Assembly: GCF_014652695.1 (NCBI RefSeq) | Contig: NZ_BMZH01000004.1 | Location: 62,001-126,000, forward strand | Origin: Algimonas arctica | GTDB lineage: Bacteria > Pseudomonadota > Alphaproteobacteria > Caulobacterales > Maricaulaceae | Direction of reading: 5' to 3' | DNA length: 64,000 bases | In this document: piece by piece, positions 1 to 64,000 of the stretch | Position numbering within the stretch: the stretch's first letter is position 1 | How the letters are laid out: every line of letters starts with the position of its first letter | Notes under the pieces: generated by a model | The model's database searches: none | What the model saw: the letters and a program-made list of their open reading frames with translations, nothing else | Told to the model about the DNA's origin: nothing | Translations under genes and position numbers: made by a program

Positions 1-232
1 CTGCAAATTTGACGTATCCGCCCAGCGGAATTTTTGAGATCGCCCAAGTTGTCCCCGACTTGGCGGTGCGCTTCCAAATAGGACGACCAAAGCCAATCGA
101 AAATCGATCAACCTTTATACCGAACATTCTGGCAACGCTGTAGTGACCTAATTCGTGGAAGAAGATCAGCCCAGAAATAACGGTGAAGAAAACAATGACC
201 GCAAGAAGGATATAGAGAATGTCTAGAAGCAC
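1..232 (-). CDS. rseP: RseP/MmpA-type site-2 protease, N-terminal part (cut by window edge)
   Basis: Membrane-embedded zinc protease (M50 family) that cleaves membrane-bound substrates inside the bilayer in regulated intramembrane proteolysis. Only about 77 codons are present. A hydrophobic first helix (residues 5-25) runs into FHELGHYS, which carries the HExxH zinc site (H26, E27, H30), followed by GFGRPIWKR and the typical IPLGGYVKF. The start is GTG at 232, because an in-frame TAG lies four codons upstream and an AGG stands about six bases before it. It follows dxr on the same strand, the usual alphaproteobacterial order (bamA would come next, outside the window). Confidence 0.9.
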   Translation of the reverse strand, partial: MLLDILYILLAVIVFFTVISGLIFFHELGHYSVARMFGIKVDRFSIGFGRPIWKRTAKSGTTWAISKIPLGGYVKFA

Positions 233-295
233 TAGGACCTACATGTAACGGCCCGATTCCAGACCTAAGAAGCGATTGCCTGTATTGGTGGGAGC

Positions 296-1468
296 TTACA
301 AGTTTACAATATGGCCATGAGCAGTGTCACGGGCGCGTCGATCCGTGTGAATAACGGCCTGCATATCTTCTGGGGCAGCCCCAAAATCACTCTGGCTTGC
401 AAATGTATCCATCGCGCGTTCGCACGTATGTGCAATATCGAGAAACCCGATTCGACCCTGCAAGAAAGCCTCAACCGCGACTTCATTAGCCGCGTTCAAG
501 ACACATGCCGCCTGTCCGCCCGCCTCCAATGCGTCACGCGCCAACCGTAAAGCCGGAAACCGGTCTAAGTCTGGATCAAAGAAAGTCATTTGTCCGACTT
601 TAGCGAAGTTTAGCTGTTCAACGGGCGTTTCCATCCGCTCTGGCCACGCCAAAGCATAGCCGATTGGGGTGCGCATATCCGGAGAGCCCATCTGCGCGAG
701 CACCGACCCGTCGAGATATTCCACCATGGAATGAATGATTGATTGTGGGTGAACAACAATATCAATTTCAGACGACGGACGACCGAATAGCCAAGCAGCT
801 TCAATAAGTTCCAACCCTTTGTTCATCAGTGTCGCAGAATCGATACTGATCTTCGCGCCCATGCTCCAAACCGGATGGGCCAAGGCGTCTTCACGAGACA
901 CAGTTTTCAAGACAGACAAGGGGGTTTCCCGGAATGGGCCGCCTGACGCAGTTAAAATGAGGCGCCGAACGCCCTCGGGTCGATCTTTATCGAGCACCTG
1001 AAAGATGGCGTTATGCTCTGAGTCCACGGGCAAAAGAGTCGTTCCATGCCTGGAAACTGCGTCCATGAAGGTTTCCCCAGCACAGACGAGGCATTCTTTA
1101 TTCGCGAGAGCAACTGTGTTCCCCTGCCCGACCGCTGCGAGTGTTGGCTCTAATCCGGCTGCGCCGACGATGGCGGCCATCGTGATGTCGGCTGTATGCC
1201 GAGCCAATTCAACGAGCCCTTCGGATCCCGATAAGACTTGGACCGAATGAGAGGCGAGTTTTTCACGAAGGTCTGCTTCGCAAGCCGGATCTGCAATCGC
1301 GACGACTTCAGCTTTAAATTCGATGGCCTGTTGTGCCAACAAATCCACATTTCGGTTGGCGGACAAACCCACAACCTTAAACGCGCCCACAGCCGCACGC
1401 CCGAGCAGGTCAAGCGTGTTGACCCCGATCGAACCCGTCGAACCCAAAATCGTAATAGACCGCGTCAT
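296..1468 (-). CDS. dxr: 1-deoxy-D-xylulose 5-phosphate reductoisomerase
   Basis: Second step of the non-mevalonate (MEP) isoprenoid pathway: converts DXP to 2-C-methyl-D-erythritol 4-phosphate with NADPH, in the cytosol. About 390 residues, the normal length. The N-terminal NADPH loop GSTGSIG lies at residues 9-15, LANKECLVCAG near 121-131, and the metal-binding DSEHNAIFQ at about 149-157 (D149, E151), followed by the substrate loop SMGAKISIDSATLMNKG. The ATG at 1468 overlaps the cdsA stop as ATGA; an in-frame GTG twelve bases upstream is a less likely start. Its product feeds the lipid made by UppS two genes upstream. Confidence 0.96.
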   Translation of the reverse strand: MTRSITILGSTGSIGVNTLDLLGRAAVGAFKVVGLSANRNVDLLAQQAIEFKAEVVAIADPACEADLREKLASHSVQVLSGSEGLVELARHTADITMAAIVGAAGLEPTLAAVGQGNTVALANKECLVCAGETFMDAVSRHGTTLLPVDSEHNAIFQVLDKDRPEGVRRLILTASGGPFRETPLSVLKTVSREDALAHPVWSMGAKISIDSATLMNKGLELIEAAWLFGRPSSEIDIVVHPQSIIHSMVEYLDGSVLAQMGSPDMRTPIGYALAWPERMETPVEQLNFAKVGQMTFFDPDLDRFPALRLARDALEAGGQAACVLNAANEVAVEAFLQGRIGFLDIAHTCERAMDTFASQSDFGAAPEDMQAVIHTDRRARDTAHGHIVNL

Positions 1469-2295
1469 CCGATCGGCCACCGATCCCCGATAAGCATAAA
1501 GAGAATTGCGCCGCCAACGACAGCCGCCAACAAACTATCCAGTCTGTCGAGAAGACCGCCATGCCCCGGCAGCAAGGTTCCGGTGTCTTTCACACCCAAA
1601 CGCCGCTTGAACATGCTTTCAAGCAAATCCCCAAGAACGGAGAGGACAACTAAGGGCAAAGCCAGAAGAACTGAACCCCAAGCCGGCAATCCGATAAACA
1701 AACCGGCAATAACAGCAATGATACTCGCAAGAATAAGACCTGAAATTGCTCCTGACCATGTTTTGTTCGGCGACAGCTTGGGAGCGAGCTTTGGCCCGCC
1801 AATCGTCGATCCGCCAAAATAGGCACCAACATCAGCGGCAATCACGACCAAAATGATGAAACTAAGTTGAGTGAAACCCCGTGTTGCAAACCCGACCTCA
1901 GCCCCTCGCAATAAGATCATCACGACCGCAGGAAAGATGATGTAAGGCAAGCCAAAGGCCGTCCAGACGGCCCCACCGCGTGATTGACGCTCCGCAACGG
2001 CCGCCAATGTGACAAGAAAAAGCGCGCCGACGGCCCAGACTGGCAGGCCCTGAACAGCGTAAAGAAGAGCGACGAACAGCCCGACCATAGCGAGCCCAAA
2101 CGCAAGCGGTGTTGCACCCGAGTCCGTCATACGCACCCACTCATACATCATTCGGGCTGAGAATATCGCCACGAGCGCTGTCCAAATATATCCGCCGAAG
2201 TAGAAAGGAAGCAGACAAACGAGAAGAACAATCACCCCGGTTAGAAGGCGGGGTTTTAATCCGCTCAAGCGCGCTTTCTTAACGACATCAGTCAC
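1465..2295 (-). CDS. cdsA: Phosphatidate cytidylyltransferase (CDP-diglyceride synthase)
   Basis: Integral membrane enzyme that makes CDP-diacylglycerol from phosphatidate and CTP, the precursor of the major phospholipids. About 276 residues with many hydrophobic helices. The signature region is in the C-terminal third: DVGAYFGGSTIGGPKLAPKL, SPNKTWSG, then SVLGDLLESMFKRRLGVKDTG and LPGHGGLLDRLDSL. I chose GTG at 2295, which shares its G with the uppS stop (TAGTG). A longer frame upstream would lie wholly inside uppS and starts with unrelated residues. Co-transcribed between uppS and dxr. Confidence 0.93.
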   Translation of the reverse strand: MTDVVKKARLSGLKPRLLTGVIVLLVCLLPFYFGGYIWTALVAIFSARMMYEWVRMTDSGATPLAFGLAMVGLFVALLYAVQGLPVWAVGALFLVTLAAVAERQSRGGAVWTAFGLPYIIFPAVVMILLRGAEVGFATRGFTQLSFIILVVIAADVGAYFGGSTIGGPKLAPKLSPNKTWSGAISGLILASIIAVIAGLFIGLPAWGSVLLALPLVVLSVLGDLLESMFKRRLGVKDTGTLLPGHGGLLDRLDSLLAAVVGGAILFMLIGDRWPIG

Positions 2296-3014
2296 TAGGC
2301 CACCTCTGATGCTTCGGAGACACCAAAACGTCGGTTTCTGCCAGTATATTCTTTTAATGCGGCGACGAGTTCTTCCCGACCAAAGTCGGGCCAAAGAACA
2401 TCCGTGAAAACAAATTCGGCATAGGCGGCTTGCCACAATAGGTAGTTCGAAATGCGCTTCTCTCCACTTGTCCGAATTACTAGGTCGGGATCTGGTAGAT
2501 CGGCCGTATCAAGATAGCCGGCGAAATCAGCTTCGGTCATCTCTTGCAGGTTAGCCCCATCAGCGGCGGCCCGCTGGACCGCGCGTATAATCTCGTCTCG
2601 GCCACCGTAATTAAACGCAATGTTGAGATTGAAATGGGTGTTTTCGGCTGTCTCTAAAACAGCCCGGTCGACCAGCCGGAGGATATCTTTCGATAGGCCC
2701 TTGCGCGTTCCAAGGATGCGAATGCGAACCCCTTCGCGTTTAAGTCGGTCTAAATCCGCCTCAATAAACTCGCGCATCAATGCCATTAAGGCCGCGACTT
2801 CCGCTCTAGGACGCGACCAGTTTTCAGTCGAGAAGCTATACAGTGTCAGACATTTGATGCCGATTTTTGAGGCATCTTCGACGATCCGCCGAACGCTTTC
2901 TACACCGGCGCGATGACCAAACCCACGCGGCCGATGCCGCGCCTTGGCCCACCGCCCATTCCCATCCATAATGATGGCAACGTGCTGCGGAATAGCGCCG
3001 GAATATGTCGTCAA
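2295..3014 (-). CDS. uppS: Isoprenyl transferase (undecaprenyl diphosphate synthase)
   Basis: Cis-prenyltransferase that condenses IPP onto FPP to form the C55 carrier lipid for peptidoglycan and other envelope polymers. 239 residues, usual size. The catalytic region IIMDGNGRWAKARHRPRGFGH is near the N-terminus (catalytic Asp at about residue 17). TLYSFSTENWSRP and the C-terminal DPDLVIRTSGEKRISNYLLWQAAYAE are typical. It sits between frr and cdsA in the conserved order and is translationally coupled to cdsA by a one-base stop/start overlap. Confidence 0.96.
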   Translation of the reverse strand: MTTYSGAIPQHVAIIMDGNGRWAKARHRPRGFGHRAGVESVRRIVEDASKIGIKCLTLYSFSTENWSRPRAEVAALMALMREFIEADLDRLKREGVRIRILGTRKGLSKDILRLVDRAVLETAENTHFNLNIAFNYGGRDEIIRAVQRAAADGANLQEMTEADFAGYLDTADLPDPDLVIRTSGEKRISNYLLWQAAYAEFVFTDVLWPDFGREELVAALKEYTGRNRRFGVSEASEVA

Positions 3015-3040
3015 ATCATATGTATCAGGATCAGAAATCG

Positions 3041-3598
3041 CTAGACCTGCATAATCTCATCGGTTTTGTGCGAAAGTGCGTCATCAATTTGTTTAACAAG
3101 CTCATCAGTCGCAGATTGAACATCTTTTTCATGCGACTTCTGCTCATCTTCACCCATATCGCCATCTTTTTCGAGGCGTTTAAGCGTCGTCATGGCTTCG
3201 CGTCTAACGTTGCGAACCGCAATTTTGGCATTCTCGGAATATGTCCCGGCAACTTTCGCGAGATCCCGGCGCCGCTCTTCAGTCAATGGCGGCATAGGAA
3301 TCCGTAAGTTTTGACCGTCCATAACCGGGTTCAGCCCCAGACTGCTTTGGCGCAGGGCCTTATCGACGGCGCCAACCATGCTTTTATCCCACACGGACAC
3401 AGTCAGCATGCGGGCCTCCGGAACCGAGACGGACGCCACCTGATTGATCGGCATTTCTGATCCATAGGCTTTGACCACGACACCGTCGAGCAGTCCTGCG
3501 TTGGCACGGCCAGTCCGCAACCCGCCAAATTCCTTGCGGAGCGATTCGAGCGCACCGTCCATACGTTTTCGATAATCTGAAACTTTAAAACCGGTCAT
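3041..3598 (-). CDS. frr: Ribosome recycling factor
   Basis: Releases the ribosome from mRNA after termination together with EF-G. 185 residues, the standard family length. Seen: [29 protein letters not shown] at the N-terminal helix, [21 protein letters not shown] in the small domain, and [18 protein letters not shown] in the long C-terminal helix. Lies between pyrH and uppS in the usual translation/envelope operon, with a gap of about 42 bases to pyrH. Confidence 0.97.
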
Positions 3599-3640
3599 TT
3601 ACCTGTCCTCCACTGTCTTTGAGCGTTCATCAAGGCCGAA

Positions 3641-4357
3641 TCATGCCTTTATAATGGTCGATGTACCATGACCGGCCATAACCGCGTCGAGAGCACCCAT
3701 CTCTTGCAATGAAAACACGATAATCGGAATATTGTTTTCACGCATCAGAGCAATCGCAGATGCATCCATAACTTTAAGGTCGTCGGATAACACTTTGTGA
3801 TAGCTCAATGTCTCGTAACGCACAGCATCAGGGTTAGTCTTGGGATCAGAATCATAGACACCGTCCACCTGTGTACCTTTTAGCAAAGCATCACAGTCCA
3901 TTTCCGCCGCCCGAAGCGCCGCAGCTGTATCAGTCGTGAAATAGGGGTTGCCTGTGCCCGCAGCAAAAATAACGACTCGGCCTTTTTCCATGTGCCGCAC
4001 GGCGCGACGGCGAATATAGCTTTCACAAACTGTCTGCATCGGGATCGCGGATTGCACGCGGGTCGGAACGCCGATCTGCTCCAATGCGCTCTGCATCGCG
4101 AGGGCGTTCATGACCGTCGCCAACATCCCCATATAATCCGCTGTAGACCGTTCAATCCCCGTGGCTTGAGCCGATAGACCCCGGAAAATGTTACCCGCGC
4201 CAATAACGAGGGCGATTTGCAGGCCTTTTTCATGCGCAGCCGCGACTTCTCCGGCAATCCGGGTGACGGTTTCCGTATCAATCCCGTACTCATGCTCACC
4301 CATCAGGGCTTCGCCTGAAATTTTCAGGAGAACCCGGTTATATTGATAGTCAGCCAT
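3641..4357 (-). CDS. pyrH: UMP kinase
   Basis: Phosphorylates UMP to UDP with ATP in pyrimidine nucleotide synthesis; amino-acid-kinase fold, hexameric and normally GTP-activated. About 238 residues. [14 protein letters not shown] at the start is the ATP-binding loop; GAGNIFRG, the [14 protein letters not shown] region, [19 protein letters not shown] and the [14 protein letters not shown] loop are all present. ATG at 4357 has a GAGG six bases upstream; the 25 extra codons available upstream have no family resemblance and run toward the tsf terminator. Follows tsf, separated by a clear terminator hairpin. Confidence 0.96.
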
Positions 4358-4443
4358 ATGATCCTCAACCTCGATATCCGTCGCTAAAGCGGCAGTTTTG
4401 GCGGCTCTATCGTAGCGCACGGCTATATCCAAGCCGTCGACAC

Positions 4444-4477
4444 AAAAAAGCCTGCCCCGAGAATCTCGGAGCAGGCT
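4444..4477 (-). terminator. Rho-independent terminator after tsf
   Basis: Read on the minus strand, an uninterrupted GC-rich stem (AGCCTGCTCCGAGA pairing with TCTCGGGGCAGGCT, one mispair near the middle) is followed directly by a run of six T. It stands just past the tsf stop and about 90 bases before pyrH. It should end or attenuate rpsB-tsf transcripts, leaving pyrH-frr and later genes on read-through or their own promoter. Confidence 0.85.
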
Positions 4478-4497
4478 GGATATTCGAAATTGTCGCC

Positions 4498-5415
4498 TTA
4501 GCCTTTAACGGCTGCGGCCACTTCTTCTGCGAAGTTTTCTTCTTTTTTCTCAATTCCCTCACCAACGGCCATACGGACGAAACCTGTGAGTTTGATGTCG
4601 GCGCCAAGGGCTTTACCTTCATCTTCGAGAACTTTTTCAATCGTACGCTCACCGTCCATGACAAAGATTTGCGTCGCGAGAACGCTTTCTTTGAAGAACT
4701 TCTGCATCCGACCTTCGACCATTTTGTCGACAATGGCTTCTGGCTTACCAGAATCCAGCGCTTCAGCTTTTAGCATTTCACGCTCTTTAGACACGATAGC
4801 TTGATCCAAATCAGCGACAGTATTGGCAAGAGGTGACGTCGCCGCGACATGCATCGCGATTTTTTTGGCCAATTCTTCCAGTTTTACTGCGTCACCAGAC
4901 GATTCGAGCGCAATCAAAACACCAATCCGGCCCATGTCAGTCGCGGCCGCGTTGTGAATATAAGATGCCACAACACCTTCGCTGACTTCTAGTTTTTCCA
5001 TCCGGCGGAATGACATTTTCTCACCGATTTTACCAACCAACTCGGTCAGATATTCAGTGACCGACTTGCCGCCTTCGAGTTCGGCTGAGCCCAGAGACGC
5101 ACTATCGTCAACATCCAGACCGCGCGTGGCGATCTTAGCTACAGTAGCTTGGAAAATTTCGTTGCGAGCCACAAAGTCAGTCTCAGAGTTCACTTCGACG
5201 ACGACACCTTTTGTGCCAGATGTCGCAGCGGCGACAAGACCTTCGGCCGCGATACGTTCCGCTTTCTTGTCCGCTTTCGCGATCCCTTTGGTGCGCAACC
5301 AATCAATGGCAGCATCCATGTCGCCATTGGTTTCGTTGAGTGCTTTTTTGCAGTCCATCATGCCTGCGCTCGTAATTTCGCGCAGTTCTTTGACCATTGC
5401 GGCAGTGATTGCCAT
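4498..5415 (-). CDS. tsf: Translation elongation factor Ts
   Basis: Guanine nucleotide exchange factor for EF-Tu. 305 residues, typical for alphaproteobacteria. The N-terminal UBA-like segment [26 protein letters not shown] is present, followed by the [21 protein letters not shown] linker, and the signature [12 protein letters not shown] near residues 76-87. The C-terminal dimerisation region contains [10 protein letters not shown]. Second gene of the rpsB-tsf unit, followed by a terminator. Confidence 0.97.
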
Positions 5416-5450
5416 GGTGTCTCTCCATCCTTAGAATTTTATGGGGTTCG

Positions 5451-5474
5451 CGCCGCAAATAAGAGCGGCGCGAG
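5451..5474 (-). other. Intercistronic hairpin between rpsB and tsf
   Basis: A perfect 8-bp GC stem (CGCGCCGC / GCGGCGCG) with an 8-base loop lies in the 73-base rpsB-tsf gap. No T-run follows on the minus strand, so it is more likely a processing or attenuation hairpin that stabilises the upstream rpsB message than a full terminator. Confidence 0.55.
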
Positions 5475-5488
5475 GAGATTTAAAGGGC

Positions 5489-6421
5489 TTAACCCTCAGC
5501 TGGTTTAACAGCCTCAGCAGCAGCTTCCGACGTCACTTGCTCTGTCGCATCCAATTTTGGATTAACATCGGCAAGAGCTTCAGCAACAGGTGTCTCTGTT
5601 GTCAAAGGCTCAGCAGCAGGTGCAGGAGCAGCTTCGGCGGCGGGTGCCGCAGCAGCTGTTTCTTCAGGAGCAGCCATATCAAGAGCAAGCTCTTCTGGAT
5701 TTTCAGCAGCGCCGATATCCATACCAACAGAGGCAGCGGCTTCGGTCATACCGTCCAACACAGCATCCGCCATCAGCTCACAATAGAGTTGAATAGCACG
5801 GGCCGCATCATCGTTACCTGGGATCGGAATATCAGCTTCTGATGGATCGCAATTCGTGTCGAGGATCGCAACAACAGGGATGCCAAGGCGACGCGCTTCT
5901 TTAATCGCGATGCTTTCCTTATTCGTGTCGATCACGAACATCAGGTCAGGCTTACCGCCCATGTCTTTGATTCCGCCGAGTGTCCGGTCAAGACGTTCAC
6001 GTTCGCGAGCCAGGTTCAAGAGTTCTTTCTTGGTCAGGCCGGCTTCGTTCGGGTCCATTGCATCAAGCTGCTTCAGGCGCGCGATTGATTTAGACACGGT
6101 CTGCCAGTTGGTGAGCATCCCACCAAGCCAGCGGTGATTGACGTAATATTGTGCGCAACGACCCGCGGCCTGTGCCACAGGCTCAGATGCCGCACGCTTT
6201 GTACCAACGAAGAGTACGCGACCGCCTTTAGCGGCAACATCACGGACTTCTTTGAGAGCTTGGTGCAACAAAGGAACTGTCTGCGACAGATCCATAATAT
6301 GAATGTTTGAACGAGCGCCGAAAATATACGGTGCCATTTTTGGGTTCCAGCGGTGTGTCTGGTGACCAAAGTGTACGCCTGCTTCGAGCAGTTGGCGCAT
6401 AGAAAATTCAGGAAGAGCCAT
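5489..6421 (-). CDS. rpsB: 30S ribosomal protein S2 with acidic Ala/Glu-rich C-terminal tail
   Basis: Structural protein of the small ribosomal subunit. 310 residues, about 60-70 longer than the E. coli protein; the excess is a C-terminal tail rich in Ala, Glu and Pro (from about residue 245), as in several alphaproteobacteria. Core matches include [47 protein letters not shown] and [15 protein letters not shown]. The ATG at 6421 has AAGGAG eight bases upstream; the 64 upstream in-frame codons overlap the promoter and leader and are not coding. Confidence 0.97.
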
Positions 6422-6435
6422 GGGATATCTCCTTC

Positions 6436-6483
6436 TTCCGGTTAACCTAAATGCGGGGTTGAGAGACTGATGTCTCACCGGAA
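6436..6483 (-). promoter_or_regulatory. Candidate structured leader of rpsB
   Basis: On the minus strand TTCCGGT (6483-6477) can pair with ACCGGAA (6442-6436), enclosing a GAGAC-ATCA-GTCTC hairpin (6476-6463). The distal half of the outer stem ends just before the AAGGAG ribosome binding site of rpsB. Such a fold could couple S2 level to its own translation, as ribosomal-protein leaders do elsewhere; this is inferred from pairing only. Confidence 0.4.
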
Positions 6484-6539
6484 CTGACGTCTGCGCTATA
6501 TGCACAGGGCCAAAACCCGCACGCGAATTGATGGAACGC

Positions 6540-6567
6540 GCTATACTGCGCAAGAGACGGGATGCAA
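6540..6567 (-). promoter_or_regulatory. Probable sigma-70 promoter of rpsB-tsf
   Basis: On the minus strand TTGCAT (-35, 6567-6562) is followed after 16 bases by TATAGC (-10, 6545-6540). A transcript would begin near 6533 and carry a leader of about 110 bases before rpsB. It overlaps the region upstream of the divergent phosphatase gene. Confidence 0.6.
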
Positions 6568-6607
6568 GGGGTTTGTGCGGTCGAGACGAAACCTTTATCA
6601 AGCCTCT

Positions 6608-6943
6608 ATGCACGGCAATCCAATTAATATTCTCTTTGTCTGCTCACGCAACCAATGGCGAAGCCCTACAGCTGAACGCATTTACAGAAAAGATGATCGC
6701 TTCAACGTTCGCTCAGCCGGAGTTAGCGCATCGGCACGCAAACGCGTACCAGACCGCGACATCACTTGGGCTGACGTCATCATCGCCATGGATTCGTCGC
6801 ACGCGGATCGACTGAGGCCCATGATCAGACGTACACTGTCTCAAGTGACCCTTCACACGCTTGACGTACCAGACCTCTATCAATTTATGGATCCAGAATT
6901 GGTCAACTTGTTGAGAGACAGAATTGAGGGTGTTTTCACCTAG
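6608..6943 (+). CDS. Low-molecular-weight protein tyrosine phosphatase-like protein (COG4551 type)
   Basis: 111 residues, shorter than classical LMW phosphatases (about 150). The N-terminus [18 protein letters not shown] contains the C-x5-R phosphate-binding P-loop (C12, R18). [10 protein letters not shown] segment near the C-terminus could supply the catalytic Asp. Substrate unknown. The ATG at 6608 begins the conserved part; earlier in-frame codons overlap the rpsB promoter. It is the only plus-strand gene in the first 10 kb and ends tail-to-tail with dnaE: both stop codons lie in the same CTAG at 6940-6943. Confidence 0.8.
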
Positions 6944-9900
6944 GCCGCAATTTCTTCGATTGTTTCAATCGCGCTATTCGCTTTCAACGCCTTTCGAATA
7001 TTGGGGTCAATCGCCCAACTTCCGCGCAGCTGCCAACGGGCTTCGCGCGCGTCACTCAATGGGCCAGAGAGCTCGATAATGCCTGAAATAAGATGCGGCG
7101 CATCGCGAAGTTTGCACAGCATAGCTTCCAATTCATCCAGCGTGGACGTCTCAACATCGCGTAACCGAATACGGAGGCCTTTCGGGGGAAGGCGATCATC
7201 AGATTGTGATGACGACCCTGCAATCAATTGAACCGTTTGGGCAAAGTAGCGCAGATCGCCATCTTCGCCCTCGACCCGTACTTCGCAGATCACAGCGTTC
7301 CCGACGGTCATGACCTCACGCTTAGTAAAGAGCAGGTTTTCAGGCACGAAAAGTTCAAACTCACCACTCGGGTCGGACAAACCGAGATAGGCAAAACGCT
7401 TCCCATGTTTGGAATTTCGTTCTTGGCGGTTACGGACAATGCCGGCGACACGGAAATTCCGCTTCCCCGATATCGCAAGCGCTTCGATCTGTTCCGAAGG
7501 CACAATTTTAATCGAGACAGTTTTGAGATGCTCCTCCAGCGGGTGGCCGCCTAAGTAAAAGCCGACAGCCCCAAATTCATGCTCCAACGCTTCGACTGTT
7601 TCCCAATCCGACCTCACTAATAGATCAGGGTCAGGTGTCGCCTCATCAATACCGCCGAACAGATTGACCTGTGCAGACTCACGCTCTTGCGCCGCCAATG
7701 TCCCAACCTTCTGGAGCATGCCCGCAGACGCCAGCGCCGTTGCGCGCGACACGCCCAGACAATCAAACGCGCCCGCGCGGGCGAGGTTTTCCATCGCGCG
7801 CTTATTAACAACCCGCATATCAACACGCCGTGCGAAATCATAAATGTCTGAAAATTTGCCATCGCGCGTCCGAACCTCAACGACATGTTTCATCGCCTCA
7901 AGTCCCACGTTTTTGAGTGCGCCCAAGGCGTAGAGAACCTTGCCGTCAACAACATCAAAATCGGCCATCGACCGATTAACGCAAGGCGGAAGGATATCGA
8001 CATCAATCCGTTTGGCTTCTTGAAAGAAGAATGACAGCTTTTCCACAACACTCAGGTCAAGGCTCATCATCGCGGCAATGAAATGGGCGGGATAGAGCGC
8101 TTTGAGATAGGCCGTTTGAAATGAAATCATCGCATAAGCGGCCGCGTGTGATTTGTTGAACCCGTAGCCCGCAAATTCGTTTACAAGATCAAAGATACCC
8201 GACGCTTGATGACGATCCACTCCACGGGCAACGGCGCCGTCGATAAATTTATCTTTTTGGCGGTCCATTTCCGCCTGATCTTTCTTACCCATTGCGCGAC
8301 GCAACAAGTCAGCGTCGCCCAAGGAGAAGCCCGATAGGACCTTGGCGATTTCCATCACCTGTTCCTGATAAATGATAATACCGTAGGTTTCCTCAAGCAA
8401 ATCCGCCAACTTTGGATGCGGATAGGTGATCTCTTGGCGCCCGAATTTCCGTTCGATAAAGTCTGGAATGTTTCGCATCGGTCCGGGCCGATAGAGAGAG
8501 ATAATCGCGGTCAATTCTTCTATCGAGTCCGGCGCCAGCTTGCGAAGGGCATCGCGCATGCCGGAGCTTTCCAATTGGAAAACCCCCGCCGTCAGGCCTC
8601 TCGCTAACGGTTCATAAACTTTCGGCTCCGATGTTCCAACTGTGGCCAAATCTATGTCGACCCCGTCCTTGCGGAGCAGTTTCAGGCAACGGTCAATCAC
8701 GGTGAGTGTTTTTAAGCCCAAAAAGTCGAACTTCACGAGGCCGGCTTTTTCTGCCCATTTCATCGTAAACTGCGTCGCGGGTACGTCTGAGCGTGGATCG
8801 CGGTATAGCGGAACCAGTTCCGTTAATGGGCGGTCTCCAATCACCACCCCGGCTGCGTGGGTCGAGGCATTTCGGTAAAGACCTTCGAGAGATAGCGCGG
8901 TATCTAGCAAGCGTCTGACCTTGGGGTCTGAGCGGCGAGCATCTTGAAGAGATGTCTCCATGTTGATGGCTTGCTGAAGCGTGACAGGGTTTGCCGGATT
9001 GCTGGGCACCAATTTCGCCAATCGGTCGACCTGCCCCAACGGCATTTGCATCACGCGTCCTACGTCACGAACAACCGCCCGTGCCTGCAAGGTTCCGAAT
9101 GTAATGATCTGCGCAACCTGTCCGTCACCATATTTCTTCCGGACATATTCAATCACTTCGCCGCGACGTTCCTGACAAAAATCAATGTCGAAATCGGGCA
9201 TAGAGACCCGTTCTGGATTGAGGAACCGTTCGAATAGGAGACCGTAATGAAGAGGGTCCAGATCAGTAATTGTCAACGCCCACGCGACAACGGAACCCGC
9301 ACCAGACCCGCGTCCCGGACCGACAGGAATATCATTATCCTTGGCCCATTTGATAAAGTCGGCAACGATCAAGAAATAACCCGGAAACCCCATCTGGGTG
9401 ATCACGTCGAGCTCATAATCCAATCGCTCGAAATAAGTCTCTCGCGGCTGTGCAAGATCAATCAAGGCTAACCTGGCCTCTAATCCCTGACGCGCTTGGT
9501 TGGCGAGAATATCTGATTCTGATTGCGAGCCGTCACCAAAATTCGGTAGGATCGGATCGCGCTTGAGAGAGCGATAGGCACAGCGCTGTGCGATAATGAG
9601 TGTATTGGCAATCGCTTCGGGAATATCTTCAAAAAGCGGAATCATCTCTTCTGATGACTTCAGATAATGGCGCGCAGTCAGTTTTCGACGGTCCTGTTCA
9701 AGAACATAAGACCCTTCATTCATTGCGAGCAACACATCGTGCGCATCATACATTTCTGGCCCAATGAAATAGGGCTCATTTGTAGCGACGAGAGGAATGT
9801 CGAGCCGATAGGCCATCTCAATCAGGACGGGCTCGGTCTTCGCTTGTTGGGGTAATCCGTGACGCTGCAATTCGATATAAAGGCGGTTGGGAAACATCCC

Positions 9901-10404
9901 GCAAAGTGTCGTCAGCCAGCGTTCGGCTTCTTCGGGACGACCGTCATTGATGAGACGGTCTAGCGCGCCATCCAATCCGCCCGTCAGCGCGATTACGCCG
10001 TCCGTACGGCCCTTCAACGCGCTCAGTTTGACATGAGGTTCATCGACAGCATCGACATCCAGAAACGCGGCTGACGATAAGGCCATCAGGTTATTATAAC
10101 CTGTCTCATCCTGCGCGAGCAGAACGATTGTTCCATCAAGCTCCGTGCGGAGTTGTCCGGGTTGACGTTCCCCCTCTAAGTCTAAAAACAAGGTCAGCCC
10201 AATTATAGGCTGAATGCCCGCCCCTGTCATCGCCTCGGAAAACTCCAAAGCGCCGCAAAGATTATTCGTGTCAGTGATCGCAATCGCCGGTTGGCGATAG
10301 GTCGTCAACCGTGAGGCCGTCTCCTTCATTTTCAGCGCCCCTTCCAACATGGAATAAGGAGACCGCATACGAAGATGAACGAAGTCACGAACCATGGGCA
10401 ACAT
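6940..10404 (-). CDS. dnaE: DNA polymerase III alpha subunit (replicative, DnaE1 type)
   Basis: Catalytic subunit of the replicative polymerase. About 1154 residues. It opens with the PHP domain ([21 protein letters not shown]), carries the polymerase palm with [22 protein letters not shown] and the catalytic acidic motif [12 protein letters not shown] near residue 400, the Y/[24 protein letters not shown] fingers segment, and a C-terminal OB-fold region ([28 protein letters not shown]). ATG at 10404 overlaps the stop of the upstream 31-codon gene (TAATG), with GGAGG just before it; an in-frame TTG one codon later would be better spaced, and the ATG at 10395 is also possible. It is a full-length DnaE1, not an ImuB-linked DnaE2. 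The LexA site upstream suggests SOS control. Confidence 0.96.
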   Translation of the reverse strand: [1154 protein letters not shown]

Positions 10405-10499
10405 TATCCTCCAATTACCATCATCCAAACCGACATGACGGTGACGAATGCTGCCAGAACGATAGCCGCTCCAAGGTCTTGTGCGAACTGCTTCATCAT
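10404..10499 (-). CDS. 31-residue single-pass membrane peptide, SidA-like, upstream of dnaE
   Basis: Small gene of 31 codons plus TAA. The peptide starts MMKQFAQDLG and continues with one hydrophobic helix (about residues 10-29, containing AAIVLAAFVTVMSVW), ending MMVIGG. Evidence that it is translated: AAGGGG six bases before the ATG at 10499, and the stop overlaps the dnaE start as TAATG. A GTTC-N7-GTTC LexA box lies 41 bases upstream. Known: Caulobacter SidA is an SOS-induced inner-membrane peptide of about 29 residues that blocks division through FtsW/FtsN, and as I recall its gene also lies just before dnaE. Function here is inferred from size, topology, regulation and position, not from sequence identity. 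The first ATG (10499) has better spacing than the second (10496). Confidence 0.72.
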   Translation of the reverse strand: MMKQFAQDLGAAIVLAAFVTVMSVWMMVIGG

Positions 10500-10539
10500 G
10501 GTTATCCCCTTTTCTCTTACTCTGTTGCCATTTTGTTCT

Positions 10540-10563
10540 GTTCTATGTTTGTTCTCATGTCAA
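10540..10563 (-). promoter_or_regulatory. LexA (SOS) box in the promoter of the small membrane peptide-dnaE unit
   Basis: Plus-strand GTTCTATGTTTGTTC at 10540-10554 is an exact GTTC-N7-GTTC, the alphaproteobacterial LexA operator. On the minus strand a TTGACA (-35, 10563-10558) lies three bases upstream of it, so bound LexA would cover the spacer and -10 region. No strong -10 is visible at 16-18 bases. An additional overlapping GTTC sits at 10535-10538. Confidence 0.75.
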
Positions 10564-10652
10564 CAGATTAGGAATTCTTTCCCTGATTCGACGCGCGTCG
10601 TGTGGATAATTACCCGCTTGCCTTATGATACGGCGGCCCGCACGGAGAATAG

Positions 10653-11960
10653 ATGAGCGCCAACTTCCGCCCGCGTACGGCCACCGCCGTCATCATAGCC
10701 AATATGATCGGAACCGGCGTATTTACGTCGCTCGGTTTTCAACTCCTCGACATTAGCTCCCCTTTTGCCATTTTGATGCTTTGGATAATTGGCGGTGTGG
10801 CTGCGCTATGTGGTGCGCTGAGCTATGCCGAGCTTGGAACCCGCCTGCCCCGATCTGGCGGTGAGTATAATTTTCTTGGTGAGATATACCATCCCGCCGC
10901 AGGTTTCGTGTCAGGCTGGGTTTCCGCGACCATTGGCTTTGCGGCGCCAATTGCAGCCGTCGCGATTGCGTTTTCGAAATATATGGCGGCCGTCCTCCCC
11001 TGGGATATGACACCGGGGATGCAAACTGCGATGGCAATCGCGCTCGTTCTGACAATGGGCAATCTGCACGGACGCTCGCGCCGCATGTCAGGCGCCTCAC
11101 AGACCGCTTTGACGGCCATCAAGGTTGCCCTGATAATCGGCTTCATCGCCGCGGGTTTATTCCTTGTGCGCGATCCACAGCCGATCTCGTTTCTGCCAAA
11201 ACCCGGAGACGGAGCGAACCTGCTCTCTCCGGCTTTCGCCGTGTCTCTCATCTATGTTTCTTATGCCTACACGGGCTGGAACGCTGCGACCTATATTTCG
11301 GGAGAATTAGCTGAGCCGCAAAAGTCACTCCCCGGCATCTTGGTCAAAGGCACCCTCCTAGTCGCTGTCCTTTATATTTTACTTCACGTCGTCTTTCTTC
11401 GCGCCGCGCCGATGGAGGCTCTGCGCGGCGAGGTCGAAATCGGCTATATTGCAGCGCGGGGCATATTTGGCGATGGCGGCGGGCGGATCGCAGGCGGTAT
11501 GCTCGCCTTACTTCTGATTAGCACCGTCTCGGCCATGACTCTGGCTGGCCCGCGGGCGCTACAGGCCATTGGAGAAGACTTCCATCCGCTCCGATGGTTA
11601 GCTCGCACCAATGCAGATGGGGTTCCGCGTAATGCGGTCTGGCTGCAAAGCGGGATCGCGACATTTTTTGTCCTCACCCAGACCTTTGAGACGATTATCA
11701 TCTTCGCCGGAAGCCTCTTGGCCTTCAACAGCTTGCTCGCAGTTTTGGGACTGTTCATCCTACGACGCAAACAGCCAAAGGCAGAAGTCCCGTTCAAAGT
11801 TCCCGCCTACCCTCTTGTTCCACTTGTCTATTTAGCGATTACGGCGTTCACACTGATCTATGTCGTCACAACCTCACCCAAAACCGCCGTCGGGGCACTC
11901 GTTTTGATTGGTGTCGGTCTCGTTTTTTACGCGATTAGTAGGAAACAGGCGCCGGAATAA
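10653..11960 (+). CDS. APC-family amino acid permease
   Basis: Inner-membrane amino acid/polyamine/organocation transporter. 435 residues with about 12 hydrophobic segments. TM1 carries the family substrate-binding motif (ANMIGTGVFTSLG, residues 16-28), and SYAELGTRLPRSGGEYNFL follows TM2. Substrate cannot be told from sequence. GGAG precedes the ATG by six bases. Encoded against the surrounding genes, and its last 26 bases overlap the end of lolD tail-to-tail. It separates lolD from dnaE, which are adjacent in many relatives, so it may be a later insertion. Confidence 0.88.
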   Translation: MSANFRPRTATAVIIANMIGTGVFTSLGFQLLDISSPFAILMLWIIGGVAALCGALSYAELGTRLPRSGGEYNFLGEIYHPAAGFVSGWVSATIGFAAPIAAVAIAFSKYMAAVLPWDMTPGMQTAMAIALVLTMGNLHGRSRRMSGASQTALTAIKVALIIGFIAAGLFLVRDPQPISFLPKPGDGANLLSPAFAVSLIYVSYAYTGWNAATYISGELAEPQKSLPGILVKGTLLVAVLYILLHVVFLRAAPMEALRGEVEIGYIAARGIFGDGGGRIAGGMLALLLISTVSAMTLAGPRALQAIGEDFHPLRWLARTNADGVPRNAVWLQSGIATFFVLTQTFETIIIFAGSLLAFNSLLAVLGLFILRRKQPKAEVPFKVPAYPLVPLVYLAITAFTLIYVVTTSPKTAVGALVLIGVGLVFYAISRKQAPE

Positions 11961-12636
11961 ACGGAACAACCATGCCTTCACGCACAGTCAGCAAACGGTC
12001 CATATAGCTCGCGAGTTGCATGTTGTGCGTAGCGACAAGGGCCGCGACGCCTTCCTGACGGGTGAGCTGGTACAGCTGATCAAAGACAACAGCACTTGTT
12101 GCCGGATCAAGGTTGCCCGTCGGTTCATCAGACAGCAAAACTTGCGGCCGATTGGCCAATGCACGCGCGATAGCGACCCGTTGTTGTTCCCCGCCAGACA
12201 TTTGGCTGGGACGATGGGTCAGTCGTTCACCCAGGCCCATCGCCACTAATAAACGCCGACTTTCAGCCCGCGCAATGCGTGATGTCTTGCCGGCAATCAT
12301 TTGTGGGATCATCACATTTTCTTCAGCCGTGAATTCTTTTTGCAAGTGGTGGAACTGATAGACCATCCCGATCCGTTCGCGCCGGATAGCCGTGCGTTCA
12401 TCATCCGGCAGTTTCAAACATTCACGACCATTGATAAAAACTTCACCCGCATTGGGCTTTTCAAGCAACCCCGCCGCATGCAGCAGGGTTGATTTACCCG
12501 ATCCAGACGGTCCAATCAGGCCCACCATTTCACCGGGAAAAATATCGATGTCAGCCCCGGCAAGAACCTTTAACAAGCCCCCACCGGATTTGTAGGATCG
12601 ATGCAAATTGCGAACGGAAAGAACGGGCCTAGTCAT
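11935..12636 (-). CDS. lolD: Lipoprotein-releasing ABC transporter, ATP-binding protein
   Basis: ATPase of the Lol system, which extracts outer-membrane-destined lipoproteins from the inner membrane and passes them to LolA. 233 residues. Walker [10 protein letters not shown] (about 41-49), Q-loop region [26 protein letters not shown] (long and typical for LolD), signature [15 protein letters not shown], Walker [14 protein letters not shown]-loop VATHN. The start overlaps the end of the permease subunit gene by 8 bases, so the two are co-translated. Ends by overlapping the plus-strand permease. Confidence 0.94.
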
Positions 12637-13918
12637 AGCGGAGAGCCTCGACCGGATCGATTTTAGAGGCCTGCCAAGCGGGCCAAAACACAGCCATCGC
12701 GGAAATCATAAAGCCCCACAGCGCGACAGACGCGACCTCGGACCAAACAATCTTGACGGGAATGCGGTCCGTCAGTTGGTAAACGTCCTGAGGGAACAGT
12801 TGCACGCCCATAATACCTTCGATGAAAAGCTGAATCGAATATAAATTCAAACAGAACAATACGCCGACAATCAAGCCGACTAGCGTTCCAAGAATGCCCA
12901 CGGTGGCGCCGCTCATCAGGAATATCCGTAAAATGCCTGCGCGTGTCATGCCGATGGTGCGCAAGATCGCAATATCGCGCGACTTGTTCTTCACCAACAT
13001 AATCATTGACGCCAACACGGGGAACGCGGCGATGATTACAACAATCATAAAGATCAGACGCATCGCCACTTGTTCAACGCGCAGCGCGCTCGCCGTAGAT
13101 TGATTGCGGTCTTTCCAGGTCATTTGCCGGATCGGCTGCCCTGCTTGTTCGAAGATTTGTGGGCGCAACTCATCAATTTCGTCAGGGTCTTCGAGTCTGA
13201 GTTGAATATCCCCCTTCACCTTGCCACCCTCGAAAAGGAGCGTCGCCTCATCCAAATCCATGTAAATATAAGTTTGGTTGGTCACGAAAAGACCAACGTC
13301 AAAAATTGCGCCAATCGTATAGGTTTTACGAACAGGAACCGCGCCGGAAATTGTTTGGCGTGTACGCGGTGAATAGACGAGCAAGCGATCCCCAACTTGA
13401 AGACTAAGCCCCGCTGCCATCGCTGAACCAATCGCAATCGCATGATCGGACCCCTCTCCTTCACCCAGAGAGCGAAGATCGCCTTGAATGACGCCGTCCG
13501 CGATTAACTCAAACGCCATCAGATCATCTTTGGCTATCCCGATGACTTGCGCCAGCGCGAATTGGCCATTGGCTTGAACACCCGTGAAATGTTGCGTGAA
13601 CTGGAATGCATTTTCAACGCCCGGAATAGCCTGCATCCGTTGCTCTAGCGCTTCGATCTCCGCGACAGTGATGTCCGGCTGTACAGACTGCACATAAATA
13701 TGGCCTTCACTGCCAATGGTCAGGCGGATCATGTCAGCGCGAAAGCCGTTCATGATCGACATGATAGTGATCATCGCCGCAATGGCGAGCATGATGCAGG
13801 TGAAGCTGATGACAGCAATAAAGCCGACGCCGCCATGCGTTTTCTTCGCGCGCAAATAGCGCATCGAAATCTTACGCTCGACCGACCCGAATGGGGCGTT
13901 CTGAGTAACCTCAGCCAT
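12629..13918 (-). CDS. lolC: Lipoprotein-releasing ABC transporter permease (LolC/LolE family)
   Basis: Inner-membrane subunit of the Lol exporter. 429 residues: an N-terminal helix after KISMRYLRAKKTHGGVGFIAVISF (about 20-55), a large periplasmic domain, and three C-terminal helices of the FtsX fold with the hallmark KSRDIAILRTIGMTRAGILRIFLMSG. Only one permease gene is present, as in alphaproteobacteria where a single LolC/E (LolF) forms the dimer. Between proS and lolD. Confidence 0.92.
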   Translation of the reverse strand: MAEVTQNAPFGSVERKISMRYLRAKKTHGGVGFIAVISFTCIMLAIAAMITIMSIMNGFRADMIRLTIGSEGHIYVQSVQPDITVAEIEALEQRMQAIPGVENAFQFTQHFTGVQANGQFALAQVIGIAKDDLMAFELIADGVIQGDLRSLGEGEGSDHAIAIGSAMAAGLSLQVGDRLLVYSPRTRQTISGAVPVRKTYTIGAIFDVGLFVTNQTYIYMDLDEATLLFEGGKVKGDIQLRLEDPDEIDELRPQIFEQAGQPIRQMTWKDRNQSTASALRVEQVAMRLIFMIVVIIAAFPVLASMIMLVKNKSRDIAILRTIGMTRAGILRIFLMSGATVGILGTLVGLIVGVLFCLNLYSIQLFIEGIMGVQLFPQDVYQLTDRIPVKIVWSEVASVALWGFMISAMAVFWPAWQASKIDPVEALRYD

Positions 13919-13921
13919 CGT

Positions 13922-15235
13922 CTAGCCTGTTAGCTTCGCCACAGCCGCTTCAGGAGAGAGGTTTTCTCGCTCACCCGTGCGCCGATGTTTCAGCTCGACG
14001 ATTCCGTCTTTCAACCCTCGTGGCCCGATCACAATCTGCCAAGGCAGACCAATCAGGTCCATTCGCGAGAATTTGACCCCACCACGATCTGACGTATCAT
14101 CATAAAGTGGATCCAGTCCCGCTGCGATCAGTGCTTGATAAAGCTCGTCCGCAACGCGGTCGCAATCCTCATCACCAGATTTCAAATTGATAATGCCGAC
14201 ATCGAATGGCGATACGTCTTCCGGCCAAATGATCCCGTTTTCATCATGACTGGCTTCGATAATTCCGCCAACAAGACGCGAGACACCAATGCCGTAACTA
14301 CCCATTTCGACCGCAGTCGGTTTACCGTCCGGGCCTTGTACTTTCGCATTGAACGGCTCGGAGTATTTCGTGCCAAAGTAGAAGATGTGTCCAATCTCGA
14401 TTCCTCGGGCAGAAACCCTTTGATCTTCAGGCAAATCTTCAAAATTCCATCCTTCGTGTTCTTCATCAGCTCTCGCATATAGTCGCGTTCTAGCTTCAAC
14501 AATCTCAGACAAATCACTGTCGAAGTCTACATCTCCAATAGGATCCAATTCTAAAATTCGTTTGTCGCAAAATATTTCACTCTCACCTGTTTCCGCGAGA
14601 ATATGAAACTCATGAGAAAGATCGCCCCCAATGGGTCCCGTCGCCGCTTTAACGGGGACAGCTTTCAAACCTAACCTCTGAAACGTTTTGAGATAGGCAA
14701 CAAACATTTTGTGATAGCTCTTGCGCGCGTCTTCGGGCGTGAGATCAAAGCTGTAGCAATCCTTCATCAGGAATTCGCGTCCGCGCATCACGCCAAAACG
14801 GGGGCGCCGCTCATCACGAAACTTCCACTGCACGTGATACAGCATTTTCGGTAAATCTTTGTAGGATCGGACATCAGACGAAAACACATCAGTCAGCATT
14901 TCTTCGTTCGTTGGCCCAAACAGCATTTCGCGATCATTACGATCCGTAATCCGCAGCATTTCCGGACCATAGGCATCATAACGGCCCGACTGTTTCCAAA
15001 GGTCCGCTGATTGAATGGTCGGCATCAGCATTTCGACTGCGCCTGCTCGGTTCTGCTCTTCGCGAACGATCTGCTCGATCTTTTTGAGAACTTTGAACCC
15101 AAGCGGCAGCCAAGTGTAAATGCCGGCACTATTTTGCCGAACCATCCCCGCACGCAACATCAGCTTGTGGCTGGCAATCGTCGCATCCGACGGGGTCTCT
15201 TTAAGAAGAGGAAGGAAATAGCGTGAGAGTCGCAT
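13922..15235 (-). CDS. proS: Prolyl-tRNA synthetase, short alphaproteobacterial form
   Basis: Class II aminoacyl-tRNA synthetase charging tRNA-Pro. 437 residues versus about 570 in E. coli: the editing (INS) domain between motifs 2 and 3 is missing, which is the known alphaproteobacterial type. Motif 1 [24 protein letters not shown]-like region at 27-50, motif 2 [26 protein letters not shown], motif 3 [17 protein letters not shown], then the anticodon-binding domain ([15 protein letters not shown]). Four bases upstream of lolC. Confidence 0.96.
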
Positions 15236-15305
15236 TGTGCGCGCTTAGCTGTGCACTCGCCAACGAGCAAGCGAGCGCTTGCAGGAAATCTTCGGGGAAC
15301 GCGCG

Positions 15306-15581
15306 TTATGTGTCTCGATTCAGCCCAAATATGACGCCCATCCGTTCCCATGTCAGCCATCCCGTCGACAGGACCCAATGGAGCAGTAAGAAGAAAATTA
15401 TCGCAAGTCCGGTTGCCCAAAGTGCCTTACGAATCATACGGGGTCGAATTGGCGCCCCCGGTTCCGTTCCGGGTTCAACCGAGCCGTCCTCGGCCTGCCC
15501 CCGAATTCCCAAGGGAAGGACAATAAAAAGCGAGAGCCACCAAAGGATGAGGAAAGATGCGAGTCCCGTAAACCAGTTCAT
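15306..15581 (-). CDS. DUF1467 family small membrane protein
   Basis: 91 residues with two hydrophobic helices (about 5-25 and 53-72) and a short loop containing PLGIRGQAEDG and PGTEPGAP, the conserved features of DUF1467, a family of unknown function confined mainly to alphaproteobacteria and usually found between mce and proS, as here. Nothing in the sequence points to an enzyme. Confidence 0.85.
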   Translation of the reverse strand: MNWFTGLASFLILWWLSLFIVLPLGIRGQAEDGSVEPGTEPGAPIRPRMIRKALWATGLAIIFFLLLHWVLSTGWLTWERMGVIFGLNRDT

Positions 15582-15590
15582 GAGAGTCGC

Positions 15591-16007
15591 CTAATGCTCA
15601 ACGTCAGGGGCTTCCATGAGTTCAATCAGCACACCCCCGCTGTCACCAGGGTGAAGGAAGACAACGAGCGTGCCATGCGCGCCGATACGGGGCTCGTTCA
15701 GAACGCGCATGCCGCGCGCTTCCATTGTGGTCTTCGCGATATGAATATCATCAACTTCGAAACAAACGTGATGTTGTCCGCCTTTGGGGTTTCGCTCCAG
15801 AAATTTCAGGATTGGGGAGTTTTCACCATAAGGCTCAATCAGTTCAACTTGTCCGCTTGGCAGCGTAACAAACGCGTAAGTCACGCCCTGCGGGGGCAAA
15901 TCCTGAGGCTCAGTAATATCGGTCGCGCCGAGCACATCCCGATAGAACGCGATCGCCTTACGAATATCCGGAACGGCAACGCCGACATGGTTGAGCGGAC
16001 CAATCAT
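15591..16007 (-). CDS. mce: Methylmalonyl-CoA epimerase
   Basis: Interconverts (2R)- and (2S)-methylmalonyl-CoA in propionyl-CoA metabolism. 138 residues with the VOC metalloenzyme fold: IGPLNHVGVAVPDI (metal-binding His7), GGQHHVCFEVDDI, and C-terminal LHPGDSGGVLIELME with the metal/catalytic Glu. Sits between DUF1467 and rnj with almost no gap, the common alphaproteobacterial position although the mutase genes are elsewhere. Confidence 0.92.
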   Translation of the reverse strand: MIGPLNHVGVAVPDIRKAIAFYRDVLGATDITEPQDLPPQGVTYAFVTLPSGQVELIEPYGENSPILKFLERNPKGGQHHVCFEVDDIHIAKTTMEARGMRVLNEPRIGAHGTLVVFLHPGDSGGVLIELMEAPDVEH

Positions 16008-17699
16008 TTAAGCGGCCCCTTTGACCATATGCGCGTGGATTTCGACGATAGAACGTTTGTCAGTCAAATTGCGCACGACGCGTTTGACACGACCGCGAAG
16101 CTTTTCTTCTATTGCGTCCAGATCTTTGCGCGCGCGCGGAGCCAGTTCATTAAAGGCGCGCTCCGCCATTTCCGCGACAGCATCGAGCAATTCATCCATC
16201 ACCGCACCATTTTCGCCCTCTGGAAATCCACTGATCCTGGGTTCTGGTCCGCTAATTAATCGGCCTTTTTCATTGACCACGACGCTGACGGCGACATGGC
16301 CAGCATAGGCCATTTTGCGACGGAGCCGCATGCCGTCATCCATTGACGACACAATCTTCCCGCCATCTTCGTAAAGACGACCCGTCGGAACAATATCGAT
16401 GATTTTAGGGCCATTGGGCGCGAGTCGAATCATTTCACCATTCCGGCCCGGGATCGAAATTTTCGCACCAACTGTTTTTGCAAACCGGGCATGTTCCAAC
16501 AAGTGGCGACGTTCGCCATGCACCGGAATCGCGACGTTAGGTTTGACCCATTCATACATCGTTTTGAGTTCACCCCGATTTGGGTGGCCGGACACGTGGA
16601 TCGGGCGATCCTTTTCTGTGATGATTTTTACCCCATCATCCGCCAAAGCATTCTGCAAAGCAAAGATGCCCAACTCATTGCCGGGAATGATTTTCGAGCT
16701 GAAGATCACAACATCGCCAGATTTAAATTTAACCGTTCGGTGCGACCCGTCTGCGATCCGAGACAGGGCCGCGCGCGGTTCGCCTTGGCTTCCGGTGCAA
16801 AGATAAAGAACATGCCCTGCGGGCATGGCGGACGCTTCGTCCTCAGACAAAAGATGCCCCACGTCGGTGAGCATCCCGACAGCCTTCGCCGCCGCCGTCA
16901 TGCGTTTCATCGACCGTCCAATCAAACAGACTGAGCGTTTATTCGCCTTCGCGGCATACATAATCGATTGCAGGCGCGCGACATTGGACGCGAAGGTGGC
17001 GACCGCCATGCCCCGGTCCTTATGCTCCCCGATCAGCTTCGTTAGCTCTATGCGGACGCCATCTTCTGATCCACTGAAGCCCGGCGAGAAGACATTGGTA
17101 CTGTCGCAAATCATCGCGAGGACCCCCTCATCCCCAATGGCTTTAAGCGCGTCTTCGTCAACGCCCTCACCAATTTGTGGGTTGGGATCAATCTTCCAAT
17201 CGCCTGTATGCAGAACCATGCCGAGATCTGTGCGGATCGCGAGTGCGTTCGGTTCAGGAATAGAGTGTGTCAGAGAAATCAGATCGAATTGGAACGGTCC
17301 GAGATCAAAACTGCCTTTGAGCGGAATTTCAATGAGTTCAACTTCATCCAGCAGCCCGGCTTCCGCCAAACGGTCCTTGACCAACCACATGGTGAAGGGC
17401 GTTGCATAGACTGGGCAACGCAAGCGCGGCCACAAACGGGCCAGCGCGCCCATATGGTCTTCGTGCGCATGGGTAAGCACAATCCCCAAAAGATTATGTT
17501 TGTGCTCTTCTATGAAAGCCGTGTCCGGCATGATAATATCGACACCCGGCGTTTCAGCATTGCCGAACGTCACGCCAATATCGACAATGACCCATTTACG
17601 ACTGGACGGCCTGCCATAGCCAAACAAGTTCAGGTTCATTCCGATTTCGCCGGATCCACCCAGCGGTAGGAATACGAATTCGTCTTGATTTTTAGCCAT
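16008..17699 (-). CDS. rnj: Ribonuclease J
   Basis: Metallo-beta-lactamase/beta-CASP RNase with endo- and 5'-exonuclease activity, used in RNA decay and rRNA maturation. 563 residues. The zinc motif HAHEDH at 77-82, [16 protein letters not shown] at the start, [14 protein letters not shown] and the beta-CASP segments [28 protein letters not shown] and [12 protein letters not shown] are all present. Overlaps coaX by 8 bases. Replaces part of the RNase E-centred decay role in alphaproteobacteria. Confidence 0.94.
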
Positions 17700-18468
17700 T
17701 CGGTCGGTTCAACTTCCAGATTTCCAGCAAACCCCGGATCGTTAGATTCGGATCAAAATGCTGGATTGTTTCGCTCGCGCCGTCAAACAGGCTGGCAACG
17801 CCACCTGTTCCAATGACGGTGAAGTCCCGCCCATCTTCTTCGCGAATACGCCTTACTAGCCCGTCAATCAGCCCGATATAACCCCAGAACACACCGGATT
17901 GCATGGCGGATACGGTGTCCTTACCAACGACACGGTCGGGCCGTCGGATCTCGATCCGCGGTAGTTGCGCCGCCGCTTCGTGCAGCGCTCGCATCGACAG
18001 GTTAATGCCCGGGCAAATTACCCCGCCTTCAAAATGGCGGTCGCCGGAAACAATATCAAATGTTGTCGCTGTACCGCTATCAACAATGATCAACGGTCCC
18101 TCATAAGACTGCACTGCGCCCAATACAGTGACAAGCCGATCCGCGCCAACGGACGACGGATTATCAACGCGAATTCCAATACCCAGTTCAACATTTGGTT
18201 CACCGACAACTAGCGGCTCAACTCCCAAATGCCTTCGAACCAAATTCCGTTGATTAAACAAGGATTGCGGCACCACGGTGGAAATTACGCAACCCTCAAT
18301 ATCCTTAAACGACAGGTTCGACATGGACATGAGTTGATAGAACCAGACCGCGAACTCATCTGCTGTGCGCGCGGCGTCAGTCGCAATGCGCCATTCCCCA
18401 ACCCAATTTTCGCCATCATGAATAGCGAACAGCGTGTTGGTGTTCCCGGTATCAATGACAAGCAACAT
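17692..18468 (-). CDS. coaX: Type III pantothenate kinase
   Basis: First step of coenzyme A synthesis, phosphorylating pantothenate; insensitive to CoA feedback and requiring a monovalent cation in the known family. About 258 residues. Starts [12 protein letters not shown] with the phosphate loop DTGNTN (6-11), then [12 protein letters not shown] and [14 protein letters not shown] and [28 protein letters not shown] at 18468 gives the canonical N-terminus; the 17 extra codons upstream overlap birA. Confidence 0.94.
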
Positions 18469-18472
18469 AGAA

Positions 18473-19192
18473 TTATCCGAAAGCAACATCGCCCGCATGG
18501 ACGCGGGTCTCTGTGCCATTAGGCAAGATCAGACACAACGCACCATCCGGCGCAAGATCCGTGAATGTTCCCGTGAGGCCATTCACCGTCACTGTTTTTC
18601 CAAGATGATGCGCGTAAGCAAGCCAATCTTTACGGATCGGTTCAAACCCATCGTTTCGTAAGGTTCCGATCCGTTGCATCACGTGTTTGGACAAAAGGGC
18701 GAGAACAGCCTCGGCCCCCGTAAAGAGGGGTTCCGCATCTGCCAAATTTTCGGCTTTCATTTCTCGTAATAAATGCGTCGCCGGATAAGGCGTATTGTCG
18801 GGATGTGACACGAGATTAATACCAATCCCGATAAGAAGCGCTTTGGCTTCGCGCTCGATCAACAAGCCGCTAATTTTGGCCCCGCCAATCAGGGCATCAT
18901 TTGGCCATTTCAACGTGACGGGACGCTGCGGCATATAGGCCACCAGCGTATCCACGATAGCCAGTGACGCCGCAAAGCCGTGCAATGCGGATTGAGATGG
19001 GTCCGTTGAATTAGGCAGGAGCAATGTTGCCGACAGATTACCAGAGCAGCTAACCCATGTCCGGTCACGCCGCCCTCGCCCCTGTGTTTGCACATCGGCG
19101 CGCACCCAAACCGGACCGCGCTCACCCGATTTATAAAGCGACCGAGCTTCGTCCTGAGTCGAGCCGACGCTATCCAGATGGATAAACTGCAA
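18473..19192 (-). CDS. birA: Biotin--[acetyl-CoA-carboxylase] ligase
   Basis: Makes biotinyl-AMP and attaches biotin to the acetyl-CoA carboxylase carrier protein. 239 residues. [11 protein letters not shown] at the start, the biotinyl-AMP loop [12 protein letters not shown] (37-48), [20 protein letters not shown], and GIGINL, with a small C-terminal SH3-like domain ([22 protein letters not shown]). No N-terminal DNA-binding domain, so it is a ligase only, not a bio operon repressor. Between nuoN and coaX, a frequent alphaproteobacterial linkage. Confidence 0.93.
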
Positions 19193-19195
19193 GAG

Positions 19196-20632
19196 CTAGA
19201 AGAGCGCCGCGGCTGCGCTATCGAGAAGGCTTTGCGCCGGAATCGAGATGAATGGCAGAGCAAATAACAAGAGCAAAGTCAGCGCGGACCCCGTCGTAAT
19301 CCAACGCAAAGAGCGGGGAGATTCGACAAAGTCTTGGGCTGGCTCATCAAACCACATCGTTTTGATAACACGAAGATAGTAAAACGCGCCGATGACGGAC
19401 GCGACCAAGGCCGCGACAACCAACCACCACAGGCCGGCTTCAACCGCAGGCCAGAAGGCAAACAACTTACCAAAGAACCCGAGCAAGGGCGGAATACCCA
19501 TCAGTGAAAAGAAAAAGACCGTCAGAACTAGCGCCATCGGACGGTTGGTCTGTGACAGGCCAGACAAATCCGAAATCTGTTCGACCATGCCGTTACGGAT
19601 CCGCATTTGCAGGATCGCAGCAAATATACCGATCGAGCTGATGACATAGATCGTCATGAAGATCAGCATACCCTTCAGGCCAAACACGGTCCCCGCCGCC
19701 AGCGGCACAAGCGCGTAGCCCATGTTCGCAATGGAAGAGTACGCCATCAGACGTTTGATATTCCTTTGGCTCAACGCGCCAATCGCACCGACATACATCG
19801 ATACCAATGCGAGCGCTGCGACGATCTGTTGCCACTGGTCAAACATACCTTCGAGCGGACCGAACAACAGCCGGGCAATCAAGGCCATCGCTGCAAATTT
19901 CGGAGCCGAGGCGAAGAAGCCCGTGATCGGTGTCGGCGAGCCTTCGTAAACATCCGGCGTCCACATGTGGAACGGTGCAGCGGAAATTTTAAACGCCAAG
20001 CCGCACATCATAAAGACCATGCCCGCAACGAGTCCGCCGTTCACGCCGCCTGTTTCAATCACGGACGCAATGCCCGCAAAATCAAGGTGGCCGGTAAAGC
20101 CATAAATCATCGACGTACCGTAGAGCAGTAGACCTGACGACAAAGCGCCGAGCACAAAATACTTCAAGCCAGCCTCTGAAGAGCGCAAGCTATCCCGGTT
20201 GAACGCCGCCATGATGTAGAGCGCAAGCGCTTGCAATTCGAGACCGATATAGAGCGCGAGCAGGTTATTCGCGCTGACCATGATCGACATGCCGAGCACA
20301 GCGTAGATCATCAACACGGAAAATTCGAACCGATCAAGTTTTTCGGCTTTGAAATAGGATTTGGTGAAAACGAGCGCGAGCGCGGCCGTCAAACCGATGA
20401 TCAGTTTGGCGTAATGCCCAAAATCATCGACCTTGAGCAGACCGTTAAACGCAGTTCCTTGAGGACGACCTAAGACGAATCCGATCAACGCGAAGGCGAC
20501 AAGCACAGCAATGGCAATCCAGCGCATCACATCGGCTTGCTTTTCGCCTTTAACGAACAAGCTCATCACTACGACGATAAGAGTTTGAGCCGCAAGCAAC
20601 AGCTCCGGCGCCATTAGGGACACAGCTTCCAT
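19196..20632 (-). CDS. nuoN: NADH-quinone oxidoreductase subunit N
   Basis: Antiporter-like membrane subunit of respiratory complex I, part of the proton-pumping arm. About 478 residues, 14 hydrophobic helices. SANNLLALYIGLELQALALYIMAAF, FKISAAPFHMWTPDVYEGSPTPITGFFASAPK and AYSSIANMGYALVPLAAG are diagnostic. ATG at 20632 follows the nuoM stop by one base; upstream in-frame codons lie within nuoM. Last nuo gene of the cluster. Confidence 0.96.
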   Translation of the reverse strand: MEAVSLMAPELLLAAQTLIVVVMSLFVKGEKQADVMRWIAIAVLVAFALIGFVLGRPQGTAFNGLLKVDDFGHYAKLIIGLTAALALVFTKSYFKAEKLDRFEFSVLMIYAVLGMSIMVSANNLLALYIGLELQALALYIMAAFNRDSLRSSEAGLKYFVLGALSSGLLLYGTSMIYGFTGHLDFAGIASVIETGGVNGGLVAGMVFMMCGLAFKISAAPFHMWTPDVYEGSPTPITGFFASAPKFAAMALIARLLFGPLEGMFDQWQQIVAALALVSMYVGAIGALSQRNIKRLMAYSSIANMGYALVPLAAGTVFGLKGMLIFMTIYVISSIGIFAAILQMRIRNGMVEQISDLSGLSQTNRPMALVLTVFFFSLMGIPPLLGFFGKLFAFWPAVEAGLWWLVVAALVASVIGAFYYLRVIKTMWFDEPAQDFVESPRSLRWITTGSALTLLLLFALPFISIPAQSLLDSAAAALF

Positions 20633-20633
20633 C

Positions 20634-22175
20634 TTAGTTCCCCTCAGCCAAAGCGGGCACAACCGTATCCGCTTGGAAGTCCGCAATGAGTTGAGCGACA
20701 CTGGCTTCGGTCAAATCCGTCACCAAAGCCGGATAAACACCAAGCAAAATTGTGAAGAAGGCGAGCGATCCTAAGATCAGCCATTCCCGCGCTGTGACAT
20801 CGGTAATCACGTCGAGCTTCTCATTGACCTGTTCGCCAAAGATCGTCTCTCGGTAGAGATGGAGCGCATACATCGCCGACAAGATCATGCCGAGGGCTGC
20901 GCCTGCCGCGATCCACGGGCTTACTTGATAGGCACCAATCATGGTCAAGATTTCACCGATAAAACCTGACGTTCCGGGCAAGCCCACATTCGCCATAGTA
21001 AAGAGCAGGAAGAAGGCTGCAAAGATCGGCATGCGTTTCACAAGTCCGCCGTAAAAAGCGATGTCGCGCGTGTGCATCCGGTCGTAAATCACACCGACGC
21101 AGAAAAAGAGCGCGCCAGAGACCAAACCGTGGCTGATCATCTGGAAAACTCCGCCTTGGATACCTTGCAGATTAAAGGTGAATATCCCCATCGTCACGAA
21201 GCCCATGTGAGCGACGGAACTATAAGCGATCAGCTTTTTCATATCCGTCTGACGGTAAGCGACCAGTGACGTGTAGATGATTGCGATGACCGACAAGGTG
21301 AAGATCATGGGCGCAAATTGAACTGACGCGTCTGGGAAGTAAGGCAGAGAAAAACGTAGGAAGCCGTAACCACCCAATTTTAGCAAAATACCCGCCAGAA
21401 TAACCGAACCCGCCGTTGGCGCCTGAACGTGCGCATCCGGCAGCCATGTATGGACAGGCCACATTGGCATCTTGACCGCAAAGGAGGCAAAGAACGCAAG
21501 CCAGAGCCACGTCTGAACACCGCCGGGAATATCAAGGTCTTTGAGAGCCCGCATATCCGTAGTTGGATCGCCAAACTGCGTCCCACTTTGAGCGTAGAGC
21601 CACAAGATAGCCGCAAGCATCAAAACTGACCCCAACAGCGTGTAGAGGAAGAATTTATAAGACGCATAAACGCGGTTCGCCCCACCCCAAACACCGATAA
21701 TGATAAACATTGGGATCAGTACCGCTTCGAAGAAGATGTAGAATAGAATTAGATCAAGCGAGCAGAAGACCCCAATCATAAGGCTTTCCAATAGCAGGAA
21801 CGCGATCATGTAATCGGCTTTGCGTTTCTTGATCGACGTTTCTGACGCCAATATACAAAGCGGGGTCAGAAATGCCGTCAGAACGATAAAGAGAACAGAA
21901 ATACCATCGACGCCCATGCGAAAGTCAATCCCGTTGCCAAGCCACGGGGCTTCATCGACAAATTGAAAGCCTGGATTTGTTGGATCAAAATCGATCACGA
22001 GAACGACGGACAGTAGCAAAACGATCAAGCTGACCAACAGGGCCGTACGCGGCGCATTACGCTCAGTCTGTTCGCGACCATCGGCACGCGTGAGGCGGGA
22101 CACAAAAGCGAGGAACAAAGCCCCGATCAACGGAATGACGACCAATGCCGGCAGAATAGGAAGGTTCGAAAACAC
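20634..22175 (-). CDS. nuoM: NADH-quinone oxidoreductase subunit M
   Basis: Antiporter-like proton channel subunit of complex I. About 513 residues with 14 helices. [90 protein letters not shown] and [16 protein letters not shown] carry the conserved Glu and Lys residues. I prefer the GTG at 22175, with GGAGG eight bases upstream and just past the nuoL stop; a longer frame to 22196 overlaps nuoL. Confidence 0.95.
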
Positions 22176-22179
22176 GGCC

Positions 22180-24228
22180 TTAACCTCCCAGCCCACGAAC
22201 GCCGATCATCACCAGAACGGCAACGCCGATCAACATGACAAAGGCGTAGTGAAACAATTTACCTGATTGTAGTCGTGACAGACGGCGTGATGCCCCTGCC
22301 GTAAACGCGGCAATCCCGTTAGGTCCAAATCGATCGATTATGCCGACATCAATGACTTTCCAGAAGAAGTCACCCAACTTACGAGCACCACGAATAAGCG
22401 TTACTTCGTAAAGTTCGTCGATGTACCATTTATTGAGCAGGAAGCGGTAAAGCGGTGAGCCCCCTGTGTCTGCCGCGTGAGCAATCCGGCGCTCAGTTCC
22501 GCCATTACGGTACATGAAGAACGCGAGCACAAAGCCCAAAGCGGAAACAACGAGCGGTGAAAATAGAACCCACAGCGGGAAATGATGACCGCCGCCAGCT
22601 TCTTCACCGGCGCTCTCATATCCTTCAGCCGCGGCAAACAGGTTGGTTGGCGCAAGTGCGGCGTGGTCGCCGCCCGCAATTGGAAGCGCCCCATGCCAGA
22701 AGCCGCCATAACCATACATGAAGCTTTTGTAGAAAATGGCTCCGGCAAAAATTGCCCCAATAGACAGAACAATCAGCGGAATTCGCATACTCCACGGGCT
22801 CTCATGCGCATGTTCCAGCGTATGATGGTCACTCCGGAAGCGGCCGTGGAAGGTCATGAAGATAAGGCGCCAGCTATAGAAGCTGGTCATAAAGGCCGCG
22901 ATGAGCCCCATCCAGAAGGCGAAGACAGCCGCGTTATTCCCGCCGCCAGCACCCACGGCATACGCCGCTTCGATAATGGCATCTTTCGAGAAGAAGCCCG
23001 CAAAACCCCAACCGAGTAACGGCATGCCGATCCCTGTCAGCGCTAGAGTGCCGATAATCATACCCGCATATGTCCACGGTACTTTGCGCCATATCCCGCC
23101 CATTTTACGCATGTCTTGTTCATGATGCAGCGCATGGATGACTGACCCGGCCCCGAGGAACAACAATGCCTTGAAAAACGCGTGGGTAAAGAGGTGGAAC
23201 ATCGCCGCGTTATAGGCCCCAACGCCGGCAGCAAAGAACATGTAGCCGAGTTGCGAACAGGTCGAATAAGCGATGACGCGTTTGATATCGTTCTGCACCA
23301 GACCGACCGTTGCCGCAAAGAAGGCCGTGAAGGCGCCCAAGGCGGTAATGAAACCTGCTGTAAACGGGGCTGCGTCGTAAATCGGGTAAGCCCGACAGAC
23401 GAGGAAGACGCCGGCTGTCACCATAGTCGCCGCGTGGATAAGCGCCGACACAGGGGTCGGGCCTTCCATCGCGTCTGGCAACCAGACGTGCAGAAGGAAC
23501 TGCGCTGATTTCCCCATCGCGCCGATGAAGAGCAGCATAGCGATCAGTTCAATCGCATTGAGGTTAAAGCCCAAGAAATCGAGACGGCGGTCGCTATTCT
23601 CGGCAATTGCGGAGAATACTACGTCAAATTCAACAGATCCAAAGACGAGGAAAACCGTCATAACGCCTAGCGCCAAGCCGACATCGCCAACTCGGTTGGT
23701 GACAAACGCTTTGATGGCTGCGGCATTGGCAGACGGTTTTTTGTAGTAATAGCCAATCAATAGATAACTGGCGAGCCCGACGCCTTCCCAACCAAAAAAC
23801 AGCTGGATGAAGTTGTCGCTGGTGACGAGCATCAGCATGAAGAAGGTGAACAGCGAGAGGTAAGCAAAGAAGCGCGGCTTATATTTGTCGTCGCTCATAT
23901 AGCCCCAGCTATAGAGGTGAACCAGCGAGGACACTGTCGTCACAACGATCAACATCACCGCCGTTAGCGTGTCCATCTTGAGCGCCCAATTGGCTTCTAA
24001 CCCGCCAATGTCCAACCAACGCATCAGCGTGATCGTCGTGTCTGGCGCATCGCCAAAGGCAATACCCATAAATGCGAGCCATGAGAGTATGGCTGACAAG
24101 AACAACAATCCTGTTGTCAAAACCATACTGGCTTTTTCAGGCAGGCGTGCACCGCCAAAACCTGTGCCCGCAACACCGGCGATGATGGCCCCGATCAGCG
24201 GGGCAAAAACGATCGTCTGATACAACAA
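22180..24228 (-). CDS. nuoL: NADH-quinone oxidoreductase subunit L
   Basis: Largest antiporter-like subunit of complex I; its C-terminal lateral helix runs along the membrane arm. 682 residues. Conserved stretches: [19 protein letters not shown] (Glu in TM5), [60 protein letters not shown] and [34 protein letters not shown]. Ends with the long amphipathic helix and final anchor ([14 protein letters not shown]). Between nuoK and nuoM with minimal gaps. Confidence 0.97.
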
Positions 24229-24232
24229 GAGA

Positions 24233-24559
24233 TCAGCCCTTCATCAGGTCAGCGTCTTCGACCTGAATGTTACCGCGATTGCGGAAGTAAACGACAAGAA
24301 TAGCGAGGCCGACAGCGGCTTCTGCCGCGGCCACAGTGAGGATAAAGAGGCTGAATATTTGCCCATCAATAGGGTTCACGCCCGGTGCAGCCGGCATGTG
24401 CGTCGAAAACGCCACGAAATTGATGTTCACCGCCAATAAGATGAGCTCAATGCACATCAAAATAACAATGACATTTTTACGATTCACGAAAATGCCAAAC
24501 ACGCCGATGATAAACAGCATCGCGGCAACGATCAGGTAATGTGATAATCCGATGACCAT
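24233..24559 (-). CDS. nuoK: NADH-quinone oxidoreductase subunit K
   Basis: Small membrane subunit of complex I with three helices. 108 residues. [50 protein letters not shown] holds the conserved membrane Glu residues, and [18 protein letters not shown] the second. Follows nuoJ by about 25 bases and precedes nuoL by four. Confidence 0.95.
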
Positions 24560-24583
24560 GTCTTCCCTCCTAGCCGGACCCGG

Positions 24584-25183
24584 CTAACCGAGCCCCTGTC
24601 CAGGTTCGATGTCCACGAGTTCAACCCCGTCTTTACGCGTCCGCGCCATTTGCGCATTCGCATCCTGACGGCGCACGCCTTCGCGTTCCCGCAATGTCAG
24701 CACAATCGCACCGATCATGGCAACGAGCAGGATAAAGCCTGCGGCCTCAAACGCGCCTGCATATTTTGTATAAAGCACCGCGCCAAAGGCTTCGAGATTG
24801 CTCATCGTGCCGTCTGTGACAACCAGTGGGCGTCCGCCATCTGAGAAATAGGCTGCGCCAAGCGTAATCATTTCAATCAACAAGATTCCCGCAATGATCG
24901 CACCAATAGGCGCGTAAGAGAGAAAGCCCTTTTTCAACTCCGCAAAATCCACATCAAGCATCATCACGACGAAGAGGAAGAGAACGGCAACGGCTCCCAC
25001 ATAAACCATGATGAGAAGCAGCGCGAGGAACTCGGCCCCCATAAGAATGAAGAGCCCGGCCGCGCTGAAAAACGTCAGGATGAGGAACATCACCGAGTGC
25101 ACAGGATTTCGCGACGCGACCACCATAAAGGCGGAAGCGATAGCAACAGTTGCGAGGATGTAGAATGCGATGGCCGCGATCAC
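24584..25183 (-). CDS. nuoJ: NADH-quinone oxidoreductase subunit J
   Basis: Membrane subunit of complex I whose third helix contains the pi-bulge important for coupling. 199 residues, five helices. SRNPVHSVMFLILTFFSAAGLFILMGAEFLALLLIMVYVGAVAVLFLFVVMMLDV is the family core (with the conserved Tyr and Glu). The polar C-terminal tail is about 35 residues. The gap upstream to nuoI (56 bases) can form a short hairpin but shows no promoter I trust. Confidence 0.95.
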   Translation of the reverse strand: MIAAIAFYILATVAIASAFMVVASRNPVHSVMFLILTFFSAAGLFILMGAEFLALLLIMVYVGAVAVLFLFVVMMLDVDFAELKKGFLSYAPIGAIIAGILLIEMITLGAAYFSDGGRPLVVTDGTMSNLEAFGAVLYTKYAGAFEAAGFILLVAMIGAIVLTLREREGVRRQDANAQMARTRKDGVELVDIEPGQGLG

Positions 25184-25239
25184 GTCTGGCTCTCTTCTCT
25201 TTCCTCCGCATCGGTAAGCCGACGCGGATTCGCGTCCCC

Positions 25240-25731
25240 TTAACGGTAGGGCGCGTCCATTTCTAGGTTCTTGGCGATTTCAGTTTCCCATCTGTCCCCA
25301 TTCGCGAGCAGCTTTTCTTTATCATAGTAAAGCTCTTCGCGGGTTTCAGTGGCAAATTCGTAGTTTGGTCCTTCGACAATCGCGTCGACGGGGCACGCTT
25401 CCTGACACAAGCCGCAATAAATACATTTGACCATGTCGATATCATAACGCGTTGTCCGACGCGAACCATCCGGACGCGGTTCAGCTTCAATAACAATCGC
25501 TTGCGCCGGGCAGATGGCTTCGCAGAGCTTACACGCAATACAGCGCTCTTCACCACTCGCATAGCGACGTAGCGCATGCTCGCCGCGAAAACGGGGGCTA
25601 AGCGGCCCTTTTTCGAATGGATAGTTCAGGGTGACTTTCGGGCGGAAGAAAAACCGCATTGCGAGTATAAAAGCGCTGACAAATTCGAGCAGCAAAGCGC
25701 CGCGAATGAGCTGTTTAAGACGAGACATCAT
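25240..25731 (-). CDS. nuoI: NADH-quinone oxidoreductase subunit I
   Basis: Carries the two [4Fe-4S] clusters N6a and N6b that pass electrons towards N2. About 163 residues. Two ferredoxin motifs, [12 protein letters not shown] and [12 protein letters not shown], each C-x2-C-x2-C-x3-C, with [14 protein letters not shown] before the first. The ATG at 25731 overlaps the nuoH stop as ATGA and is followed at once by a second ATG. The 25 codons available further upstream are inside nuoH and not family-like. Confidence 0.96.
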
Positions 25732-26825
25732 GCGGCTCCCGTAAACACAACGACGCCAGACACAATCATAACCGCAATGATGGACGTCGGAAGAAACACT
25801 TTCCAACCCAGACGCATCAATTGGTCATAGCGGTAACGCGGCACAATCGCCTTCACCATCGCGAACATAAAGAAGATGAAAGCCGTCTTGAGGAAGAACC
25901 AAAACACGCCCGGCAGGAACTGAACGCCAATGTCGATCGGGGCATGCCAGCCGCCGAGGAACAGGATCACCATCATCGCAGATAGCAGCATAATGTTCAC
26001 ATATTCCGCGAAGAAGAACATCAAGAACGGTGTGGAGGAATACTCCACCTGATAACCAGCTACGAGCTCGGATTCTGCTTCCGGAAGATCGAACGGCGGG
26101 CGGTTTGTTTCCGCAAGTGCGCTGATGAAAAACATCACGCCCATATAAAACAGCACAGGCGTCAAAATATAATTGGCGAGGCCGAATTCTGTTGAGGGAT
26201 TAAGTCGGAACATATTCCAGTTCCAAAACCCGCCTGCTTGCGTGTTGACGATTTCGGACAGGTTCATGGATCCCGAGACGAAAATAACCGTCAGGATGAT
26301 AAAGCCGATTGAGACTTCATAGGACACCATCTGCGCCGCAGAGCGCAGTGATCCCATGAAGGAATATTTCGAGTTCGACGCCCAACCGCCAATAATAATG
26401 CCGTAAACGCCGAGAGAACTGATCGCGAGGACATAAAGAACCCCGACGTTAATATCTGAAATCACCCAACCGTCCGCAACTGGGATCACCGCCCACGCCA
26501 GAAAGGCCATGACGAGAGCAATCAGCGGCGCGAGGATAAACAGGAATTTATCAGACCCCGCCGGAACGACGATTTCCTTGAAGAAAAACTTCAGCGCATC
26601 GGCCATAGTTTGCAGCAAGCCAAACGCGCCCACAACATTGGGGCCCCGGCGCATTTGCACAGCCGCCCAAATCTTACGGTCAGCGAGCACCAACGCCGCG
26701 ACAAGCAAAGCTAGAACCAGCACAAAGCCTAAAACTTGCAGCATTTTGAGCGCAACCCAAAGGCCCCAACCAGAGGCGTCCCCAGCCGCAGCTTGAAAAA
26801 CCGGCAATTGAATGAGGTCGATCAT
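25728..26825 (-). CDS. nuoH: NADH-quinone oxidoreductase subunit H
   Basis: Membrane subunit of complex I that forms part of the quinone-binding site with NuoB and NuoD. 365 residues, eight helices. [45 protein letters not shown] is highly conserved, as are [12 protein letters not shown] and [25 protein letters not shown]. Start and stop both overlap neighbours as ATGA, indicating tight coupling with nuoG and nuoI. Confidence 0.97.
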
Positions 26826-28930
26826 TCCGCGGCCTCCGAATAGGTCGGCTTATCGACGCCAGCAGAACATTCCGCCATTACGTTGGAGGCTCGCGCAATC
26901 GGGTTGGTCATATAGAAATCTGTCACCGGACTTTTGAGCGGAGCATCGGAAAGCGTTCCATCTGTTCCCAGTTGCGACAGATCAAAATCTGCTGCCGAAG
27001 CCGCCCCGGGTGCATAACCCAGAGCACCGAAGGTTGGATGCTTCTCAATCATCTGATCCCGGAGAGCGGACTGACTATCAAATGGCAACACGCGGCCAAT
27101 CGCGGCCGACAGTGCCCGGACAATCGCCCAATCTTCTTTCGCCATGCCTTTCGGCGGCACAGCGCGCATGCCCATTTGCACACGGCCTTCTGTATTCACA
27201 TAGAGACCGTCTTTTTCAGTGTAAGCGCAACCCGGCAGGATGATGTCCGCGACATGGGCGCCTGCGTCGCCGTGGTGGCCCTGATAAATCACGAACGTGT
27301 CTTTCAATCGACTCGCGTCAAATTCGTCAGCCCCGAGCAAGTAAACGGTCTCAATCTCGCCCGCTTCCGCGCCTGCCAAAATGGCCTCAGTCGATTTTCC
27401 ATCCGTACCTGGCAAGAAGCCAAGGTCGAGACCGCCAACACGGGCCGCCGCTGTATGAAGAATATTCAGCGCGTTCCAGCCTTCACGGACAAATTTTGGT
27501 CCCGACATCAGTGTGGCCAATGCCGCCAGTAAAGCTTGTCCAGCCTCACCGACCAAAGCGCCTGCCCCGACGATAATCATCGGATTCTCAGCTTTCTTTA
27601 GGATCGGCGCAAAGCCTTTTCGCGCCCGACTAAAGGCCGCAAGGTCTGCGGCAGATGTCCCGACATGGTGATAATCATAGGTCAGGTCGACGGTGTCGCC
27701 GATCATTCCAATTTCGAGATCGCCTGTGATCCAGCGCTTGCGAATACGCGCATTAATGATCGGCGCTTCAAGGCGAGGGTTGGTTCCAATGAATAAAATG
27801 GCGTCGGCGTCATCAATGCCCGCAATAGAGCTATTAAAGAGATAGCCTTCGCGCGCGCCAGTGCCGATCAGGCTGCCATCTTGACGACAATCAATATTTT
27901 TCACGCCCAGCGAACCCATCAGTTCCTTCAGCGCATACATGGATTCAGCGTCGCAAAGATCGCCCGCAATCGCGGCGGTTTTGCTCGGGTCGCCTTTAAG
28001 TTTTTCAGCCGCTAAGCCGAGCGCTTCATCCCAACTCGCTTGGCGTAAATTCCCATTTTCACGGATGAACGGACGATCAAGGCGTTGACGGGCAAGGCCG
28101 TCCCAGACGAATCGTGTTTTATCGCTGATCCATTCCTCGTTCACGTCATCATTGATCATCGGCAGAATACGCAAAACAGCATCGCGGCGCGAATCGATCC
28201 GAATGTTCGAGCCGACTGCATCCATCACGTCGACGCTCTCGACTTTATCCAATTCCCATGGACGCGCATTAAAGGCGTAAGGCTTGGACGTCAGTGCTCC
28301 GACGGGGCATAAATCAATCACATTGCCGGACAATTCCGACGTCAGTGACTTTTCTAAATAGGTTGTGATTTCAGCGTTCTCGCCACGATTGACGAGGCCA
28401 ATTTCCTGTACGCCAGCGACTTCGGTTATAAACCTCACGCAGCGCGTACATTGGATGCAACGAGTCATGATCGTATTGACGAGCGGGCCCATGTGCTTGT
28501 CGTCAACGGCGCGTTTGTTTTCCTCAAAACGGGAAAAGTCGCGGCCATAGGCCATCGCTTGGTCTTGCAAATCACACTCACCGCCCTGATCGCAAATCGG
28601 GCAATCCAGCGGGTGGTTGATGAGGAGAAATTCCATCACGCCTTCACGGGCTTTTTTTACCAGTGGAGAATTGGTTTTGATGTGGGCCGGCGTGCCGTCG
28701 CGGTTCGGGCGCAGGTCTTTGACTTGCAAGGCGCAAGACGCTTGCGGCTTCGGCGCGCCTTCCCATTCGACCAGACACATGCGGCAGTTACCCGCGATGG
28801 ACAGGCGCTCATGATAACAGAAACGCGGAATTTCCGCGCCGCCATATTCTTCGCACGCCTGCATCAGCGTGTATTCCGCCGGCACCTCGTGCTCGACACC
28901 ATCAATTTTGACTTTACGGAGGTCGGTCAT
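26822..28930 (-). CDS. nuoG: NADH-quinone oxidoreductase subunit G
   Basis: Largest peripheral-arm subunit of complex I, carrying one [2Fe-2S] and two or more [4Fe-4S] clusters. About 702 residues. N-terminal 2Fe-2S domain with [18 protein letters not shown], the His-Cys motif region [19 protein letters not shown], then [10 protein letters not shown] with a later [14 protein letters not shown], followed by a molybdopterin-oxidoreductase-like domain without cofactor function. ATG at 28930 gives [11 protein letters not shown], the normal start; the longer frame upstream enters nuoF. Confidence 0.96.
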
Positions 28931-28932
28931 AG

Positions 28933-30240
28933 TTATTCTGCAGCCTGCACAAACACGGGACGGCTTGAGCGATAGAGATTGATGCGGTCTTCGATCTCGT
29001 GACGGAAGTGACGGATGAGGCCTTGGATCGGCCAAGCCGCTGCATCGCCGAGTGCGCAGATCGTGTGACCTTCAACTTGTTTGGTCACATCGAGCAGCAT
29101 ATCGATTTCGCCAATTTCGGCTTCGCCGCGAACCATACGTTCCATCACACGCCACATCCAGCCTGTGCCTTCGCGGCACGGCGTACATTGGCCGCAGCTC
29201 TCATGTTTGTAGAAGTAGCTTAAGCGCGCAATCGCTTTGACGATGTCGGTGCTATTATCCATCACGATGACAGCCGCCGTTCCCAGCCCGGATTGATGTT
29301 CGCGCAGTGCGTCAAAATCCATAAGGACGGTATCGCAAATTTCTTTCGGCAAGAGCGGAACGGATGAGCCGCCCGGAATGATCGCTTTGAGGTTGTCCCA
29401 ACCGCCGCGAACGCCGCCCGCATGGGTCTCGATCAATGTCTTGAGTGGTATGGAGAGCGCTTCCTCAACATTACAGGGTTTGTTGACATGACCTGAAATC
29501 GAAAAGACTTTCGTGCCTTTATTATTGTCACGGCCAAAACTGGAAAACCACTCCGCGCCTTTGCGCAAAATTGTTGGCACGACAGCAATTGATTCGACGT
29601 TGTTCACAGTCGTCGGACACCCATAGAGACCTGAATTAGCTGGAAATGGCGGCTTAAGACGGGGCTGCCCCTTCTTGCCTTCAAGACTTTCGAGGAGCGC
29701 TGTTTCTTCGCCGCAAATATACGCGCCCGCACCGTGGTGGACATAAACATCGAAGTCCCAACCAGACCCACAGGCATTTTTCCCGATCAGACCAGCCGCA
29801 TAAGCTTGTTCAACAGCGGCTTGGAGCCGTTGGCGTTCAAATGTGTATTCACCGCGCAAGTAAATATAAGCCGCGTGTGCTTGCATCGCGAAACTGGCGA
29901 TTAAGCAGCCTTCGATCAGCAAATGCGGATCGTGGCGCATCATTTCGCGGTCTTTACACGTGCCGGGCTCGGATTCATCAGCATTGACGACAAGATAATG
30001 CGGACGTTCGCCCACTTCTTTGGGCATAAAGGACCACTTTAGCCCTGTCGGGAAGCCCGCGCCACCCCGACCACGCAGGCCGGAGGCTTTGACCTGATCG
30101 ATAATCCAATCCCGTCCCTGCTCCAGCATCGCGCCCGTGCCCTCCCAAGCGCCGCGTTGCCGCGCGCCGTCGAGACCCCAGTCTTGCGTACCGTAGAGAT
30201 TTTTGAAGATACGGTCTTCGTCTTTGAGAAGCTGCACCAT
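28933..30240 (-). CDS. nuoF: NADH-quinone oxidoreductase subunit F
   Basis: NADH- and FMN-binding subunit of complex I, where NADH is oxidised, with the N3 [4Fe-4S] cluster. 435 residues. NADH/FMN motifs [16 protein letters not shown] and [20 protein letters not shown] are present, as is the cluster motif [15 protein letters not shown] with the last Cys in [16 protein letters not shown] shares a base with the stop of the small membrane protein gene before it (TAATG). Confidence 0.97.
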
Positions 30241-30461
30241 TAGAGCTCTCCCCCTTTTAAGTCTAAGGAGGTCAATTCTGTCGCCTTACGTTCACGCATG
30301 TAAGCCATCCAAAAGAACGTCGCACAGGCTGCGAAAACTGCCGTCACGAGAACGGTAAGATAAGGAAAACCCGCATCTTTCGGCGTTAGAATTAATGACG
30401 CCATCCAAGCCAAACAGGCGAAGGTGTTTAAGAGCGCGGACAAGAGGTTACGTTTTTTCAT
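30240..30461 (-). CDS. Small two-helix membrane protein inside the nuo cluster
   Basis: 73 residues, not recognised. It begins [12 protein letters not shown] and has two hydrophobic segments (about 7-26 and 33-53), then a charged tail ([19 protein letters not shown]). The gene is real on context: its ATG overlaps the nuoE stop (ATGA) and its stop overlaps the nuoF ATG (TAATG). It splits nuoE and nuoF, which encode subunits that bind each other in the NADH dehydrogenase module. It could be an assembly helper or an accessory subunit; this is inference. Confidence 0.8.
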
Positions 30462-31513
30462 GACGCGGCCTTCGCTAAAGCTTTGGCCTGTTTCACCCAT
30501 TCATCACGCGCGATCCGGCCCGGGAATTTTTCCATGACCGCTTCAACAGCTTTGACGTCTTTCACTTTCCAGGCCGCAATTTGACGGTAATAATAAATAC
30601 CCTTGGCATTCAGATCACCTTCGAACTTCGGTCCAATGCCTTTGATCTTCTTCAGATCATCCGGCGTGCCGTCCGTCGGGCCGTCAGTATAGAGCAATTT
30701 GGGCTTGGATATTTTCTCATCGGCTGCCTGTGTCGCCCGTTTAGGTTTGGCGGCAAAAGGTTTGTTTTCAGCGGCAGCAGAGGCTGCCCCCCCTTTCGTA
30801 GCTCGCTTTTCCTTCGGGTCGTCCGCGTGACGCGTGAGCGCTACTTTCTTGCTCTGATTAGGGAGCTTGGTTAGTTTTTTGGCAGCCTTGTAGAGGTCCT
30901 TAGAATTCAGCGTGAGTGGACCGCCTTCAGGGGCGGAATTAATCCGGCCATTTTGCGGGCCACGCTCAGGCATCTTGCCAGCGGCAAGATCATCAAGAAT
31001 AGCATCCAATGACTCGGCCGTCAGGTCCTCATAGTAAGGATCTTCATCGACATCTGTCGATAACTGCATCATCGGCGCGTTCGCGCAGGCACCCAGACAT
31101 TCAACTTCGAGCCAGCTGAACTTCCCGTCGGCACTCACGGTGTTTTGAGGTCCAACACGGCGCGCCAAAACGTCTTTCAACGCATCAGAGCCGCGTAGCC
31201 AGCACGGCGTTGTCCCGCACAGCTGGATGTGAAACTCACCGACAGGGGCGAGATTGAACATCGTGTAGAATGTCGCGACTTCGTAGACGCGGATATAGGC
31301 CATGCCGAGACGATCGCCGACCGCGCGCAAAATGGCTTCCGGCAACCAACCGCCCGCATCTTTTTGGGCAATCCAAAGCGCCGGGATCAGCGCGGAGCGC
31401 TGACGGCCTTCGGGATACTTCCGGGTCCATGTGGCAATTTTATCTAGCGCGTCTGATGACAGGCTGGCATTGGCGGGCTGCTGGGCAGCCGGGGCGAGAC
31501 GACGGGCACTCAT
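30458..31513 (-). CDS. nuoE: NADH-quinone oxidoreductase subunit E with C-terminal helix-hairpin-helix-like extension
   Basis: Carries the N1a [2Fe-2S] cluster of complex I (thioredoxin-like fold). The NuoE domain covers about residues 20-190: [16 protein letters not shown], the cluster Cys in [12 protein letters not shown] and [12 protein letters not shown]. At 351 residues it is about twice the E. coli length. A low-complexity Lys/Ala linker (about 215-285) is followed by [31 protein letters not shown], a helix-hairpin-helix-like fold seen in alphaproteobacterial NuoE and in some ribosomal protein L21 tails. Role of the extension unknown. Overlaps nuoD by 4 bases. Confidence 0.94.
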
Positions 31514-32709
31514 CGATCAATCTCCCCGAACACAACATCGAGCGAGCCAATAATAGCGGAAACATCAGCGAGCATGTGACCCTTATTCAGATAGTCCATC
31601 GCGGCCAAATGCGGGAAGCCCGGCGCGCGGATTTTACAGCGGTAAGGCTGATTGGTCCCGTCGGACACGAGATAAACGCCGAATTCACCCTTCGGGCATT
31701 CCACAGCGGCGTAAACTTCGCCTTCCGGCACTTTCAGGCCTTCCGTGTAATGTTTGAAGTGATGGATCAAAGCTTCCATTGACTGTTTCATTTCGGCGCG
31801 ACGCGGCGGGACAAACTTATTATCCGTCGTCATGACCGGACCTTCCGGCATCATTTCCAGCGCTTGCTTCATGATTTTAACAGACTCATACATTTCGTCG
31901 ACGCGGCACAAATAACGGTCGTAGCAATCGCCATTCTTGCCGAGTGGGATTTTGAAATCGAGTTCGTTATAAACTTCATAAGGCTGATTGCGGCGTAAAT
32001 CCCACGCAATGCCGGAGCCACGCACCATCACGCCGGTAAAGCCAAGGTCGTAGCAATCTTGTTTCGACACAACGCCGATATCAACGTTACGCTGTTTGAA
32101 AATGCGGTTTTCCGTCAGCAGCGTTTCAATTTCTTGGAGCTTTTCAGGAAATTGATCACACCATGTCAGAAGGTCAGCGACCAACTGGGGCGGCAAATCT
32201 TGATGCACGCCGCCGGGACGGAAATAGTTGGCGTGCATGCGGGATCCGCACGCGCGCTCATAAAACACCATCAGCTTTTCGCGCTCTTCAAAACCCCAAA
32301 GCGGCGGCGTCAGTGCGCCGACATCCATCGCCTGTGTCGTGACATTGAGGAGATGCGATAGAATACGCCCAATTTCGCAATAGATCACACGAATGAAAGA
32401 CGCCCGACGCGGCACATCAATGCCCGCCAAACGCTCAATCGCGATACAGAACGCATGCTCTTGATTCATCGGCGCGACATAGTCGAGACGGTCAAAGTAC
32501 GGCAGCGCTTGCAAATAGGTCTTATGTTCGATCAGCTTTTCGGTGCCGCGGTGCAGCAGGCCAATATGCGGATCAACGCGCTCCACGACTTCGCCTTCTA
32601 GCTCTAACACCAGACGCAACACGCCGTGCGCCGCCGGGTGCTGCGGCCCGAAGTTAATCGTAAAGCGACGATCTTGCTCGTCCGTGATGAGGGCTTCTGT
32701 AGTGGCCAT
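31510..32709 (-). CDS. nuoD: NADH-quinone oxidoreductase subunit D
   Basis: 49-kDa subunit of complex I, forming most of the quinone pocket next to cluster N2; related to NiFe hydrogenases but lacking the metal site. 399 residues. [57 protein letters not shown] and the C-terminal [38 protein letters not shown] are characteristic. Separate from nuoC here, unlike the fused E. coli NuoCD. Confidence 0.97.
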
Positions 32710-33329
32710 TACTCAGCTGCCTCACTCTTCTCATCACCTGGGAGGATATATTTCGCCCCTTCCCACGGTGAGAGGAAATCAAATGAGCGGTATTCCTGTT
32801 GCAGGACAACAGGCTCGTAGATCACTTCTTTGCGTTCTTCATCGTAGCGCACTTCGACGAAGCCGGTCAGCGGGAAATCTTTGCGCAAGGGATGGCCCTC
32901 AAATCCGTAATCCGTGAGGATACGGCGCAGATCAGGATGCTGATCAAAAATGATGCCATACATGTCGAAGGCTTCGCGCTCATACCAATCGGCATTTGGA
33001 AACAGCGACACAATCGACATGACCGGAGTTTCTTCATCCGTTGAACATTTGACCCGGATGCGTGTGTTATGCGCCATGCTGAGCAAGTGATAAACGACAT
33101 CAAACCGGCGCGCGCGTTCGGGATAATCAACACCGCAGAGGTCAATCATCTGATTGAACTTGCAGATCGGATCATCGCGCAGAAAGCCGATAATATTGAG
33201 GATCGCGGCGCGGCGCACTGTGATGGTCAACTCGCCGTGCGAGACAGACATATCGCGCACATCATCGGCGTGATGCATTTCGATATGATCGCGAATATCG
33301 GCCCACATATCAGAAGAGGTCGTGCTCAT
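32709..33329 (-). CDS. nuoC: NADH-quinone oxidoreductase subunit C
   Basis: 30-kDa peripheral-arm subunit without cofactors that holds NuoD and NuoB together. 206 residues. Signature region [54 protein letters not shown] in the C-terminal half. Its stop overlaps the nuoD start by one base (TAATG) and its start overlaps nuoB by four. Confidence 0.96.
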
Positions 33330-33892
33330 CGGATGATGCTCCCCTCACGCCGGATTTTCTTCTGTAGCTGCAAAATACCATAGATCAGCGCTTCAGCGGT
33401 CGGGGGACAGCCGGGCACATAGACATCAACCGGCACAATCCGGTCACAGCCGCGCACGACGGAATAGCTATAGTGATAATAGCCGCCGCCATTGGCGCAG
33501 GAGCCCATCGAAATCACGTAACGCGGATTTGGCATCTGGTCGTAAACTTTGCGGAGCGCAGGTGCCATTTTATTGGTCAACGTCCCCGCAACGATCATCA
33601 CATCCGACTGGCGGGGAGATGCGCGCGGAGCAAAACCGAACCGCTCCAGATCATAACGCGGCATGGAGGCCTGCATCATCTCAACAGCGCAGCAGGCGAG
33701 ACCAAAGGTCATCCACATCAGCGATCCTGTGCGCGCCCATGTGATCAAGTCGTCAGAGGCTGCCGTGATAAAGCCTTTGTCGGCCAGCTGATCGGACAGG
33801 CCGTCAAACCCTGTGTCATGAATGCCGGGGTTATAGCTCGGCGACCCTAAGTCGCGTGCAAGTGACCCATTTGGCGAAAGAATATCAACCAT
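33326..33892 (-). CDS. nuoB: NADH-quinone oxidoreductase subunit B
   Basis: Binds cluster N2, the final electron donor to quinone. About 188 residues. Adjacent cysteines in [12 protein letters not shown], then [22 protein letters not shown] and [19 protein letters not shown] supply the other ligands; the tandem Cys pair is the N2 hallmark. ATG at 33892 gives MVDILSPNG; the 15 extra upstream codons lie within nuoA. Confidence 0.97.
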
Positions 33893-33896
33893 CGTT

Positions 33897-34262
33897 CTAT
33901 TCCCAGTCCAGCGCGCCGATTTTCCATGCATAAACAAGCCCCGCGAGGAGCTCGAGCAGGAAGAGCATCATAATGACCCAGCCATACACACCAACGATGT
34001 CTAAGCTGACAGCGATCGGAAACAGGAAGGCCACTTCAATATCGAAAATAATAAATAGGATCGCGACGAGATAAAACCGCACGTCGAACTTCATCCGCGA
34101 ATCGTCAAACGCCTCGAACCCACATTCATAGGTCGAGACCTTCTCGGCATCCGGGTCGGACGGCGCGATAACAGCGGGAACGACCAAAAACGCCAGTGAC
34201 AGGACGAGCGCGATGGAAAACATCATCACAACAGGGAGATATTCGATCAAGAGATCGGGCAT
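33897..34262 (-). CDS. nuoA: NADH-quinone oxidoreductase subunit A
   Basis: Membrane subunit of complex I at the junction of the two arms; three helices. 121 residues. [40 protein letters not shown] includes the conserved Cys loop near the quinone site. First gene of the nuo cluster. The 229 bases upstream (34263-34491) hold no gene; a weak TTGCAA about 16-17 bases before CTAGGTT on the minus strand is the best promoter candidate, but I am not confident of it. Confidence 0.95.
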
Positions 34263-34491
34263 TAGACCCTCAACGGCTTAATAAGGTCGGCGCGCGTCGA
34301 CATGACTCGCGTGGGCCTTGAAATCGAGCAGAACCTAGTTTGGGCGTTTACTCATTGCAACGGCGTAATCAGCAGAATTCAGAGGAATCCTGAGGACTTA
34401 GCTGCGACGTTTCATCCGCTTAAGGCTGAAAAGACCGAGATCCCTCAAAACACCGCGCAACTGCAAATCGTTCGCAGATATTGATGTGCAA

Positions 34492-34965
34492 TCAATCATC
34501 CCAGCCCGGCTCCCCCGGCCAGACGGTAATCCGCGCCATAAGGTCCTCTTCACTCAACCCAACTTCGCTGACAGTGGCCCCTTGCACACTCATCCCGACC
34601 TCATGAACCGTGTCCCTTGAGCCCGTCTTGAGGTGATGCCACTCTGGCAATGGCTTCCCTTCTGATAGCAGACGATAGGCACAGGTCCGCGGCATCCATT
34701 TCAAGGCTGCGACATTATTCGGCTTTAGAATTACACAATCATGGACAATTGACTTGCGGCTTTCATAATTTGAACAGCGACAGCTTCCGTTGTCAAAAAG
34801 CTGGCAATGGGCGTCGGTCGTGTATATTTCTTCGGTCTCATCATCTTCCAACCGGATCAAACAGCATTTGCCGCAGCCATCACACAGGCTCTCCCATTCT
34901 GGCGCTGACATTTCTGCCAACGTCTTAGTTTGCCAGAAAGGCTTTGGGTGTATCGGGTCGGTCAT
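34492..34965 (-). CDS. YcgN family cysteine cluster protein
   Basis: 157 residues, UPF0260/YkgJ-like family, probably binding a metal or Fe-S centre; exact function unknown. Cysteines are arranged as WESLCDGCGKCCLIRLEDDE, AHCQLFDNGSCRCSNYESRKSIVHDC and MPRTCAYRLL, with a C-terminal VGMSVQGATVSEVGLSEEDLMARI that matches the family. ATG at 34965 is the family-like start (TDPIHPKPFW). It is divergent from the PBP gene, with its translated 5' end only 45 bases from that gene's start. Confidence 0.85.
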   Translation of the reverse strand: MTDPIHPKPFWQTKTLAEMSAPEWESLCDGCGKCCLIRLEDDETEEIYTTDAHCQLFDNGSCRCSNYESRKSIVHDCVILKPNNVAALKWMPRTCAYRLLSEGKPLPEWHHLKTGSRDTVHEVGMSVQGATVSEVGLSEEDLMARITVWPGEPGWDD

Positions 34966-35010
34966 GATGAATGCGGTTATCAAGCAGCGAAAAGCCGGGT
35001 AAGCGGCCCT

Positions 35011-36996
35011 ATGGCGACCTATCGGGCCGATATCAATGTCGTGGAGACAAGCCAGCGCAGACGCCGCTCAGCCTGGGCGCTTGGAATTCTCGCGTTTCTG
35101 ACCGCGACGAGCGCGACAGGCTTTGTATTTGGACGCGCCTATTTAATCGATGGCCTGCCCTCGCTGCCCGACAAAGAAACAATGTGGCAGCTCAATCTAC
35201 AAGATACGATCACGCTGATTGACCATAAAGGACGGATGATCGGCCACCGTGGCCCGTGGATTGGTCAACCGCTCAAACTGGATGATATGCCCGCGCATCT
35301 TCCGAACGCCGTTTTGGCCATCGAAGATGAACGGTTTTTTGAACATGAAGGCGTCGACAATCGCGCCATATTGCGGGCTATGGTGAGCAATGCGCGGTCC
35401 GGCGGTCGCAGCCAAGGTGGGTCCACCCTCACCCAACAGCTCGTCAAATTGATGATTTTGACACCCGAAAAAACCTATCGTCGGAAGTTTCAGGAAGCCC
35501 TGCTCGCCCGTGACATGGAATCCGTACTGTCAAAACCCGAAATCCTTGAGCTTTACATCAACAGGGTCAGCCTCGGACCGCAGATTTTTGGCGCTGAAGC
35601 CGGGAGCCAGATTTATTTTGGCAAAAGCGCCCGCGAACTAACTCTCTCGGAAGCGGCCATGCTCGCTGGGCTGGCGCAGGCTCCGAGCCGATTCAACCCG
35701 CGCCGCCATTACGAACGCGCCCTGACCCGGTCGCATCTAGTATTGCGTCGAATGCGCGCCAATCTCTACATCACCCAAGCCGAACATGATTCAGCCGTCG
35801 CCAATGCCCCTGAAATTGTTGAAGAACCCAACCTCGGCGTCGATGAAGACACGCTGGGGTATGCGTTTGACTATATTACAGCGCAAGCGCGCGATTATGC
35901 CGGACTTAATAACCCTGATCTTGTTGTGACGACGACTCTCGACGCGGACTATATGCGCTCTGCTGGGGAGAGCCTGAACGGTATTCTCGACGCCAACGGC
36001 AAGGGCCGAAAAGTCTCGCAAGGCGCTGTTATCACGCTTGATAATGCCACAGGCGGTATTCGCGTCATGCTCGGCGGTCGGAATTATGGTGAGAGTAAAT
36101 TCAACCGAACCGTTCAAGCCCAACGCCAACCCGGGTCTAGCTTTAAAACATTTGTTTATGCTGCGGCGCTCGAAGACGGATTTACGCCGGGAACGGTTCG
36201 CGTCGACCAGCCAACCAACATCAATGGCTGGCAACCGAAGAACTATACGCTGCGCTTTCGGGGTCCCATGACCCTGCGGGAAGCCTTAAAACTCTCCATC
36301 AATACGGTTGCCGCGAAGGTTGGTTCCGAAGTTGGCGCCGAAAAAATTGCTGAGACAGCCCACCGATTTGGTATTGAATCGGAACTTCGTCCCACTTTGT
36401 CGCTGTCGCTCGGCGTCTCAGAAGTTAACTTGCTAGAGCTTACCAGCGCCTATTCTGTCTTCCCCAATGAAGGTGTACGCCGCCGCCCTTACATTATCCA
36501 ACGGATCGAAAATACGAGCGGTGACCTTATTTATACGAGGCGGGATGACGAAGGTTCACGGGTCTATCCCATACCTTACGCCCAACAAATGACGGGCATG
36601 CTGCAAGAAACTGTTGAGAGCGGAACCGCGCATGGCGCGCGACTCCTACCACGGCTGGCAGGGGGCAAGACCGGAACGTCACAGGATTATCGAGACGCGT
36701 GGTTCCTTGGGTTTACGAACCAAATGACGACCGGCGTTTGGATGGGAAATGACAACAACAGTGCGATGAACGAAGTTACGGGCGGCCTGCTGCCTGTTGA
36801 CGTTTGGAAGTTGATTATGACTGCGGCCCATGAGGATCTGGAAAAAGAGCCCCTATCCGTACCAGAGCTCGACATTGACGATTCTCAACACTCTGAGAGA
36901 ATGTCCTTTTACGCACGTTTAGCCGCCGACCTACGGCACGAACGCGATCTGGCCAGTGGCGCTGGAGGCGGCGGAACGGTGAGCGCAGGTCGGTGA
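35011..36996 (+). CDS. Class A penicillin-binding protein (PBP1A family)
   Basis: Bifunctional peptidoglycan glycosyltransferase/transpeptidase anchored in the inner membrane. 661 residues: signal anchor at about 22-42; GT51 domain with catalytic Glu in AIEDERFFEHEGVD (E105) and GGSTLTQQLVK; transpeptidase domain with SSFK (S376, K379), SIN (429-431) and KTGTS (553-557). Shorter than PBP1A of E. coli and lacking a long C-terminal extension. ATG at 35011 is preferred; upstream in-frame codons lie opposite the YcgN gene. Confidence 0.93.
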   Translation: MATYRADINVVETSQRRRRSAWALGILAFLTATSATGFVFGRAYLIDGLPSLPDKETMWQLNLQDTITLIDHKGRMIGHRGPWIGQPLKLDDMPAHLPNAVLAIEDERFFEHEGVDNRAILRAMVSNARSGGRSQGGSTLTQQLVKLMILTPEKTYRRKFQEALLARDMESVLSKPEILELYINRVSLGPQIFGAEAGSQIYFGKSARELTLSEAAMLAGLAQAPSRFNPRRHYERALTRSHLVLRRMRANLYITQAEHDSAVANAPEIVEEPNLGVDEDTLGYAFDYITAQARDYAGLNNPDLVVTTTLDADYMRSAGESLNGILDANGKGRKVSQGAVITLDNATGGIRVMLGGRNYGESKFNRTVQAQRQPGSSFKTFVYAAALEDGFTPGTVRVDQPTNINGWQPKNYTLRFRGPMTLREALKLSINTVAAKVGSEVGAEKIAETAHRFGIESELRPTLSLSLGVSEVNLLELTSAYSVFPNEGVRRRPYIIQRIENTSGDLIYTRRDDEGSRVYPIPYAQQMTGMLQETVESGTAHGARLLPRLAGGKTGTSQDYRDAWFLGFTNQMTTGVWMGNDNNSAMNEVTGGLLPVDVWKLIMTAAHEDLEKEPLSVPELDIDDSQHSERMSFYARLAADLRHERDLASGAGGGGTVSAGR

Positions 36997-36997
36997 A

Positions 36998-37025
36998 CCC
37001 TGTTGGTGTAAGACAACCCAACGGG
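36998..37025 (+). other. Hairpin after the PBP gene
   Basis: CCCTGTTGG can pair with CCAACGGGG (one G-U), loop about 10 bases, immediately after the PBP stop. No T-run follows, so it is at most a weak terminator or mRNA-end stabiliser. Confidence 0.35.
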
Positions 37026-37131
37026 GAAACCGCTTAAAATTGTCAAACTATTGCTGATAATTAACGGGCAATTCAACGATTTCCTAGGATTTAGCCTGCC
37101 TAATGGCTTTTTGATCCACGGAGGGCCCAAT

Positions 37132-37854
37132 ATGTTCTGTTTTATCAAGTTGGGAAAATTTGCGGCGCTCGTCTTGCCCATAATGGCTCTCAGCATTTTA
37201 CCGGCATCCGCCAAAACGATTTCGTCCAAAATCACGTTCAAGCCAGATGATGGGACCTACAAAGTCGTTCCGATCACCCTTCCCGGTGATTGCTCCAGCC
37301 TTTGCAAAGCAGACCCGAATTGTCGCGGCGCTGTGACCTATCAACCCGATGTCACCAAACCGGAGGCCGTCTGTCGGTTAAACAATGGCTTCGGCGCGAA
37401 TCCTGTGTTCCCACAGGTCCCACCACAACCGCTTGATATTCGCCAAGCTGTCTCCGATTTGAACAATTACAGAGCGCGCTACGGACTGAACCCTGTCACA
37501 ATTGAGCCCCGTTTAATCGAAGCCTCGCGGATACATGCGGATGATCTCGCCAAAGCGGGGATAATTTCCCACAGCGGGACTGATGGCTCCTCACATGGTG
37601 ACCGCGCGCACCGCGTCGGTTATAATTTCACCATTGCCGGTGAGAACGTCGCAACAGGGCAAAAAAGCTGGGATCAAGTCTTTAAGGCTTGGCAGGACAG
37701 CCCTGGGCACAATGAAAACCTGCTCCGCCCGGACGTTTCAGAATTTGGCATTGCGTTAGTTTACGAACCGCGCACGACCTATTCGACCTATTGGGCGATG
37801 CTCGTTGCTGAACCGATGGACATGGACTTTCTCGAATCCGGAAACATCTTTTAG
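37132..37854 (+). CDS. Secreted protein with PAN/Apple-like N-terminal region and CAP (SCP) domain
   Basis: 240 residues. Signal peptide about 1-28 ending ASA. A cysteine-containing segment (GDCSSLCKADPNCRGAVTY...AVCRL) resembles PAN/Apple modules; the CAP domain follows from about 105 (LNNYRARYGL, HADDLAKAGIISHSG, AGENVATGQKSWDQVFKAWQDSPGHNENLLRPDVSEFGIA) with the conserved His/Glu residues. Known bacterial CAP proteins are secreted and of mostly unclear activity. ATG at 37132 has GGAGGG six bases upstream; an earlier in-frame ATG lacks one. Stands alone. Confidence 0.82.
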   Translation: MFCFIKLGKFAALVLPIMALSILPASAKTISSKITFKPDDGTYKVVPITLPGDCSSLCKADPNCRGAVTYQPDVTKPEAVCRLNNGFGANPVFPQVPPQPLDIRQAVSDLNNYRARYGLNPVTIEPRLIEASRIHADDLAKAGIISHSGTDGSSHGDRAHRVGYNFTIAGENVATGQKSWDQVFKAWQDSPGHNENLLRPDVSEFGIALVYEPRTTYSTYWAMLVAEPMDMDFLESGNIF

Positions 37855-37941
37855 ACCTTAAATCACTGTCACAACTGGCCCTTTGTTTTGCCATTGACCC
37901 CGTGAAGCGTATGAAGAGTTTTGTCCGTACAGGAGATCTCA

Positions 37942-38394
37942 ATGCGCCGCATCCTTGTTCCTTGTCTTGTTGCTCTAAGCGCCTGCTCGACCACACCAGA
38001 CCCCGCAGACGTTTGCACAGCAGCCTGGATTGAGCCCCGTGTTGAACGCGCGGTCGAGCGCATTGAAACACGGCTCGATAAAGCCTTACGCGCCTTTCGT
38101 ACCGTCGGGGACAGTTGGATGAACGGAAACACGCCCGGCCCGATTCAGATGTTTCGTCTGTCGAATGCCGCCAATGACCTCGAAAAAGAGCTGGTTGACG
38201 GTCGCGGGATTCGCGATCTCCGAATGCTGGCGAGCACCTGCAATGACCCTAATCTCATTCGCGAACAGGTTTACACCTTGCTCGACCGTGAAGGATTACC
38301 AGACCCTTTGCTCAATTTCCTCGACGCAACAGGCATTCTTGAGGGACTTATTGAAACCGCAGAAGGTCGCAATTTGAATGACCGCAACGGTTGA
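37942..38394 (+). CDS. Putative lipoprotein, unknown function
   Basis: 150 residues. The N-terminus MRRILVPCLVALSACSTTP is a lipoprotein signal with the lipobox Cys at about position 15. The mature part is helical and charged (RVERAVERIETRLDKALRAFRTVGDSW) with two further Cys. I do not recognise a family. ATG at 37942 is seven bases after AGGAGA. Followed after about 30 bases by trhO on the same strand. Confidence 0.72.
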   Translation: MRRILVPCLVALSACSTTPDPADVCTAAWIEPRVERAVERIETRLDKALRAFRTVGDSWMNGNTPGPIQMFRLSNAANDLEKELVDGRGIRDLRMLASTCNDPNLIREQVYTLLDREGLPDPLLNFLDATGILEGLIETAEGRNLNDRNG

Positions 38395-38426
38395 CCGATC
38401 AACAGTCCCTGCCCTAGCTCACCCTC

Positions 38427-39332
38427 ATGCGTTACACTGTCGCCGCCCTCTATAAATTCGTCAGCCTGCCTGATTACGCCGCCCTGCAACCTTGGTTAAA
38501 AGTCATGGGTGAGCATTTGGGGATTCGCGGGACGATCTTGCTCGCGACCGAAGGGATCAATGGCACGATTGCGGGGTCAGACGAGGCCATTCATGCGCTC
38601 TTGGATTATCTTCGCGCCGATGTGCGCCTGTCAGATTTAGATTCCAAATTCAGTGACAGCGAAGAGCAACCTTTCCTCCGGTTTAAAGTGCGGCTGAAAC
38701 GCGAAATCGTGACGCTCGGAGTCGACGGCACGGACCCAAACAAGCAGGTCGGCACTTATGTTGATCCGGATCAATGGAACGCCGTCATCAGCGATCCCAA
38801 CACGGTCGTTATCGACACGCGCAACAGCTACGAAATCGGGGTTGGGACTTTCGCAGGCGCAATCGACCCTGCAACCGAATCCTTCCGAGATTTCCCAACA
38901 TGGGTTCAGCAAAACCGCGTACAGCTTGAAGGCAAGCGCGTCGCGATGTTCTGCACCGGCGGCATTCGTTGCGAAAAAGCCTCCTCCTACATGCTCTCCG
39001 AAGGCTTCCCGGATGTGATGCACCTCAAGGGTGGCATACTCAAATATCTCGAAACACAGCCCGAACAGAGCAGCCTGTGGCAGGGTGATTGCTTTGTGTT
39101 TGATCAGCGGGTCGCCGTGGGTCACGGCCTCTCGGAAACGGATTGGACCCAGTGTTTTGCCTGTCGAACACCGCTATCACCAGAAGATTGCCAATCGGCC
39201 CATTATGTCACAGGCGTCTCTTGTCCTCACTGCTTTAAGCCAGACACGGACGTCACGCGATTTGAGGAGCGTCAGCGCCAGATAGACCTCGCCAAAAAAC
39301 GCGATGAACCACACCTCGGCCGTAAGGGGTGA
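38427..39332 (+). CDS. trhO: tRNA uridine(34) hydroxylase (rhodanese family)
   Basis: Oxygen-dependent hydroxylation of uridine 34 in certain tRNAs, giving 5-hydroxyuridine (known for E. coli TrhO/YceA). 301 residues: N-terminal acylphosphatase-like part with [19 protein letters not shown] (32-50), rhodanese domain with [18 protein letters not shown] and the active-site loop [15 protein letters not shown] (Cys at about 176), and a C-terminal Cys cluster CFACRTPLS...VSCPHCF. Its stop overlaps the next gene's GTG (GTGA). Confidence 0.9.
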
Positions 39333-39964
39333 GCCTGCCGACCCTCTATTCATTCCGACGCTGCCCCTTTGCCATGCGCGCCCGGATGGCATTAGATGTT
39401 GCTGGCATGACCGTCGAACATCGCGAAGTACTTTTACGCGACAAACCGACAGCGATGTTGGCAGCGTCACCCAAAGGAACCGTTCCCGTCTTAGTGACAG
39501 AGACAGGTGTTCTTGATGAGAGTCTCGACATCATGAATTGGGCACTGACCCAGCACGACCCTGAGGGTTGGTTAGCTGACGGACAACAAGACAGAATAGA
39601 CGCGGAAAAATTTTTGACCGCCTTTAAAAACAAGCTCGACCGCTATAAATATGCCAGCCGCTATGATCCGTCCGTTACGCGCGGTACAGTTGATACAGAT
39701 TACCGCGAGGCTGCCTTGGGTCAATTGTTAGACCTCGCCTTGCCCCTCGCAACCACAGAGTTCTTACGCGGAGACCGCCCTCGCCTGATAGATGTCGCGA
39801 CCTTTCCTTTCGTGCGTCAGTTCGCAGCCGTTGAGCCCGCATGGTGGACGGCAACTGCCCCGTCTGAATTGATCCGTTGGTTGAATAAATGGCTGCAATC
39901 AGAGCGGTTCAAACGAATCATGGTCAAATATCCCGTTTGGGAAGAGGTCTTGCCAATAGGTTAA
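39329..39964 (+). CDS. Glutathione S-transferase family protein
   Basis: 211 residues. Thioredoxin-like N-terminal domain with [23 protein letters not shown] (Cys-Pro-Phe-Ala redox/GSH site) and [22 protein letters not shown], the glutathione-binding cis-Pro and Glu-Ser; then an alpha-helical C-terminal domain. Substrate unknown. Begins with GTG overlapping the trhO stop, so it is coupled to trhO. Confidence 0.85.
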
Positions 39965-40067
39965 TGTTCACCGCTAATCTTGGTTATCAACACGCGACTT
40001 ACGCCATAAACTTGTCACGCCTGCGAAATTGCTTAGCGGTTGCCTTAAGAGATTCGTAGGATTTTAA

Positions 40068-40601
40068 ATGGCTTTCGCCGACGACAGATGTATCCGGCCC
40101 CTCCCAAGCCTCAAGGCGGTCTCCACCGTGCGCGCTAATCCGATCGAAACATTTGTTCGCATCGCGACGGCTGAGAACTACGCCTATGAATGTATTGGCG
40201 AGAATGAAGTCCATGTCAGCCTGACAGGCCTGTGGTGCGATCACGATTTATCCTTATCGTGGAATACGGCGGATGAACAGTTGTCACTCTTCATCCTGTT
40301 TGACGGAAAAGTTCCTGGTGGACGCACCGATTCAATTTGCCGCCTCCTCTCACTCTTGAACGAACAGCTGAGCGCCGGCCATTTCGACTTTTGGCAACGT
40401 AACAGTACGCTCGTGTATCGCCATGCCGTCTCCTTGCGCGGGGGCGCGAAAATCGGAATTGATCAGGCTCTTGACCTCATGAGCCAAGCCTTGGACGCGG
40501 CCGAACGGGGCTACCCTGCCGCCCAATATGTCATTTGGGCGGGGAAAACACCCGAAGACGCGCTTGCAGAAGCCCTTGTCGATATAGCTTCACATGGCTA
40601 A
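40068..40601 (+). CDS. YbjN domain-containing protein
   Basis: 177 residues, cytosolic, no signal peptide. The central part (ENYAYECIGENEVHVSLTGLWCDHDLSLSWNTADEQLSLFILFDGKVP) and the GHFDFWQRNSTLVYRHAVSL segment fit the YbjN family, which resembles a type III secretion chaperone fold and has no settled function. ATG preceded by AGGA at six bases. Nine bases before proC, an arrangement common in alphaproteobacteria. Confidence 0.82.
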   Translation: MAFADDRCIRPLPSLKAVSTVRANPIETFVRIATAENYAYECIGENEVHVSLTGLWCDHDLSLSWNTADEQLSLFILFDGKVPGGRTDSICRLLSLLNEQLSAGHFDFWQRNSTLVYRHAVSLRGGAKIGIDQALDLMSQALDAAERGYPAAQYVIWAGKTPEDALAEALVDIASHG

Positions 40602-40610
40602 CTAGACCCT

Positions 40611-41420
40611 ATGGCCCAAACTTACCTCATCGTTGGCGCGGGCAATATGGGCGGGGCCTTGCTCTCTGGTTGGTTGAAAAGCTCTCTCGTCAATGCCCGA
40701 AATCTTGCCATAATCGATCCCAACCCCGGCATAGAAGCCGTTTACGCGATTGAACGGGGCGCCAAGCACCTCGCTGACTTCGACGGCATTCCTCGGAACA
40801 CAAAAACGATTCTACTCGCCGTCAAACCGCAAATGTTCCCGCAAATGCGGCGCCAATTGGCCGAAGCCCTTGGCGAAGATGTTCTCATCATTTCCATTAT
40901 GGCGGGCATATCAACCCAAGCTCTGAAAGATGCGTTCCCCGGCGCCGATATTGTACGCGCTATGCCCAATACGCCCGCCGCAATCGGCAAAGGCGTCACC
41001 GCTTTTACCGCCGACCCCGCGCTTAAGTCAGAAAAAGTTGAGGCGATAAAAACACTTTTAGGGGCGACCGGTAAAGTCATCCGAATTGAGACCGACGAAC
41101 AGATCAACGCTGTAACCGCCGTGTCTGGATCAGGTCCGGCCTATATTTTTAACCTCTGCGAAGCCCTCGCCAAAGCCGCACAATCTATTGGCTTGCCGCC
41201 GGACGTAGCCGCACAACTGGCCCGTGAAACGATTATCGGCGCGAGCGCATTACTCGAAGCGTCTGACCAATCCCCAACAGAATTGCGCGAAGCCGTCACC
41301 TCACCCGGTGGAACAACTCAAGCGGCACTCGATGTTTTGATGGCCGACGACGGACAAGGCCAACTGATGCGCCGGGCTGTCGTCGCAGCGCTCGCCCGCG
41401 CGCGCGAATTTTCTGAATAG
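40611..41420 (+). CDS. proC: Pyrroline-5-carboxylate reductase
   Basis: Final step of proline synthesis, NADPH-dependent reduction of pyrroline-5-carboxylate. 269 residues. Rossmann motif IVGAGNMGGALLSGWL near the start, LAVKPQMFPQM, VRAMPNTPAAIGKG, and the C-terminal signature AVSGSGPAYIFNLCEAL... and REAVTSPGGTTQAAL. Cotranscribed with the YbjN protein. Confidence 0.96.
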   Translation: MAQTYLIVGAGNMGGALLSGWLKSSLVNARNLAIIDPNPGIEAVYAIERGAKHLADFDGIPRNTKTILLAVKPQMFPQMRRQLAEALGEDVLIISIMAGISTQALKDAFPGADIVRAMPNTPAAIGKGVTAFTADPALKSEKVEAIKTLLGATGKVIRIETDEQINAVTAVSGSGPAYIFNLCEALAKAAQSIGLPPDVAAQLARETIIGASALLEASDQSPTELREAVTSPGGTTQAALDVLMADDGQGQLMRRAVVAALARAREFSE

Positions 41421-41429
41421 CGGCAGCGA

Positions 41430-42731
41430 CTATCGCGGCAATTGGATTGTCGCACGAAGCCCGCCCTCTGGGCTATCATCCAGCTTTAGCCGTCCCCCGT
41501 GAACTTGGGCAATATCGCGCGCGACCGCCAAACCGAGCCCAACGCCTTCAATATTTTGCGTCCGCGCTTCGTCCAGCCTCGCAAAGGGACGTAAGACTTC
41601 TTCGCGCATATGTTCGGGGATACCGTCACCCGCATCATCAATATGAATCTGCACGTGACTATCTGTCATCTCTAGAACGACCTTAGGTTCGCCGGCATAT
41701 TTGCGCGCATTTTGGATCAAGTTCATAAGGGCCCGTCGCAATTGTTGTGGACGCGCTTCGATCTCGACCGGACCCGCAACCGTCGCTTGAATTTCTTCCG
41801 TGGCCGCAATCCCAATAACGAAATCGCCTAAATCTAAATCCTCTGGTGTGCCTTGTCCGGCCCCATGGGCGAAATCAAGGTAGGCCGAAAGCATCGCCTC
41901 CATCTCGTCCAAATCCCGCTTGGCATGGGCAATATCCTCTTTCGTTTCGGCCATAGAGAGCGCCAACTTTAACCGCGTCAGCGGTGTGCGCAGATCATGA
42001 CTGACCCCCGCCAACATCAAGGTGCGTTGGTCTAAATGACGCCGAATTCTCTGCCGCATCTTGAGGAAGGATTGCCCCGCGCGACGAACCTCGGCCGCGC
42101 CGTGGGGTTTAAACGCGCCGATATCTTGACCTTTACCAAACGCATCCGCCGCATCTGCAAGTTCGCGGATCGGGATGCTTTGCCGACGAATGTAAAGTAC
42201 GGAGACAAGTGTCAGAAGGATCGTCGCCGTGACAAGCCAGAATATGAAGACAAATCCGGTCGGCGCGAAAACCCGATCCCGCGCGGCATAGAATTGTAAC
42301 ACGCCTTCATTAACCTGCACGCGAATATCAATGTGGTGTGGGTAGCGAGTTGTGTCGAACCAAAACGGCAAATCGATCGCATTGGACAAAGCCCGCCCAA
42401 TCGTCTTGTCCAGAACAGAGAAAAAATTGCGCCGTCTCGCAGTCGGCAACGTTTCGCCCGGTTTAAGCCGAACCGAGAGTTGCATATCAGGGCGCAGAAG
42501 TGCGTCTAACGCGTCGGCATTAGCCACTGTCGGGTCACGGCTATAAAGCTGCGTCGCCACGGCGACATCGGCGGCCACGGACTCGGTCAGATTCGCCGTC
42601 ACAGTCGCCCAATGCGCATTGAAGAAAATATACGCGACGATCATCTGCATCACGATAATCGGCAGAATAATGATTAACACACTCCGCCCAAAAATTGATT
42701 TGGGGGCGATTTGGCGCAGGGTTAGCGCCAT
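41430..42731 (-). CDS. EnvZ-type sensor histidine kinase
   Basis: 433 residues: TM1 about 17-36, periplasmic sensor about 37-157, TM2 158-181, HAMP 182-235, HisKA with phospho-acceptor H245 in GVSHDLRTPLTRLKLALSM, HATPase with NLIQNARKYAG (N box), DAGDGIP (G1) and EGVGLGLAVAR (G2). The proline after the HDLRTP motif places it in the EnvZ class. Stimulus unknown. Its start is adjacent to the response regulator stop, so the two form one operon. Confidence 0.92.
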   Translation of the reverse strand: MALTLRQIAPKSIFGRSVLIIILPIIVMQMIVAYIFFNAHWATVTANLTESVAADVAVATQLYSRDPTVANADALDALLRPDMQLSVRLKPGETLPTARRRNFFSVLDKTIGRALSNAIDLPFWFDTTRYPHHIDIRVQVNEGVLQFYAARDRVFAPTGFVFIFWLVTATILLTLVSVLYIRRQSIPIRELADAADAFGKGQDIGAFKPHGAAEVRRAGQSFLKMRQRIRRHLDQRTLMLAGVSHDLRTPLTRLKLALSMAETKEDIAHAKRDLDEMEAMLSAYLDFAHGAGQGTPEDLDLGDFVIGIAATEEIQATVAGPVEIEARPQQLRRALMNLIQNARKYAGEPKVVLEMTDSHVQIHIDDAGDGIPEHMREEVLRPFARLDEARTQNIEGVGLGLAVARDIAQVHGGRLKLDDSPEGGLRATIQLPR

Positions 42732-42732
42732 C

Positions 42733-43446
42733 TCAGTGCTCAGACTCCGGTTCCGCGACGAGGCGGTAGCCCTTGCCCCGTACGGTCAGCAGATAGCACG
42801 GCTCTGACGGATTTTCTTCCAGTTTACGGCGAAGTCGGGTCATCTGCACATCCACCGCGCGTTCGCTTTCCCCGTTGACGTTTTCCGACAGAACATAGCG
42901 AGACACTGTACCGCCGCCTTGGCGCGCCAAGAGGTCGAGCAGCGTGGTTTCGCTCGTCGTCAATCGAACAACTTCCCCACGGCGGGTCAAAACGCTTTGC
43001 TTCAGATCGTAAACGAGTTCCCCGAAGCTAATCTTGTCGCTGACCGTTTTACGGCCCGTGCGTCGGAAAATCGCATCCATACGGAGCAATAATTCCTCTG
43101 GTTCGAACGGTTTTGGTAGATAATCATCCGCCCCCGCCTTAAGCCCTCTGATCCGGTGGGCCGGATCGCCAAGCGCAGTGAGCAAAATCACGGGAATATC
43201 GCTATAGCCACGCAAATCCGCGACGAGGCTAACGCCGTCCTCACCGGGCATCATGACATCAACGATCAGCAGATCATATTCGATACCCGCCATCTTTGCG
43301 CGCGCGTCCGCAGCATTTTTCGCGGACGACACACGATAGCCTGCCCGGCCCAAATAACGCGAGAGTAGATCGCGAATCCGATCATCATCGTCTATTACAA
43401 GGACGTGTGTGTCGCTGCGGTCGAGATATGTTGCTTGCTGTTCCAA
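42733..43446 (-). CDS. OmpR/PetR-type response regulator
   Basis: About 237 residues. Receiver domain with acidic pocket VIDDDDRIRDL, phospho-acceptor D63 in LLIVDVMMPGEDG, Thr in ILLTALGDP and Lys in DDYLPKPF; then a winged-helix DNA-binding domain (TTSETTLLDLLARQGG, VQMTRLRRKLEENPSEPCYLLTVRGKGYRL). The start is uncertain: TTG at 43446 has AAGGA seven bases upstream and leaves the palindrome at 43476-43499 outside the gene; another TTG at 43494 would put it inside. Divergent from ilvE, a pairing seen for petR-like regulators in other alphaproteobacteria. Confidence 0.9.
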   Translation of the reverse strand: MEQQATYLDRSDTHVLVIDDDDRIRDLLSRYLGRAGYRVSSAKNAADARAKMAGIEYDLLIVDVMMPGEDGVSLVADLRGYSDIPVILLTALGDPAHRIRGLKAGADDYLPKPFEPEELLLRMDAIFRRTGRKTVSDKISFGELVYDLKQSVLTRRGEVVRLTTSETTLLDLLARQGGGTVSRYVLSENVNGESERAVDVQMTRLRRKLEENPSEPCYLLTVRGKGYRLVAEPESEH

Positions 43447-43475
43447 ATAATATTCCTTCAAAGCTCTTATGACGG

Positions 43476-43499
43476 TTGACTTAGCGCGCTCCAAGTCAA
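43476..43499. promoter_or_regulatory. Inverted repeat between the response regulator and ilvE
   Basis: TTGACTT, ten bases, AAGTCAA: a perfect 7-base inverted repeat in the divergent intergenic space. Each half can also serve as a -35 (TTGACT), one pointing each way, so a bound protein could control both promoters. OmpR-type self-regulation is a plausible but untested reading. Confidence 0.5.
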
Positions 43500-43529
43500 G
43501 AATGCGACAGGTTAACGGAGAATCCCCAA

Positions 43530-44408
43530 ATGTTGGAAAAACCCTATCACGATCGCGACGGCCATATCTGGGTCGATGGCGAGTTCGTCGACTGGCGCGA
43601 TGCGAAAGTGCATGTCCTCACTCACTCACTGCATTACGGTTCAGCCGTATTTGAAGGCAATCGCGCCTATGACGGTAAAATTTTCCGGCTCTCGGATCAT
43701 TCGGTCCGTCTGAAAAACTCTGCCGAATTACTCGGTTATGAAATCCCCTATACGGTTGAACAAATCGATCAGGCCTGCCGCGACACGCTCGCGAAATCAG
43801 GCCTGAGCGACGCCTATGTTCGCCCTGTCGCTTGGCGCGGGTCGGAAATGATGGGAGTAGCGTCCAAAAACAACATCATCCATCTCGCCGTGGCGACATG
43901 GCATTGGGGCAATTATTTCCCCGATAAGATGAAAGGCATTCGCCTGATGATATCGGACTGGAAACGCCCCGCCCCCGATACAATTCCGTGCAAATCCAAA
44001 GCAGCAGGTCTGTATATGATCTGCACCATGGCCAAGGACAAAGCCGTCGCAACGGGGTGGGATGATGCGTTGATGTATGATTATCGTGGCCGTGTCGCGG
44101 AATGTACGGGCGCGCATATTTTCTTTGTCCGTGACGGAGAACTCCACACCCCCACAAATGACATTCTGCTTGAAGGCCTGACCTACGACACCGTGATCAA
44201 GCTGGCCAAGAAGCGTGGCATCACCGTCCATCGCCGGGATATCTACCCCAGCGAAATTCCCCATTTCCAAGGCTGTTTCGTGGTTGGCACCGCGGCTGAA
44301 GTGACGCCCGTGCGGGACATTGACGGCAATCAATTCACTGTCTGCGATACGATCAAGAGCCTCGCTGCTGATTATGATGCGCTGGTTCGCGGCAAAATCA
44401 CGCTTTAA
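43530..44408 (+). CDS. ilvE: Branched-chain amino acid aminotransferase
   Basis: PLP-dependent class IV transaminase making Val, Leu and Ile from their keto acids. 292 residues. WRDAKVHVLTHSLHYGSAVFEGNRAYDG at the N-terminus, the PLP lysine in CKSKAAGLYMICTMAKDKA (about 153), the ALMYDYRGRVAECTGAHIFF loop and EIPHFQGCFVVGTAAEVTPV. GGAG about ten bases before the ATG. Followed by a GC-rich hairpin. Confidence 0.95.
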   Translation: MLEKPYHDRDGHIWVDGEFVDWRDAKVHVLTHSLHYGSAVFEGNRAYDGKIFRLSDHSVRLKNSAELLGYEIPYTVEQIDQACRDTLAKSGLSDAYVRPVAWRGSEMMGVASKNNIIHLAVATWHWGNYFPDKMKGIRLMISDWKRPAPDTIPCKSKAAGLYMICTMAKDKAVATGWDDALMYDYRGRVAECTGAHIFFVRDGELHTPTNDILLEGLTYDTVIKLAKKRGITVHRRDIYPSEIPHFQGCFVVGTAAEVTPVRDIDGNQFTVCDTIKSLAADYDALVRGKITL

Positions 44409-44422
44409 ACTTAAGGCATAAT

Positions 44423-44444
44423 CCGACGCCCAACCGGGCGTCGG
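44423..44444 (+). terminator. Hairpin after ilvE
   Basis: Perfect 9-bp stem CCGACGCCC / GGGCGTCGG with a four-base loop, 15 bases past the ilvE stop. There is no T-run, so it may work as a Rho-assisted end or an mRNA 3' stabiliser. The remaining stretch to 44584 holds nothing else I can support. Confidence 0.5.
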
Positions 44445-44584
44445 AGCCGCGACAAACGCCTGTTTCGTGACATGACACTAGCGTGGACGCTCCCCCGGAC
44501 CGATGACCGTTATCACCGTCGGATCAGGGAACTGTTTGAGATTTAGAACGTTGGATGAGTTCAAGATCATAAACAGAGTTCATT

Positions 44585-44902
44585 ATGAAAACCGTCGCCA
44601 TCATCGCAGCATTATTCAGCGTTTTCGCTGGGTCGTCAGTCGTCTACGCTGATCAAGCGGGATTATCTGTAAGACACCTCGCGACGACAAATGCGTCAGA
44701 GTTTCCAGACCATTTTGTCACAAAACCCGTAACATCAATCATGCCGGGCATCGTTGTCTATCAAGACAATGGAACCCGCTTGGGCGCTGTTAGAGCGGTC
44801 ATTCACAACAACACAGTCGTGAATAAAATTTATATCGGCACATCAGAATACTCCGCCGATGCTATCACGATTGAGAATGGCCGCGCGATTTACAGAGCGT
44901 AG
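44585..44902 (+). CDS. Small secreted protein, unknown function
   Basis: 105 residues with a clear signal peptide (MKTVAIIAALFSVFAGSSVVYA, about 1-22) and a mature domain of about 83 residues rich in Val, Ile and Asn (VYQDNGTRLGAVRAVIHNNTVVNKIYIG). No cysteine, no known motif. Ribosome binding site is weak (CAGAG). Stands between ilvE and the sufA remnant, in a visibly more AT-rich stretch than its neighbours. Confidence 0.6.
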   Translation: MKTVAIIAALFSVFAGSSVVYADQAGLSVRHLATTNASEFPDHFVTKPVTSIMPGIVVYQDNGTRLGAVRAVIHNNTVVNKIYIGTSEYSADAITIENGRAIYRA

Positions 44903-44955
44903 GTACGTCGCTCATCGTGGTGTTTTTAGGCGATATAGAAACGCCTTTAAACGCC

Positions 44956-45105
44956 TCAGCCTAGCACGGGCACAATCGTGACGCTTTCGCCATAACCGCA
45001 GGCATCAGTCTGGTTCGGGTTTCGGAAGGTAAACTTGCTATGCAGTAGCGTCGTTTCGTGATCGACAGCCGCCAAAAGTTGCACAGTTGGCACGGCCCCC
45101 ATATG
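44956..45105 (-). pseudogene. Remnant of a duplicated sufA 3' end
   Basis: Minus-strand frame ending in VDHETTLLHSKFTFRNPNQ, then TDACGYGESVTIVPVLG and a TGA, almost identical to the C-terminus of the intact SufA encoded at 45973-46356. Plus-strand bases 44953-45072 match 45970-46089 at 105 of 120 positions by hand alignment. The copy lacks the N-terminal two thirds and the first conserved Cys, and the second of the paired C-terminal cysteines has become Tyr (CGCG to CGYG), so it cannot bind Fe-S normally. Upstream it runs into the hydrolase gene region. Confidence 0.85.
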
Positions 45106-45113
45106 CGTGTGCA

Positions 45114-45923
45114 ATGGAAAAATTTTTACTATCAGCAATACTGATAACGCTTGCCTCTTGTAATTCGTCCGTCTCGCAGACTGCATTCGTCAATGATGTA
45201 ACGCTTGATTATATCATTCGAGGAGATGGACCCCCGCTCTACCTTTTGCATGGCGGGATGGAATCTCGGGACAGTTTCGATCAACAAGTACATGAGCTTT
45301 CTAAGACGTTCACAATTGTCGCGCTGGATAGCCGTGAGCAAGGACGGAGCAGTCGTGCGGATACACAAATTTCCTATACTCTCATGTCAAAGGATGTCGT
45401 CGCCCTTGCAAAACATTTAGGCCATGATCGTATCTCAATCATGGGTTTAAGCGATGGAGGTGTAACCGCCCTCACCACAGCCATGAACAATCCAAATTTC
45501 GTCGATAAGTTAGTCTTGCTTGGCGCAAACTATCATTTTGAGTCCTATCCCGAGGCGACACGCAGTTTTATCGCAAACTATAAATGGGACGGAAACACCA
45601 ACCCAAATGGCTATCCCGGAAATTTCATCGAGCACTATTTGACAGGGCAGGATGACTTAACTGAATTTGGGGACTTACTCGAAGAGATGTCAATCATGTG
45701 GACGACAAGCCCAACCTTCACCATTTCTGACCTCGGAACAGTCCAAGCAAAGACGCTCATCATTAACGGCGACCGTGAGGATATGGGGCTAGACCACGCA
45801 TTATCGCTCTATAATGCGTTGCCAAATGCTCAGTTATTTATTGTTCCGAATGGGACACACTATGCTTTGGCGGAAAAGCCAGAGCTTATAAATTCAGTCA
45901 CATTAGAATTCTTAAATCAATAA
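45114..45923 (+). CDS. Alpha/beta hydrolase, putative lipoprotein
   Basis: 269 residues. N-terminal lipoprotein signal with lipobox LASC (about residues 11-14), then an alpha/beta hydrolase fold: oxyanion HGGMESRDSF, nucleophile elbow GLSDGG, acid Asp in NGDREDMG and His in PNGTHYALAEKPE. Substrate unknown. Codon use is more AT-rich than nearby genes and there is no good ribosome binding site before the ATG, both consistent with recent acquisition. Flanked on both sides by sufA sequence: the remnant upstream and intact sufA downstream. Confidence 0.82.
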   Translation: MEKFLLSAILITLASCNSSVSQTAFVNDVTLDYIIRGDGPPLYLLHGGMESRDSFDQQVHELSKTFTIVALDSREQGRSSRADTQISYTLMSKDVVALAKHLGHDRISIMGLSDGGVTALTTAMNNPNFVDKLVLLGANYHFESYPEATRSFIANYKWDGNTNPNGYPGNFIEHYLTGQDDLTEFGDLLEEMSIMWTTSPTFTISDLGTVQAKTLIINGDREDMGLDHALSLYNALPNAQLFIVPNGTHYALAEKPELINSVTLEFLNQ

Positions 45924-45969
45924 TCATTTGCGTTGCTGGGGATTGCTAACGCGACCTGACACTATCTCT

Positions 45970-46089
45970 GCCTCAGCCGAGCGCAGGCACAATCGTGACA
46001 CTTTCACCGCAACCGCAGGCATCTGTCTGATTCGGGTTCCGGAAAGTGAACTTGCTATGCAGCAGCGTCGTTTCGTGATCGACGGTCGC
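45970..46089. repeat. Direct repeat: sufA 3' end, original copy of the 44953-45072 duplication
   Basis: The last 117 bases of sufA and the three bases after its stop form this 120-base copy. The partner lies about 1.0 kb away in the same orientation, on the far side of the hydrolase gene. Homology starts abruptly just past the sufA stop and fades within the coding sequence. Confidence 0.85.
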
Positions 46090-46356
46090 GCCCAAAATGA
46101 ACAAGACAGCTTTGGCATCGACGACAATTTTAACGCCTTTGTCTTCGACAACTTCGTCAAATTTGGCCGGCTCGGAAACGTAATCCATCATATATTCCAT
46201 GCCCGCGCAGCCACCATTTTTGACGCCAACACGCAGAAAGCCTTCGCCGCGTTCCGCCAAAATTTCGCGCACCTGATCGGCGGCGGCATCCGTGAGTGTG
46301 ACCAGCTTGGGTCGGGCACGGCGGCTTTCAGATATCATACGATCTTTCAGGCTCAT
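45973..46356 (-). CDS. sufA: A-type iron-sulfur carrier (SufA/IscA family)
   Basis: Carries Fe-S clusters from the SUF scaffold to target proteins. 127 residues with the three ligand cysteines: C50 in GVKNGGCAGMEY, and C114 and C116 in DACGCGES. The start ATG overlaps the stop of the sufT-like gene (ATGA). Last gene of the suf cluster; its 3' end is duplicated about 1 kb further on. Confidence 0.93.
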   Translation of the reverse strand: MSLKDRMISESRRARPKLVTLTDAAADQVREILAERGEGFLRVGVKNGGCAGMEYMMDYVSEPAKFDEVVEDKGVKIVVDAKAVLFILGATVDHETTLLHSKFTFRNPNQTDACGCGESVTIVPALG

Positions 46357-46850
46357 AGCATGTTCAAATCTAGTCGAGCTTCTTCGCTCATCCGGTCTGG
46401 GGTCCACGGCGGGTCAAACACCATCGAGACTTCGACACGGCGGATACCGTCTACGCGCTGACAGGCTTCTTGTACCCACACAGGCATTTCGCCAGCCACG
46501 GGACAACCTGGCGCGGTGAGCGTCATATCGACCAGCAATGTTCTGTCGTCTTCCAGCTCAACTTTATAGATTAAGCCTAGCTCATAAATATCCGTTGGAA
46601 TTTCCGGGTCGTAAACCGTTTTGATCTGCTCAACCACATCATGGGTAATCCGCGCGATTTCAGCATCTGTCGGTGCCGTTACGGGCGCACCGGAAACGTC
46701 CATAATATCCCGGTCGGGCGTGACGGCCACGGGCGGGTTCTTTGCAGGTGTCTGATCCTCATGGGCACGCTTTGTCTCCGGCACATAGCCGGGGATTTGC
46801 GAATTTGCCATAGCTTCGGCTTGGCGGGCTCTGTCTGTTACATTGTCCAT
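46353..46850 (-). CDS. sufT: SufT-like (DUF59/MIP18 family) Fe-S assembly protein
   Basis: About 165 residues: a disordered N-terminal region to about residue 65, then the MIP18 domain (VVEQIKTVYDPEIPTDIYELGLIYKVE, MTLTAPGCPVAGEMPVWVQEACQRVDGI, VSMVFDPPWTPDRMSEEARLDL). The invariant Cys of the family is in TAPGCP. Known members aid Fe-S maturation in SUF systems. ATG at 46850 is preferred over an earlier in-frame TTG. Overlaps sufA. Confidence 0.88.
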   Translation of the reverse strand: MDNVTDRARQAEAMANSQIPGYVPETKRAHEDQTPAKNPPVAVTPDRDIMDVSGAPVTAPTDAEIARITHDVVEQIKTVYDPEIPTDIYELGLIYKVELEDDRTLLVDMTLTAPGCPVAGEMPVWVQEACQRVDGIRRVEVSMVFDPPWTPDRMSEEARLDLNML

Positions 46851-46877
46851 TATAAGATCCAATATAGGGTGTTTTGA

Positions 46878-48098
46878 TCAGCCAAGGAAGAGCGCCGCCT
46901 TTTTCACTGCAGTGACGAAGCGTTCGGCCTCATCCAGCGTGTTGTAAATGCCAAAGCTCGCCCGCACGGTTGAGTGCACATCTAAGCGTTTCATCAGTGG
47001 TTGCGTACAATGTTGCCCGGCGCGCACAGCGACGCCGTATTTATCCAGTATTTGCGCCATATCATGAGCATGGGCACCCTGTAGATTGAATGCCAGCACA
47101 GGGCCTTTGTTCGCCGCTTCGCCGAAAATTTGCACACTATTGATATCGCGCAATCCGTCCCGCGCCGCATGATAACACGCCATTTCGTGTTGATGCACGT
47201 CCGCCATGTCATACTGCGAATACCAGTTAATCGCGGCACCGAGGCCGATGGCTTCCAAGATCGGCGGCGTGCCGGCTTCAAATTTCGCCGGTGCCTCGGC
47301 ATATGTGACCCTGTCGAGGTAGACATCTTCGATCATCTCGCCCCCACCATTGAACGGCTGCATTTTCTCGAAAATATCAGACGTGCCGTAGAGCGCGCCG
47401 ATGGCCGTGGGGCCATAGAGTTTGTGCCCTGTCATGGCGTAGAGATCGACGCCGAGCGCCTGTACATCGACGTCCATATGCACTGCGGCTTGTGTGCCGT
47501 CCGATATCATCACCGCGCCCGCCGCCTTGGCCCAACGCGCGATTTCTGCGATGTCATTGACCGTTCCAAGAACGTTGGACATGTGGACCACGGAGACAAT
47601 TTTTGTTTTTATTCCAATGGTTTCTCGGAACACCTTCATGTCCAATGTCCCGTCCGGCAGAACCGGAATGAACTTTAGAACCGCGCCATAACGTTCGCGC
47701 AGGAAGTGCCACGGCACGATGTTGGAATGATGTTCCATCTCGGTCAGGACGATCTCGTCACCCGGCTGGATCATGTGCGCGAGGCCATAGGCGCAGAGGT
47801 TTAAGGCCTCCGTCGCGCCGCGCGTGAAGACGATGTTGTCCGATGAAGGCGCATTCAGAAACGTCGCGACAGACGACCGTGCCGCTTCAAACGCTTCGGT
47901 TGTCTCATTCGCCAGCGTGTGGAGGCCCCGATGCACATTGGCGTAAGCTGAGCGCGTCTGCCCGACCATTGCCTCCATCACTGCATCCGGCTTCTGCGCC
48001 GAGGCGGCATTGTCGAGATAGGCCAGCGGATAACCGTTTATCTCACGGGTGAGAATCGGGAATTGGGCGCGAATTTTTTGGACGTCGAACGCGCTCAT
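46878..48098 (-). CDS. sufS: Cysteine desulfurase SufS
   Basis: PLP enzyme releasing sulfur from cysteine for Fe-S cluster assembly. 406 residues, group II type: YLDNAASAQKP near the start, PLP lysine in DLYAMTGHKLYGPTAIG, and active-site Cys in VAVRAGQHCTQPLM. ATG at 48098 overlaps the stop of the small membrane protein gene (ATGA); the longer frame upstream lies in that gene. No sufE is visible in the window. Confidence 0.95.
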   Translation of the reverse strand: MSAFDVQKIRAQFPILTREINGYPLAYLDNAASAQKPDAVMEAMVGQTRSAYANVHRGLHTLANETTEAFEAARSSVATFLNAPSSDNIVFTRGATEALNLCAYGLAHMIQPGDEIVLTEMEHHSNIVPWHFLRERYGAVLKFIPVLPDGTLDMKVFRETIGIKTKIVSVVHMSNVLGTVNDIAEIARWAKAAGAVMISDGTQAAVHMDVDVQALGVDLYAMTGHKLYGPTAIGALYGTSDIFEKMQPFNGGGEMIEDVYLDRVTYAEAPAKFEAGTPPILEAIGLGAAINWYSQYDMADVHQHEMACYHAARDGLRDINSVQIFGEAANKGPVLAFNLQGAHAHDMAQILDKYGVAVRAGQHCTQPLMKRLDVHSTVRASFGIYNTLDEAERFVTAVKKAALFLG

Positions 48099-48265
48099 GC
48101 TGTAACTCGCAGGTAAAAATACGTCACAACAAGCCCGATAACGATGACCGCTAGGCCCTTGATGAGCCAATCAAGCCATGGCCCGTTACCGGGAATCCGT
48201 CGCTTCACTTGCGAAGATATCAACAAGAGGATTGCGCTTATGGCGGCGGCGAGAGCGAGGCTCAT
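48095..48265 (-). CDS. Small membrane protein between sufD and sufS
   Basis: 56 residues with two hydrophobic segments (about 2-18 and 34-52) around a basic loop QVKRRIPGNGPW. Not recognised. The gene is credible because its ATG overlaps the sufD stop and its stop overlaps the sufS start, both as ATGA. Could help SufS or SufBCD act near the membrane; inference only. Confidence 0.72.
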   Translation of the reverse strand: MSLALAAAISAILLLISSQVKRRIPGNGPWLDWLIKGLAVIVIGLVVTYFYLRVTA

Positions 48266-49278
48266 GACTGCCCGTCCAACCAATCGCGCACCAAGGCGAC
48301 CATCGCCTCATCCTCACCCAAACGCGCAACCACGAACGCTTCGATCAACAAAGCCCGCGCTTGCGCTTTCGGGATACCGCGTTGACGCATGTAGAACATC
48401 GCCTGCTCGTCCAATTGCCCGATGGTGTTGCCATGTTCGCACAGCACATCATCGGCGTAGATTTCGAGCTCTGGCTTGGCGTTGATCTTGGCCGTGTCTG
48501 ACAGCATCAGCGCGTCGTGGCGCATGACGGCGTCGGTCTGTTGCGCCGGGCGGCGAACGTTGAATTTGCCTTGGAAGACGCCGCGCGCCTTATCCGTGAC
48601 AACCCCCGCGACGGCATCACGAACTGTCGACCCGGGCGTGGCAAAGTCGATATAGTTGGTGATATCGGCGTGACGCTTGTCCGACAGAAGGTAAGCGCCC
48701 GACATTTCAACACTGACTTTGCCCATACACGCGACCCGAGTTTCCAGCCGCGTCAACGCTGAGCCAAAGGTCAGTTGCGTCTGCTTGAAAGTCGCATCCG
48801 CCCAGAGCGTCACAGACGCGCGCACGTGACGAATAACGTCAGCCCCGTCTTGCGTCACGACAGAGCGGGTGAGCGACGCGCCTTCGCGCACAATATAGCG
48901 GACATCAAGATTGACGAAGCCCGCGTCCGCGCTGTGATGCTCTTCGACAGAGAGCGACGCGTCTTTGCCGATCTCAATCACGATTTGCGCATTGCCGGAT
49001 CGCAGGTCGGTCAATTTGAGCGGTTGCTCATGACGCACGTCGTCTGGCACTCTAACAGTGAGAGTGCCAGATGACAGAATGGCCGCCATATTTGTCATCG
49101 CGTCGAGGCCGTCCGTCGGCTCCGTATGCGTCACGGTTAAACCGTCCCGCGCCGCAATATCGACCTGCATGGGCTGGGATAGATCATCCGGCTTTTGCGC
49201 TTCCACGGTGGATTTTAAATCCGACCATTTCCACTCCTCTAGCCCGCGATGGGGCAGATGGGTCACGACATCAAACAT
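48262..49278 (-). CDS. sufD: Fe-S cluster assembly protein SufD
   Basis: Partner of SufB and SufC in the SufBCD scaffold. About 338 residues with the beta-helix core and typical C-terminus ADVLCEHGNTIGQLDEQAMFYMRQRGIPKAQARALLIEAFVVARLGE. It lacks obvious Fe-S ligand cysteines. I use the ATG at 49278, overlapping the sufC end by 8 bases; an in-frame ATG nine bases earlier is possible. The frame extending to 49422 is inside sufC. Confidence 0.92.
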   Translation of the reverse strand: MFDVVTHLPHRGLEEWKWSDLKSTVEAQKPDDLSQPMQVDIAARDGLTVTHTEPTDGLDAMTNMAAILSSGTLTVRVPDDVRHEQPLKLTDLRSGNAQIVIEIGKDASLSVEEHHSADAGFVNLDVRYIVREGASLTRSVVTQDGADVIRHVRASVTLWADATFKQTQLTFGSALTRLETRVACMGKVSVEMSGAYLLSDKRHADITNYIDFATPGSTVRDAVAGVVTDKARGVFQGKFNVRRPAQQTDAVMRHDALMLSDTAKINAKPELEIYADDVLCEHGNTIGQLDEQAMFYMRQRGIPKAQARALLIEAFVVARLGEDEAMVALVRDWLDGQS

Positions 49279-50014
49279 AAGCGTCATAGCCCTCTTTTTC
49301 GAGAGTTTTAGCGAGGTCCGCGCCGCCGCTCGCTTTGATCTGACCGCCCGACAACACATGCACCGCGTCCGGCACGATATAGTCGAGCAGGCGCTGATAG
49401 TGGGTGATGATGAGCATGCCACGATCCGGCGAGCGCAACGCGTTCACACCGTCCGCAACGATCCGCAGCGCATCCACATCAAGGCCGGAATCTGTCTCGT
49501 CCATGACGAGGAAGCTCGGCTCCAACATCATCATTTGGAAAATTTCCATGCGCTTCTTCTCGCCGCCGGAAAACCCGACATTGAGCGGGCGGCGGAGCAT
49601 TTCCGGCGTCATCTTCAGCTGTTTGCCGATTGCGCGGGCTTTTTTCATAAAGTCAGGCGCGCTTATCGGGCCCTCGCCGCGCGCTTTCAGCTGCGCGTTC
49701 ATGGCGGTGCGCAGGAAAGTCAGCGTCGGCACACCGGGGATTTCCAGCGGATATTGAAACGATAGGAACAGGCCTTTGGCGGCGCGCTCTTCGGGTTCCA
49801 TCTCCAGCAAGTCTTCGCCGTTCAACGTCACAGTTCCGTCCGTGACGTCATAGCCGTCCCGCCCGGTGAGCACATAAGACAAGGTCGATTTCCCCGCCCC
49901 GTTCGGCCCCATAATGGCATGCACTTCGCCCTTGGGCACAGTGAGGGAGAGACCATTCAAAATGATCTTCGCGCCGTCATCGACGGTGGCGGTGAGGTTG
50001 GTTATTTTAAGCAT
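49271..50014 (-). CDS. sufC: Fe-S cluster assembly ATPase SufC
   Basis: ABC-type ATPase of the SUF scaffold. 247 residues. Walker A GPNGAGKST (36-44), Q loop FLSFQYPLEIPGV, signature GFSGGEKKRMEIFQMMMLEPSFLVMDETDSGLDVDAL with Walker B, and H-loop IITHYQRLL. The DETDSGLD form is SufC-specific. Between the membrane protein at 50037 and sufD. Confidence 0.96.
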   Translation of the reverse strand: MLKITNLTATVDDGAKIILNGLSLTVPKGEVHAIMGPNGAGKSTLSYVLTGRDGYDVTDGTVTLNGEDLLEMEPEERAAKGLFLSFQYPLEIPGVPTLTFLRTAMNAQLKARGEGPISAPDFMKKARAIGKQLKMTPEMLRRPLNVGFSGGEKKRMEIFQMMMLEPSFLVMDETDSGLDVDALRIVADGVNALRSPDRGMLIITHYQRLLDYIVPDAVHVLSGGQIKASGGADLAKTLEKEGYDAYV

Positions 50015-50036
50015 TAAATACAGTCCAATAAATTAG

Positions 50037-50537
50037 TTAGTCATAGTACCAAAGTCTGTATGCGCCGGATGCTTCGCTCAGCAATCCGTCCTCGAAATTC
50101 ATAACGACATTGTATTCGTACACACAGGACCAAACGCCGATTATTAGTCTACGTGCACATTGATCGAAGGGCTTAACTGAAAAATCGTCGCTCTCCGTGA
50201 TGGCCTTGCTATTTTCTTTGTCAGTGAGTTTAAAGCCTTGATCATCTAATATTTGCACCAACTCAGCTTTGCTAGCCTGAGCGGGCAGCAAATCGAGCAC
50301 AGATACAACAGTGTTTTCGGGCGTTGTTTTCCAAGTCCCAATTTTAGCCGTTATGGGGCTTAAATTCACTTCCTCTAAAGCTGCTTTTTCTTCAACCTGC
50401 CCAATCACAAATGCAAACAGAAGCGCTAAAAACACAATTAGAGCAAGGAAGCACCCAAGGATAATCAGCATTGTCAAAGAGATGAAAGACACAGTGAATT
50501 TGATGGCAACTATACCCTTCTTAAGTATGCCATCCAT
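50037..50537 (-). CDS. Membrane-anchored protein of unknown function
   Basis: 166 residues. A long hydrophobic stretch (about 10-48, one or two helices) then a soluble part with EKAALEEVNLSPITAKIGTW and two cysteines (FDQCARRL, VWSCVYEY). Not recognised. More AT-rich than the suf genes. Its ATG shares a base with the stop of the cupin gene (TGATG), so the two are coupled. Confidence 0.7.
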   Translation of the reverse strand: MDGILKKGIVAIKFTVSFISLTMLIILGCFLALIVFLALLFAFVIGQVEEKAALEEVNLSPITAKIGTWKTTPENTVVSVLDLLPAQASKAELVQILDDQGFKLTDKENSKAITESDDFSVKPFDQCARRLIIGVWSCVYEYNVVMNFEDGLLSEASGAYRLWYYD

Positions 50538-50908
50538 CACACCCACGCCCCCGCAGGCGCGTCATATTTCGCGTCGACGGTGGTATCGCCATTGTTTTTG
50601 GTGCCCACAGGCTCGATCAGGAAAATCCAGCATTCCTCCGCGGCGCGCGGGCGGTGGCGGATGCCTTTGGGGACGGTGATACATTCGCCCTCCCCGACAG
50701 CCACGCTGTCTTGGCCTTCGATGTCGAGCGTGAATGCGCCTTTCCAACAGAAAAACATCTCGTCCTCCTCTGGGTGGGCATGCCACGGATAGTCGCCTTT
50801 GATCTTGGCCAGCTGAAACGCCTGCCCATTCAATTCCGTGACCGTTTTCGGACGAAAGTGTTCGGAGATAAGATCAAACTTCTCGGATATGTTGATTTTT
50901 TGGATCAT
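50537..50908 (-). CDS. Cupin domain protein
   Basis: 123 residues with the single cupin barrel: YPWHAHPEEDEMFFCWKGAFTLD (motif 1, His and Glu metal ligands) and GECITVPKGIRHRPRAAEECWIFLIEP (motif 2, His). Such small cupins bind a metal and have many roles; none can be assigned. Not a usual suf gene. Preceded by the repeat element at 50956-51051. Confidence 0.82.
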   Translation of the reverse strand: MIQKINISEKFDLISEHFRPKTVTELNGQAFQLAKIKGDYPWHAHPEEDEMFFCWKGAFTLDIEGQDSVAVGEGECITVPKGIRHRPRAAEECWIFLIEPVGTKNNGDTTVDAKYDAPAGAWV

Positions 50909-50955
50909 GGATTCTTTGGTTTAGAGTTACGTCGTAGGCTTGTTTTACACCCCTT

Positions 50956-51051
50956 CCCGCCGACTTGATCGGCGGGCCCATGATGCAATGTCAGACCTGA
51001 ATGCGAATTATGCGGGTCTTGGTCCATAGACAGGCCGATCAAGTCGGCCTG
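50956..51051. repeat. REP-like palindromic repeat element in the suf cluster
   Basis: Two hairpins about 54 bases apart: CCCGCCGA-CTTGA-TCGGCGGG (50956-50976) and CAGGCCGA-TCAAG-TCGGCCTG (51031-51051). Their 13-base cores are reverse complements of each other, and an AGACC...GGGTCT pair lies between. The CGACTTGATCGG-type core resembles intergenic REP repeats (GGACTTGATCC) I know from other alphaproteobacteria. It fills the 158-base gap between ridA and the cupin gene. No gene here. Confidence 0.7.
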
Positions 51052-51066
51052 AGGCGAACGGTGGAT

Positions 51067-51465
51067 TTAACCCTTAAACGCCGTCACTTCGATTTCGACT
51101 TTCATCCGGTCATCGACCAAATCCGCGATGACCATTGTTGCCGCTGGCAGAATATTGGCGAAATGCTGATTAATGACTGGGAGGACTGTGTTGATGTGGG
51201 CACGATCTGACAGGGTATATTGCACCCGAATCGTGTGACCGAGTTCGAACCCGCCTGCTTTCAACGCCGCTTGGATATTGGCGAATGTGTTCATCGCTTG
51301 CTGCGCCGCGCTTTCGGGCAGCTCGCCGTTTGAATAATCATAGCCGACGGTGCCGGAGACGAAACACCAATCGCCCTGCACGACGGCACGGCTCATGGAA
51401 TAGGTCTTTTCCCCCTCGGACAGGGTAATCAGCTTACGCTTAGGATCAGGTTTTTTCTTAGCCAT
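51067..51465 (-). CDS. RidA family protein
   Basis: 132 residues of the YjgF/YER057c/UK114 family. Known RidA hydrolyses reactive enamine/imine intermediates from PLP enzymes. MSRAVVQGDWCFVSGTVGYDY and QQAMNTFANIQAALKAGGF are family-like; the conserved catalytic Arg of true RidA (in the RxxxxVxL segment) is not clear, with VQYTLSDRAHINTVLPVIN instead, so another subfamily is possible. Just downstream of the 190-residue membrane protein. Confidence 0.85.
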   Translation of the reverse strand: MAKKKPDPKRKLITLSEGEKTYSMSRAVVQGDWCFVSGTVGYDYSNGELPESAAQQAMNTFANIQAALKAGGFELGHTIRVQYTLSDRAHINTVLPVINQHFANILPAATMVIADLVDDRMKVEIEVTAFKG

Positions 51466-51477
51466 GTGTCGAGTTCC

Positions 51478-52050
51478 TTAGGGACAAAGGGTGGTGGTCC
51501 ATTGATTGGGTGTGTCGCCGCGGCGGCATTGGATGCGCGAGCCGAAATCGACCAGCACAGCGCCATCAAAGAGGGCGAACGTTTCTTCAGCCGCGACAGA
51601 ATCGTCGGCCATGCCGCTCCGGCGGATCACGAACAAGGTCGCGCCGTCGATCATCTGTTCATTCGAGCTGACCTTGGCGCGGGCCTCCGGGTTCTCGCTC
51701 AAGGGTTCGGAATTATAGTGCAGCAATAATTCATCCTTGGCGAGATAGCGGTCCATTCCGACCTCTATCGGGATGAAGCGCGCGAGATCGCGGCTATAAT
51801 CGGCCGGATCGAGCGCAGGAGTTACCGTTGGCATCACAGGCGTTCCGAGCGCCACTGGCGTGACCATGTCGCGCACGATTTGTTCTTCGGGATCGAGCGG
51901 TTCAGACGCCGCCGCAATCGCCGCCTCATCAATCGGCATAAACACGGTCGCCGCGAACCAAATTTTGACAATCACCATGGCCGCGATGAGCAAAGCGCCA
52001 ATACCGCCAATGATCCAAATGAGGCCTTTACGCGCCTGTATTTCAGACAT
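51478..52050 (-). CDS. Membrane-anchored protein after sufB, unknown function
   Basis: 190 residues. One N-terminal transmembrane helix (about 10-31) after a short cytosolic end, then an extracytoplasmic part with DPEEQIVRDMVTPVALGTPVMP and two Cys (IQCRRGD, TTLCP). Not recognised. Its ATG overlaps the sufB stop by one base (TAATG), so it is translated with sufB. Followed by ridA after about 12 bases. Confidence 0.75.
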   Translation of the reverse strand: MSEIQARKGLIWIIGGIGALLIAAMVIVKIWFAATVFMPIDEAAIAAASEPLDPEEQIVRDMVTPVALGTPVMPTVTPALDPADYSRDLARFIPIEVGMDRYLAKDELLLHYNSEPLSENPEARAKVSSNEQMIDGATLFVIRRSGMADDSVAAEETFALFDGAVLVDFGSRIQCRRGDTPNQWTTTLCP

Positions 52051-53543
52051 TAGCCCACGCTCCCTTCGAGCGAGATGGCAACGAGCTTTTGCGCTTCGAC
52101 GGCAAATTCCATCGGCAATTTTTGCAACACATCGCGGCAGAAACCATTGACGAGGAGCGCGACGGCGTCTTCCTCGGTGAGACCGCGTTGGCGGCAATAA
52201 AACAGTTGCTCATCGGACAGTTTAGACGTGGTCGCCTCATGCTCGAATTGCGCGGTCGGTGTGCTGCTCTCGATATAGGGCACGGTGTGTGCACCGCATT
52301 GATCCCCGATTAAAAGGGAGTCGCATTGCGTGAAGTTGCGCGCGCGCGTGGCTTTGCGGTGGGCGCTAACAAGGCCCCGATAGGTCGAATTGGACTTGCC
52401 CGCACTGATCCCTTTGGCAATTACTCGCGATTTGGTGTTCTTGCCCAAATGGATCATCTTCGTGCCGGTGTCGGCTTGTTGATGCCCATTGGTGATGGCG
52501 ATGGAATAGAATTCGCCTTGGCTATTATCGCCGCGCAGAATGCAGCTTGGGTATTTCCATGTCACCGCAGAGCCTGTTTCGACCTGCGTCCAGCTGACTT
52601 TGGCATTGTCACCCCGACAATCGGCGCGTTTGGTGACGAAATTATAGACCCCGCCTTTGCCTTCGCTATCGCCCGGCCACCAGTTTTGCACGGTGGAATA
52701 TTTCACTTCAGCGTCTTCCATCACGACGATTTCGACGATGGCGGCATGTAGCTGATTTTCATCCCGCATCGGGGCGGTGCAGCCCTCAAGATAGGAAACG
52801 TAAGAGCCTTTGTCGGCGATGATCAATGTGCGCTCGAACTGGCCTGTGCCTTGTGCGTTCATGCGGAAATAGGTCGAGAGCTCCATCGGGCAGCGCACGC
52901 CCGGCGGGATGTAAACGAACGACCCGTCCGAAAAGACCGCGTTGTTCAGCGTCGCGTAGTAATTGTCCGTCACAGGAACGACAGAGCCCATATATTTGCG
53001 GACCAGTTCTGGATGCTCCTTGACCGCTTCCGAAAATGAGCAGAAAATCACGCCATCTTTGGCGAGTTCTTTTTTGAACGTCGTGACGACCGACACACTA
53101 TCGAACACAGCGTCAACGGCCACTCTCGGCGCTCCTTTGACGCCCGCCAGAACTTCTTGTTCTTTCAGGGAAATACCGAGCTTATTGTAAATTTCGAGAA
53201 TGTCCGGATCGACGTCATCAAGCGAATCCAGCTCTTTTTTCTTCACCGGAGAGGCATAGTAATACATATCCTGAAAATCGATTTCGGGATATTCGACCAT
53301 CGCCCATTTCGGCTCTTTTAACGTCAACCACCGGCGATAGGCTTCCAGCCGCCAGTCGAGCAGCCATTGCGGCTCGTCTTTCTTGGCCGAGATAAAACGG
53401 ACAATATCTTCGTTCAGGCCTTTCGGCGCGAACTCTTGCTCAATATCGGAATCAAAGCCGTATTTATACTTATCGGCCTCAAGCGCGCGAACGCCCTCGA
53501 CTGTTTTGGCATCAATTCCGTCTTTCACGTTCACATCAGTCAT
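52050..53543 (-). CDS. sufB: Fe-S cluster assembly protein SufB
   Basis: Main scaffold of the SUF system. 497 residues. [104 protein letters not shown] and [13 protein letters not shown]. Cysteines in the last two conserved regions match known cluster-forming residues. Between the IscS-type desulfurase and the membrane protein. Confidence 0.96.
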
Positions 53544-54656
53544 TTATGCGGCCTTTCGAGCCTTGCGCAGGGTCGCCCAAACTGTGGCAACCGCTTGCAC
53601 GTCATTCATCGTGTTTCCCGGACCAAAACTGATCCGGATCGCACCGTCAGGTGCATCATTAATACGGCCCATCGCGCGCAGGGCTCTGCTTTCACCGACT
53701 TTGCCGGAGGAACAGGCCGTGCCGGTGCTGACGCTAATGCCCGCCAAATCAAAATTCATCATCGCTGTCATCGCGCGCAAGCCGGGCGCAGAAATAAACA
53801 GTGTGTTGGGGAGACGCGCTTCACCGGCACCAAAGATGACCGTGTCCGGATCAATCTCAAGCAGCGCGGCTTGTAGCGCATCACGAAGGTCCGCCGAGCC
53901 CGAGAGACGCGTATCCATATCCACAGCCGCCGCTCCAAACCCAGCAATTCCCGCCGTATTCAATGTGCCTGCGCGACGCCGGCGTTCTTGACCTCCGCCG
54001 TGTAGCAGCGACGTAAACGGCGCGTCCGGCGAGACGTAGAGCGCGCCAACACCTTGCGGTCCGCCGATTTTATGCGCGGAGACCGCCACATAATCCGCCG
54101 GAAAAGCCATCGGCAATTTACCCATCGCCTGCACGGCATCAATCAGCACCAATCCGCCGGCCTCTTGCATCAGATCAATCGCGCGGTCCGTATCTTGGAT
54201 GACACCCGTTTCGCTGTTCGCAGCCACCATTGAGAGGAAAGGTTGACCTTCATTATCGTCCCACTCCGCCAAAATTGCGGCCAGCGCGTCCATATCGGTT
54301 CGCCCGGACGCTGTAGCCGGCAGTAATGTGACGCGCGCGCCACTGACTTCAGCCGCCATAATTGTCGCCGGATGATCGAGCGACGAGATCAGCAAATGCT
54401 GACTGCCGCTCGCGACGGCTGAGTGGATCGCCGTATTCAGCGCCTCTGTGCCAGATCCGGTAAAAATCACGTCCTGCGCGCATTGCCCCATCGCCATACC
54501 GACGGCCTCTCGGGCTTCAGCAATAAGGCTTGCCGCGGCGCGACCGTGACGGTGTTGCGCAGACGCATTGCCGATCACGCCCATCGCGTGGCTCACCGCG
54601 TCAATGACAGACTGCGGCGCGGGGCTGGTCGCGTTATGATCAAGATAGATACTCAT
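53544..54656 (-). CDS. Group I (IscS/NifS-type) cysteine desulfurase in the suf cluster
   Basis: 370 residues. IYLDHNATSPAPQSVIDA start, PLP lysine in VAVSAHKIGGPQGVGALYV, and active-site Cys in ISVSTGTACSSGKVGESRAL, which is the IscS-type loop. Second desulfurase besides SufS. The 32 in-frame codons before ATG 54656 are within iscR, whose stop this ATG overlaps (ATGA). Confidence 0.92.
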   Translation of the reverse strand: MSIYLDHNATSPAPQSVIDAVSHAMGVIGNASAQHRHGRAAASLIAEAREAVGMAMGQCAQDVIFTGSGTEALNTAIHSAVASGSQHLLISSLDHPATIMAAEVSGARVTLLPATASGRTDMDALAAILAEWDDNEGQPFLSMVAANSETGVIQDTDRAIDLMQEAGGLVLIDAVQAMGKLPMAFPADYVAVSAHKIGGPQGVGALYVSPDAPFTSLLHGGGQERRRRAGTLNTAGIAGFGAAAVDMDTRLSGSADLRDALQAALLEIDPDTVIFGAGEARLPNTLFISAPGLRAMTAMMNFDLAGISVSTGTACSSGKVGESRALRAMGRINDAPDGAIRISFGPGNTMNDVQAVATVWATLRKARKAA

Positions 54657-55099
54657 GACGGCACCTTCGTCTTCGGCAAATCGCCATCGACAACCATTTG
54701 CACCGTGACGGCGCTCAGGAAGCCACCAATATGGTCTTCCAGCGCGCCCCAAAGGCTATGCGTCAAGCATTTCGCTGTCCGCCCTGTACAGCCAAGCGCT
54801 GCGTCTGGGCGACAGCCGTGGGCGCGAACTTCTTCCTCAACGGCGGCAATAATATCAGACACAGCCATGTCGCTTGCGGCACGGGTCAGCGCATAGCCCC
54901 CTGTCGGGCCGCGTTTGCTATCAACCAGCCCCGCGCGCCGTAGATCGGCGAAAACTTGCTCTAGGAAAGATTGACTGAGTCCCTGCCGCTCTGCGATCTC
55001 ATTCAAGCGCACACGCGAGCCCGGACCGCACAAAGCAGTTTGAGTGGCCAGATCGGCCACGGCGGTAACCGCCGTTCGTCCTTTTGCGCTTAATTTCAC
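54653..55099 (-). CDS. iscR: Rrf2-family Fe-S regulator IscR
   Basis: Transcription factor controlling Fe-S cluster assembly in response to its own [2Fe-2S] cluster. 148 residues from GTG 55099 (AGGA five bases upstream). Winged helix about 28-70 (RLNEIAERQGLSQSFLEQVFADLRRAGLVDSKRGPTGGY), then three cluster cysteines C96, C104 and C111 in HGCRPDAALGCTGRTAKCLTHSLW. Cys spacing is slightly longer than in E. coli IscR (7 and 6 residues against 5 and 5). First gene of the cluster, autoregulated by the site at 55218-55230. Confidence 0.92.
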   Translation of the reverse strand: MKLSAKGRTAVTAVADLATQTALCGPGSRVRLNEIAERQGLSQSFLEQVFADLRRAGLVDSKRGPTGGYALTRAASDMAVSDIIAAVEEEVRAHGCRPDAALGCTGRTAKCLTHSLWGALEDHIGGFLSAVTVQMVVDGDLPKTKVPS

Positions 55100-55203
55100 T
55101 GTAATCCTGTCCGAATCGTGACGCGACTGCCATTTTTTTTGCAATATGGCCGCCCCCTTGATAGGGACTGACGCAAGACCATATACATCTTGATTGAGAC
55201 GGT

Positions 55204-55232
55204 AATGTAAGGTTTCCGACTAATTTAGTCAA
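55204..55232 (-). promoter_or_regulatory. Promoter of the iscR-suf operon with type-1 IscR box
   Basis: Minus strand: -35 TTGACT (55232-55227), 17-base spacer, -10 TACATT (55209-55204). Inside it GACTAAATTAGTC (55218-55230) fits the core of the E. coli type-1 IscR site, GACTRWWWYAGTC, exactly; it overlaps the -35. IscR binding would block RNA polymerase, giving feedback repression when Fe-S supply is sufficient. Leader to iscR about 100 bases. Confidence 0.85.
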
Positions 55233-55290
55233 GAATAACAGCGCAGAGCCGTTGCGGCATTTGTGCATAGTTTAATAGAGCGCTCCCTTT

Positions 55291-55971
55291 ATGCCTGAAG
55301 TAATTTTTGCCGGTCCTGAAGGCCGTCTCGAAGGTCGTTATCATCCGGCTGACGACCCAGCGGCTCCCTGCGCCCTGATCCTATCACCCCACCCCAAAGC
55401 GGGCGGTCATATGGATCACCGCATTCCTGTAGCGATGTATGAGCAATATAAGCGTCGCGGTTTTTCCGTATTGCGGTTTAACTTCCGCGGCATTGGTCGC
55501 TCAATGGGCACATATGATAATGGGCAAGGCGAGTTGCAAGATGCGGCCTACGCGCTCGACTGGATGCAGAGCTTTAACCAGAACGCGCCGTTCTCTTGGG
55601 TCTCGGGTTATAGTTTTGGCGCGTGGATCGGCATGCAGCTTTTGATGCGTCGCCCGGAAGTGGCTGGCTTTATCTCGATGAGTCTGCCGACCAACACCTA
55701 TGACTTCTCGTTCCTCGCCCCGTGTCCGGCTTCTGGCCTGATCACTTATGGTGATGAGGACCCGATTGTCCCACATGAAGATGTTGTCCGCATCGTCGAC
55801 AAAATTCGCGTCCAAAAAGGTCACATTATTACGCCGCACTTGATTGAAGGCGCCGACCATTTTTATACGCACCACTTGGACGAGGCCTCAGAAATCATTG
55901 AAGATTATCTCGATGTCCATCTCGACCCGCGTTACTCGCCACCGCGCGAACAGCGGTTGTTAGAAGGCTAA
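55291..55971 (+). CDS. Alpha/beta hydrolase (COG2945 type)
   Basis: 226 residues. LILSPHPKAGGHMDHRIP, LRFNFRGIGRSMG, nucleophile elbow SGYSFGAWIG (Ser), acid Asp in YGDEDPIVPHE and His in EGADHFYTHHLDEASE. Cytosolic, substrate unknown. Divergent from iscR, ending at the terminator before anmK. Confidence 0.85.
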   Translation: MPEVIFAGPEGRLEGRYHPADDPAAPCALILSPHPKAGGHMDHRIPVAMYEQYKRRGFSVLRFNFRGIGRSMGTYDNGQGELQDAAYALDWMQSFNQNAPFSWVSGYSFGAWIGMQLLMRRPEVAGFISMSLPTNTYDFSFLAPCPASGLITYGDEDPIVPHEDVVRIVDKIRVQKGHIITPHLIEGADHFYTHHLDEASEIIEDYLDVHLDPRYSPPREQRLLEG

Positions 55972-55994
55972 AACCGCCCACTCGATTTAGACAC

Positions 55995-56033
55995 ACAAAA
56001 ACGCTCCGGCATTTGCTGCCGGGGCGTTTTTTT
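55995..56033. terminator. Bidirectional terminator between hydrolase and anmK
   Basis: Stem ACGCTCCGGCA with TGCCGGGGCGT, loop TTTGC, flanked by A-run (55997-56001) and T-run (56027-56033). It can terminate both the plus-strand hydrolase and the minus-strand anmK; the T-run overlaps the anmK stop codon. Confidence 0.85.
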
Positions 56034-57120
56034 ATGCAGGATAGACGATCCGCCCGCCCACTGTCGGGGTTGGCACACCCGTCGTCGTTGGAAAACTGTT
56101 CGGCAACCCTCGCATGACTCTGACCGCGAGATAGCCGAATGCCTGCGCCTCAATCGCGTCGCTGTCCCATCCGACTGTTTCGGCAGGTTGGACAGGACAA
56201 TCGAGTTCCATCTGTAACATCGTCATAATTGTCGGATTACGTCGCCCGCCACCGCAGACAATAATCCGGTCTAGCGCTACGCCCATCTGTCGTATGGTTC
56301 GCGCGGCAGAGAGCGCCGTAAACGCGCAGAGCGTTGCCGCACCATCGCCAATCGCAACATCCGATAAATCATCTAAAACACTGAAATCATAGCGATCTGC
56401 TGACTTCGGCCAAGCGCGGTTGAAGAAGTCCGCACGCAGCCACCGTTCGATCTTAAAGAAGTCCGGCATGCCGTCGCGTGACACATCACCGTCGCGGTCC
56501 ATACTGATGCCCCAACTGTCAAGAAAACTATCCAGCGGTCCATTGGCAGGCCCCGTGTCACTCGCGAGCAGATCATTGGCTGTCACCAGAGACACATTGC
56601 CGACGCCACCCAAATTGAGCACGGCGGTGACGCCCGGCAAGTCTGCATGATCGACGAGCGCTTTATGATAGATCGGGGCGAGCGGCGCGCCCTGCCCGCC
56701 TGAGGCCACGTCCTCGGATCGAAAGTCGAACACAATAGGACAGCCGAACTCGTCAGACAAGCCTTGCCCCCGCCCGAGCTGCAACGTTTTGAGGCGGTCT
56801 GGACGGTGCAATACAGTTTGTCCGTGATAACCGATTATATCCACGACCCCCGCATCTAAGGTCTGAATAGCTGTCCGATGCGCCGCATCCAGAGCGTCTT
56901 CGGCTTCTGCAAAAATGTTCGGCGCAGGTCCGATGAAGTTCCATGTGAGCGCCGCTAGCGTCGCATCAGTGAGAGTTTGGCGCTGCGCATTAGTGTAAGG
57001 GACGGTTACGCTAGGTCCAAATGATTGAACCTGCTCACCATCCGTCATGATCACGGCCGCATCAACGCCGTCCAGCGACGTGCCGCTCATTAAACCCAGT
57101 GCCGTGTAGATTTTGCTCAT
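56032..57120 (-). CDS. anmK: Anhydro-N-acetylmuramic acid kinase
   Basis: Recycles peptidoglycan: converts anhydro-MurNAc to MurNAc-6-phosphate with ATP. About 362 residues. GLMSGTSLDGVDAA near the start, GYHGQTVLHRPDR, NLGGVGNVSLV, SDTGPANGPLDSFL and CGGGRRNPTIM. ATG at 57120 has AAGGGG close by; an in-frame GTG 15 bases earlier is less likely. Divergent from tyrS, a common neighbour of anmK. Confidence 0.94.
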   Translation of the reverse strand: MSKIYTALGLMSGTSLDGVDAAVIMTDGEQVQSFGPSVTVPYTNAQRQTLTDATLAALTWNFIGPAPNIFAEAEDALDAAHRTAIQTLDAGVVDIIGYHGQTVLHRPDRLKTLQLGRGQGLSDEFGCPIVFDFRSEDVASGGQGAPLAPIYHKALVDHADLPGVTAVLNLGGVGNVSLVTANDLLASDTGPANGPLDSFLDSWGISMDRDGDVSRDGMPDFFKIERWLRADFFNRAWPKSADRYDFSVLDDLSDVAIGDGAATLCAFTALSAARTIRQMGVALDRIIVCGGGRRNPTIMTMLQMELDCPVQPAETVGWDSDAIEAQAFGYLAVRVMRGLPNSFPTTTGVPTPTVGGRIVYPA

Positions 57121-57165
57121 AAGCCCCTTTGACACGATCTGCGCGGTGATTAGAAGCGCGGCGTT

Positions 57166-58425
57166 ATGACGAATTACAAATCAGACCTGATGACAACGCT
57201 AACGGAGCGCGGTTTTCTCTATCAGTGCACCAATGAGGCTGGACTGGACGAGACCGCGCAAACGGGCGTGACGGGCTATATTGGCTTTGATTGCACAGCC
57301 CCGTCCCTGCATGTCGGATCCTTGGTGCAGATCATGATGCTGCGGATTTTACAGAAGTCTGGCGGCACACCGATTGTGCTACTCGGCGGGGGAACGACGA
57401 AGATCGGCGATCCCTCAGGAAAAGACAAATCCCGCCAGATGCTGACGCAAGATCAGATCGACGCCAATAAGGACGGCATTCGCCAAGTTTTTGCGAAGTT
57501 TCTCGATTTTGACGGGCCGAACGCCGCGATCATGGTCGATAATGACGATTGGCTCGCCAATCTCGGCTATCTCGAATTCCTCCGTATTGTCGGGACCGAA
57601 TTCACGATCAACCGCATGGTGACGATGGATACAGTGAAACGACGGCTCGAAAACGAACAGCCGATGACCTTCCTCGAATTCAACTACCCGCTGTTGCAAA
57701 GCTATGACTTTGTCGAGTTGAACCGTCGCTATAAATGCCGCCTACAGCTCGGAGGATCGGATCAGTGGGGGAACATTACCACAGGCGTCGATCTGACGCG
57801 CCGAATGGAAGGCCAAGAAGTCTTTGGCTTTACCACGCCGCTAATCACCACCGCGTCTGGCGGAAAAATGGGCAAAACGGCGGACGGCGCGGTTTGGCTC
57901 AATGGCGACCCGGCTCTCGGCGACGCCTTCACGCGCAGCCCTTACGAATATTGGCAATTCTGGCGCAATTCTGATGATGCCGACGTCGGGAAATTCATGC
58001 GCCTGTTCACCGATCTCTCATTGGAAGAGATTGCGACATATGAAGCGATGGACGGCGCAGATATTAACATCGCCAAGACAAAGTTAGCCGATGAAGCGAC
58101 AGCTTTGCTGCACGGTCGCGCGGCGGCTGATTCGGCCAAAACCACAGCCCTTGAAACATTTGCGGGCGGAGCCGCTGAAGGCTTACCAACGACAGATGTC
58201 GCAGGGGACGTCTTAGACGGTATGGGCATTCTCAGCGCCGCCGTCACCGCCGGACTGGCCGCATCGAATGGCGAAGCCCGCCGTCATATAAAAGGCAGCG
58301 CGCTTAAGGTGAATGGTACAACCGTCGCGTCACACGACGCAACGATCAACAAGGGCGATATTCAGGACGGCGTTGTGAAATTATCAGTCGGTAAGAAGCG
58401 TCACGCTTTACTCCGAAGCATCTGA
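57166..58425 (+). CDS. tyrS: Tyrosyl-tRNA synthetase
   Basis: Class I synthetase charging tRNA-Tyr. 419 residues. HVGS at 49-52 (HIGH motif), GSDQWGNITTGVDLTRR, KMGKT (KMSKS motif), and a C-terminal S4-like domain (AASNGEARRHIKGSALKVNG). Converges with the AsmA-like gene; the 46-base gap shows no clear terminator. Confidence 0.96.
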   Translation: MTNYKSDLMTTLTERGFLYQCTNEAGLDETAQTGVTGYIGFDCTAPSLHVGSLVQIMMLRILQKSGGTPIVLLGGGTTKIGDPSGKDKSRQMLTQDQIDANKDGIRQVFAKFLDFDGPNAAIMVDNDDWLANLGYLEFLRIVGTEFTINRMVTMDTVKRRLENEQPMTFLEFNYPLLQSYDFVELNRRYKCRLQLGGSDQWGNITTGVDLTRRMEGQEVFGFTTPLITTASGGKMGKTADGAVWLNGDPALGDAFTRSPYEYWQFWRNSDDADVGKFMRLFTDLSLEEIATYEAMDGADINIAKTKLADEATALLHGRAAADSAKTTALETFAGGAAEGLPTTDVAGDVLDGMGILSAAVTAGLAASNGEARRHIKGSALKVNGTTVASHDATINKGDIQDGVVKLSVGKKRHALLRSI

Positions 58426-58471
58426 TGAAAGTCAGTGAGCGCCTAAAGTTTACGTTTCTGCTCGGCCTGTT

Positions 58472-61400
58472 TTAGTCTTCAACGACAGAAGGCCGGACTG
58501 CTTCGATATCTTGGATGACACTGTCTGGCAGCTCATCGCGTTTTTCACGGAAGATACCGCGAATGAACCCTGGAGTCAGCGCCGACAGCGGATTGATCGA
58601 AATAACGGCGTTGGAATACGGCCCTTTGACTGCATAGGTGATTGCGAAGACGCCTTCGCCGTCCTTGCCTATCAGAAGACCGCCAATAAGCGGGATATCG
58701 CCGAGGAGTGAGTTGGCCGTATAGGCCGGAACTAATGTTCCGCTGAAATCGACCGTCTTATCGTTCAATCCAATATCGCCTTCCCCCGTCATCCCGATAG
58801 ACGGTCCCCGCATTTTTGCCTCACGAATGGACAAAATTCGTTCTTCGAGCGCGAAATCAAAGGTCAGCTCATCAAAACGAAGCCCCCCTCCTGATAACGT
58901 GTCGACGATGCCTGTTAAGGAGGCCAGTGAAAGGATTTGCGCCAAAAAAGGCGCGTTCTTAACGGTTAAGTCTGTCGCAAAGGCTTCACCAATGACAGCG
59001 CCCACAACGCCCGTTTCTGGTAGTGAGGCCTCAATGGTGAGCGCCCCGCCCTGCGTCGCATTCAAGCCCAAAACTTTGGACGCGGCCTCAGAGACATCGG
59101 GCACGCTCAAAACAGCTTCGCGGTTTCCGGATTCGATCTGATCAAGTTTAATTTTAAAGGGGCCGCTGGCGCGTGTTCCCAGAAGAGACAAGCGATCAAT
59201 TGCGTCTCCATTATGGCGATAGCTCATCGTGCCTTGGTCCAACGTGTATCCGGGTGAAAGAATGATTTCATCGAACGCGGCGTCAAACGAGAGGGGAATA
59301 TTATTTGCCTCGCCGCCTGCGCTTTTGAGGGCTCGGGTAACGAAAGCGGATATATCGAGGCGTTTACCGCGCGCATCCAACGCTAACCGGTTCTCGGCAT
59401 CATCGCGCGATAGAACAAGCTGCCCATCAATAAGCCCATCGATTCTAGCCGTGTCGAGGCGGGCTTTTTCCAATGCCAGCCCCGCCCTCAGTTGAATCGA
59501 GCCCTCTAGGTCGAGCCCCGGCGCTTGCATCGTCAGTTTAGGCACAGAAAAACCGTCTAAACCTCGCTCTAGAGTCGCTCTGAATTGGCCCTTATCGCCT
59601 TTGGATTTGGACCAAATATCACCAAACGTAATCTCGGCCTGATCCAAGCCGAGGTCGATCACGGCCTCCGCAATCTCCAAACCTTTGCCCGAAGCTTCGA
59701 CATCGACGTCAATGTCACCACCAAAGAATTCACGAAACCCGAAGCCAAAACCGTCCAAAGTTTTCCGGTTCATCAACCCAGAAACCCGATAACGCGTCGG
59801 CTCACCATTTTGGCCATAGCGCTCCGCCCACGACAGGTTCGCGCGCCACGGGCCCAGATTGGCCGGACCATCGACAAACAACCCCTCTTTGCCACCGCGA
59901 ACTGTGACATCCGCGTCGTAGAGCTTGAATCCGCCAAAGCTGAACGGCGCACTCGCATCCGTGAATGTGCCGTCAACGCTATATTCAACACGGTCAGGAT
60001 CAAAAAATTCTAGCAATGGGCGTTTAATATTGATTGTGACGTCGGCCGAACCGCTAAATCCGTCGGCCGTGACGCCATAGCGATCCAAGTAGCCAAACGG
60101 CGGTTGATTAATCAGCGCCAAGAGTGAACTGGCCTTGCCCTTGGCCTGAGCAGAAATCAGTATATTGCCCCCCTTTGGCGTTAGTCTTGGGATATCAATG
60201 TCGCCACCAACGATCTCAACATCGTTGATGCGGCCCGACGCCAGAACAAATCCAAAGCGGTTCCCATCAACCCGGCCCGAGCCGAAAGCCTCACTAAGCG
60301 GATCCATCGTACTGACATAACGAACGATGCCGTCTTGGACATCGAAGTCCAATTGCAATCGCTCTGACGTGAGCTTGGGACTAGCAAAGAAACCCTCATC
60401 AAGGTCCACCTTGTAGCGGACATTGTGCAATGTTCCGCCCAAGACGGCCCGATCAATCCACCGGCGCGCGCCATCGGCGGCACTTACCGGCCATAGCGAC
60501 AGCAAATCCGGAGCCGTCATAGATGTGTCAGTCCCGCCCGACAGTTGCACAAGTTTTAGACCGTCCGATCCCGTCGCAACTTTACCGCGTGTATTCAATG
60601 CGAACCCCTCGAATTGCGCGGTCAATTGGTCCAGTGTTAGAGTTCGAGCATCCAAATCCAATTCGCCAATAGCCTTGGCCTTTTCGACATTTAGAGGGCC
60701 TTGAAAGACCGGACGGAGGTCCAACCAACTCTGCGTTAAGGCGAGATCGAACTTTGGCGATGTGCCAACATCGCCATCATTCCAACGACCAATGTCGCGA
60801 ATGACACCCTGCCCCGTCAGACGCAGACGGTCCGCGTCCAAGGACAAGGCCTCAACCCGCATCTCTTCATCGCCGGCCCTTAAAGCGCCGATGAAACGTC
60901 CACGGTTCAAGATACGGTCCTGCCCGGCGAGTCGGATGACCCCGGCTCCGGCATCCAGATCAAGCGAGGCAGAACGGACCCCGTCATCACGTCCCCACTC
61001 AGCTTCAAATTCCATATTCAGAGGTACATCAACGGCCCCAAACACCGACAGACGATCGCGCAGGGGCGCAATATGTTTGGGAACAAGCTCATCCGTTTCT
61101 AAGCTGAAGAAGACGGTTTCAAAATCATTATCGGTTTTTAAAGCGAGCGATATTTCACCCGCATTGCCTCGATCTTCTGAACTCAAACGTCCCGCAACAT
61201 TGAGACTTATCGCTTTGTCATCGCGCGCGCCACTCAGCGATTCGACATCCAGGATCATATCCAGGCCGTCGCTTTCACGCACAATATGCGCGCGACTATT
61301 TGTCAGAGTCACAGATTTAAAGTCATTGAGCCAATCTAGCCGAGTCGTTCGCGGCGCGTCACTTTGGCCGCGATAAACGGGTCCAAACCGTCCCACCGTT

Positions 61401-61927
61401 TCGGGCGTGCCCAAACCTGCCACGACTGCCCCATTTTCGCGCTGCATCCATGTCACGACGCCGCCTACGATTTCTATGTCCGTCAGCGCCGTGCGCCGGG
61501 CTAGCACATTGGACTTTGGCGCAGTCCCTTTGAGCTTTGGTAATGTCTGAATAATCGTGTCGTCTTGATCATAGACGACAATATCTGTCACGGTGAAGGA
61601 TATCGTATCGTCAGACGGATTCCAGCGTAATTCAAGATCGCCCAATTCGGCCCGCGCCCCGTCGAATCCTTGCGAAAACCAGTGTTCGAAATTGGGACGT
61701 AATGCGGTTAGATCCGCCGATTGTCGGGATAAGAGCCCCCCCGCAAAGAAAAGTGCGGCAATTGCGAGTGCCGTCACAACGGACACCGTCTCTCCGCCCA
61801 GTCGATAAAGACGATATCCCAGCCGTCGGCCCATCGCCCGCAGTGCGCTCGGAGTAAACCTGTTACGAAACGTCGCTTTGCGATCGACGTCGGGCTTTGG
61901 CTTGTCGGGTGTCGGCTTATCCGCCAT
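58472..61927 (-). CDS. Large AsmA-like protein (DUF3971/YhdP type)
   Basis: 1151 residues, inner-membrane anchored by one helix at about 48-66 ([19 protein letters not shown]), the rest a long beta-rich periplasmic region. The C-terminal part (FDLTFDF-like repeats, [88 protein letters not shown]) matches AsmA_2/DUF3971 proteins. Relatives (YhdP, TamB, AsmA) are thought to move phospholipid between membranes; that role here is inferred from family. Its 5' end overlaps nothing coding, and it diverges from bcp. Confidence 0.87.
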
Positions 61928-62012
61928 AGGAACCGTCGCTAACGAAGGCCCGGCACCGCGTCCAGAGACGGACGCAATCCAGGACCTTAAATTTCAGTTG
62001 GAAAGGCCGATT

Positions 62013-62486
62013 ATGTCAGACCTGAACGCCGGCGATATGGCGCCTGATTTCACGCTTCCAGGCGATGGGGGTGACGATATCACCCTATCCGATCATCGCG
62101 GACAAAATGTCGTGCTCTATTTTTACCCTCGTGATGACACACCGGGATGCACCACCGAAGCGAAGGAATTTACGGATGCCAAGGACGATCTCGCCGCGTT
62201 AAATACTATCGTCATCGGCATATCCAAAGATACAGTGGCCAAACATGACAAGTTCATCGCCAAACATGATTTAAGGGTCCGCTTAGCCTCCGATGAAGAC
62301 GGCCACGCCCTCGAGGCCTATGGAGTTTGGGTCGAGAAGAAAAATTACGGCAAAACCTATATGGGAATTGTCCGATCGACGTTTTTGATCGGACCTGACG
62401 GCAAAATCTTACAGGTCTGGCCCAAAGTTCGGGTCAAAAACCATGTAGATACGGTGGTTCAAGCTGTGCGTGATCATGGCGGCTAA
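62013..62486 (+). CDS. bcp: Bcp/PrxQ-type thiol peroxidase with a single cysteine
   Basis: Reduces hydroperoxides with thiols. 157 residues. [25 protein letters not shown], then [16 protein letters not shown] with peroxidatic C46. The usual resolving Cys five residues later is Lys51, and there is no other Cys, so it works as a 1-Cys peroxiredoxin or relies on an outside thiol. ATG at 62013 is the family start; earlier in-frame codons overlap the AsmA gene. Its end overlaps the next gene. Confidence 0.92.
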
Positions 62487-63270
62487 GGTTAGTCCACTTG
62501 GCGTTCTGACAGAATCTAACCCGTGGGAGAAAGCGAAAAAGGCCCGTGAATTTCGACGGGCCGTCTTGGGCGGCGCAACCGTGTTTTGCGAATCTCCGCC
62601 GAAGCGGCCTGCCCGTCCCGAACGACCACCGCTGGTGTCTCCGCGAGAATTGCGACGCCGCAGGCTCGGCTCCCCCGAAGGACGCGCCGCTTTGTTACAT
62701 GCCATCGCGCACATTGAACTCAACGCGATTGACTTAGCTGCGGATATGATCGCGCGTTTTGCTGATGCACCCGATGTGGCTGGTCAGCGCGACGCCTTTA
62801 TTGCCGACTGGTCCTCCGTCTGTGACGATGAGGCCCGGCACTTTGGTTTGATCTCTGATCGTTTAGTCGAACTTGATTTTGTCTATGGTGATTTCCCGGC
62901 GCATAACGGGCTTTGGGACGCAGCCATGAAAACGAATTTTGACATCGCCGCGCGACTGTCAATCGCCCCTCTCGTCTTAGAGGCAAGAGGGCTCGACGTG
63001 ACGCCGGGCATGATTGTCAAATTAGACCAAGCCGAGGACCGCGAGAGTGCCGCAATCCTCGAAATTATCTACGAAGAAGAAGTCGGGCACGTCGCGATCG
63101 GCATGCTGTGGTTGCAACATGTCGCCTCGCACCGCGAAAAAGATTCGCGGACGCTCTTTCGTGGCATGGTACGTGAACACTTTAAAGGAACTATCAAACC
63201 GCCCTTCAATCATGCAGCGCGGCATAAAGCGGGGTTAAAGTTAAGCTTTTATGAAGACCTTTCCACATAA
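62476..63270 (+). CDS. DUF455 ferritin-like protein
   Basis: About 264 residues. A basic N-terminal part (to about 70) precedes a four-helix ferritin-like domain with likely di-iron ligands in [25 protein letters not shown] and [10 protein letters not shown]. Members (COG2833) are uncharacterised. ATG at 62476 lies inside the last codons of bcp; a GTG at 62470 is an alternative. Translationally coupled to bcp, which may place it in oxidative-stress or iron handling (inference). Confidence 0.85.
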
Positions 63271-63348
63271 TGACTAAAACTAAAGGCGCGTTAACCACAC
63301 TTAGTGGAAAAAGCGCTTTACGTTGACGTCACGGCTATGGTGTAAGGT

Positions 63349-64000
63349 ATGAAAGCTTCTAAAGCCGGATGGGGAATCATGATTGCTGACGTTATAGGGG
63401 ATATGCGCAAGCACCTTCTCCAGACATTCCCCGAACGCCAAATCTATCTTCGCTCTGGCGGCGAGGTTACTTATTACAATTTGTCGACCCGAGTTCAGGC
63501 CGGCGTGGTCGCCATTATCGTTATTATGGCGGCTTGGTGCCTGCTCACAATCGTCAATCTCGCCTTTAGCGTGACGCCTTTTGCCAGCACTGACGAGCGT
63601 ATCGTCGAGATCGAATCTAATTACCAACGCCAGTTGGCCGACAGTCAGGCCAAAATTGAAAATGTTGAGCTCCTGCTTTCTGAACAGCGCCTAAGCTTTG
63701 AAACAATGGCCGCGAACATTGAGGCCAAACACAACGCGCTTTCAGAAATTGTCGGCACCGAAGCCGTTGCCATATTGGGCGACGAACCCGCGCTAAAATT
63801 TGCGAACGCAGAAATTCTCATGGCCCCGACCCTCAGAGATAGTGTCGACCGAGTTGCCCGCCGGGCCTCCATCGCGACTCACGATATTGCGACCGGCTTA
63901 CCCTTTGATCGGTCCTTGGCTTCGTTGGACCAAACACAAAACGCTATTCTCCTCTCTGCCGAAGCCGAGCTTTTGGAAAAAATCGATTTCAATCGGGCTT
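63349..64000 (+). CDS. M23-type peptidase with DUF5930 N-terminal region (partial, cut by window edge)
   Basis: Open frame to the window end, 217 codons. A short cytosolic part with LLQTFPERQIYLRSGGEVTYYNLS precedes a transmembrane helix (about 59-80, AGVVAIIVIMAAWCLLTIVNLAF) and a coiled-coil-like region (IVEIESNYQRQLADSQAKIENVELLLSEQ). This matches the N-terminal DUF5930 architecture of alphaproteobacterial M23 endopeptidases (DipM/LytM-like), but the catalytic domain is outside the window. The start is uncertain: ATG at 63349, 63379 or 63403. Confidence 0.75.
   Translation, partial: MKASKAGWGIMIADVIGDMRKHLLQTFPERQIYLRSGGEVTYYNLSTRVQAGVVAIIVIMAAWCLLTIVNLAFSVTPFASTDERIVEIESNYQRQLADSQAKIENVELLLSEQRLSFETMAANIEAKHNALSEIVGTEAVAILGDEPALKFANAEILMAPTLRDSVDRVARRASIATHDIATGLPFDRSLASLDQTQNAILLSAEAELLEKIDFNRA

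Follow-up and report, generated by a model that had tools for sequence, protein, structure and literature searches.

Displaced 3' ends have been described in T6SS effector, Rhs and CDI loci, in which conserved upstream sequence anchors a new module and the former 3' end is moved further away, so that the conserved gene carries a new 3' end with a new downstream gene and the old end is orphaned (PMC5361080). Foreign DNA bracketed by a direct repeat of a gene end is also found where genomic islands and phages occupy gene 3' ends. Small variable segments are short stretches of accessory DNA between core genes, without a mobile element and sometimes flanked by direct repeats, and homology-assisted illegitimate recombination has been proposed as the origin of many of them (PMC2884548); homology-assisted illegitimate joining is known experimentally in competent bacteria (PMC3240628).

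The end of the suf operon of Algimonas arctica was analysed within a 64-kb window (the whole stretch of DNA under study). Here a foreign gene lies between two copies of the 3' end of sufA, an arrangement that recalls all of these systems. It differs from the T6SS effector, Rhs and CDI loci in that the gene concerned is a core Fe-S gene whose product is conserved, the event is a single one, toxin and immunity genes are absent and the new gene lies on the opposite strand. Unlike islands and phages at gene 3' ends, the sufA locus has no nearby integrase, tRNA or known target, its cargo is 0.9 kb, and its repeat is 12 % diverged throughout, where a short identical att core would be expected. Compared with small variable segments, its repeat is longer than most and consists of a diverged coding tail. 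The locus is most likely an ordinary one-off recombination or import scar rather than a novel type of mobile element.

The first-pass annotation had reported a direct repeat matching at 105 of 120 positions, and alignment and self-BLAST bore this out: 44953–45072 and 45970–46089 are direct copies of 120 nt (87.5 % identity) with a start-to-start spacing of 1017. In a self-BLAST of the window the pair scored E = 5e-36 and was the sole internal repeat at E ≤ 1e-3. The repeat is real. The block begins inside sufA and ends just past the stop codon (TGAGGC). Feature coordinates are collected in Table 1.

Table 1. Features at and around the duplicated sufA 3' end (positions within the window)
Feature	Position	Strand	Evidence
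ilvE, left neighbour, core gene	43530..44408	+	NF005726, 466 bits
105-aa protein, likely signal peptide, accessory	44585..44902	+	Weak homologues in 3/17 congeners only
sufA 3'-end remnant, last 38 codons and stop	44956..45072	-	105/120 identity to 45970–46089
Alpha/beta hydrolase, predicted lipoprotein (MEKFLLSAILITLASCNSS)	45114..45923	+	Pfam Abhydrolase_1, E 2.5e-22
Matching 3' end of intact sufA	45970..46089	-	Alignment to remnant
Intact sufA, final gene of suf operon	45973..46353	-	TIGR01997 and TIGR00049 profiles

Elsewhere on the 276-kb contig, short local direct repeats occur in regions that are repeat-rich or paralogue-like; of these, only the repeat at the contig start was read, and it was rejected as a second such case, as it consists of tandem paralogues with a common N-terminus. 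These paralogues (L206:581–3038 on contig C4, outside the window) share the N-terminal motif LTKHVKDQNWxAVALDFFIVV; the array includes a truncated fourth N-terminus (2953–3036) and adjoins a tyrosine integrase gene (L206:3299–4621, minus strand). The two ends of the contig (C4:1–103 and 276571–276673, in L206 and L217) are identical 103-bp sequences in inverted orientation, perhaps the termini of a repeat at which the assembly was interrupted, and two long diverged direct-repeat arrays (63–77 % identity) at C4:159900–165850 (L211 and L212) perhaps encode repeat-rich surface proteins.

The intact sufA is 76–86 % identical to the single sufA copies of congeners; it scored above the cut-off of TIGR00049 and reached 130 bits with TIGR01997 (sufA_proteo), slightly below the cut-off of 136.2. 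The remnant, placed about 40 bases before the start of the hydrolase gene, is still an open frame without frameshift or early stop (AAVDHETTLLHSKFTFRNPNQTDACGYGESVTIVPVLG then stop, against ATVDHETTLLHSKFTFRNPNQTDACGCGESVTIVPALG then stop in sufA), and by tblastn it was 90 % identical over sufA residues 87–126. Reading both copies confirmed that the far one has exchanged a cysteine of the CGCG motif for tyrosine (CGYG) and lacks the SufA N-terminus, as had been claimed; a longer remnant masked by indels was looked for, but no significant match was found. Set against the three conserved cysteines and full-length fold of A-type Fe-S carriers, 38 codons and a stop are left and one CGCG cysteine is Tyr. 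No convincing promoter or terminator contributed by the remnant was found, and the remnant is probably without function.

The gene between the copies had been described as an AT-richer lipoprotein hydrolase, and this description holds, the product being a predicted lipoprotein. Its segment has a GC content of 0.451, compared with 0.538 for the window, and its ORF is intact, with the lipobox LASC, a nucleophile motif GLSDGG and a C-terminal NGTHY read from the sequence. The nucleophile, acid and His residues of the alpha/beta hydrolase superfamily could likewise be read, and the match to Abhydrolase_1 (80.2 bits) was above the cut-off; no NCBIfam equivalog cut-off was reached. The nearest solved structures are those of valacyclovir hydrolase and related esterases, and the product is probably functional, as an esterase of the cell surface or periplasm. 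Only distant homologues were found in 40 relatives. Among 348 genomes of the order there was one homologue of 67 % identity, in a genome of another family (G244), the next best being 33–34 %, and the best homologues in 385 genomes of the class were also 33–34 % identical. No close relatives were found in GTDB contigs or IMG/VR, and all homologues in a plasmid search were below 60 % identity. In G244 the gene is flanked by an epimerase-like gene on one side and a short ORF on the other, away from suf and without an adjoining sufA, and shares no DNA with the window outside the coding region. The hydrolase is sporadic and foreign to the genus, because the genus holds no close homologue, the 67 % relative belongs to another family and the GC content is 45 % against 54 %.

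Differences between the two sufA tails fall mainly (12 of 15) at third codon positions. If constrained third positions are taken to change at the rate seen between sufA and that of G017, the nearest congener, at least 12 such changes among 15 would have a probability of about 0.025 if the remnant had decayed neutrally beside a constrained sufA. In a tree of 91 tails, remnant and sufA were sisters with a support of 100, at a distance of 0.21 compared with 0.55–0.57 to G017 (about 0.4 times), so that the tail originates within this sub-lineage but is not a recent copy. The third-position differences and this clade together favour a tail that diverged as part of a working sufA, either that of a sister lineage or the displaced end of the resident gene, over a fresh, decaying self-duplication, at a likelihood ratio of only about 9:1 for coding constraint on both copies against neutral decay of one (15 differences in all). 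The tail would thus have separated from the sufA line once the known congeners had split off, yet long ago, and have existed mostly as coding sequence since. No donor genome was found in the search, the closest relative of the tail being the genome's own sufA, and at the differing sites the letters of relatives match the remnant about as often as sufA, so that the resident copy cannot be told from them.

We favour, with a probability of about one half, the reading that foreign DNA was imported beside the last suf gene and left the locus as its scar, homology in sufA having served as the anchor and the opposite end having been joined illegitimately. An incoming linear fragment would have carried the sufA 3' end of a sister lineage with the hydrolase gene downstream; the gene sequence common to both would have let it recombine with the resident sufA, while its other end would have been joined without homology within the final 39 codons of that gene. 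Such a scar would combine a homologous junction on one side with a non-homologous one on the other, and non-homologous edges were seen. The outcome would be an intact sufA, its 3' end complete, then the new gene and then the displaced, spare sufA tail, now decaying (Cys to Tyr); as a whole this is the best explanation at about even odds. An import of this type accounts for the foreign gene, the complete sufA and a displaced tail with coding-type divergence all at once. The repeat, its uniqueness, its coding-type divergence and the foreign hydrolase are shown, whereas we infer which tail is resident, how the ends were joined and the joint arrival of tail and hydrolase, to which the G244 homologue, with no sufA beside it, lends no support. 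The genome encodes a protein of the ComEC DNA-uptake channel family, which would permit natural transformation; gene transfer agents would serve equally for such a transfer. Of the two origins that the first-pass annotation had offered for the insertion, a diverged copy brought along by import is the better fit and is retained at moderate strength, with a foreign hydrolase and a partial sufA unique among relatives, whereas a fresh duplication of the sufA end fits less well.

Third-position divergence and a tail closest to the genome's own sufA would also be expected had an ancestral tandem duplication of sufA left both copies functional for a while, the second later being truncated by insertion of the hydrolase or by deletion. 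This would require a long-lived duplicate restricted to one lineage, and no tandem sufA was found in 17 congeners, 137 genomes of the family or about 95 further loci. The partial sufA itself occurs in this genome alone among the 18 of the genus, a second sufA match in this genome alone among the 137 of the family, and none of about 95 other fetched sufA loci, some of which overlap the genus set, holds the partial copy. Neither a remnant without the hydrolase nor an ancestral tandem sufA, the observations that had been named as speaking for old duplication, was seen in the relatives searched, and a tandem origin appears improbable, if still the most credible competitor of import.

The surroundings of the locus bear on a further reading, in which the remnant is a by-product of the joining of ilvE to suf: repair of the break would have duplicated a portion of sufA, with separate arrival of the hydrolase and the 105-aa gene. 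Adjacency of ilvE and sufA was found in none of the relatives checked, and no empty site was found there; where both genes lie on one contig they are at least 35 kb apart, and elsewhere they are on different contigs, so that an empty ilvE–sufA interval has no counterpart. The blocks flanking both sides are conserved, whilst 44409–45972 aligns to no suf or ilvE region of a relative, the sufA tail excepted. The gene ssb, the neighbour of ilvE in G014, is on another contig in this genome, and the FAD monooxygenase that neighbours sufA in G014 and G017 is represented in this genome only by a 31 % homologue. The 105-aa protein had no Pfam or NCBIfam match, and its congeneric homologues (29–36 % identity) are at unlinked places. 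On these grounds (separation of ilvE and sufA in relatives, unaligned interval, flanking neighbours elsewhere, accessory 105-aa gene) the whole 1.56-kb interval is lineage-specific accessory DNA at a synteny break. Both the lineage-specific adjacency and an interval made up entirely of accessory DNA are what a junction by-product would predict, but a tail copied during such breakage would decay without coding constraint, contrary to the 12 third-position changes, unless the break were old and both tails selected; this origin is accordingly rated as unlikely, below tandem duplication. A perfect 10-bp inverted repeat (TCCGACGCCC/GGGCGTCGGA) at 44422–44445, right after ilvE, is perhaps the terminator stem of that gene, though without a T-run.

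Likeness to islands that restore the 3' end of a gene at their attachment site had also been suggested; in this reading the locus would have arisen with the hydrolase cassette as the leftover of a small element integrated site-specifically at the sufA 3' end. As with element-borne gene ends, the repeat spans the end of the gene and stops right after the stop codon, and it brackets a foreign gene in direct orientation. Similarity ends at both edges of the block: anchored gapped alignment gave no significant match outside it (p = 0.30 upstream and 0.77 downstream), no boundary repeat common to both ends was found beyond the 120-bp block, within which the longest identical run is about 20 nt and the 87.5 % identity extends across the whole, and a search for terminal inverted repeats around the segment gave nothing but short chance pairs. 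The nearest Phage_integrase match on the contig is about 100 kb away, in a search that covered tyrosine recombinases, and the window holds no tRNA gene. A second tail after the sufA 3' end was seen in no other case among more than 100 loci, and a cassette of 0.9 kb could not integrate unaided. The suggested likeness was thus not upheld, and site-specific integration is rated as very unlikely. Still less credible is a small type of cassette that inserts at sufA 3' ends by unspecified means and brings a replacement tail so that the core gene survives.

Read as an import scar, the locus is one clean case in which a foreign gene has come to lie next to a core operon with no integrase involved and with the core gene left unbroken. 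The scar is roughly datable, and the general picture is unchanged by it.
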